A DNA stretch of 37,401 nt from Novosphingobium sp. (GTDB taxonomy: Bacteria; Pseudomonadota; Alphaproteobacteria; Sphingomonadales; Sphingomonadaceae), in the NCBI GenBank assembly GCA_026400375.1, contig JAPLPG010000285.1, positions 1 through 37,401 on the forward strand, written 5' to 3'. The stretch's first letter is position 1. The number at the start of each line of letters is the position of its first letter. Made by a program: the position numbers and the translations under genes. Positions 1 through 37,401 of the stretch are shown here, one piece after another. The notes below the pieces were generated by a model, which was given only the letters and a program-made list of their open reading frames with translations, made no database searches and was not told the origin of the DNA.

Positions 1-150
1 CTCAAGGGCCTGTCGCATCGCGTCATCGAAGGCAAGGCCGACATCGGCACCGTCCACCGGCTCCAGGCCGTCGCCGCCGATGGCGCTGCGGCCGATGCAC
101 TGTGCCGCAGGCTTCAGGCCGGTGGCCTGAAGTGCCAGGTAAAGCGCTGA
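1..150 (+). CDS. SPOR-domain protein, C-terminal end only (partial)
   Basis: The window opens inside a plus-strand reading frame of 49 codons ending in TGA at 148-150. Its last part, with VHRLQAVAADGAAADALCRRL followed by a GGLKC segment, has the beta-alpha-beta spacing of a SPOR domain, which binds denuded glycan strands of septal peptidoglycan. The rest of the protein lies upstream of the window, so any signal peptide, TPR or membrane segment cannot be seen. It lies about 210 bp before nagZ on the same strand, a neighbourhood usual in sphingomonads. The family call rests on about 30 residues; the orientation and stop are certain. Confidence 0.6.
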   Translation, partial: LKGLSHRVIEGKADIGTVHRLQAVAADGAAADALCRRLQAGGLKCQVKR

Positions 151-361
151 AAGTATAAGCCGTTGTCGGAGGCAGGCCACGGCCTGCGCTCCGACGGCGG
201 TTTGCGGCTGAGGCTTGCCCGAAACGCATCATTGCCCCAGACGAGATCCGGGCGTTGGCTTTCGTTCTTGAACGACCGCCCTGGAGCAGACCCGACAGCC
301 CTTTTCCCCGGCCAACACCGTCTGCATGCTTGCAAATCAGGCAATCCTGCGCGATTCCTCG

Positions 362-1381
362 ATGATGCTGCCCGCCATCTTCGGCCTGTCCGGCCCGACC
401 CTGACCGACGACGAACGCGCGTTTTTCCGTGATGCGGACCCGGCGGGGTACATCCTGTTCGGGCGCAACGTGGAAAGCCGTGCGCAAGTGCGGGCGCTGA
501 CCGACGATCTGCGTAGCCTTCACGGCCGCGACCGCACCTTCATCTGCATCGATCAGGAAGGCGGGCGGGTTGCGCGGATGAAGCCGCCGGTCTGGCTGCC
601 CTACCCGGCGGGCGAGGCGTTCGACCGTCTCTACGATATTGCGCCGGCCAGCGCGATCGAAGCGGCGCGGGCCAACGCCCATGCGCTGGGGCTCGATCTG
701 GCCGAAGCCGGGATCAGCGTCGATTGCCTGCCGCTGCTCGATGTGCGGCAGCCGGGCGCGCATGACGTGATCGGCGATCGCGCGCTGGGCGCCGAACCGA
801 TGCGCGTGGCGGCATTGGGGCGGGCAACGCTCGATGGGCTGGCGCGCGCCGGGATTGCCGGGGTGGTCAAGCACATGCCCGGGCATGGCCGATCGCTGGT
901 CGATAGCCACAAGGAAACGCCGCTGGTGACCGCCTCGGCGCAGGAACTCGAACAGGATCTCGCGCCGTTCCGCGCGCTGAAGAACGCCAGCATCGGCATG
1001 ACCGGCCACTTGCGCTTCACCGCGTGGGATGCCGATAACCCGGCCACGCTTTCGCCGTACGTGATCGAGGAGATCATCCGCAAGGCCATCGGTTTTGACG
1101 GGCTGCTGCTGACCGACGATCTCGACATGCAGGCGCTCGGCGGCGCAGTGCCCGACCGCGCGGCGCGGGCACAGGCGGCGGGCTGCGATATCGCGCTCAA
1201 TTGCTGGGCAAAGATGGACGACATGATCGGCATTGCCAAGGCGCTTGCGCCGATGAGCGCCAGGACTGCGGAGCGGCTGGAACGCGCGCTTGCTCCTACC
1301 GCTGCGTTTGACCGCGCCAACGCGCTGGATGGGCAGGACGTCCTGCTCGCCACGCGGGACCAGTTGCTGGCGCTCGCCTGA
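362..1381 (+). CDS. nagZ: beta-N-acetylhexosaminidase NagZ (GH3 family)
   Basis: NagZ is a cytoplasmic glycoside hydrolase that removes N-acetylglucosamine from anhydro-muropeptides during peptidoglycan recycling. The protein (339 aa from this start) begins with the typical LPAIFGLSGP segment, has a CIDQEGGRVARM motif near residue 70, the GH3 loop KHMPGHGRSLVDSH from residue 170 carrying the Asp-His catalytic dyad, and LLLTDDLDMQAL with the expected nucleophile Asp near residue 252. Length fits the family. I prefer ATG 362 (or 365) over an in-frame ATG at 326 because the extra 12 residues do not look like family sequence; no candidate has a clear ribosome binding site. The stop overlaps the scpA start in a TGATG arrangement, so the two are probably translationally coupled. 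Confidence 0.93.
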   Translation: MMLPAIFGLSGPTLTDDERAFFRDADPAGYILFGRNVESRAQVRALTDDLRSLHGRDRTFICIDQEGGRVARMKPPVWLPYPAGEAFDRLYDIAPASAIEAARANAHALGLDLAEAGISVDCLPLLDVRQPGAHDVIGDRALGAEPMRVAALGRATLDGLARAGIAGVVKHMPGHGRSLVDSHKETPLVTASAQELEQDLAPFRALKNASIGMTGHLRFTAWDADNPATLSPYVIEEIIRKAIGFDGLLLTDDLDMQALGGAVPDRAARAQAAGCDIALNCWAKMDDMIGIAKALAPMSARTAERLERALAPTAAFDRANALDGQDVLLATRDQLLALA

Positions 1382-2199
1382 TGGACGACCTTGCCGAACC
1401 CGCGCTGCTCGATGACGAGGCGGAATGGGGCGGCATTGCTTCGGCGCAGACCGGCGATGCCGCGCTCTATCTCGAACTCGATGGCTGGGAAGGGCCGCTC
1501 GATCTGCTGCTGGAACTGGCGCGGCGGCAAAAGGTGGATTTGCGCACGATCTCCATCCTCGATCTGGTCAGCCAGTACCTCGATTACATCGAACAGGCCA
1601 AGGCCCTTAAGCTGGAACTGGCTGCTGATTATCTCGTCATGGCGGCGTGGCTGGCTTACCTCAAGTCCCTGTTATTGCTGCCCCGTGATCCCGAAGTGCA
1701 GCCGAGTCCCGAAGAACTGGCGCTGAAGCTGCAATTGCGGCTGCAGCGTCTTGGTGCGATGCGCGAAGCAGGGGCGCGGCTGATGGCGCGTGACCGGGTG
1801 GGGCGCGAGGTGTTCCTTCGCGGGCAGCCCGAAGGCTTGCGGGTGGATCGCAAGGCCTTGTGGAAGTGCGATGTTCTGGCGCTGTTTCAGGCCTATGGCG
1901 CGATCAAGCACCGCACGCGTCCGGTGGTTCACATGGTGCGCGAACGGGCGGTGATGACCCTCGACGCAGCACTGACGCGGGTTTCGCAGATGCTCGGCGT
2001 GGCCATGGATTGGACCGATCTGCGCGCCTTCCTGCCGCTTGATGGAGATCCGGCGATGCGCAAGTCGGCGCTGGCATCGAGCTTTGTTGCGGCGCTGGAA
2101 CTGGCCAAGCAGGGCAAGGCGGAAATCGCGCAAGATCAGGCATTTGGCCCGCTGATGTTGCGGGCTTGTGCTTCGACAGGCGCGGGACGGGCGGCATGA
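1381..2199 (+). CDS. scpA: segregation and condensation protein A (kleisin)
   Basis: ScpA is the kleisin subunit that bridges SMC heads and binds ScpB, giving the SMC-ScpAB complex for chromosome compaction and segregation. The 272-aa protein shows the family core WEGPLDLLLELARRQKVDL near residue 36, the segment LDLVSQYLDYI and the helix LAADYLVMAAWLAYLKS that contacts the SMC neck. It ends in a C-terminal winged-helix region that should contact the SMC cap. Its ATG overlaps the nagZ stop by one base and its stop overlaps the scpB start, so nagZ-scpA-scpB reads as one transcription unit. An SMC gene is not in the window. Confidence 0.94.
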   Translation: MDDLAEPALLDDEAEWGGIASAQTGDAALYLELDGWEGPLDLLLELARRQKVDLRTISILDLVSQYLDYIEQAKALKLELAADYLVMAAWLAYLKSLLLLPRDPEVQPSPEELALKLQLRLQRLGAMREAGARLMARDRVGREVFLRGQPEGLRVDRKALWKCDVLALFQAYGAIKHRTRPVVHMVRERAVMTLDAALTRVSQMLGVAMDWTDLRAFLPLDGDPAMRKSALASSFVAALELAKQGKAEIAQDQAFGPLMLRACASTGAGRAA

Positions 2200-2813
2200 C
2201 GGCGCCGGACGATCTTGAACGCGCGGTCGAAGCGACGCTGTTTGCCGCCGAGCAACCCCTTAGCGAACAAGAGATTTCCACCCATCTGCAGGGTGCGGAT
2301 GTGGCTGCATCCTTAAGTGCACTGAAATGCACCTACGCGCACCGAGGCGTCCATCTGGTGGAGCGAGGAGGCCGCTGGCACTTCCAGACTGCGCCCGACC
2401 TTGCCCATCTTCTGCGCCGTGAAAAGGAAGAGCCCAAGCGCCTGTCGCGCGCGGCGACTGAGGCCCTGGCGATCATCGCCTACCACGAACCCGTCAGCCG
2501 GGCGGAGATCGAGGCGATTCGCGGCGTGCAGACCGCCAAGGGCACGCTGGATGTGTTGCTGGAAGCCGGATGGGTGTGCATTGCCGGGCGCCGCGAAGTT
2601 CCGGGGCGGCCGACGATTTATGCGACAACTCCCGGATTTCTCACGCATTTTGGTCTGCAATCGCGCCGTGACCTGCCCGGAATCGAAGAATTGCGTGCCG
2701 CCGGGCTGCTTGATCCGGTGGACGAGGCCTTTGCCGTCTTGACGGGCGGCGACGATGAGGACACGGACGCGATTGATCCGCCTGATGAAGAAAGCGCGGA
2801 CCGAACCGATTGA
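2196..2813 (+). CDS. scpB: segregation and condensation protein B
   Basis: ScpB dimerises and binds the ScpA linker in the SMC condensin complex. The 205-aa protein begins MTAPDDLERAVEATLFAAEQ, the usual start of the first winged helix. It has the hallmark second winged-helix segment with LSRAATEALAIIAYHEPVSR and the following RGVQTAKGTLDVLLEAGW region, and an acidic C-terminal tail. A longer reading from an ATG at 2166 is open, but the start at 2196 overlaps the scpA stop as ATGA and agrees with where the family begins. Co-translation with scpA is inferred from that overlap. Confidence 0.94.
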   Translation: MTAPDDLERAVEATLFAAEQPLSEQEISTHLQGADVAASLSALKCTYAHRGVHLVERGGRWHFQTAPDLAHLLRREKEEPKRLSRAATEALAIIAYHEPVSRAEIEAIRGVQTAKGTLDVLLEAGWVCIAGRREVPGRPTIYATTPGFLTHFGLQSRRDLPGIEELRAAGLLDPVDEAFAVLTGGDDEDTDAIDPPDEESADRTD

Positions 2814-2869
2814 TTTGCTGGCAAGTGGGGCGCGCCGTCCCTATCTAGGGGCGCAAAGGAGTTTGTGAC

Positions 2870-3106
2870 ATGGGTAGCTTTTCGCTTCCGCATTTGATCG
2901 TGATGGCGCTGGTGGTCCTGGTGCTGTTCGGCCGTGGCCGCATTTCCGAAATGATGGGCGATTTCGGCAAGGGCATCAAAAGCTTCAAGCAAGGCATGTC
3001 GGACGAGGACAACAAGCCGGTCCCGCCGCCGCCCGCGCAATTGCAGCAGGTTCCGCCGCCGGTCGCTCCGGCGCCGGTGCACACGCCGACCGACCAAGCC
3101 CAGTAA
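2870..3106 (+). CDS. tatA: Sec-independent translocase subunit TatA
   Basis: TatA forms the pore-like assembly of the twin-arginine translocase that exports folded proteins. This 78-aa protein has one N-terminal membrane helix (about residues 7-20), the hinge [20 protein letters not shown] with the conserved Phe-Gly, an amphipathic helix, and a Pro/Ala-rich tail. A strong ribosome binding site AAAGGAG (2855-2861) precedes the ATG by eight bases. It begins a tatABC cluster; the 56-bp gap after scpB leaves room for a promoter, though none is evident. Confidence 0.95.
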
Positions 3107-3132
3107 GCTCCTGAACACAAGGCGATAGAGCC

Positions 3133-3558
3133 GTGTTTGACGTCGGCGCGTCCGAACTCCTGCTGCTGGTCATCGTGGCGATCGTGGTGATTGGTCCGAA
3201 GGACCTGCCGCTTGCCCTGCGCACGGCCGGGCGCTGGGTGGCGAAGATGCGCCGCGTTTCCAATCACTTCCGCTCCGGCATCGAAACCATGATCCGCGAG
3301 GCGGAAATGGAGGAGATGGAACGCAAGTGGAAGGAGCAGAATGAGCGGATCATGCGCGAAACAGCCGCGCAGGAAGCCGCCGCTGCCGCTTCGGGCCAGA
3401 CCATCGCGGCTGCGGCCGATCAGAACGATCCGTTGCCGACGCCACTTGCGCCTGATGCGATACCGGCCGAGCCGGTGATGATCGGGCCGATGCCGCCGGA
3501 AATGCCGATCGGCGCAGCGACGGAATACGCCGCAAAGCCGGAACCGTCGCAGCCATGA
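3133..3558 (+). CDS. tatB: Sec-independent translocase subunit TatB
   Basis: TatB pairs with TatC in the receptor that recognises twin-arginine signal peptides. The 141-aa protein starts MFDVGASELLLL with the family's membrane-embedded Glu, followed by VVIGPKDLPLALRTAGRW, an amphipathic helix, and a charged, probably coiled-coil stretch rich in Glu/Lys/Arg (residues about 45-80). The tail is Ala/Pro-rich and variable, as usual. The start codon is GTG at 3133, preceded by AAGGCGA; no alternative gives the canonical N terminus. It lies 26 bp after tatA, and its stop overlaps the tatC ATG as ATGA. Confidence 0.94.
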   Translation: MFDVGASELLLLVIVAIVVIGPKDLPLALRTAGRWVAKMRRVSNHFRSGIETMIREAEMEEMERKWKEQNERIMRETAAQEAAAAASGQTIAAAADQNDPLPTPLAPDAIPAEPVMIGPMPPEMPIGAATEYAAKPEPSQP

Positions 3559-4421
3559 TCCGCGATATCGACGAGACGCAGGCGCCGCTGCTGGATCACC
3601 TGCTGGAATTGCGCACCCGCCTGTTGCGCTGCGTCTATGCGCTGCTGGTCACGTTTGCGATCTGCTTCTATTTTGCCGACGATATCTTTGCGGTGCTCGT
3701 GCAGCCGCTGGTTCATGCCTTCCCGCCGGGGCAGGGCAAGCTGATCTACACCAAGCTGTACGAGGCCTTCTTCGTCGAGCTGAAAGTGTCGATGTTCGCG
3801 GCATTCCTGGTCAGCTTTCCGATCATTGCCAACCAGATGTGGGCGTTCGTGGCGCCGGGCCTCTATGCGCGCGAGAAGAAGGCGTTCCTGCCGTTCCTGC
3901 TGGCAACGCCGGTCCTGTTCACGATGGGCGCCAGCCTGGCCTACTTCGTGGTCATGCCCACCGCGTTCAAATGGTTCCTCGGTTTCGAGGGCAACAAGGG
4001 CGGACTTCAGCTGGAAGCGTTGCCGGGGACGGGCGATTACCTGAGCCTGGTGATGCAGTTCATCCTGGCGTTCGGCATCAGTTTCCTGTTGCCGGTGCTG
4101 CTGATGTTGCTGAACCGTGCCGGGATCGTCACGCGCGCCCAACTGGTGACTGCGCGGCGTTATGTGATCGTGGGCATTTTTGCCATCGCTACGGTAGCGA
4201 CGCCGCCCGATGTGGTTTCGCAACTGATGCTGGCGATCCCGCTGCTGTTCCTGTTCGAAGGCACGCTGATCCTGATGCGCTTTACCGAAAAGGCCGATGC
4301 CAGGCGCCGGGCCGAGGAAGAGGCGGCGCGGGCTGCCGAACAATTGGCGGCAGACCAACTGGCGGCCGACCAACTGGCTGCTGGGCAAATGGCTGCTGGG
4401 CAGACACCGCTGCTGCCTTGA
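3555..4421 (+). CDS. tatC: Sec-independent translocase subunit TatC with repeat tail
   Basis: TatC is the six-helix inner-membrane receptor for twin-arginine signal peptides. The 288-aa protein has the N-terminal cytoplasmic motif LLDHLLELRTRLLRCVYALL, the periplasmic loop and membrane segments expected (YARE around residue 105, PFLLATPVLFTMGASLAYF, then the helices around SFLLPVLLMLL and IATVATPPDVVSQLMLAIPL). After the last helix there is a charged segment and then four in-frame pentapeptide repeats (QLAAD, QLAAD, QLAAG, QMAAG) from a 15-bp DNA tandem repeat. The tail is cytoplasmic by topology and probably dispensable. The ATG overlaps the tatB stop. Confidence 0.95.
   Translation: MIRDIDETQAPLLDHLLELRTRLLRCVYALLVTFAICFYFADDIFAVLVQPLVHAFPPGQGKLIYTKLYEAFFVELKVSMFAAFLVSFPIIANQMWAFVAPGLYAREKKAFLPFLLATPVLFTMGASLAYFVVMPTAFKWFLGFEGNKGGLQLEALPGTGDYLSLVMQFILAFGISFLLPVLLMLLNRAGIVTRAQLVTARRYVIVGIFAIATVATPPDVVSQLMLAIPLLFLFEGTLILMRFTEKADARRRAEEEAARAAEQLAADQLAADQLAAGQMAAGQTPLLP
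4341..4400 (+). repeat. four tandem 15-bp units within the tatC tail
   Basis: Four consecutive 15-base units start at 4341, 4356, 4371 and 4386. Each begins CAA, and they differ at a few positions. The unit length is a multiple of three, so copy number can change without breaking the tatC frame. The units encode QLAAD twice, then QLAAG and QMAAG. Confidence 0.85.
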
Positions 4422-4467
4422 AGCCGCTTCGGTTTTCGGATTACTCAGCCAGTTCCGCCCCCTCACT

Positions 4468-4541
4468 CCGTTCGGCCTGAGCCTGTCGAAGGCTGTTTTC
4501 CGGCGTTGCGGGTGGTGCTTCGACAAGCTCAGCACGAACGG
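4468..4541. repeat. REP-like interspersed palindromic element
   Basis: Two arms of about 26 bases face each other: the left arm (4468-4493) begins CCGTTCGGCCTGAGCC and the right arm (4515-4541) ends AGCTCAGCACGAACGG. The arms are imperfect reverse complements separated by about 20 bases. The core sequence around CTTCGACAAGCTCAGCACG is a widespread dispersed palindromic repeat in proteobacterial intergenic regions (general knowledge). It sits between the convergent ends of tatC and the amidohydrolase gene, where it could act as a bidirectional transcript end. Confidence 0.7.
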
Positions 4542-4571
4542 GAATTTTGGTCCGGACGCTTGAGTGGGCGG

Positions 4572-6260
4572 CTATTGAGCCGGCTTTGCGGCGGCGGTGC
4601 CTTCTTCGGCAGACCACACACGCCCGCCGCCCACCCATGTTTCACTGACCTTCGTGGCGCGTATCCGGGATGGGCTGGCGGTGAGCGGATCGGCATCGAC
4701 GAGCACGAAATCGGCGCGCAGGCCGGGGGCGAGGCGGCCGAAGCGGGTTTCGGCAAAGCCGGCAAAGGCGGCATCCGCGGTATAGGCCGCCAGCGCTTCT
4801 GCCGGGGTCAGGCGTTCCTGCGGTTGCCAGCCGCCGGCAGGCTGGCCGTCGGGACCCTGGCGGCTGATCGCGGCGGCAAGGCCCGCCCATGGATCGGCCA
4901 GTTCGACCGGGGCATCCGACCCGAAGGCCAGCCGCACGCCAGCGGTTTTCAGAGATTTCCACGGATAGGCCCCGGCCAGCCGATCCGGCCCCAGCCGGGC
5001 TTCGGCCATCAGGCGGTCGGACGTCTGGTGGACCGGCTGCATCGAGGCAATCGCGCCGCTGCGGGCAAACCTGGCATAGTCCCGGGGATCGACGATCTGG
5101 GCGTGTTCGATGCGCCAGCGGCGATCGCCCTTGTAGGTCTCTGCCAGATCGGTGATCGCGCCGATCACGGTGGCGTTGGCTTCATCGCCGATGGCATGGA
5201 CCGCGATCTGGAAGCCGTCCATGGCCGCGCGGCTCATCAGGTTGCCAAGCTGGGTCTGGTTCAACTGCGGCAGGCCGCGCGTGGTGGGGGCATCTGCATA
5301 GGGCGCCTTGAGCCATGCCCCGCGCGAGCCGAGGGCGCCATCGAGATAGAGCTTCACCCCGTTCAGCCGCAACCGGTCCTGATAGAGCCAGGGCGAGGGG
5401 CCGGACCCGCCGATCAGGGTCATCTGATCCACACCTGCGGCATAGGCCATGACGCGCACGTAGAGCCGGTTGGCATCGCCGGCCCGGCGATAGGTCTGCC
5501 AGTCCTCGATCGTGCTGCCCATGTCGGCAACGGCCGTGACGCCGCGCTTGAACAGGATCTGCTGTGCGGTGGCAAAGGCCACGTCGCGGTCTTCGGCACG
5601 CGGTGCGGGGACTTTTGCACCGACAAGGTCCATCGCGGCATCTACCAGCACGCCCGCGGGAGTGCCATCTGTCGCGCGTTCTATCCTGCCGCCGACCGGG
5701 TCTTTCGTGGCGGCGGTCACGCCCGCGGCCTTCAGCGCGGCGCTGTTGGCCCAGCCGGCGTGGCCATCGACGCGTTCGAGCCACACCGGCCTGCCGCCGG
5801 TGACTGCATCAAGTTCCGCCGCGGTGGGGAAACGGCCGAGCTTCCACAATTCCTGATTCCAGCCGCGCCCGACGATCCACGGGCGATCGGGGTGTTCGGC
5901 CGCGAACCTGCCGATCCGCGCGAGCGCATCGGCCAGCGAGGTGGTTTCCGACAGGTCGAGGCTGAGCGCGGCAAAGCCCATGCCCATGACATGGGCGTGG
6001 GCATCGATCATGCCGGGCAGCATGACGCGACCCTTGCCATCGATGTGGTACTGGTATTCCTTGCGTGGCTTGGGCTTCCTGTCGCCCGCACGGATCACGC
6101 GGGTGATCGTGCCGGTGGCATCGAAGAGCAGGCCGGTGAACGGTTCGACCTGGCCATTTGCGCCGATGGTCTGCCCGCGCACGTTATCGACCAGCGTATC
6201 GGCCAGCGCGGCGGTGGAGGTGGTGGCGAAAAGCAGCGCTGCCAGCGCGGTGCGGATCAT
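4572..6260 (-). CDS. exported amidohydrolase of the YtcJ-like (Amidohydro_3) family
   Basis: A 562-aa metal-dependent hydrolase. The N terminus MIRTALAALLFATTSTAALA is a signal peptide, so it should be periplasmic. The mature protein shows the family layout: the first metal motif MIDAHAHVMGMG after GKGRVMLPG, a WLERVDGHAGWANS segment, HAIGDEAN, IEHAQIVDPRDYARF, and the late Asp in FGSDAPVELADPW, then a beta-sandwich C terminus with RADFVLVDADPL. The substrate cannot be told from sequence; relatives act on N-acyl or cyclic amides. The reading frame stays open further upstream, but the ATG at 6260 is chosen because it begins the signal peptide and overlaps the preceding gene's stop as ATGA. Confidence 0.88.
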   Translation of the reverse strand: MIRTALAALLFATTSTAALADTLVDNVRGQTIGANGQVEPFTGLLFDATGTITRVIRAGDRKPKPRKEYQYHIDGKGRVMLPGMIDAHAHVMGMGFAALSLDLSETTSLADALARIGRFAAEHPDRPWIVGRGWNQELWKLGRFPTAAELDAVTGGRPVWLERVDGHAGWANSAALKAAGVTAATKDPVGGRIERATDGTPAGVLVDAAMDLVGAKVPAPRAEDRDVAFATAQQILFKRGVTAVADMGSTIEDWQTYRRAGDANRLYVRVMAYAAGVDQMTLIGGSGPSPWLYQDRLRLNGVKLYLDGALGSRGAWLKAPYADAPTTRGLPQLNQTQLGNLMSRAAMDGFQIAVHAIGDEANATVIGAITDLAETYKGDRRWRIEHAQIVDPRDYARFARSGAIASMQPVHQTSDRLMAEARLGPDRLAGAYPWKSLKTAGVRLAFGSDAPVELADPWAGLAAAISRQGPDGQPAGGWQPQERLTPAEALAAYTADAAFAGFAETRFGRLAPGLRADFVLVDADPLTASPSRIRATKVSETWVGGGRVWSAEEGTAAAKPAQ

Positions 6261-7180
6261 GCCTTGTGACCTTTGCGGTGCGGCAAGCGGCGGATCAGTG
6301 CGCTGGTATCTTCGCGGCCATAGCCCATGGCCTGCACATCGACATAGAACTGATCGACAAGCGCCGTGACGGGAACGCTGGCGCCGATATTGCGCGCCTC
6401 GTCCATGGCGAGGCCGAGATCCTTGCGCATCCAATCGACGGCAAAACCGAAATCGAATTCGTCCTTGGCCATGGTGTGGAAACGGTTGTCCATCTGCCAC
6501 GATTGAGCGGCGCCGCCCGATATCGCCTCGAACACCTTGTCGAGATCGAGGTGGGCGATCTGGGCAAAGCGAATGGCTTCTGACAGGCCGGCAATGGCGC
6601 CTGCGATGCACATCTGGTTGGCCATCTTGGCGGTTTGCCCCGCGCCCGATTTGCCGACATGGACCACGCGCTTGGCGTAAGCAGCAAGGATCGGCCGGGC
6701 GGCATCGACCGCCTTGGCGCTGCCGCCGCACATGATGGCCAGCGTGCCGCTTTCCGCGCCGGATTGGCCGCCGGTTACCGGCGCATCGACGCAGAGCAGT
6801 TCCTTGTCGCGCCCTTCGACGGCAATCTGGCGGGCGATGCGGGCCGATACGGTGGTGTGATCGATGTAGAGCGCGCCGCGCTTGAGCGTGGAAAAGGCGC
6901 CATTGGGGCTGAGCACGACATCGGCCAGATCATCGTCGTTGCCGACACAGGTGATCACCACGTCTGCACCGTCGGCCGCTTCTGCCGGGCTGGACGCCGT
7001 GCGCGCAGCGAGGCCGGGGTTGGCCGCGGCCCACGCTTCGGCGCGAGCCGGCGTGCGGTTGTAGATCGTCAACCGGTGTCCCGCCTTGCCGAGATGGCGG
7101 GCCATGGCCCCGCCCATCGTGCCAAGGCCTAGGAAGGATACGTTCTGGGGCGGGGGGGAAGCGGAAGATTGATCGGTCAT
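6257..7180 (-). CDS. NAD(P)-dependent beta-hydroxyacid dehydrogenase (3-hydroxyisobutyrate dehydrogenase type)
   Basis: A 307-aa member of the 6-phosphogluconate/3-hydroxyisobutyrate dehydrogenase family. It has the Rossmann motif FLGLGTMGGAMARHL near residue 16, the substrate-binding DAPVTGGQSGAESGTL near residue 132, the catalytic-lysine motif GAGQTAKMANQ with Lys185, and the C-terminal KDLGLAMDEA segment. Candidate substrates are 3-hydroxyisobutyrate, tartronate semialdehyde or a related hydroxyacid; sequence alone does not separate these. The start at 7180 (MTDQ) is preferred to an upstream ATG at 7237 because family members begin just before the Rossmann fold. Its stop overlaps the amidohydrolase start, suggesting a two-gene operon. 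It is divergent from the VanZ-like gene. Confidence 0.87.
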   Translation of the reverse strand: MTDQSSASPPPQNVSFLGLGTMGGAMARHLGKAGHRLTIYNRTPARAEAWAAANPGLAARTASSPAEAADGADVVITCVGNDDDLADVVLSPNGAFSTLKRGALYIDHTTVSARIARQIAVEGRDKELLCVDAPVTGGQSGAESGTLAIMCGGSAKAVDAARPILAAYAKRVVHVGKSGAGQTAKMANQMCIAGAIAGLSEAIRFAQIAHLDLDKVFEAISGGAAQSWQMDNRFHTMAKDEFDFGFAVDWMRKDLGLAMDEARNIGASVPVTALVDQFYVDVQAMGYGREDTSALIRRLPHRKGHKA

Positions 7181-7299
7181 CAGCGCTTCATATCCGGTTT
7201 CTGGCGCGGTGCCAGCCCCGCCGACCAACATCACCACGAACCTGACAGGGGCAGGTTGAGGCTTGTCAGTGCTTTAGCGTGGCAGCATAAGCGCAAGCG

Positions 7300-7695
7300 A
7301 TGCACAGACTGCTTTCCACGACATCGGGTTTGGCGCGCTTGCTGTTCTGGCCCGCGCTGGTTTTCGCCGTGACGATGGCAGTCTTGCCATCACCGCCGAA
7401 TCTTCTTGAAGCGAGCATGGGCGACAAGGTGCAGCACATGCTGGCGTTCTTCACGCTGACGTTGCTGGCGGGCGTAGGCTGGCCGCGCCTGGGGCTGGTG
7501 CGAGCGGCGCTGTGGCTTTCGCTGGTGGGGGCCGGGATCGAAGTGGTCCAGGCGATCCCTGCGCTTCATCGCGATTCGGACTGGAGGGACTGGGTGGCCG
7601 ATAGCCTGGCGATCATTGCAGCGCTTGTCCCGGTTGCCGTGTTTCGGCGGATGCACGCGCAGGATATGCCTGCCGAAGTGGCCCACGGGGGCTGA
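7300..7695 (+). CDS. VanZ-like family membrane protein
   Basis: A 131-aa integral membrane protein with a hydrophobic segment at about residues 12-28 and further helices around HMLAFFTLTLLAGVGW, AALWLSLVGAGIEVVQ and DSLAIIAALVPVAVF. The signature DKVQHMLAF, GIEVVQAIPALHRDSDWRDW and the following Asp are typical of the VanZ/YoaI family of short membrane proteins. The name comes from a teicoplanin-resistance protein, but most family members have no known function and none is claimed here. It is a lone plus-strand gene 62 bp before ilvA. Confidence 0.82.
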   Translation: MHRLLSTTSGLARLLFWPALVFAVTMAVLPSPPNLLEASMGDKVQHMLAFFTLTLLAGVGWPRLGLVRAALWLSLVGAGIEVVQAIPALHRDSDWRDWVADSLAIIAALVPVAVFRRMHAQDMPAEVAHGG

Positions 7696-7757
7696 GCTGC
7701 AAGCAAGCGCAGACTCGGAGGTTTTCTTGAAGGCCGGTTTCCGTTAGGGCGCAGCCC

Positions 7758-9008
7758 ATGGAAAACGCTGCGCTAAAATCCGCCGATCAGGGCGATGCCC
7801 TGCTGACACTCGCCGATGTTCGTGCGGCGGCGGCGCGAATTGCCGGCCATGTCGTGCGCACGCCGACGATGCACAGCAAGACATTGAGCGCGATCACCGG
7901 TGCCGACATCTGGCTGAAGTTCGAAAACCAGCAGTTTACCGCAGCCTACAAGGAACGCGGCGCGCTGAATGCGCTTCTGCAGCTGAATGACGAGCAGCGC
8001 ACGCGCGGCGTGATTGCCGCATCGGCCGGCAACCATGCCCAGGGGCTGAGCTATCACGGCACCCGGCTGGGCGTGCCGGTGACGATCGTGATGCCCCGGA
8101 CCACGCCGACCGTGAAGATCATGCAGACCGAGGCTGTGGGCGGCAAGGTCGTGCTGGAGGGCGAGACCTTCGACGAGGCCTATGCCCATGCGCGGGAGCT
8201 GGAAGGCACGCTGGGGCTGACCTTCGTCCACCCGTTCGACGATCCGTATGTGGCCGCAGGGCAGGGCACCGTGGCGCTGGAAATGCTGGAAGATGCGCCC
8301 GAGATCGAGACGCTGGTGGTGCCGATCGGCGGGGGCGGGCTGCTTTCGGGCATGGGCACGGCCGCGCGCGGGATCAAGCCGGGGATCGGCCTTGTCGGCG
8401 TGCAGGCGCAGCTGTTCCCTTCGATGTATGCCAGGCTCAAGCATCTCGACCTGCCGTGTGGCGGCGATACCCTTGCCGAGGGCATTGCGGTGAAGGAGCC
8501 GGGGCAGTTTACCAGCCAGGTGCTGGCCCGGATCGTCGATGACATCGTGCTGGTCGGCGAACCTGCGCTGGAAAGCGCGGTGGCGCTGCTGCTGCAGATC
8601 GAGAAGACCGTGGTCGAAGGCGCGGGTGCGGCGGGTCTGGCGGCGGTGATGACCCATCGCAAGCGCTTTGCCGGGCGCAAGGTCGGCGTGGTGCTGTGCG
8701 GCGGCAACATCGACACGCGCCTGCTGGCCAACGTGCTGTTGCGCGATCTGGCGCGGTCGGGCCGGTTGGGCAGGCTGCGCATCACGTTGCAGGATCGTCC
8801 CGGTGCGCTGTTCAAGGTGGTGGAGGAATTCAACCGCCACCAGGTGAACATCCTCGAGGTGTGGCACCAGCGCATCTTCACCTCGCTGCCGGCCAAGGGC
8901 CTGACCGCCGAGATCGAATGCGAGGCGCGGGACCGCGAACAGATCGACCTGCTGGTGGCCGGCCTTCGTGCCAAGGGATACAGCATCGAGCAGGTGGAAC
9001 TGGGCTAG
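7758..9008 (+). CDS. ilvA: threonine ammonia-lyase (threonine dehydratase) with C-terminal ACT domain
   Basis: This PLP enzyme deaminates L-threonine to 2-oxobutanoate, the first committed step to isoleucine. The 416-aa protein has the PLP-lysine motif FTAAYKERGA (Lys65), ASAGNHAQGLSYHG, the phosphate-binding glycine loop VVPIGGGGLLSGMG, and LCGGNIDTR near the end of the catalytic domain. Residues from about 335 form one ACT domain (LRITLQDRPGALFKVVEEF), which suggests amino-acid control of activity. Length matches the medium-length threonine dehydratase class rather than the long two-ACT form. The gene stands alone, with about 210 bp before bpt. Confidence 0.92.
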   Translation: MENAALKSADQGDALLTLADVRAAAARIAGHVVRTPTMHSKTLSAITGADIWLKFENQQFTAAYKERGALNALLQLNDEQRTRGVIAASAGNHAQGLSYHGTRLGVPVTIVMPRTTPTVKIMQTEAVGGKVVLEGETFDEAYAHARELEGTLGLTFVHPFDDPYVAAGQGTVALEMLEDAPEIETLVVPIGGGGLLSGMGTAARGIKPGIGLVGVQAQLFPSMYARLKHLDLPCGGDTLAEGIAVKEPGQFTSQVLARIVDDIVLVGEPALESAVALLLQIEKTVVEGAGAAGLAAVMTHRKRFAGRKVGVVLCGGNIDTRLLANVLLRDLARSGRLGRLRITLQDRPGALFKVVEEFNRHQVNILEVWHQRIFTSLPAKGLTAEIECEARDREQIDLLVAGLRAKGYSIEQVELG

Positions 9009-9219
9009 GCCCGCGCAGGCATTGCGTTAACCTATTGACGCAGCAGTGTCCTGTATCCGGACTGGCGCTATTTGACCGGCCGGTGACGCCGTTTCGGCGC
9101 CGTTTCCTGCGACTTTTGTGCACAAGGACATGGTTAAGGGGCTTTTACGAATGCGGTGGCTGATGCATGTTCCTTACTGACAGGCAGGATAATCCGGCCT
9201 GAGGAGCAATCGCAACGCC

Positions 9220-10006
9220 GTGACCGCGCCCGTCCGCTTTCCGCACTTTTTCGTGACCAGCCCCGCGCCGTGCCCCTATCTGCCGGGGCGGAGCGAGCGA
9301 AAGCCAGACCGTGGCGTACCGGCCAAGCTGCCTCGATTGCACGGCCTGCGTATCGGTGCGGGTGGTGGCAGAGGAATTCCGCGCCTCTTCCACCCAGAAG
9401 CGCATCTGGAAACGCAATCGCGATCTGGTCGTCAGCGTGTGCAAACCGTGGTCCACCCCGGAACAATTCGAACTGTTGCAGCGTTATCTCGCCGTGCGTC
9501 ATCCCGGCGGGGGGATGGCGACCATGGACGAGATGGATTTCGCGGACATGGTGGAGCATACCCCTGTCAAGAGTTACGTGATTGAGTACAGGGAGCCAAC
9601 GCTGGACGGCTCGGCGGGAAGACTGGTAGGAGCCTGCCTGACTGACGAGCAGGGCGACGGCCTCTCGATGATCTACAGTTTCTACGATCCCCAACACGAG
9701 ACGCGGGCCGGGCTTGGCACTTTCATCATCCTCGACCACATCCAGCGGGCGGCCCAGGTCGGCCTGTCCTATGTGTATCTCGGCTATTGGGTCGAAGGAT
9801 CCGAGCGCATGCAATACAAGGTGCGTTTCCGGCCCATGGAAAAGCTGGGCCGTGATGGCTGGGAGCGGTTCGAACCGGCCGAACAGGCCGTGGCGATCGA
9901 ACGGGCCGTGTCCTTGCGGCGCAATCGGCCGGGCGTGGAACCGGGTGTCGAAGGCAGCCTCAAGGATGGCATCCACGGCGCGCAGGAGCGTTACGCCCAC
10001 ACCTGA
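9220..10006 (+). pseudogene. bpt: aspartate/glutamate leucyltransferase Bpt, internal deletion with frameshift
   Basis: Bpt transfers leucine or phenylalanine-type residues to N-terminal Asp/Glu, marking proteins for the N-degron pathway. Two pieces in different frames together match the family. From GTG 9220 comes [20 protein letters not shown] then SERK. From about 9302, in another frame, comes [20 protein letters not shown] and everything to 10006, including [12 protein letters not shown] and [16 protein letters not shown]. In family members about 24 residues (ending GFRRS) lie between these pieces. Here they are missing and the frame changes, so the first piece would be translated out of frame. 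The second piece alone (231 aa from GTG 9311) lacks the N-terminal Cys-rich half. Deletion in the genome or an assembly error are both possible. Confidence 0.82.
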
Positions 10007-12215
10007 TCGGCGTGCCGGCGATGCGCCACTTTCGCGCATCCTGGCCGGACTGATGGTGCTGGCACTGCCGGTGCCCTGTGTTGCCCAATCGATGAATGCG
10101 GATCAGGAGCTTGAGGCGCTGATCCCGGATTCTGCCGTGCAGAACCCGGAAACCTGGGCGCTCGACACCGATGCCGCGCGATCGGTGGTGCCATCCGACG
10201 CGCAGATCGGCGACCTTTCCAACGACGTTGCCATGCCCGAATTGCCCGGAATCACCATTCCGTGGCCCGATGGCAGCGAGATACCGGACATCGCGCCGCT
10301 CACCCCCGATCCCGACATTGCCGTGGCCGAGCAGTCGGTCGATGCGGCAGTAGAGGCGCTGCCCGGGCAGGAGGAGGCCGAGGTCGAGACTCGGCTCGCC
10401 AATGCCGATGTGGAGCGCGTGGGCAAGCAGGTGGAACTGGCGTTCCCGACCGGCGCAGACGCCATCCCGGAGCGGGCCGAGATCGCGGCGCGCTTTGCCG
10501 CGCTGTCGAGCCTCAAGACCTTTGACGATGACAAGGACAATCTGGCGCAGATCGTCCGGCGCGGCCGCACCGATACCGACCTGCTGATCGAGATCATGCG
10601 CGTCCACGGCTACTACGATGCCAGCGTGTTCCAGTCGATCGGCGGGCTGGAAAGAGCGGGAGAAGGCGAGGCGCGCGGCCCGATCGATGTCGAGAAGGTG
10701 GTGGTGCGCTTCGATATCCAGCCGGGGCCGCAATACCGTTTCGGCAAGCTGGCGTTCGGAGACCTTGAAGCCACGGGCAAGGACTTTGCCGCCCTGCGCG
10801 GCGCCTTCACGCTGAAGCCGGGCGATGCGGTCAACGCCGACAGGATCGTGGCTGCGCGGGCGGATCTGCAGGCAGCGCTGGGCGAAGCGGGCTATGCCTT
10901 TGCCAAGGTGGCCGAACCCGATCTGGTGATCGACCATGAACGGCGTGAGGGCGACCTGACCGTGGCGGTCACACCGGGCGGGGTCTACCGCTTCGGCAAG
11001 GTCACATCATCGCGCGAGGGGTTCCTCAGCGGAAAGCACCTGCAGCGCATCGCGAAGTTCGATCCGGGCGATCTGTACCAGCGCTCGGACGTGGAGGATC
11101 TGCGCCAGGCGGTGCTGGCTACGGGCCTTGTTTCGTCGGTATCGGTTGCAACGCGCGAATCGGCCCCGGCGGCCAATGGCGAACCCGGCACGGTCGATGT
11201 CGATGTTGCATTGACGCCCGGACCGCTGCGCACCGTGGCGGGCCTTGTCGGCTATTCCAGCGGGGAAGGGTTCCGCGTGGAAGCCAGCTGGGAACATCGC
11301 AGCTTCTTCCCGCCCGAAGGAATGGTACGCGTGCGCGGCGTGGCCGGTACGCAGGAACAGCTGCTGGGGCTGACCTTCCGCCGCAACAATTTCCTGACCC
11401 GCGATCTGGTGCTGACCGCCGATCTCTATGCCCGCCAGCAACGCAGCACGGCGTTCCAGGCGCGCACGGTTTCGTTCCTGGGCGGGGTGGAGCGGTTGCA
11501 GACGCTGCTGTTCCAGAAGCCGGTCATCTACGCCGCGGGCGTTGAAATCCTGGCAACGAGCGAGCGCGATGCCGCGGCGATTGCGGCCAACGCCCCGCGC
11601 CAGACCTATTTCATCGGTGCCTTGCCGATGCGGATTGCCTTCGATGGCAGCGATGATCTGCTTGATCCGAAACGCGGTTTCCGCGTGGGCTTGCGGGCCT
11701 CGCCGGAAATCTCGGTGCAGGATGGCGTGCGGTCGAGCTATGGCAAGTTCCAGCTGGACGCGAGCTACTACCAGCCATTCGGCGAAAAGCTGGTCGTGGC
11801 CGGGCGCCTGCGGCTGGGTTCCATCCAGGGCACGGAAATCACCAACATCGCCCCTTCACGCCGGTTCTATGCCGGCGGCGGCGGATCGGTGCGCGGCTAT
11901 GGCTTCCAGCTGATCGGCCCGCGTGACACGGCGGGCGAGCCGAGCGGCGGGCGCTCACTCAGCGAGTTCTCGCTCGAGGCGCGCGTGAAGACCGGGTTGA
12001 TGGGCGGCGCGATCAGCCTTGTGCCGTTCGTGGATGCTGGCGCAGTGGATATCACGAGCACGCCCCGCCTGCGCGATATCAAGGTCGGCGCGGGGATCGG
12101 CCTGCGTTATGAAACCAACTTCGGCCCGATCCGCATCGATCTGGGCACGCCGCTCAACCCCTCGCCCGGGGACAGCCGCATCGGCGTCTACGTGGCGCTG
12201 GGGCAGGCGTTCTGA
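9966..12215 (+). CDS. tamA: Omp85-family outer-membrane protein TamA (BamA-like)
   Basis: TamA is the outer-membrane half of the translocation and assembly module, joined to TamB across the periplasm. The protein (749 aa from this start) has an N-terminal signal segment with [20 protein letters not shown], a long Asp/Glu/Pro-rich linker (residues about 45-150), POTRA-type repeats (for example near [19 protein letters not shown] and the [19 protein letters not shown] segment), and a C-terminal barrel with the Omp85 loop [20 protein letters not shown] and a final phenylalanine. The start is uncertain: ATG 9966 lies inside the 3' end of bpt with a 41-base overlap, and ATG 10051 is another option. 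Its stop overlaps the tamB ATG (TGATG). Confidence 0.88.
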
Positions 12216-15200
12216 TGGCGGACGACGTGCCATCGGTGGAGCAGGCCGACTTGCCTGTTGCAACAGCAGACGCAGGTGCCGCCGCGCGGCCGGTGCGTTC
12301 ACGCGGCAGTCGGATTGCGCGCGGCCTGGCGAAGCGGTTCGTGATCCTCGGGATTGCGGGCATCGCGCTTGTGCTGATGGCGCTGTTCGTGCTGGATTCG
12401 TCCTTGGGGCACCGGCTGGTGGCCGACAGGATCGCGGCGGTAACCCCCGGTTCCGGCCTGAGGATCGAGATCGGCCGGATCGACGGATCGATTTATGGCG
12501 CGGCCAAGCTGCGCGATATCCGGGTGAGCGATCCCGAAGGCGTGTTCCTGACAGTGCCCGAGGCCGAGCTGGACTGGCGCCCCTTGTCGTGGCTCAAGAC
12601 TGGTCTCGACGTGCGCCTGCTTGCGCTGCATCGCGGTGTCCTGCGGCGCGGCCCGCGCCTGCGGCCGAGCGAGGACACCAACGCACCGATCCTGCCCGAT
12701 TTCGACATTCGCGTGGACAAGCTGGTGATCGACAACCTGACCGTGTCGCCGGCGCTGGCCGGACAGAAGCGGCGCGTGGATGTTGTTGCCAGGGCGGATA
12801 TCCGGGGCGGCAACGCCCTTGTCGATGTCAACGGTGTGTTCGGTGGCAAGGATCGGGTATCGTTTCGCCTCGACAGTGAGCCGGACCGCGACAAGTTCGA
12901 TCTGCGGCTGGTCTATGACGCGCCCCGCGATGGCGTGATTGCCGCGATGGCGGGGGTGAAATCCGATATCCGGGCCCGCGTGTTCGGCAGCGGCGGGTGG
13001 TCCCGCTGGGATGGCATCGCCTATGCCACGCAGGACGGGCGCAAGCTGGCGGCGTTCCAGCTGGGCAATCGCGCAGGGCTTTATCGGCTGGCGGGGCAGG
13101 CCTTTCCGGGTGGTCTGCTGAAAGGGACGACGGGGAGGGCCGTGGGCGATACACTGTCGGTCCTGTATGACGGCACTTTCGCCGGCAACGTGTTCAACGG
13201 CAGATTGCGCGCGGCCGGGACCGCGTTCAAGGCATCGGCCGAAGGCGAACTGAACCTTGCCGAGAACGAGGCCGAGGCGCTGCGGATCAGGGCAAGGGTG
13301 CTGAAGCCTGCGCTGATCGTGGCATCGCCAGCGCTGACCGGGGTGGACATTGACGCTACGCTCGACGGCGCGTTCAACGACCTGACGATCCGGCACTCCG
13401 TGGCGGTAGACCGCCTGCAGCTTGGCACGTTCGACGCGCAGGGGCTGAAGTCTTCCGGCACGGCGACGTGGGACGGAAGTCGCTTCGTGTTGCCTCTCGC
13501 CGTGACCGCGCGGCGCGTGGTCAGCGGCAATGCCATGATCGACCCGCGCTTTCCCGGCGCGCGCATCGGCGGCAATCTGGTCTTTGCCGGGAACAGGTTG
13601 ACGTCAAATGACCTGACGCTGACGATGAAGGGCCTTGGCGCGCGGCTGTTCCTTAGCGGCGACATGGCGCGCGGGGGCTATGCGCTGGCCGGGCCAGTGG
13701 TGGCGCGCGGTTTCGCGGTTAAAAACCTTGGCATGGTCGATGGCACGGCCAAGATCCTGCTGAAGCTGGGCAACGGCGTTCCCTGGACATTGCAGGCCAA
13801 CCTGGCCGGGCGCATGACCCGGATCGACAATGCCACGTTGCAGACGCTCACCGGCGGCGGCGTGCGCTTTGCCGGCGGGCTGGCGCTGGGTGCGCGGGTG
13901 CCCCTGACGTTCCGCAAGGCGACGATCAATTCGGCCAAGCTGCAGATGGCGCTGGACGGCCGCGTCGAAACGGGCGGCGCCGCGTCGCTCAAGGGCAGCG
14001 GGCGCCATAGCGAATACGGGTCTTTCACCGTCGAGGCGGCGATGACGTCGCAAGGTCCGAATGCCGTGCTGGTGCTGGCGAGCCCGCTGCCCGCTGCCGG
14101 GCTGAAGGATGTGCGCGTGGCGCTTTCGCCCGTTGCCGACGGGTTCCGGATCGAGACCGCAGGCCAATCAACCCTTGGCCCGTTCAACGGCGCTTTCGGT
14201 CTTTACATGCCGCCACGGCAGGCCACACGCATCGATATCGAACGCTTGCGTGTGTGGCAGACCGACGTGACCGGCGGCCTCACGCTGGGCGATGAAGGCG
14301 TGGCCGGACAGATCGCCATGGTCGGCGGCGGGCTTGATGGTACGATCGCGCTCGCCCCGCGCGAGGGCGGGCAGGGGTTCGATGCCGATGTGACGGCGCG
14401 CAACGCCCGGTTTGGCGGCGCCACGCCGCTTTCCGTCGGCAGTGCGCGGATCGACGCGAGCGGGCTGATCAAGGACGGACACTCGACCATCGAAGGCAAC
14501 ATGCTGGCCGAAGGTATCGGCATGGGCAAGATCTTCATCGGCAAGCTGGCGGCTGCGGCCTATCTGCAGGATGGCAGCGGATCGGTGACGGCATCGGTGG
14601 CCGGGCGGCGCGGCACGCGATTTGCGCTGCAGGGCACGGCGGCATTCTCGCCGGAGCAGGTCATCGCCTATGTCTCGGGCGAATATGCCGGGCGGCAGGT
14701 AACGATGCCGCGCCGCGCCGTGCTGACGCGCGAGGGCGAGGGCGACGATCGCGGCTGGCGGCTGTCCCCGACCCAGATCGGGTTCGGCCGTGGCATCGTG
14801 ATTGCCGAAGGGCGCATTCTGGGCGGGCCAACGCAATTGCGCCTGCAACTGGCGCGGATGCCACTGTCGGTGATCGATATCGTCGTCGCCGACCTTGGCC
14901 TTGGCGGGCAGGCTTCGGGAATCATCGATTACAGCAATGACGGGCTGGGCGCGCCATCGGGCAACGCGGCGCTGATGGTCAGAGGCCTGTCGCGGTCCGG
15001 ACTGGTGCTGACGTCGCGCCCGGTCGACGTGGCGCTGGTCGCCCGGCTCGATCCCGATGCCGTGCAACTGCGCAGCGTGTTCCGTGAAAGCGGGGCCGTG
15101 CGCGGGCGCGTGCAGGCGCGTATCGGCGGACTGCCGCGCGGTGGGGCGTTCATGGATCGGCTCGAGGCCGGGCAATTGACAGGGCAATTGCGCTATTCCG

Positions 15201-16459
15201 GCGCGGCAGAGGCGCTGTGGCGGCTGTCCGGGGTCGAGATCTTCGACCTGACCGGGCCGGTGGGCGTGCAGGCCGATGTCAGCGGCTCGATCGCTGCTCC
15301 CGTGCTGCGCGGCGCGGTGTCCTCAAAAGGCCTGCGGGTGCAGAGCACGCTGACCGGCACGGATATCCGCGACGTCGCTCTGGCCGGGACATTCACCGAT
15401 TCATCGCTCCAACTGGCCCGCTTCAGCGGGGTGACGACCAACGGGGGCCGCGTATCGGGCAGCGGCACGATCGGCCTGGCCGACCTTTCGCAGCACGGGC
15501 CGACGATCGATCTCAAACTGTCGGCGCAGAATGCGCAATTGATCAGCCGCGATGACATGGGGGCGACGGTGACCGGACCGTTGCGGATCGTCAGCACGGG
15601 GATCGGCGGGACCATCGCCGGACGCGTGCGGATCGAGCAGGCGCGATGGGCGCTGGGGCAGGCCGCCGCAGTAAACCAGCTGCCGACCGTGCCCACGCGC
15701 GAGATCAACGCCCATGCCGATGCCGCACCGCCAAGGGTGGCGGCGATGCCGTGGAGCTTCATGATCGATGCAGCGGGCGCGAACCGCATCGATGTTCGCG
15801 GGTTAGGACTGGACAGCGAATGGGGCGCCGACATCCGCTTGCGCGGCACGACCGCTGCACCGCAGATATTCGGCGCGGCAGAACTGGTGCGTGGTGGCTA
15901 TGAATTTGCCGGCAAGCGCTTTGAACTGACGCGCGGCCGCATCCGCTTTGCCGGGGAAGTGCCGGTCGATCCGCAGCTGGACATCGTGGCCGAAGGCGAT
16001 GCCAACAACATCAACGCCAAGATTACCATTTCCGGCTCGGGCAACAAGCCGGTCATCGCGTTCTCGTCGACCCCGGCCCTGCCCGAGGAGGAACTGCTCA
16101 GCCGCATCCTGTTCGGCAGCTCGATCACGCAGATTTCCGCGCCCGAGGCGGTGCAACTGGCATCGGCGCTGGCATCGCTGCGCGGTGGCGGCGGGCTCGA
16201 TCCGATCAACAAGCTGCGCGCCGCGATCGGGCTGGACCGCCTGCGGATCGTCGGGGCCGATCCCACCGTGGGTTCGGGCACCAGCATCGCGGTGGGCAAG
16301 TATGTCGGGCGGCGCGTGTTCGTGGAACTGATTACCGATGGCGCGGGCTACAACGCCACATCGGTCGAGTTCCGCATCACGCGGTGGCTGGCGCTGCTTG
16401 GCATGATCTCGACGATTGGCGACGAAAGCCTCAACTTGCGGATCAGCAAGGATTATTAG
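12215..16459 (+). CDS. tamB: translocation and assembly module protein TamB (AsmA-like, DUF490)
   Basis: TamB is a very long inner-membrane-anchored periplasmic protein whose beta-taco groove spans to TamA and is thought to move lipids or assist barrel proteins. The 1414-aa protein has a cytoplasmic Arg-rich start, one membrane anchor (around VILGIAGIALVLMALFVLD), a long beta-rich, repetitive periplasmic body, and the conserved C-terminal DUF490 region with ELTRGRIRFAGEVPVDPQLD, AFSSTPALPEEELLSRILFG and the closing RITRWLALLGMISTIGDESL. Size is usual for alphaproteobacteria. It is coupled to tamA by stop-start overlap and followed by a strong terminator. Confidence 0.93.
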   Translation: MADDVPSVEQADLPVATADAGAAARPVRSRGSRIARGLAKRFVILGIAGIALVLMALFVLDSSLGHRLVADRIAAVTPGSGLRIEIGRIDGSIYGAAKLRDIRVSDPEGVFLTVPEAELDWRPLSWLKTGLDVRLLALHRGVLRRGPRLRPSEDTNAPILPDFDIRVDKLVIDNLTVSPALAGQKRRVDVVARADIRGGNALVDVNGVFGGKDRVSFRLDSEPDRDKFDLRLVYDAPRDGVIAAMAGVKSDIRARVFGSGGWSRWDGIAYATQDGRKLAAFQLGNRAGLYRLAGQAFPGGLLKGTTGRAVGDTLSVLYDGTFAGNVFNGRLRAAGTAFKASAEGELNLAENEAEALRIRARVLKPALIVASPALTGVDIDATLDGAFNDLTIRHSVAVDRLQLGTFDAQGLKSSGTATWDGSRFVLPLAVTARRVVSGNAMIDPRFPGARIGGNLVFAGNRLTSNDLTLTMKGLGARLFLSGDMARGGYALAGPVVARGFAVKNLGMVDGTAKILLKLGNGVPWTLQANLAGRMTRIDNATLQTLTGGGVRFAGGLALGARVPLTFRKATINSAKLQMALDGRVETGGAASLKGSGRHSEYGSFTVEAAMTSQGPNAVLVLASPLPAAGLKDVRVALSPVADGFRIETAGQSTLGPFNGAFGLYMPPRQATRIDIERLRVWQTDVTGGLTLGDEGVAGQIAMVGGGLDGTIALAPREGGQGFDADVTARNARFGGATPLSVGSARIDASGLIKDGHSTIEGNMLAEGIGMGKIFIGKLAAAAYLQDGSGSVTASVAGRRGTRFALQGTAAFSPEQVIAYVSGEYAGRQVTMPRRAVLTREGEGDDRGWRLSPTQIGFGRGIVIAEGRILGGPTQLRLQLARMPLSVIDIVVADLGLGGQASGIIDYSNDGLGAPSGNAALMVRGLSRSGLVLTSRPVDVALVARLDPDAVQLRSVFRESGAVRGRVQARIGGLPRGGAFMDRLEAGQLTGQLRYSGAAEALWRLSGVEIFDLTGPVGVQADVSGSIAAPVLRGAVSSKGLRVQSTLTGTDIRDVALAGTFTDSSLQLARFSGVTTNGGRVSGSGTIGLADLSQHGPTIDLKLSAQNAQLISRDDMGATVTGPLRIVSTGIGGTIAGRVRIEQARWALGQAAAVNQLPTVPTREINAHADAAPPRVAAMPWSFMIDAAGANRIDVRGLGLDSEWGADIRLRGTTAAPQIFGAAELVRGGYEFAGKRFELTRGRIRFAGEVPVDPQLDIVAEGDANNINAKITISGSGNKPVIAFSSTPALPEEELLSRILFGSSITQISAPEAVQLASALASLRGGGGLDPINKLRAAIGLDRLRIVGADPTVGSGTSIAVGKYVGRRVFVELITDGAGYNATSVEFRITRWLALLGMISTIGDESLNLRISKDY

Positions 16460-16496
16460 CGGGCACCGGCCGATGCGCCGGACAGTGGCTCACCAA

Positions 16497-16528
16497 AAAG
16501 GGCCGCTCCGCAAGCGGAACGGCCCTTT
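16497..16528. terminator. bidirectional intrinsic terminator between tamB and the aldehyde dehydrogenase gene
   Basis: A hairpin with arms AAAGGGCCG (16497-16505) and CGGCCCTTT (16520-16528) plus an inner CCGC/GCGG stem. It has an A-tract on its left and a T-rich run on its right, so it can end transcripts from both sides. It lies between the convergent ends of tamB (16459) and the aldehyde dehydrogenase gene (16549). Confidence 0.85.
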
Positions 16529-16548
16529 GTTGTTACCAGGCGCTGGGA

Positions 16549-17973
16549 TCAGGCGGGTAGGCCGCTGATCGCCTTCATTTCCATGAAGTCCTTGAGGCCG
16601 AACAGCCCGCCTTCGCGGCCATTGCCCGATTGCTTGTAGCCGCCGAACGGTGCGCCCGGCGTCGGGCCCCAGTTGTTGATGGCGACCATTCCGGCACGCA
16701 AGGCCGGTGCGACTTCAGCAGCCTTGGCCGGATCGCCGGTGATGCAGGCTGACAGGCCATAGGCCGTGTCGTTGGCAATCTCGATGGCCTGATCGAGGCT
16801 GTCGTAAGCCATGATCGTGGCGACCGGGCCGAAGATTTCCTCCTGCGCGATGCGCATGTCGGGTGTCACGCCAGAGAAGACGGTTGGCTTGATGTAGTAG
16901 CCGCGATTCACGTTGGCTGGCAGGTCGGCGCCGCCGGTTTCCAGCTTGGCGCCTTCGTCGATCGCAGACTGGATCAGCCCGCGGATCTTGTCGAACTGGG
17001 CCTTGTTGACGACCGGGCCGAGGTGCTGCCCCTGCTGCATCGGATCGCCGACCGGCGTTGCCGAATACATCGCCGAGACAAACGCCGCCGCTTCCTGCTC
17101 GCGCTCACGCGGGACGAGGATGCGGGTGGGCGATATGCACGACTGGCCGCTGTTGACGAGCGGGCCGGACGCGGTGGCGGGCAGGTGCGCGGCGAAATCG
17201 GCGTCTGGCAGGACGAGGTTGGGCGATTTCCCGCCGAGTTCCTGATGCACGCGCTTGACCGTATCGGCGGCGGCCTTGGCCACCAGAATGCCTGCGCGGG
17301 TCGATCCGGTGAAGCTCACCATATCGATACCGGGGTGTGAACTGATGGCCGTGCCAACGCCCGGACCATCGCCCTGGATCAGGTTGAATACGCCCGCCGG
17401 AACGCCCGCTGCATCGAGAATTTCGGCAAAGATCGCCGCGTTGGTCGGGCATTCTTCCGACGGCTTGAGGATCATGGTGTTGCCTGCCGCCAGGGCCGGG
17501 GCGACCTTCAGGGCGATCTGGTTGAGCGGCCAGTTCCACGGCGTGATCATGCCGACCACGCCGATCGGTTCATAGGCGACCTTGTATGCGCCGTTGTCTT
17601 CCATGAAATTGAAATTCTTGAGTGCCGCCATCGTGCCGAGGAAGCCGCCGATGCCGGCGCCGACCTGCCCGGTCCCGGCAAAGCTGACCGGTGCGCCCAT
17701 TTCCTCGGCCATCGCCACGGCAAGGTCGGGCGCGCGCTTCTTGAATTCGGCCACGATGCGATCCATCAGCGCCAGACGCTCTTCGCGCGTGGTCTTGCTG
17801 AAGGTCTTGAACGCAGCTTGTGCGGCGGCCACGGCCTTGTCGACATCGGCCTGCGTGCCAAGGGTGATGGCGCAGCAGGCTTCTTCGGTGGCCGGGTTGA
17901 TCACTTCGTGGCGCTTGCCACCTTCGCTGTCGACCCACATGCCATTGATGTAGTGCTGAAGCCGCTCACGCAT
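16549..17973 (-). CDS. NAD(P)-dependent aldehyde dehydrogenase
   Basis: A 474-aa aldehyde dehydrogenase that oxidises an aldehyde to the acid. It shows MITPWNWPLNQIALKVAPAL (cofactor and oxyanion Asn), ILKPSEECP, FTGSTRAG, the general-base motif HQELGGKSPN with Glu245, and the catalytic NSGQSCISPTR with Cys279, plus EEIFGPVATIM and PFGGYKQSGNGRE near the end. All key residues are intact. Substrate is not determined; relatives act on various aliphatic or aromatic aldehydes. GGGAGA stands upstream of the ATG as a ribosome binding site. It is a lone minus-strand gene, ending in the terminator shared with tamB. Confidence 0.91.
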   Translation of the reverse strand: MRERLQHYINGMWVDSEGGKRHEVINPATEEACCAITLGTQADVDKAVAAAQAAFKTFSKTTREERLALMDRIVAEFKKRAPDLAVAMAEEMGAPVSFAGTGQVGAGIGGFLGTMAALKNFNFMEDNGAYKVAYEPIGVVGMITPWNWPLNQIALKVAPALAAGNTMILKPSEECPTNAAIFAEILDAAGVPAGVFNLIQGDGPGVGTAISSHPGIDMVSFTGSTRAGILVAKAAADTVKRVHQELGGKSPNLVLPDADFAAHLPATASGPLVNSGQSCISPTRILVPREREQEAAAFVSAMYSATPVGDPMQQGQHLGPVVNKAQFDKIRGLIQSAIDEGAKLETGGADLPANVNRGYYIKPTVFSGVTPDMRIAQEEIFGPVATIMAYDSLDQAIEIANDTAYGLSACITGDPAKAAEVAPALRAGMVAINNWGPTPGAPFGGYKQSGNGREGGLFGLKDFMEMKAISGLPA

Positions 17974-18098
17974 ATCATTCTCCCGGAAAGGATGGGCCGC
18001 CTGATGTGCGGCCTGCCGTCACCAAGAAAGTTAGGCAGCACAGTTGCATTCCGCAACCCTTGTGCCTTGGCAGATTCCCTCAATCCGGCGTCAGTCGT

Positions 18099-18245
18099 TC
18101 AGACCCTGCGCCCGCGGAACAGCTGCACCAGGCCGATGATCAGGGCCACGACCAGCACGAGATGGATCACGCCCGCCGTGATCTTGAACGCGAATACGCC
18201 GAGCGCCCACAGGACGAACAGGACGAGAGCGATTGTCAGCAGCAT
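18099..18245 (-). CDS. small two-helix membrane protein, lmo0937/DUF5670-like
   Basis: A 48-aa protein starting MLLTIALVLFVLWALGVFAF, with two hydrophobic helices (about residues 2-21 and 24-42) joined by a short KITAG turn and ending QLFRGRRV. This layout matches the lmo0937 family of tiny membrane proteins, often found near stress genes but of unknown function. The frame is open further upstream (to 18302), but the added residues are charged and unlike the family, so the ATG at 18245 is preferred. It lies between the aldehyde dehydrogenase gene and the divergent GGDEF-EAL gene. Confidence 0.75.
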   Translation of the reverse strand: MLLTIALVLFVLWALGVFAFKITAGVIHLVLVVALIIGLVQLFRGRRV

Positions 18246-18422
18246 CGTTGGTGTCTCCAGATCCTCATTCCGGACGTCTGCCCGCACCGGATGAAGCAAC
18301 AAATCCCCGAACGGGCGACAGGTTCCGTTGCCGCAGATGAATCATATCTTTCAAGGCATCTGGTCTTGGCGCGTACCATTTGGTAACCATTTCTTTGCAA
18401 CCCTTTGTCTAAGTTACCGAAT

Positions 18423-20714
18423 ATGGGGAAAACACGATCCATGAGCGCCGGGCGTCGGCAGGCATCCGATGCTTCGAGCGCCGGATGGATCGTTGTGGCT
18501 ACCTTTCTTGCGCTGGTCGCGCTGACGGCCGCGCTTGTGGCCGCTTTTCGCAACTCTACCGACATTGCCGACCGGTTCGCGCGGGAGGAAGAGCAGCATC
18601 TCGTCCAGCGGTTCATCGAGCGCAGCGAAAGGCAGATTCTCGACGCCGGTAAACTGCAGCTGGTGTGGGACGAGGCTGTCACCAAGCTCAATGCCCCCGA
18701 TGCCGAGGCGTGGTCGAGGAACTTCATCGCGGGCTATTTCTGGGGCAGCCACCACGTTGACCATATCTACCATGTCCGGGGCAATGGTCAGATGGTTCGT
18801 TGCTGGAAAGGCGCGCAGCTTTCGCAGGATTGCAGGTACGATCAGTTGCAACAGACGGTGCAGGACCTGATCGGCCAATCGCTGCGCAAGGACGTGGTGG
18901 CTGGCGATGTGCAGGCATGGCGCCGGCTCGGACCGCTGAACTGGCCGGTTGGCAAGAAAGGGCTGCCTTTGTCGGTCGGTGCTTCGGCGATGTTCCGGAT
19001 CGATGGACGACCGGCCATCATCGCCGTCGCCTCGGTCGTGCCCGACGTGACGCCCTCATTGCTGAAATGCGCGCCCGATTACATCGTGCTGGTGCGCAAG
19101 GTCGATCGCAAGGTCATAGCCGATCTGCAGTCATCGTTGCTGCTGGACGACGTGCGCGTGACGATGGCGCCAGAAACCGCGGTGAAGCGCAATCTGCTGG
19201 CGATCACCGATACGCGCGGCGGCACGATCGGGTGGATCGGCTGGAAGTCCAAGCCGCCCGGTCCCGCCATCCTTCGCCAGACGGCACCGTTGCTGGCGAT
19301 CTACATCCTGTTCTTCGTCGGCGTGGTGGCCGGCGGCGCGATCATCGTGCGGCGCATGCGGCGCACGACCAGCGAACTCATGGCGAGCGAGGCCCAGGCG
19401 CAGCACAACGCCCTGCATGACGCGATGTCGGGCCTGCCGAACCGCGCGCACTTCATGCAGCGCCTGCGCCAGGAACTTGCAGCATGCGTGGCTCGCCGTG
19501 AGCTGGGAGACGTTTTCGTCGCCTATGTCGATATCGACCGGTTCAAGGTGGTGAACGATACGCTGGGCCATCACGTGGGAGACGAACTGGTCCGCCAGGT
19601 GGCCATTCGCCTGCGCCGATCCCTGCCGCTCGGAGATTTCCTGTCGCGCTTCGGCGGTGACGAATTCGTGCTGATGCGTCGCAGCACGGGCGGCCGGACG
19701 GCGGCGGACATGCTGGGTCGGCAGTTGATGTCGCTGGCGCGCGAGCCGTTTATCATATCCGGGCACAGCCTTGAAATCACGCTGTCCTGCGGGATCAGCT
19801 GGGGGCCGGACCAGAGCGAGGACCCGGGCGAGCTGCTGCGCCGCGCCGATATCGCGCTATATCGCGCCAAGCAGCGCGGCCGCGCCCGTTACCGCCGCTT
19901 CACGCGCGACATGGACGCATCGGTCAAATTGCGGCGCGAGATGGAGATGGAACTGCGCCGCGCCATTGCACGCGACGAATTGACGCTGGCGTTTCAGCCC
20001 ATCGTGACGGCAGCCGATGGCACGATCGAAGGCTTCGAGGCGCTGCTCCGCTGGCCGCATCCTGAACGCGGGTCGATCCGGCCCGGCCTGTTCGTGCCCG
20101 TTGCCGAGCAGGCCGGGCTGATGATTCCGCTGGGCGCATGGGTGTTGCGGCGCGTGTTTGTTGAATGCCGCGACTGGCCCGACTGCGATATCTCGGTGAA
20201 CCTGTCACCGCTGCAGATCATGGCCAGCGATTTCCTGCAATCGATCGACGATCTGGTGCGCGAAACCGGCGCGGACCCCCGGAGATACGTTCTTGAGGTG
20301 ACCGAGGGCATCATGCTGGATCGCAGCGAACACGTTATCGAGGTTCTCAAGGGTCTGAAATACCGCGGCTTTCGCATCGCGCTCGACGATTTCGGGATCG
20401 GCTATTCCTCGCTCAGCTATCTGCGATCGTTCCAATTCGACCGGATCAAGATCGACCGTTCGTTCGTGCAGAACATCGAAGCCGATCTTGATGCGCACGC
20501 GATTCTGCGCGCCATCGTGGCGCTGGGGCACACCCTGCGGATGAAAGTCGTGGCCGAGGGCGTTGAAACGCCGATGCAGCGGGCGCTGGTTCAGGCGGCG
20601 GGTTGCCAGATGATCCAGGGCCACCTGTTCTGGGAGGCGATGCCCGCGCCCGATGCCAGAGCGCTGATGGACGGCGGTGCGGAAACGATCATCGCAGCGG
20701 CCGCAATCGGCTGA
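18423..20714 (+). CDS. membrane-bound GGDEF-EAL cyclic-di-GMP protein with periplasmic sensor domain
   Basis: A 763-aa protein with an N-terminal membrane helix (IVVATFLALVALTAALVAAF), a periplasmic region of about 220 residues that resembles a CHASE4 sensor (WDEAVTKLNAPDAEAWSRNF), a second helix (LLAIYILFFVGVVAGGAII), then a GGDEF domain with an intact GGDEF at residues 411-415 and an EAL domain starting at EALLRW (539). EAL residues look complete: VNLSPLQI, LEVTEG, ALDDFGIGYSSLSYL, RIKIDRSF and AEGVET. Both activities are possible on paper. The usual RxxD inhibitory site before GGDEF reads PLGD, so product inhibition there is probably lost. ATG 18441 is an alternative start with a GGGGAAA ribosome site nine bases ahead. 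Confidence 0.9.
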   Translation: MGKTRSMSAGRRQASDASSAGWIVVATFLALVALTAALVAAFRNSTDIADRFAREEEQHLVQRFIERSERQILDAGKLQLVWDEAVTKLNAPDAEAWSRNFIAGYFWGSHHVDHIYHVRGNGQMVRCWKGAQLSQDCRYDQLQQTVQDLIGQSLRKDVVAGDVQAWRRLGPLNWPVGKKGLPLSVGASAMFRIDGRPAIIAVASVVPDVTPSLLKCAPDYIVLVRKVDRKVIADLQSSLLLDDVRVTMAPETAVKRNLLAITDTRGGTIGWIGWKSKPPGPAILRQTAPLLAIYILFFVGVVAGGAIIVRRMRRTTSELMASEAQAQHNALHDAMSGLPNRAHFMQRLRQELAACVARRELGDVFVAYVDIDRFKVVNDTLGHHVGDELVRQVAIRLRRSLPLGDFLSRFGGDEFVLMRRSTGGRTAADMLGRQLMSLAREPFIISGHSLEITLSCGISWGPDQSEDPGELLRRADIALYRAKQRGRARYRRFTRDMDASVKLRREMEMELRRAIARDELTLAFQPIVTAADGTIEGFEALLRWPHPERGSIRPGLFVPVAEQAGLMIPLGAWVLRRVFVECRDWPDCDISVNLSPLQIMASDFLQSIDDLVRETGADPRRYVLEVTEGIMLDRSEHVIEVLKGLKYRGFRIALDDFGIGYSSLSYLRSFQFDRIKIDRSFVQNIEADLDAHAILRAIVALGHTLRMKVVAEGVETPMQRALVQAAGCQMIQGHLFWEAMPAPDARALMDGGAETIIAAAAIG

Positions 20715-20748
20715 ACGCTTTTTCGTTCAACCGTGCTGAACCGGCCAA

Positions 20749-21243
20749 TCAGCCCTGGGTGGCCGGGGCAGGGGCAGCTGCCGCCGTCTGGGAATGCGGG
20801 TAGATGAAGCCTTGGGCGGGGCTGGTGCGCAGACCGACCGACCTGGTGGGCGCAAACCACACACGCACTTCGCTCCAGTCTCCGGCCGGCGAAACGTCGA
20901 CCGCCATGACGCCGCGTTCGACCATTCCGGGGCCCGACCAGTTTGCATGATCGATCAGGATGTGACGATCATCGACGACCTTGCGGACCACGGCGACATG
21001 GCCATAGGGCATGGCGCGCGTGCCGCTGAAGGCGAGGACGGAGCCAGCTTTGGGCTGGTGGCCACGCTCGTAGCGGCCCTCTGCATTGGTCCACCATTCG
21101 CGGGCGTTGCCGCTGATCTGCACTTCGGAAATCTGCCGGGCATAGGCCACGCACTGCAGGCGCGCATGGGCCACGGTGGGGACTGCCGCGAAGGAGAACA
21201 GGGCGAGAAAGGCTGCGACCACGTTTCTTGTCATGGGCAGCAT
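20749..21243 (-). CDS. exported CHAP-domain protein (putative peptidoglycan amidase/endopeptidase)
   Basis: A 164-aa protein with a signal peptide (TRNVVAAFLALFSFAAVPTV ending in AHA), then a CHAP domain: the catalytic Cys in LQCVAYARQ, GSVLAFSG, the catalytic His in PYGHVAVVRKV, and the third position in LIDHANWSG. CHAP proteins cleave peptidoglycan peptide or amide bonds in the periplasm. A short Pro/Ala-rich tail follows. The frame is open upstream to an ATG at 21312, but 21243 (or 21234) begins the signal peptide. No strong ribosome site is visible for any of them. It follows glnA on the same strand but probably has its own promoter, because a hairpin lies between. Confidence 0.83.
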   Translation of the reverse strand: MLPMTRNVVAAFLALFSFAAVPTVAHARLQCVAYARQISEVQISGNAREWWTNAEGRYERGHQPKAGSVLAFSGTRAMPYGHVAVVRKVVDDRHILIDHANWSGPGMVERGVMAVDVSPAGDWSEVRVWFAPTRSVGLRTSPAQGFIYPHSQTAAAAPAPATQG

Positions 21244-21285
21244 GACTAAGGATTTCGGCGGATTTCGGGAGTCCCCGGACCATCG

Positions 21286-21323
21286 GTTCATCCTGCCGCA
21301 ATCACCGTTCATCTCGGTTCATC
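21286..21323 (-). promoter_or_regulatory. three direct repeats of GTTCATC upstream of the CHAP gene
   Basis: GTTCATC occurs at 21286-21292, 21307-21313 and 21317-21323, reading GATGAAC on the gene's strand, 43-80 bases upstream of the CHAP start. Starts are 21 and 10 bases apart, that is two and one helical turns. Direct repeats with a period of 10-11 bases are how OmpR/PhoB-type response regulators bind. The regulator is not known. Confidence 0.4.
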
Positions 21324-21386
21324 GCAAACTGTGGATAAAATCACAGCGATGCGCGTTGTTGCAGATTTTTTGCCGGGGAATCGAAA

Positions 21387-21412
21387 GGGGCGCCCGGTTT
21401 CCCGGACGCCCC
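21387..21412 (-). terminator. hairpin at the 3' end of glnA
   Basis: Arms GGGGCG(C)CCGG and CCGG(A)CGCCCC pair around a short TTTC loop, 25 bases beyond the glnA stop. On the minus strand the hairpin is followed by TTTCGATT, a weak U-tract; on the plus strand a run of five T follows a few bases later. It probably ends the glnBA transcript. Confidence 0.6.
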
Positions 21413-21436
21413 ATCGTTTTTCGCTGATCGGCTGGA

Positions 21437-22884
21437 TCAGAGCGAATAGTACATGTCGAACTCGACCGCCGACGGCGTGGTTTCCCAGCGCATCACTTCG
21501 GGCCACTTCAGTTCGATGTAGGCTTCGATCTGGTCCTTGGTGAAGACGCCGCCCTGCAGCAGGAAGTCATGATCGGCTTCAAGGCTGTCGAGCGCTTCAC
21601 GCAGGCTGCCGCACACGGTCGGAACTTCAGCGAGCTCTGCCGGCGGCAGGTCGTAGAGGTTCTTGTCCATGGCTTCGCCCGGGTGGATCTTGTTCTTGAT
21701 CCCGTCGAGGCCTGCCATCAGCAGCGCGGCATAGCACAGGTAAGGGTTGGCCATCGCATCGGGGAAGCGGAATTCGACGCGCTTTGCCTTGGCGCCAGCG
21801 CCATAGGGAATGCGGCACGAGGCCGAGCGGTTGCGGGCCGAATAGGCGAGCAGCACGGGCGCTTCATAGCCCGGCACCAGACGCTTGTAGCTGTTGGTGG
21901 TCGGGTTGGTGAAGGCATTCAGCGCCTTGGCATGCTTGATCACGCCGCCGATGAAGTACAGGCACATTTCCGAAAGGCCGGCATAGCCATTGCCGGCAAA
22001 GAGCGGCTTGCCTGCTTCCCAGATCGAGATGTGGGTGTGCATGCCCGAACCATTGTCGGTCTTGATCGGCTTGGGCATGAACGTGGCGGTCTTGCCATAG
22101 GCCTGCGCGACCTGCTGCACGACGTACTTGTAGACCTGCATGCGGTCAGCCGTCTGCACCAGCGTGCCGAAGGTGAGGCCGAGTTCATGCTGGGCCGAAG
22201 CCACTTCGTGGTGGTGCTTGTCGCAGGGCAGGCCCATTTCGATCATGGTCGAAACCATTTCGCCGCGGATGTCGACGCAGCTGTCGACCGGGGCGACCGG
22301 GAAATAGCCACCCTTGGCGCGCGGACGGTGGGCGAGGTTGCCGCCGTCATAATCGCGGTTCGAATTGGTCGGCAGTTCGATATCGTCGATCTTGAAGCCG
22401 TTGCCGTCGTAGCCGTCATAGAACTTGACGTCGTCGAACAGGAAGAATTCGGCTTCGGGACCGACATAGACCGTGTCGCCAAAGCCGCCAGCCTTGACGA
22501 AGGCTTCTGCGCGCTTGGCGGTCGAGCGCGGATCGCGGGCGTAGAGCTCGCCGGTCGAGGGTTCGACGATGTCGCACACCAGGATCAGCATCGGCGTTGC
22601 CGAGAACGGATCGGTCCACAGATCAGCATCGGCGAGGCCGAGAACGGATCGATGAAGACCGAGTCGAGATCGGGCTTGAGGATCATGTCCGATTCGTTGA
22701 TGGCCTTCCAGCCTTCGATCGACGAGCCGTCGAACATCAGGCCGTCTTCCAGTTCATCTTCGCCGATCAGGCCGGCGACCATGGTCAGGTGCTGCCACTT
22801 GCCCTTCGGATCGGTGAAGCGCAGATCGACCCACTCGATTTCCTCGTCCTTGATACGGGCGAGAATGTCCTTTGCACTTGCCAT
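21437..22884 (-). pseudogene. glnA: type I glutamine synthetase, interrupted by a 38-bp tandem duplication
   Basis: GlnA makes glutamine from glutamate, ammonia and ATP. The 5' part (from ATG 22884, after the ribosome site AAGAAGGA) reads normally through [30 protein letters not shown] and [16 protein letters not shown]. There a segment of 30 bases recurs 38 bases later and the frame is lost. The other frame continues with [20 protein letters not shown] through [25 protein letters not shown], the SGMHTH motif, [14 protein letters not shown] and the closing [20 protein letters not shown]. Removing 38 bases gives a continuous 469-residue protein, the usual GlnA length. As written no full enzyme can be made. 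Because this gene is rarely dispensable, a sequence error is a serious alternative. Confidence 0.9.
22583..22650 (-). repeat. imperfect tandem duplication of 38 bp inside glnA
   Basis: A 30-base segment at 22583-22612 recurs at 22621-22650 with only two adjacent differences (TT against AG), separated by eight unique bases. The period, 38, is not a multiple of three and causes the glnA frameshift. On the coding strand the copies read ...GGCAACGCC... and ...GGCCTCGCC..., encoding ATP or ASP. Confidence 0.9.
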
Positions 22885-22979
22885 CGCTGGTCCTTCTTTA
22901 TGCCCCCTGGGAGAGGTTCGGGGGGTATCTGGGGTTTTCTGGAGGCGTGCCCGTCCACAGGCCTACCCCCGCTTTGACG

Positions 22980-23005
22980 CCCTTTCCGGCATGTGCCGGA
23001 GAGGG
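22980..23005 (-). promoter_or_regulatory. intercistronic hairpin between glnB and glnA
   Basis: Arms of 11 bases (CCCTTTCCGGC and GCCGGAGAGGG) with one mismatch surround a four-base loop, just after the glnB stop. No U-tract follows on the minus strand, so it is more likely an mRNA processing or stability element, or a partial attenuator, than a full terminator. Confidence 0.45.
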
Positions 23006-23024
23006 CCAAAAACGTAGGCGATCG

Positions 23025-23417
<393 letters not shown>

Positions 23418-23441
23418 TTATCCTGAGCGTGACATAGGCTT

Positions 23442-23457
23442 TACAAGAATCGTGCCA
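23442..23457 (-). promoter_or_regulatory. sigma-54-type promoter of glnB-glnA
   Basis: On the minus strand the sequence TGGCACGATTCTTGTA matches the RpoN consensus TGGCACG-N4-TTGCA well, with GG at -24 at the right spacing and GT instead of GC at -12. It lies about 80 bases upstream of the glnB start codon, in keeping with nitrogen-controlled glnBA operons. The match is read by eye. Confidence 0.6.
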
Positions 23458-23537
23458 CGCGCCGTGACAAATCACTAGGCGATCATGCTGCATCGCGAAA
23501 GCCGTAAAATCCGGGTCCGGGCAAGAATTGAATCGAA

Positions 23538-23600
23538 TGCACAGAAATTCCATGCGCAAGATTGCGCAGGCTTGATTATTTAATGCTCAAATTTTGCGCA
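23538..23600 (-). promoter_or_regulatory. cluster of TGCGCA/TGCACA motifs upstream of the glnB promoter
   Basis: TGCACA stands at 23538, and TGCGCA at 23553, 23563 and 23595. The two central copies start 10 bases apart. The cluster lies about 80-140 bases upstream of the sigma-54-like promoter, the distance expected of an NtrC enhancer. The motifs share the GCAC/GCGC core of NtrC half-sites but not their exact spacing, so the regulator is a guess. Confidence 0.3.
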
Positions 23601-23624
23601 GTCGCTGCTTCTTTTTTGGGCACA

Positions 23625-24455
23625 TCAACTTGTGTAGGGTGGCTGGTGCAGACCCTTCGGGCTGGCGGTAAAGATTTCACAGCCGTCCTCGGTGATGCCG
23701 ATAGAGTGTTCGAACTGCGCCGACAGCGACCGGTCGCGCGTTACCGCCGTCCAGCCGTCGTCCAGGATTTTCACGCTCGGCTTGCCCAGGTTGATCATGG
23801 GCTCGATGGTGAAGAACATGCCGGGGCGCAGTTCCGGCCCGGTGCCCGCGCGCGCCGCGTGGATGACTTCAGGCGAATCATGGAACAGGCGGCCAAGGCC
23901 GTGTCCGCAGAATTCGCGCACCACGCCATAGCGCTGGCGTTCGGCATGGGCCAGGATCGCTGCGCCGATATCGCCCAGACGGGCACCTGGCCGGGCCTGG
24001 GCAATGCCGATCATCAGGCATTCGTAAGTGACGTCGACCAGCCTGCGCGCCTTGAGCGGAACATCGCCAACCAGGTACATGCGGCTGGAATCACCGTGCC
24101 AGCCATCCAGCAACGGCGTGACGTCGATGTTGACGATATCGCCGTCCTTCAGGGTCTTTTCCGAAGGGATGCCGTGGCACACCACGTGGTTCACCGAAAT
24201 GCAGCAGGAGTGTGCATAGCCGCGGTAGCCCAGCGTGGCCGGTATGGCGCCGGCATCCAGCGTCATCTGCCGGACCACGTCGTCCAGATGGTCGGTGCGG
24301 ACGCCCGGAACGACCAGCGGCGCCAATGCGTCGAGAATCTCCGCGGCAAGGCGCCCTGCCTTGCGCATGCCTTCGAACCCGGCAGGGCCGTGCAGCTTGA
24401 TGGTGCCGTCGCGCATCAGGACGTCGTGGTCGTCTACGGTCAAATATTGTGTCAT
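23625..24455 (-). CDS. map: methionine aminopeptidase type I
   Basis: Map removes the initiator methionine from new proteins. The 276-aa protein shows all five metal ligands: the two Asp in NIDVTPLLDGWHGDSS, His in FCGHGLGRLFHD, Glu in FFTIEPMINLG and Glu in SAQFEHSIGI. The substrate-facing His is in YRGYAHSCCISVNHVVCHG. Start: MTQYLTVDDHDVL at 24455 matches family N termini better than the ATG nine bases earlier (24464); neither has a clear ribosome site. It lies 66 bp after the lipoprotein gene on the same strand. Confidence 0.94.
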   Translation of the reverse strand: MTQYLTVDDHDVLMRDGTIKLHGPAGFEGMRKAGRLAAEILDALAPLVVPGVRTDHLDDVVRQMTLDAGAIPATLGYRGYAHSCCISVNHVVCHGIPSEKTLKDGDIVNIDVTPLLDGWHGDSSRMYLVGDVPLKARRLVDVTYECLMIGIAQARPGARLGDIGAAILAHAERQRYGVVREFCGHGLGRLFHDSPEVIHAARAGTGPELRPGMFFTIEPMINLGKPSVKILDDGWTAVTRDRSLSAQFEHSIGITEDGCEIFTASPKGLHQPPYTS

Positions 24456-24521
24456 GACACCCATGTAGCGAAGGTTGCTGGATAATGCGAGGTGTTCGCG
24501 GCAATCTCGGCCGGGTTGCTG

Positions 24522-25331
24522 CTACCGGGCGACGAATGAAGGTCTGAAGTCCGGCTTGACCGCTGCCAGCACCTTTTGCGTCACCGGCACGGTAACCTCG
24601 TAATCGCCCTCGGCGTAGGGTCCGGCGGAGTAAGGCGCGACGAGCACGCCGATCCGGTCGAACGCTTTCCCGTTGGACGAGCCCAGGATCACCGTTTCGG
24701 CAACCGGGTCGATACATTTGCTGAATTCGTCGATCTCGCCCGCATCCTGCCCCTGACGCTTCCGTGCGCGCTGGCGGTCGAGTTCCTTGCAGAACGGATC
24801 GCGGATCGCGTCGCGCAGGGCGGCCTTGGAAACAAACAGGTCGGCAGGTGCGCGCCGCATGTCGGCAACGCGGTCCCACAGCAGGCTGTCGAACGCATAG
24901 TTGGGATGCGCGCCGCCGCTGTAGGTGCCGATCAGCGTCGACATGCTGAGCCAGGCGGGCATGTCGGTCACCACTTTCCATTCTACGCTGTTGCTGTAGG
25001 GATTGAACGGAAAGCCGTTTTGCCTGGCAAGGTTGCGGCCTTCGGTCGCTTCCGACTTCAATCCGGCACGCGCCTTTTCAAGCTCGGCGTCGAGCAGGGC
25101 CTTCAACGCCGGAATGGCGCCTGCCGCCGCCGGATAGGCATAGCTGAATTCATAGATGTCGTTGTCCTCGCGAACCTCGCGCGCTGCGACCGGCGTTTGC
25201 GGCGTCGGTGGCGGCGGGGCTGGCGCAGCATCGACGGCAGTTACGGTCTCCCGCGCTTCCGGCACCTCGCTGTCTTCCTTTACCGAACAGGCGCTCAACC
25301 CCAGTAGAACGACGGCAAGAACTGGGCGCAT
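24522..25331 (-). CDS. DUF4163/DUF3298-type lipoprotein
   Basis: A 269-aa protein with the lipoprotein signal MRPVLAVVLLGLSAC; Cys15 is the predicted lipid-modified residue. A Pro/Ala linker follows, then a DUF4163-like part (YEFSYAYPAAAGAIPALKAL) and a DUF3298 part with TYSGGAHPNYAFDSLLWD, ending in a beta-rich FRPSFVAR tail. This two-part module occurs in anti-sigma factor RsiV and peptidoglycan deacetylase PdaC, but no catalytic motif is visible here. The ribosome site GAGAGGAAA supports the start at 25331 over an upstream ATG at 25361. It is divergent from the M17 aminopeptidase gene, only about 50 bases away. Confidence 0.82.
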   Translation of the reverse strand: MRPVLAVVLLGLSACSVKEDSEVPEARETVTAVDAAPAPPPPTPQTPVAAREVREDNDIYEFSYAYPAAAGAIPALKALLDAELEKARAGLKSEATEGRNLARQNGFPFNPYSNSVEWKVVTDMPAWLSMSTLIGTYSGGAHPNYAFDSLLWDRVADMRRAPADLFVSKAALRDAIRDPFCKELDRQRARKRQGQDAGEIDEFSKCIDPVAETVILGSSNGKAFDRIGVLVAPYSAGPYAEGDYEVTVPVTQKVLAAVKPDFRPSFVAR

Positions 25332-25384
25332 CGGGCAGTTTCCTCTCGCAACTCTTTGCACTGTGCGGCATGAACATTGCCAAC

Positions 25385-26803
25385 ATGACTGACAGAAACG
25401 CGCTGATCCAGCCTGATCGCGGCCAGCAGGCCACTGCCCTTCACCTGGTGGACAAGGCCACGCTGCCTGACTTCCTCAAAAGCCTCAACGGTGCGCAGCG
25501 TTCCGCGCTGGCTGCACAGAAGTTCGAGGGCGGGGGATACGAACACGCGATCGTGCCCGATGGGGACGGGTGGTTTGCCGTGGCAGGCGTGGCAAATGTG
25601 CATGATCTGTCGTCATGGTGCCTGGCCAAGCTCGCCGATGTGCTGCCGGGCGGGACCTATCGCCGCGCAGGACCGGGCGCCGAGGCCGGACCGGGCAAGG
25701 CGCTGCATGGTTGGGTGACCGGCCAGTACCGCTTCGATCGCTACCGCAAGGATGCCAAGGACGCCGAACCGCGCATTCTGCTGACCAGGGACGTGGCGCT
25801 GATCGAGCCTGCGCTGGCCGAAGCGGTGGCGGTGCTGATGGTGCGCGATCTGGTCAACACGCCCGCCGAGGACATGGGCCCGCTGCAACTCGAAGCCGAA
25901 GTGCGCGCGCTGGCCCGCGGCCACCATGCCGAAGTGCACGTCAGTGCGGGCGACGCGCTGGAGCGGGACTATCCGATGGTCCATGCCGTGGGGCGTGCGG
26001 CGGCGCGCAGCCATGCGCCGCGTATGATCGAGATGGAGTGGGGCGATCCCCGGCATCCGCGCGTGGCCATCGTGGGCAAGGGCGTGTGCTTTGATTCCGG
26101 CGGGCTGGATATCAAGCCATCATCGGGCATGGCGCTGATGAAGAAGGACATGGGCGGTGCGGCCCATGCCATTGCGCTGGCCGGGCTGATCATGACGATG
26201 GGCCTGAAGATCCGGCTGCATCTGCTTGTGCCGGCAGTGGAAAACGCCATTTCGGGCAATGCCTTCCGGCCCGGGGACATCCTGCGTTCGCGCGCCGGGA
26301 TATCGGTGGAAATCACCAACACCGATGCCGAAGGGCGGCTGGTGCTGGGCGATGCGCTGACCCGCGCGAGCGAGTTGAAGCCCGAACTTATGATCGATTT
26401 CGCCACGCTTACCGGCGCGGCGCGGGTGGCGCTCGGCCCCGATCTGCCGGCGATGTTCGCGCGACAGGCGCAGACCGCGCAAGGCCTGATCGCGGCGGGG
26501 CTGGAGCGGGACGATCCCTGCTGGCAGCTTCCGCTGCACGAAGGCTATCGCGAGTATCTGAAATCCGATGTGGCCGACATGCAGAATTCGCCCGCCAGCG
26601 GCTTTGCCGGAGCCAGTGTGGCCGCGTTGTTCCTTGACCGGTTCGTTGGCGAAGGCATTGATTGGGCGCACTTCGATACGTTCGCGTGGCGCCCGGCGGC
26701 AAAGCCGGGGCGGCCCAAGGGCGGCGACGCCTTGGGCTTGCGCGCCGTCTGGGGCCTGCTCAAGGCGCGCTATTGTTGCAGCACCGGCGGCAATGCAGCA
26801 TAA
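25385..26803 (+). CDS. M17-family leucyl aminopeptidase
   Basis: A 472-aa zinc/manganese exopeptidase that releases N-terminal residues from peptides. The catalytic domain has VGKGVCFDSGGLDIKPSSGM (metal and catalytic Lys and Asp), MKKDMGGAAHAIALAGL, ENAISGNAFRPGDILRS and the signature NTDAEGRLVLGDALTRAS, then the LTGAARVALGPDLPAMF region. The N-terminal half is divergent, as is usual for the sphingomonad PepA-like group. ATG 25370 is an alternative start five codons earlier; neither has a clear ribosome site. Its 3' end overlaps a possible early start (26793) of the SH3 gene. Confidence 0.9.
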   Translation: MTDRNALIQPDRGQQATALHLVDKATLPDFLKSLNGAQRSALAAQKFEGGGYEHAIVPDGDGWFAVAGVANVHDLSSWCLAKLADVLPGGTYRRAGPGAEAGPGKALHGWVTGQYRFDRYRKDAKDAEPRILLTRDVALIEPALAEAVAVLMVRDLVNTPAEDMGPLQLEAEVRALARGHHAEVHVSAGDALERDYPMVHAVGRAAARSHAPRMIEMEWGDPRHPRVAIVGKGVCFDSGGLDIKPSSGMALMKKDMGGAAHAIALAGLIMTMGLKIRLHLLVPAVENAISGNAFRPGDILRSRAGISVEITNTDAEGRLVLGDALTRASELKPELMIDFATLTGAARVALGPDLPAMFARQAQTAQGLIAAGLERDDPCWQLPLHEGYREYLKSDVADMQNSPASGFAGASVAALFLDRFVGEGIDWAHFDTFAWRPAAKPGRPKGGDALGLRAVWGLLKARYCCSTGGNAA

Positions 26804-26879
26804 CTTGCCTCAGAGCGCGCAGGCCGCTAATCGCCCCGCTTTCCTGCTGCGGGGGCACCCTGAATTGACTGTTGACGCC

Positions 26880-27218
26880 ATGCCTCTTTCCACTGACGTG
26901 CCGACCGGGCCGCTTGCGCTGACACGCCCGGCCGATCGTTCGGACAAGCCGCATCTGCCGGTGCGGGGCGATCTGGCGCACATCGGGCTGGCGGGCCGAT
27001 ACTTCGTTCCGCACTATGCCGTGCCCATGCCGCACGTGGTCAAGGCCGAACGCGCGTTGCGCGCTGCGGGCAAGGCCGAGGGCGAGGCCTTGCGCACGCT
27101 GGCGGCAGACGAAGTGTTCGACGTGCTCGATATCTCCGGCGGCTGGGCCTGGGGCCAGGCTCGGGCCGATCTGCTGGTCGGCTATGTCGAACTTGCCCAG
27201 CTGGAGCCTTGCCCATGA
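26880..27218 (+). CDS. stand-alone SH3-type (NlpC/P60-associated) protein
   Basis: A 112-aa protein made almost entirely of one bacterial SH3-like domain: LPVRGDLAHIGLAGRYFVPH, PMPHVVKAERALRAAGK and DVLDISGGWAWGQARADLLV then GYVELAQLE. This module is the N-terminal SH3 part of C40 (NlpC/P60) cell-wall peptidases of sphingomonads, where a catalytic domain should follow. Here a stop comes at once and overlaps the argC start as ATGA. It may be a natural SH3-only protein or a peptidase that lost its enzyme part. A longer form from ATG 26793, overlapping the aminopeptidase stop, is possible. No signal peptide is seen. Confidence 0.68.
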   Translation: MPLSTDVPTGPLALTRPADRSDKPHLPVRGDLAHIGLAGRYFVPHYAVPMPHVVKAERALRAAGKAEGEALRTLAADEVFDVLDISGGWAWGQARADLLVGYVELAQLEPCP

Positions 27219-28144
27219 CCACTTCGGTATTCATCGACGGCGCAGCAGGCACGACCGGCCTCGAGATTGCCGACCGCCTGGGCGGGCGCAGCGAATTCGC
27301 GCTGATCGCGCTCGACGATGCACGACGCAAGGACGATGCGGCGCGGGCAGAGGCAATCAACGACGCTGACGTTGTAATCCTGTGCCTTCCCGATGATGCC
27401 GCGCGCGATGCCGTGGCGATGATCCGCAACGACCGGACCCGGGTGATCGACGCATCGACCGCGCACCGCGTTGCCGATGGCTGGACGTATGGCTTCCCCG
27501 AACTTGTCGGGCGTGAAGCCGTGGCCCAGTCGCGGCGGGTTTCGAATCCGGGCTGCTATCCCACCGGGTTTCTCGCCCTGCTGGCGCCGCTTGTTCATAA
27601 CGGGCTGCTGCCTTCGGCGTGGCCCTATACCTGCACCGGCGTGTCCGGCTATTCGGGCGGTGGCAAGGCGCTTATCAAGCGGTTCGAGGACGATGGCGAT
27701 ATCGCCTGGCGCGGCTATGGCCTGAGCTTCGGGCACAAGCACGTGCCGGAGATGCAACGCTATGCTGGCCTTGCGATCGCACCCCTGTTCAGCCCTGCGG
27801 TGGTTCCCGCACACCGCGGCATGGTGGTGGAAGTGCTGCTGCCGCTGAGCGTGATGCCCGGCAATGTACCCGCCGAACTGCTGCGCGCGGCGCTGACGCA
27901 GTTCTATGGTGAATCGCGGATCGTGACCGTGGCGCAGGAGCCGCCGGCCGAAGGCGAGTTGCTGCTGCGCGGCTCGATGGAGCCGTGGGACGGGCTGAGG
28001 CTGCACGTGATGGGCAGCGCCGATGGCGAACAGGCGCGACTGGTTGCAGTGCTCGACAATCTGGGCAAGGGCGCCAGCGGCGCTGCCGTGCAGACCCTGA
28101 ACCTGATGGCGGGACTGGACGAGACCGCCGGCCTGCGCGTCTAA
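27215..28144 (+). CDS. argC: N-acetyl-gamma-glutamyl-phosphate reductase, short type
   Basis: ArgC reduces N-acetylglutamyl-5-phosphate to the semialdehyde, third step of arginine synthesis. The 309-aa protein starts with the NADP motif FIDGAAGTTGLEIADRLGG, has the catalytic-cysteine motif RVSNPGCYPTGFLALLAPLV, the GYSGGGKALI loop and SFGHKHVPEMQRYAG. Size and motifs are those of the short (type 2) ArgC. The ATG at 27215 overlaps the SH3 gene stop; an in-frame TTG six bases earlier is unlikely. Transcription appears to run on from the aminopeptidase and SH3 genes. Confidence 0.94.
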   Translation: MTTSVFIDGAAGTTGLEIADRLGGRSEFALIALDDARRKDDAARAEAINDADVVILCLPDDAARDAVAMIRNDRTRVIDASTAHRVADGWTYGFPELVGREAVAQSRRVSNPGCYPTGFLALLAPLVHNGLLPSAWPYTCTGVSGYSGGGKALIKRFEDDGDIAWRGYGLSFGHKHVPEMQRYAGLAIAPLFSPAVVPAHRGMVVEVLLPLSVMPGNVPAELLRAALTQFYGESRIVTVAQEPPAEGELLLRGSMEPWDGLRLHVMGSADGEQARLVAVLDNLGKGASGAAVQTLNLMAGLDETAGLRV

Positions 28145-28240
28145 AACGTCCTGAATCCGAAGTTCGAAGTTGAGCCTCACGGTCGGGTGGCCGGGGGGTG
28201 CGGCCATGCCTGTCGATCGGTTGTGCGGGTTCGTCGCCAT

Positions 28241-28273
28241 AAAAAGCGGGGCGGCATCGTGAGATGCCGCCCC
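28241..28273 (-). terminator. intrinsic terminator between argC and the TonB receptor gene
   Basis: A perfect 11-base stem (28248-28258 with 28263-28273) has a GTGA loop. On the minus strand it is followed by GCTTTTT, which makes it a good terminator for the TonB receptor gene. On the plus strand it is followed only by a weak TTCAGTTT run and may also stop argC transcripts. Confidence 0.85.
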
Positions 28274-28320
28274 TTCAGTTTGATGCGTGACGTAGGGACT
28301 ACAGTCACGCGGGACTTGGA

Positions 28321-28421
28321 GCGTTTTCAAAGCAGGTGGAATCACCTGCTGACTCGGAAAACGCGGTAAAACAAGAATCTAAAGCAGCTGGGCCGATGCA
28401 GTCGCATCGGAATCTGCTTTA
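28321..28421. repeat. two-hairpin interspersed repeat at the 3' end of the TonB receptor gene
   Basis: Two nested palindromes stand side by side. The first pairs GCGTTTTC with GAAAACGC around an inner GCAGGTG/CACCTGC stem (28321-28364). The second pairs TAAAGCAG with CTGCTTTA around an inner CCGATGC/GCATCGG stem (28380-28421). Elements of this two-part build are a known kind of dispersed repeat in sphingomonads (from memory, not searched). The right edge contains the stop codon of the TonB receptor gene. Confidence 0.75.
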
Positions 28422-31400
28422 GAAGTCGGCCTGGAAGCCAACCTTGAAGTAACGACCGAGGATGCCCTGACCGCCCTGGATCGGGTTGTAGAGGTAGGCA
28501 CCATACGTCACGACATCGACCGGCGGCATGTTGTCGAACAGGTTCAGCGCGGTCAGCGACAGCGTGAAGCGATCGTTGACCTTGAAGCGGGTCTGCAGAT
28601 CGAAGGTGATGTAGCGCGGCACGTCGCAGCCGGTGGGGCTGAAGCCGGGGTTCAGGCCGCAGTCCTTGTAGTCGGTGCCCTGGTCCATGGCCGAGAGATT
28701 GTAGCCGCCGAAGTAGTTTACGGTGGTGTTCAATTCCACGTTATCGTCGAACTGCAAGCCGTTGAGCCAGTACCCGTGCCACTTCGGAGTGCCCGAACCT
28801 GCGGTCAGGTTGAAGTTGCCGAGCGTGCCGTCGTAGCGTTCAAGCCCGCCACCGCTGGCCGTGAGATCCGATTCCAGCTTCAGGATGTAGCTGGCTTCGA
28901 GGTGGCTGGTGAACTGGATCGAATCGGTCAGGCGAACCCGGCCATCGATCTGGAAGTCCAGACCCGAAACCCGCTGCGTATCCGCATTGATCTGCTGCGC
29001 CTGGATAAAGGCGATGCGCGGCGTTGCGTTGGGAAAGTCGGGGCTGACGGCATCCGGGATCACGGTGTAACCGTCGGGAATGGCCTGGCCGCTGTAGTAG
29101 GCGGCAAGAGCCGGCGTGTTGGACGGCGTCGTGATCACGCCCGTCTTCTTGATGTTGTAGTAGTCCACCGAGAAGCTGAGGTTGCGGATCGGCTCGAAGA
29201 ATACGCCAGCGGTGAAGCTGCGCGACTTTTCGGGCTGCAGGTTGGGTGACGCCAGCGTGGTCTGGCCATACGAACCCGAACGGATGTAGGTCGGGCAGGT
29301 GCTGTAGCCGTTCGGACCATCGCCGGTGTTGCAACCATACTGCGCCAGATAGGCATTGTTGAAGTTGCTGACCGAGTTGGTCACGAAGCCCGTGGTCGGC
29401 AGGGCGTTGGCCTCACCGAACGACGGAATGCGGAAGCCGCGCGAGTACGTGCCGCGGATCAGCAGCTGGTCGATCGGCTTGAACTTGATCCCTGCCTTGG
29501 GCGAGAACGCATCCTGTCCGCTCGAATACTTGTCGTAGCGGCCCGATACGTTGACTTCGACCTGGTCGAGGACCGGCGCATTGGCTTCGAAGAAGCCCGA
29601 GTAGACCCAGCGGCTGCCCTTGGTGCCGAAGGCGTTGAGCGTGAAGTAGCGCTGCGTCGGGCCGAAGTAGTCGGGGTTGCCGGAAGGCGCGTCGACCGCT
29701 TCGTAGCGAGCGCCGGCACCAACCGCGATCTGCAGCGGTCCGCCGGGCAGCTGGAACAGATCCGTGCCAAGCGTGCCCTGGAACTGGATCTGGTCCGACG
29801 TTGCGTTCAGCCTTTGCGTCGGCCGAACGAAATCGTTCTGGGCCTGCGTGTTCTGCGTGGGATCGACGAAGTTGTAGGTCCCGCGCGCAATGGCCGACAG
29901 CAGGTTGGCAATGTAGACATAGCCGACCTGCGTGCGCTGCAGGTCGTTGTGCATCGCCGTCGCGCCGAAATCGAAGTTGATGTTGTCAGTCAGGTCGCCC
30001 TTGATGCCGATGGCACCGCGATAGGCACGATTGCGCGTTTCGTTGTAGGTTGCCTGGTCGAACAGGCGGCCCTGGATGCGCGCAAGCTGTCCGGCTGCGG
30101 CAAACGGGTTGTTCGGGTTCAGCGTGCCGTTGGTGGCGTTGCAACCGGTGTTGAGGCCGCTCGCATCGCCGACGCCATTGGCGCAGACGAAGACCGGCAG
30201 CGTCAGCTGGAACGAGCCGGGGGCGCGCGTGGCCGAGTTGGTCGAGGTCGAGAAGCCGGGGAACAGGATGCCCGCGTTGGCATTGACCGCGATGCGCTCT
30301 GGCAGGCCGGTGTAGGACGACTTGCTCTGGACGAAGTTGAATTCGCCATACGCTTCGATGCTGTCGCTAAGCGCTGCCGTCACGCGTCCCGAAACGCCCC
30401 AGCGTTCGATATCCGGCTGGATAACGCCATAACGCCGGGTGATGTCGGTCGTGCAGGTGGACAGGGGGGCTGATGCGTTGGCAGCAATCTGCGCCGGCGT
30501 CAGGTTGTAGGGGCTGTCGCAGCCAACGGTGTTGAGCAGCTGGAAACGGCCCAGCGCGGTCGTGTTGGTCGGATCATAAGGGCGGACCAGCAGCGGGCCA
30601 CCGGTGCCGGTGAAGCTGGTGGCGGTTGGCGAATTGAGCCGGTCATCGCTGCCGCAATCGCCATCGGGCGAGCAGACGCCGCGCTGATCATCGGTGTTGA
30701 AAGGATATTCGCGGTCGCGGTTCATCAGCTTCTTGCTGCGGTAGTAGAAGCCCGAGACGTAGGCGTTGTAGCCATTTTCCGCGATGTCGCCAACGCCGGC
30801 CGTCAGCGACAGGCGGTACTGCGGGGCATCGCCGCGTTCGGACACGCCGGCTTCGCCGCGTGCGCGCACGCCCTTGAATTCACGCTTGGTGATAATGTTG
30901 ACCACGCCGGCGATCGCATCGGCACCGTAGGACGAAGAGGCGCCGTCACGCAGGATTTCAACGCGGTCGACGATGTCGTCCGGAATGGTGTTGAGGTCGA
31001 CGAAGTTGCGCGAGCCGTCATCGGCGAGCGGGTAGTAGGCAGCGCGCATGCCATCGAACAGCACCAGGGTGGAGTTCGTCGAAAGGCCGCGAAGCGAAAT
31101 GGCCGATGCGCCTGCAGCGAAAGCGCCATTGGCGGTGAACGAGTTGGTCAGCGCCGGGCCATTGTTGGCAGCAAGCGACTGCAAGCCTTCCTGGACGGTC
31201 GAAATGCCGCGCTGGTCGAGGTTGTCCTGCGTAACGGTCGTGACCGGCGAGACAGTCTCGGTATCGGTGCGGCGCAGGATTGAGCCGGTGACGACGATGG
31301 CCTGGCCATCACCGCAGCTGGGATCATCGGGTTGCGTGCTGCAATCGACGCCTTGCGGGGCGGCGGCCGTCGTGGCGTCCTGTGCCGAGGCGGCGGTGGA

Positions 31401-31469
31401 GATCAGCGCGAAGCCCATCGCCAGCGGTGTTGCGCCCGACCGGAGCGCGGAAAGATACTTCATGTTCAC
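28419..31469 (-). CDS. TonB-dependent outer-membrane receptor
   Basis: A protein of about 1016 aa. The signal peptide (LSALRSGATPLAMGFALIST, cleavage after ASA) is followed by a short Cys-containing segment, the TonB box region with AIVVTGSILRR, the plug domain (ISTVQEGLQSLAANNG, LRGLSTNSTLVLFDGMR and VDRVEILRDGASSSYGADAI) and the beta-barrel, ending YFKVGFQADF with terminal Phe. The type is the sphingomonad receptor for unknown, often sugar, peptide or metal-complex substrates. Start choice: GTG at 31469 has AGAGGA seven bases ahead; the ATG two codons later (31463) is the alternative. The frame is open much further upstream but without family sequence. The stop lies in a dispersed repeat. 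Confidence 0.9.
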   Translation of the reverse strand: MNMKYLSALRSGATPLAMGFALISTAASAQDATTAAAPQGVDCSTQPDDPSCGDGQAIVVTGSILRRTDTETVSPVTTVTQDNLDQRGISTVQEGLQSLAANNGPALTNSFTANGAFAAGASAISLRGLSTNSTLVLFDGMRAAYYPLADDGSRNFVDLNTIPDDIVDRVEILRDGASSSYGADAIAGVVNIITKREFKGVRARGEAGVSERGDAPQYRLSLTAGVGDIAENGYNAYVSGFYYRSKKLMNRDREYPFNTDDQRGVCSPDGDCGSDDRLNSPTATSFTGTGGPLLVRPYDPTNTTALGRFQLLNTVGCDSPYNLTPAQIAANASAPLSTCTTDITRRYGVIQPDIERWGVSGRVTAALSDSIEAYGEFNFVQSKSSYTGLPERIAVNANAGILFPGFSTSTNSATRAPGSFQLTLPVFVCANGVGDASGLNTGCNATNGTLNPNNPFAAAGQLARIQGRLFDQATYNETRNRAYRGAIGIKGDLTDNINFDFGATAMHNDLQRTQVGYVYIANLLSAIARGTYNFVDPTQNTQAQNDFVRPTQRLNATSDQIQFQGTLGTDLFQLPGGPLQIAVGAGARYEAVDAPSGNPDYFGPTQRYFTLNAFGTKGSRWVYSGFFEANAPVLDQVEVNVSGRYDKYSSGQDAFSPKAGIKFKPIDQLLIRGTYSRGFRIPSFGEANALPTTGFVTNSVSNFNNAYLAQYGCNTGDGPNGYSTCPTYIRSGSYGQTTLASPNLQPEKSRSFTAGVFFEPIRNLSFSVDYYNIKKTGVITTPSNTPALAAYYSGQAIPDGYTVIPDAVSPDFPNATPRIAFIQAQQINADTQRVSGLDFQIDGRVRLTDSIQFTSHLEASYILKLESDLTASGGGLERYDGTLGNFNLTAGSGTPKWHGYWLNGLQFDDNVELNTTVNYFGGYNLSAMDQGTDYKDCGLNPGFSPTGCDVPRYITFDLQTRFKVNDRFTLSLTALNLFDNMPPVDVVTYGAYLYNPIQGGQGILGRYFKVGFQADF

Positions 31470-32012
31470 GTGGCAGTCCTCTTGTCCTGAACCCCTGCCG
31501 CCATGAACTGGAGACAGGCTCTGCCACCCGGCTGCGGCGCCTTGGTTTAGTGCGGCAAGCCATAGCGTCGGCGGCAGAGAAGCCCCTGTTTGGCTAGGCA
31601 AACCCACGCTTTCAAACGTGAAAGGAAGATTGTGGCTATTACGCCAGCTGGTGTTGTGAGCCTGCAACAAGGCATTGAAAGTCGGTCGAAAAAACACCTC
31701 GGCAACGCTTCGTCGCAAATTGGAATTTATTGAAACATAACCTTCGTTAACGTAATTTTTAATTGCTGAAGAAACCATCGTGGGCTTGATATCTTGCGCC
31801 CGGATGACGCTCTGCGATCCGTCGCGGCGCGATCTGATGCTCCGGCACTTTCGAGGACGGAATTTGTTCCCTGAAAAACGTGATTGCCGTGGAAAAATGC
31901 GGTGAATTGAAGGACCTATGCCACGGCCATGCACGATCGGTGACCATCACAAGGATATCCGCGTGGTTGCGCTCGCCATCGCTTGCCACTGATCCTCACT
32001 CTTCCGCGCAAC
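31470..32012. other. intergenic region without a recognisable gene
   Basis: About 540 bases upstream of the TonB receptor gene. The middle part (about 31690-31780) is notably AT-rich for this genome and probably holds the receptor's promoter, although no clear -35/-10 pair could be chosen. Short open frames exist on both strands, but none has a ribosome site with protein-like sequence, and no RNA gene was recognised. Confidence 0.6.
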
Positions 32013-32050
32013 AAAAAAGGCCCGCGCTCCTTGCGGAGGCGGGCCTTTTT
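32013..32050. terminator. intrinsic terminator downstream of the ferredoxin gene
   Basis: GGCCCGC (32019-32025) pairs with GCGGGCC (32039-32045), extended by an inner CTCC/GGAG stem. A run of six A precedes it and five T follow, so it works on either strand. It lies 22 bases beyond the ferredoxin stop. Confidence 0.88.
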
Positions 32051-32072
32051 GTCTGCACAAGGCCGGTGAAGA

Positions 32073-32390
32073 TCAGTCTTCCGGTGCGATCGTCACGCGC
32101 AGGCCTTCGAGCGCGCTCGTCAACTGCACCTGGCACGACAGGCGCGAGGTTTCGTTGCGATGGTCCGAGCTGTCGAGCAGGTCGTTCTCGTCTTCGCTCA
32201 TCGGCGAAACCTTGTCGGCAAAGGCGGGATCGACATAGACGTGACACGTGGCGCACGAGCAGCAGCCGCCGCACAGGGCCAGCAGTTCGTCAAACCCGTT
32301 GTCGCGGATCGCTTCCATCACCGAAAGGCCGGCATCGGCTTCTACAGTCGTTTCTTCACCAGCACGATTGACAACCACGATCTTCGGCAT
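32073..32390 (-). CDS. [2Fe-2S] ferredoxin, adrenodoxin/putidaredoxin type
   Basis: A 105-aa electron carrier. Its cluster ligands are visible as Cys40, Cys46 and Cys49 in [16 protein letters not shown] and Cys86 in SRLSCQVQL, the spacing of the adrenodoxin/putidaredoxin class that serves cytochrome P450 or Rieske oxygenase systems, or iron-sulfur assembly. An extra Cys (43 or 44) is also present in the loop. The neighbouring [10 protein letters not shown] segment is typical. No partner oxygenase or reductase gene is nearby, so the partner is unknown. It is monocistronic on the minus strand with its own terminator. Confidence 0.9.
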
Positions 32391-32526
32391 CGTCCGTTCT
32401 CCAAATATGGCGATGGGCCTAGCGCAATCCCCGCGCCCCCTGTTCGCCCTTGGACCGGGCTGCTATCGCGCCATTCCGGCTTTGGCAACTGCCGATCCGG
32501 TCAAATCACGGATGCGGAGTAATAGG

Positions 32527-33133
32527 GTGGGACTTTCAAGCGAGGCAATCCGCGAGGGGCTCGATCTCATTGCCGCCCGCTCGCCCGGCATGGCCACGGC
32601 GATCGCCCGCGTCGGCTATCCCGAACCGCGCATCCGCGAAACCGGCTACCGCACGCTGCTGCGCACAATCGTCGGTCAGCAGGTGAGCGTGGCGGCGGCA
32701 GCGTCGGTCTGGGCCAAGCTGGAAGCCTTGCTGGGAGACGATATGCCGCCGCACGGCGGATTTCGATGCCTTGCGCGCCTGCGGCCTGTCCCGCCAGAAG
32801 CAGGGGTATGCGCGGTCGCTTTGCGAGCTGGTCGTTTCGGGCGGACTGGACCTCGCTGCGTTGCCATCAGATGACGAGACGGCGATTGCCGAACTGGTCA
32901 GGATCAAGGGGATCGGGCGCTGGTCGGCCGAGATCTACCTGCTGTTTGCCGAAGGGCGGCCCGACATCTGGCCGGCCGGCGATCTTGCAGTGCAGGTGGG
33001 GCTGGGGAAGCTGCTGGGCCTTGCCGAGCGCCCAAGCGAAAAGGACACCCGCGCGCTGGCCGAACAATGGCGCCCCCATCGCGGTGCGGCGGCGATCTTC
33101 ACCTGGCATTGCTATAACAACCCGGCGCTGTAA
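32527..33133 (+). pseudogene. DNA-3-methyladenine glycosylase, AlkA type, frameshifted
   Basis: AlkA-type enzymes remove alkylated bases from DNA. The first half, from GTG 32527 with GGAG seven bases ahead, reads LSSEAIREGLDLIAARSPGM, TLLRTIVGQQVSVAAAASVW and LEALLGDDMPP. Near 32752-32762 the frame changes. The second half reads ADFDALRACGLSRQKQGYAR, the helix-hairpin-helix LVRIKGIGRWSAEIYLLF and the catalytic Asp in WPAGDLAVQ, ending at 33133. Both halves are well conserved and need a one-base gain (or equivalent) at the junction, perhaps with loss of a few codons. As written, no full enzyme is made. The gene stands 29 bases before the SDR gene. Confidence 0.85.
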
Positions 33134-33162
33134 TCTGCTGCTGACAATAATGTGAGCAGGGG

Positions 33163-33972
33163 ATGGCAGTGGCGGGAAGGACGATCTTCATCACGGGCGG
33201 CGCGTCGGGCATCGGCCGCGCCGTGGCGCAGCGCTTCGCACAGGGTGGCTGGTTCGTCGGTCTTGCCGATGTGGACGAGGAAGGCATGGCGCAAACTGCC
33301 GCGCTGCTGCCGCCTGCGCAAAGCTCCTGCCACAAGCTCGACGTGCGCGATCGCGCGGCATGGGACCAGGCGCTGACCGATTGCGCCAGGGCATCGGGCG
33401 GGCGCATCGATGCGGTGTTCAACAATGCCGGCATTCCGATCGGCGGCGCGATCGTTGATCTGACGAAGGACGAAATCGAGCGCACGCTCGACATAAACCT
33501 CAAGGGCGTGATCTTCGGCGCACAGGCAGCCTACCCGTGGCTCAAGGCGAGCGGGCCGGGATCGTGCCTGCTCAACACCGCCAGCGCGGCGGGCATCTAC
33601 GGCTCGCCCGGAGCCTCGGTCTATTCCGCCACCAAGTTCGGCGTGCGCGCCATCACCGAATCGCTCGATGGCGAATGGGCCGAGGACGGGATCGCCGTGC
33701 GAGACCTGATGCCCAGCTTCATCGAAACCCCGCTGCTGGACAAGGCCCCCAACCGCGCCAGCAACGAAGACATCCGCACCCGCGTGCTGGGCGCCGGCCT
33801 CGAACTCACCCCGGTGAGCGAAGTGGCCGAAGCGGCGTGGGCTGCAGTGCACGGGACCCGGCTGCACACCGTGGTCGGCAAGACCGCCCGAAAACTGGCC
33901 TTCGCCTCCCGCTGGATGCCGGGCGCGCTGCGGAAGCAGATGCGGTCATCGGCAAAGCCACTGGGGAAGTAG
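33163..33972 (+). CDS. short-chain dehydrogenase/reductase (SDR)
   Basis: A 269-aa NAD(P)-dependent oxidoreductase. Visible are the cofactor motif TIFITGGASGIGRAVAQRF, Asp in LADVDEEG (suggesting NAD preference), LDVRD, NNAGIP, the catalytic Ser in LLNTASAAG, and the YSATKFGVRAI motif with Tyr and Lys. The C terminus is basic and not membrane-spanning. Substrate is unknown. A ribosome-site-like AGGGG abuts the ATG at 33163, so a GTG two codons later (33169), at better spacing, may be the true start. It is probably cotranscribed with the glycosylase gene. Confidence 0.88.
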   Translation: MAVAGRTIFITGGASGIGRAVAQRFAQGGWFVGLADVDEEGMAQTAALLPPAQSSCHKLDVRDRAAWDQALTDCARASGGRIDAVFNNAGIPIGGAIVDLTKDEIERTLDINLKGVIFGAQAAYPWLKASGPGSCLLNTASAAGIYGSPGASVYSATKFGVRAITESLDGEWAEDGIAVRDLMPSFIETPLLDKAPNRASNEDIRTRVLGAGLELTPVSEVAEAAWAAVHGTRLHTVVGKTARKLAFASRWMPGALRKQMRSSAKPLGK

Positions 33973-34009
33973 GGGCTGGTGCCCAACGCCAGAAATGCAC
34001 TCCTCCCTA

Positions 34010-34096
34010 CGTCATCCCGGGCTTGACCCGGGATCCCGCTCTTCTTTCGCGGCGCTCCCGCATAAAGCAGGACTCCGGATCAAGTCCGGGGTGACG
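34010..34096. repeat. interspersed palindromic repeat (CGTCATCCCGG type)
   Basis: The left arm begins CGTCATCCCGGGCTTGACCC at 34010 and the right arm ends CAAGTCCGGGGTGACG at 34096; the arms are imperfect reverse complements around a central 30 bases or so. This is a very common dispersed element in alphaproteobacteria (general knowledge). It differs in sequence from the elements at 4468 and 28321. Confidence 0.8.
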
Positions 34097-34212
34097 TCTC
34101 GTTTTAAGATTCGGCGTGAAGAACTTGGGCGACGGGAATTGGGTGGGAAGCGGGCTGGCGGGTTTCTAAGAATGAGGATCGCATAGCTGCCGCCTCCGAT
34201 GTCAGGGCACCG

Positions 34213-34665
34213 TTAGCGCAAAAGCTCATATGGGGATGTTAATACGCTGAACGTATTGAAAATTTTTGACGATAATAGCGCTTCTGAATTTTCACGAAGG
34301 CAGTAGTAATCTTCGGTGCTGCCATCGCCACGAGATATGCCAAGAGTGTAACATAGCGTTCCGGTTGCCCTGTCGCGGGTCACGGTGTTAGCTTTGTCAG
34401 TGAAGTCACTCCATAACCCTTCTGACAAACACTCTTCGGGCCATTCACGCCTGATGCGTGAGATTTCCGCAAACAGGAGACCTATAACACCCATTTCGAG
34501 CTCGAATGAATAGGAGCGCATAATATTTCGTCGCCACGGCAATCCTTTGATGGGATAGGTTAGCGTTGCCCCACAAGTAGCGGCTTCTTCGTCGCAGTCA
34601 AATTGGCAGCGCGCGAGCATGCTTGGCTCCCATCCGGGCCGAAAATAAAAAAGAAACCGTTTCAT
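34213..34665 (-). CDS. unrecognised 150-aa protein in lower-GC DNA
   Basis: I do not recognise this protein. It begins MKRFLFYFRPGWEPSMLARC and has five or more cysteines (positions about 20, 24, 31, 79, 104 and 121), no signal peptide and no clear membrane helix beyond a short GVIGLLFAEI stretch. Codon and base use are more AT-rich than in the neighbouring core genes, which hints at transfer. It lies on the same strand as, and 125 bases after, the gene fragment at 34791-34928. A small soluble immunity-type protein is one possibility, given that arrangement; this is inference only. Confidence 0.55.
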   Translation of the reverse strand: MKRFLFYFRPGWEPSMLARCQFDCDEEAATCGATLTYPIKGLPWRRNIMRSYSFELEMGVIGLLFAEISRIRREWPEECLSEGLWSDFTDKANTVTRDRATGTLCYTLGISRGDGSTEDYYCLRENSEALLSSKIFNTFSVLTSPYELLR

Positions 34666-34790
34666 GAAGCCATTATACTGAACACGCCAATGTCCGCTAC
34701 AGGGAAGCGGTGCAGTAGCTCTTCAAAGACTGCAACGACCTCGATTTGCGAACGGCGGCTTTGAAGCCAAGCAAAGGGCTTAGCGGAAGG

Positions 34791-34928
34791 TCAGCACGGT
34801 GTATCAGCAAATGGATAGGCCACCACCTGATACTGATCTTCGAACACAATGTAGCCAGGGTGTTGAGTGTGGAGCATCGACACTTGCAGGCCATATTTCT
34901 CTAGAATCCGCTGATACTCCGTAAGCAT
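34791..34928 (-). pseudogene. C-terminal fragment of a gene cut by the IS66-family element
   Basis: A 45-codon reading frame on the minus strand ends in TGA at 34791-34793. Its protein-like part reads EYQRILEKYGLQVSMLHTQ then HPGYIVFEDQYQVVAYPFAD and TPC. This has the look of a conserved domain end: the IVFEDQYQVVAYPFAD run is typical of a family C terminus. The upstream boundary with the insertion element is at 34920/34921; the only in-frame ATG (34928) lies within the element's end. So the 5' part of the original gene is missing or lies beyond the element. I recall similar ends in Rhs-like or effector proteins and in small hypothetical proteins, but cannot confirm this. Confidence 0.6.
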
Positions 34929-34954
34929 ACGCCGAGGACCGCGGCGAAGTTGGG

Positions 34955-36613
34955 TCAGGCGGCGAGATCGACCTTAGCGGACCGCCAGTTCCACGGGAGC
35001 AACTCGTCGATCCGGCTGATGGGATGATCGGCGATGCGGGCGAGGACGTCGGCTAGCCAGGCCTGGGGATCGACGTCGTTGAGGCGACAGGTCTGGATCA
35101 GCGAGTAGGCGACCGCCGCCCGCTGGCCACCGCGATCGGAGCCGCAGAACAGCCACGATTTGCGTCCGAGGGGCACACAACGCAGCGACCGTTCGGCGGA
35201 ATTGTTCAATAGGCAGACCCTGCCGTCGCCGAGAAAACGGGTGAACGCGTCCCAGCGGCGCAGCATGTAGTTGATCGCCTTGGCGAGATCGTGGTTACGC
35301 GAGATCCGGGCGAGCTGCGCGTTCAACCATTCGTGCAGCTCGGCCATCAGCGGCGCGCTGAGTTCCTGACGGACGACGAGACGCTCGGCCGGGCTCTTGC
35401 CATTGATGTCGCGCTCGATGGCGAACAGGGCATCGAGCTTCTGCACAGCCTCGAGCGCGATCGGATAGACGACCCCGGCCTTCTCGCCGCGGCTCTTCTT
35501 GCGTGCCGCGCCCTCGACGTCAGCCAGCTCGAAGAATTTCCTCCTCGCATGCGCGAAGCATCCAGCCTCGAGGATCGGCCCCGGCTGCCGGTTCGGAGCG
35601 TAAAGCTCGTTGTAGCCGGCATAGGCGTCCGCCTGCAGAATCCCGGACCAGGCCGCAAGATGACGTCGTGGGTGATCGCCGCGCCGGTCGCGCGAATAGT
35701 AGAAGACGACCGAGGGCGGATCGTTGCCCCCGAAGGGCCGGTCGTCGCGCACGTAATCCCACAATCGCCCGGTGATGGTCTTGCCCTTGGCCATGATCGG
35801 CACGGTGGTGTCGTCGCCGTGCAGTCGCTCGGCGGCCAGCGTGTGGGTCTCGATCAGCTGGTAGATCGGCATGAGCGCGAGACAGGCCTCGCCGATCTGG
35901 TCGGTGAGCGTCGATACGCTGAGCGGCACGCCTTCGCTGGCAAAGCGCTCGGCCTGGCGGTGGAGCGGCTGATGCTGGCCGTACTTGTCGAACAGCAGCA
36001 TGGCGAGGAATCTGGGCCCGGCCCAACCGCGGGGAGTGACGTGGAACGGCGCCGGCGGCTGCGTGATCTTCTCGCAGTCCCGGCAAGCGAACTTCTCGCG
36101 TACCGTCTGGATGACCTTCCAGGAGCGCGGGATCACCTCAAGGGTCTCGGTCACATCCTCGCCGAGCTTGGACAAGCGGTCGCTGCCGCAGGCTGGGCAC
36201 GAGCACGGCGTGGAGACGACCACGCGTTTGCGCGGGAGGTGATCGGGGAACGGCTTCCTGACAGGCTTCTTGCGCTCGAATGCGATGACGGTGGTCGTCT
36301 TCGCCGCGGCAGCTTCGGCGGCGAGCTCGTCCTCGGCCGCATCGGCTTCGAGATCTTCGAGCTCGAGCTCCATCTGCGCAAGCAGTCGCTCGGTGCGTTC
36401 GGCGCTGGGGCCATACTGCTCGCGCCGCAGCTTGGCGTTCTGCAGCTTGAGATGCGCAATCATCGCCTGGGCTGCGGTCTCGCGGGCGCGGGCATTGGCC
36501 AAGGCGGCCTCCGCTTCATCCGCCCTCTGGGTCGCCATCGCAAGCAGCTTGAAGCGCTTCCACGTTGTTCGGAAGGGGCGAAACGGCGGCTTCCACGGCA
36601 TCGAGTGAATCAT
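34955..36613 (-). CDS. tnpC: IS66 transposase TnpC (N terminus frameshifted)
   Basis: The DDE transposase of the element. The 552-aa reading has a coiled-coil N-terminal segment ([20 protein letters not shown]), a zinc-finger region ([11 protein letters not shown] and FACRDCEK), the DDE core with [20 protein letters not shown] and [11 protein letters not shown], and a C-terminal tail with [20 protein letters not shown]. The first 25 or so residues in this frame ([16 protein letters not shown]) are not family-like. Another frame from GTG 36626 reads [18 protein letters not shown] then NNVEALQA, which is, and runs into the main frame with a one-base change near 36541-36552. The true protein therefore probably needs that frame restored. 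Confidence 0.88.
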
Positions 36614-36655
36614 CGCCGCCGCTCACGCGCAAGCCGAAAATAGGCTAATCCAAAG

Positions 36656-36997
36656 CTATCCCGCGCTTTGCGGACGCCAGGAATATTGCGGGTTCCTCCA
36701 GTCGATCCCGTCCAGCAGGCAGGCAAGCTGCGAACTCGTCAGCGACACCACGCCGTCCTTTGCCGAGGGCCAGATGAAACGCCCCTTCTCGAGGCGCTTG
36801 GCGTAAAGCGACATGCCGATCCCGTCGTGCCAAATGATCTTCACCAGCGCGCCGCTGCGGCCCCGGAAGACCCAAAGATCGCCCGCGAACGGGTCGCGCG
36901 AGAAAGTGTGCTGCACCATCGCCGCCAGGCTCTGCATCCCGCGACGCATATCGGTGTGGCCCATCGCGATCCACACCCGCGCACCGGGAGGGATCAC
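36656..36997 (-). CDS. tnpB: IS66 accessory protein TnpB (Orf2)
   Basis: A 113-aa protein matching the IS66 Orf2-like family: MIPPGARVWIAMGHTDMRRG, MQSLAAMVQ, the FAGDLWVFRGRSGALVKIIW core, and the KRLEKGRFIWP segment. It is needed with TnpA for efficient IS66 transposition, although its biochemical role is not well defined. Its ATG overlaps the tnpA stop as ATGA, giving translational coupling; the tnpC start is about 30 bases further. Confidence 0.93.
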   Translation of the reverse strand: MIPPGARVWIAMGHTDMRRGMQSLAAMVQHTFSRDPFAGDLWVFRGRSGALVKIIWHDGIGMSLYAKRLEKGRFIWPSAKDGVVSLTSSQLACLLDGIDWRNPQYSWRPQSAG

Positions 36998-37362
36998 CGC
37001 AGCGCCTTCAGGGCTGAAGCCACCTGCGCCGGCGAGGCCGATGCGAAAATGCTCACCCGCTTACCGCGCGCCAGCTCGACAATCATCGCGGGTTGCAGAC
37101 CTGGGCGGGCCGCTCCTTCGTCCTCCACGACTACTGCCTCGGCAAAGCTCGGTGCCTGCAGCATGTCCTGCGCCGGCTCGGCTTGAGCTTCGCGGATCTT
37201 GCGCCGCCAAGTGTAGATCAACGCCGTCGAGATATCGTGCCGTCGGCAAACCTCCGCGACGCAGGCCCCCGGCGAAAACGCCTCGGTCAGAATGTGCAGC
37301 CGCTCTTCGTCACTCCAACGCCGGCGCCGTTCCGGCCCCGAAAACACCGTGATCTGCCCCAT
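36994..37362 (-). CDS. tnpA: IS66 protein TnpA (helix-turn-helix)
   Basis: A 122-aa DNA-binding protein of the IS66 TnpA class, with RRRRWSDEERLHILTEAFSP and the helix-turn-helix VAEVCRRHDISTALIYTWRR, and a C-terminal VELARGKRVSIFASASPAQV segment. The ATG at 37362 has GGAG at seven bases and is preferred to a TTG at 37383 (adds MRALERS). The 3' end overlaps tnpB. Its promoter should lie in the last 40 bases of the window, close to the element's right end. Confidence 0.9.
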   Translation of the reverse strand: MGQITVFSGPERRRRWSDEERLHILTEAFSPGACVAEVCRRHDISTALIYTWRRKIREAQAEPAQDMLQAPSFAEAVVVEDEGAARPGLQPAMIVELARGKRVSIFASASPAQVASALKALR

Positions 37363-37401
37363 CGACCGCTCCAAAGCGCGCAAAAAAGAGCACGCTTAAG
37401 A

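Follow-up and report, generated by a model that had tools for sequence, protein, structure and literature searches.

A near-repeat that breaks glnA in a Novosphingobium draft genome is probably an assembly join of two alleles

False duplications of haplotype contigs have been described in vertebrate assemblies (PMC8081667), and metagenome assemblies contain unsupported local errors, scaffolds built despite overlapping flanks and, rarely, joins between organisms (PMC7111523). The glnA locus described here resembles both. As in the heterotype false duplication of PMC8081667, a single assembled sequence contains both alleles of a locus; there, the cases described concern the haplotypes of diploid vertebrates, whereas ours comprises 38 bases of a bacterial draft, contains no Ns and holds alleles that possibly come from two genera. 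As in the metagenome-assembled genomes of PMC7111523, a short join error would spoil a protein-coding gene and overlapping flanks would have stayed unmerged; the overlap case of that paper has Ns inserted, whereas the ends at glnA abut without Ns, and the case is known here from the assembled sequence alone. The gene itself is that of a type I glutamine synthetase (GlnA) beside a PII gene, with both Pfam domains and the order glnA-PII-map. Unlike type I GlnA, it is out of frame between its two domains as assembled.

The window, that is, the whole stretch of DNA analysed, is a complete contig (C335, 37,401 bases). The draft to which it belongs comprises 338 contigs with a total of 3,700,487 bases and is 80.67% complete and 1.84% contaminated; from its fragmentation and completeness we infer that the draft is a metagenome bin or comes from a mixed culture. 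In this contig, glnA occupies 21437-22884 on the minus strand, with its start ATG at 22884 and its normal stop at 21437. The 5' part (22621-22884, minus strand), encoding the beta-Grasp domain, is in frame from the ATG, and the 3' part (21437-22620, minus strand), encoding the catalytic domain, runs in another frame to the normal stop. Accordingly split are the Pfam matches, with Gln-synt_N (PF03951) in the 5' piece 22652-22884 and Gln-synt_C (PF00120) in the 3' piece 21437-22591, so that the two domains of a type I enzyme lie in two frames and not in a single open one. Translation from the ATG at 22884 yields 99 residues before a stop, GlnA-like at first and off frame afterwards. The frame is lost exactly at a pair of near copies, 22583-22613 and 22621-22651, which the repeat search returned as 31 bases each, 94% identical and spaced by 38; the 5' part is in frame into the 22621-22651 copy, and from the 22583-22613 copy the normal glnA frame resumes and continues to the stop at 21437. 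The near-identical repeat that the earlier note had placed where glnA changes frame is thus confirmed. Near-tandem matches scoring at least 25 were absent from 40 simulated sequences of the window's length and order-2 composition, while the window has two such offsets, the other being an in-frame 15-base repeat (4331-4387) near the end of tatC.

Relatives of the gene show what its length should be. The best named relatives are from Novosphingobium, the nearest gene being about 90% identical at the DNA level, and a DNA match to glnA was found in 185 of the 195 genus genomes searched. The best matches within the genus fall short of the query by exactly 38 bases (in G110, for instance, 1424 versus 1462), so the extra length equals one repeat unit. 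We checked 167 loci, comprising 150 distinct sequences, with some genomes contributing more than one locus; two of them (L030 and L059) lack the anchor motif and went unread. All 165 readable loci are open with one unit, from the MFDGSS motif over up to 400 codons, and none contains a second 38-base unit. DPF is present in 163 of them, and the remaining two (L156 and L170) have EPF at this place. A type I glnA also occurs on a 138,559-base plasmid record of Sphingomonas parapaucimobilis (NZ_CP155757.1, 48968-49769), 85.8% identical over the matched part.

The earlier note had described 30-base copies, 28 of 30 identical, that sit 38 bases apart. The near copies are real, but the full unit measures 38 bases against 38 (22583-22620 versus 22621-22658), with 32 of 38 positions identical and six different, and the intervening eight bases are no mere spacer. 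These bases (22613-22620), TGTGGACC, align with the codons preceding Asp-Pro-Phe in other glnA genes (V-W-T) and therefore belong to the copy on the gene's 3' side as homologous coding sequence, which sets the unit at 38. In gene sense, GTC TTC ATC GAT CCG (V F I D P) of one copy is followed by TG TGG ACC GAT CCG of the other. Each of the six differences affects a codon that is variable in natural GlnA genes. Both the VFI and the SASPMLI of the 22621-22658 copy are present among members of the genus, and both the ASP and the ATP form of the repeat are present among relatives. Of the 44 genes in the group labelled other, three have V-W-T before DPF (two under the title Sphingomonas, L098 and L105, and one, L092, under Proteobacteria bacterium), as against none of 73 distinct genes labelled Novosphingobium; a W at the middle codon was found in 17 of the 44 and in one of the 73. 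The copies thus behave as different alleles of one locus rather than as copies of each other, and, as far as their codons tell, the near-repeat looks like two natural alleles of the same codons and not like one sequence duplicated. Since the copies differ codon by codon as natural alleles do, we reject a simple tandem duplication.

The same differences bear on the proposal, made in the earlier note, of a real, reversible 38-base duplication that would turn glutamine synthetase off and on. In its favour are the two directly oriented near copies, whose length is not divisible by three. However, a phase-variable switch calls for identical or nearly identical units and a fresh duplication would leave identical copies, whereas here six of 38 bases differ, codon-wise, as in the alleles of other species. 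The coding nature of the supposed spacer and the lack of anything comparable in the 165 readable relatives' loci, where other species have a single unit, also leave this proposal unsupported, and a literature search, judged by titles and the beginnings of abstracts, brought up no reversible duplication of this kind in glnA. We give the reversible duplication next to no weight and consider a real off-switch in glnA very unlikely.

The affinities of the two copies differ as well. We compared the two glnA pieces separately with the aligned relatives (165 loci, with the window's own, L142, unused; 164 in the comparison of the copies). The Novosphingobium set consisted of L003-L024 and L113-L141, grouped in the window's genus, plus L032-L064, L066, L069 and L073, several of which bear no more precise title than Sphingomonadales, Sphingomonadaceae, Pseudomonadota or Proteobacteria and were assigned according to hit rank; the other set consisted of L065, L067, L068, L070-L072 and L074-L111. 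Loci from one further search belonged to neither of the two. The copy on the gene's 5' side (22621-22658, minus strand) is of the Novosphingobium type, with its best match (97%) in L115 of the same genus. For the copy on the 3' side (22583-22620, minus strand), which is of a Sphingomonas type, the six best matches (92%; L070, L092, L098, L111, L157 and L165) all lie outside the genus. Affinity along the gene was assessed with 85 full-length genes of the Novosphingobium set (73 distinct) against 44 of the other set. Before the join, the gene is in no 60-base window closer to the other genera. After it, four overlapping 60-base windows are closer to them (differences of -0.067, -0.017, -0.033 and -0.017); they start within the first 30 bases of this second piece and together span 22620 to 22531. 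The second piece also gives -0.017 in two distant windows (positions 886 and 916) and is elsewhere equally close or closer to Novosphingobium. When the Novosphingobium genes were left out one at a time, none of the 73 distinct ones reached the observed difference at that place, with either 60- or 90-base windows, and 8 of 3285 Novosphingobium windows across all places were equally extreme. With G103, which over most of the contig is the closest of the ten relatives, the gene shares an identity of 0.80 in 22500-22619, compared with 0.88-0.96 in 21900-22499 and 0.90-0.95 in 22620-22979; some windows outside glnA are likewise low (0.82-0.84). Most of the foreign signal resides in the 22583-22620 copy itself: over the following 66 bases a genus member, L013, matches best (0.955, versus 0.939 for L098). 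The possible foreign-affinity tract beside the join (22531-22620, minus strand) is therefore clear in the copy, and weak and approximate beyond it. Because the signal is short and a genus member matches best just beyond the copy, a Sphingomonas source of the 3'-side copy is, on base-level similarity, no more than likely.

Gene order, including glnA-PII-map, is kept on both sides of glnA in ten relatives. Exceptions in the fetched stretches are the TonB-receptor, for which G154, G103, G045, G112, G177 and G192 gave no match, as well as chap and the genes from nagZ to hibdh in G112, aldehyde dehydrogenase in G192 and the rsiV-like gene in G103. The TonB-dependent-receptor-like gene (28419-31934), named by eye, lies between argC and a ferredoxin gene, as it does in G110, G181, G062 and G208. 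A transposase set of the IS66 type (34955-37383) fills the right end of the contig; its tnpC has four IS66 Pfam matches, and two shorter frames beside it were named tnpB and tnpA by position only. Contigs commonly break at such sets. As both flanks near glnA are collinear with ten relatives, we reject a wrong join of unrelated contigs.

The glnA break is not the only one in this contig. Frame comparison with the ten relatives flagged three places with a support of at least seven: 9290 (eight relatives), 22620 (seven) and 32754 (all ten). An opposite-strand row at 22613-22627 (support 5) marks the glnA break once more, and support was 3 in two further rows. Alignments showed that 74 bases present in relatives are absent after 9301 (9301/9302, plus strand) from ate/bpt, a gene for an aminoacyl-tRNA-protein transferase with ATE_N and ATE_C that is the sole ATE_C match in the draft, and that 11 bases are absent after 32755 (32755/32756, plus strand) from an alkA-type DNA glycosylase gene (HhH-GPD). 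When the 40-kb stretches of the ten relatives were each compared with the nine others, nine had no place with a support of at least 5, and rows with a support of 3-4 occurred in seven of the ten. The tenth, G110 (L192), had two such places, at about 5407 and about 9559, flagged by seven and eight of the nine others; these are perhaps sequencing indels.

In three other contigs of the genome (L180, L185 and L189; 20 kb each, five relatives) no gene-internal break was found: the five places with a support of at least 2, one of them with 4, all proved intergenic when aligned. The error rate is thus not uniformly high, and a high rate throughout the genome is not supported. A further 201,950 readable bases of the genome contained no frame-breaking near-tandem repeat inside a gene. 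Two near-tandem repeats there have offsets not divisible by three, and both are imperfect ones at or past gene ends: L176 2101-2164, at or just past the gene's 3' end, and L191 18365-18434, of the type CTCGTCCTGAGCCTG..., past the gene's 3' end. The latter type is dispersed in sphingomonads. In 556,037 bases of control sequence from other species there were 18 near-tandem matches, two of them with an offset not divisible by three.

Three conserved genes out of frame on one contig might also mean a genuine loss of function, with glnA, ate/bpt and alkA decaying in this lineage. Against this, the 3' part of glnA is still 93-97% identical at the protein level to that of the ten relatives, conservation of the ate and alkA matches is similar to that of their neighbours, and the three other contigs are free of gene-internal breaks; we therefore hold such decay to be improbable. 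Length differences of +38, -74 and -11, each breaking a conserved gene in an otherwise collinear contig, point to joins made with wrong spacing, so far as alignment with relatives can tell.

A real insertion is a further alternative. A short glnA piece of the Sphingomonas type could have entered the chromosome by out-of-register, homology-aided recombination, leaving two alleles in tandem and glnA broken. Such an event would account equally for the two-allele anatomy and for the foreign affinity of one copy. However, it would destroy the sole glutamine synthetase found, even if another could be missing from a draft that is 80.67% complete; a common cause in the assembly is suggested by the length differences that the contig also has in ate/bpt and alkA; and a second unit is absent from all 165 readable loci of relatives. 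We judge this insertion unlikely, if somewhat less so than decay of the three genes. That natural out-of-register recombination set a short piece of glnA from another genus next to the resident gene, and that the cell manages with a glutamine synthetase that is broken or rescued in translation, appears a little less probable than the insertion as such.

The reading we prefer, at a probability of about 0.87, is that the near-repeat is not a real feature of the genome but an assembly artefact, in which contig ends overlapping by 38 bases and carrying different alleles were abutted without merging. Two contigs would meet within glnA, their ends covering the same 38 bases and derived from, or extended by reads of, different alleles, one of the Novosphingobium and one of the Sphingomonas type. 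The mismatched ends would have been left unmerged and set end to end without Ns, and the outcome would mimic an imperfect 38-base tandem duplication and shift the glnA frame. Reads from a second organism would have to be present in the sample. The 5' end of glnA is relatively conserved (median 60-base identity at positions 120-210 of 0.93-0.95 in the genus and 0.88-0.91 outside it), which makes read sharing between species plausible. Weighing against an artefact are the shortness of the stretch that carries the foreign affinity, an error rate that is not uniformly high, the lack of frame-breaking near-tandem repeats inside genes in the further 201,950 bases and the absence of a second glnA piece from the bin. 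The earlier note's option of an assembly join between allelic or strain variants is well supported by the two alleles, the greater closeness of one of them to another lineage, the fragmented draft contig and the two other frame-breaking length differences.

The draft yielded one glutamine synthetase. The second glutamine synthetase gene that the earlier note proposed to look for did not turn up in this 80.67%-complete draft, nor was a second glnA piece found in the bin, although it could have been binned apart. If two versions of the 38 bases, from two organisms or strains, were abutted at assembly, the cell's own glnA is probably intact. Taken at face value, the window would portray a bacterium that cannot make glutamine, and this error, together with the false loss of two other genes, would pass into pathway predictions based on the draft. 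Such cases can be recognised by a simple test: if the spacer can be aligned to codons found in other species, the near copies are two alleles and not a duplication.
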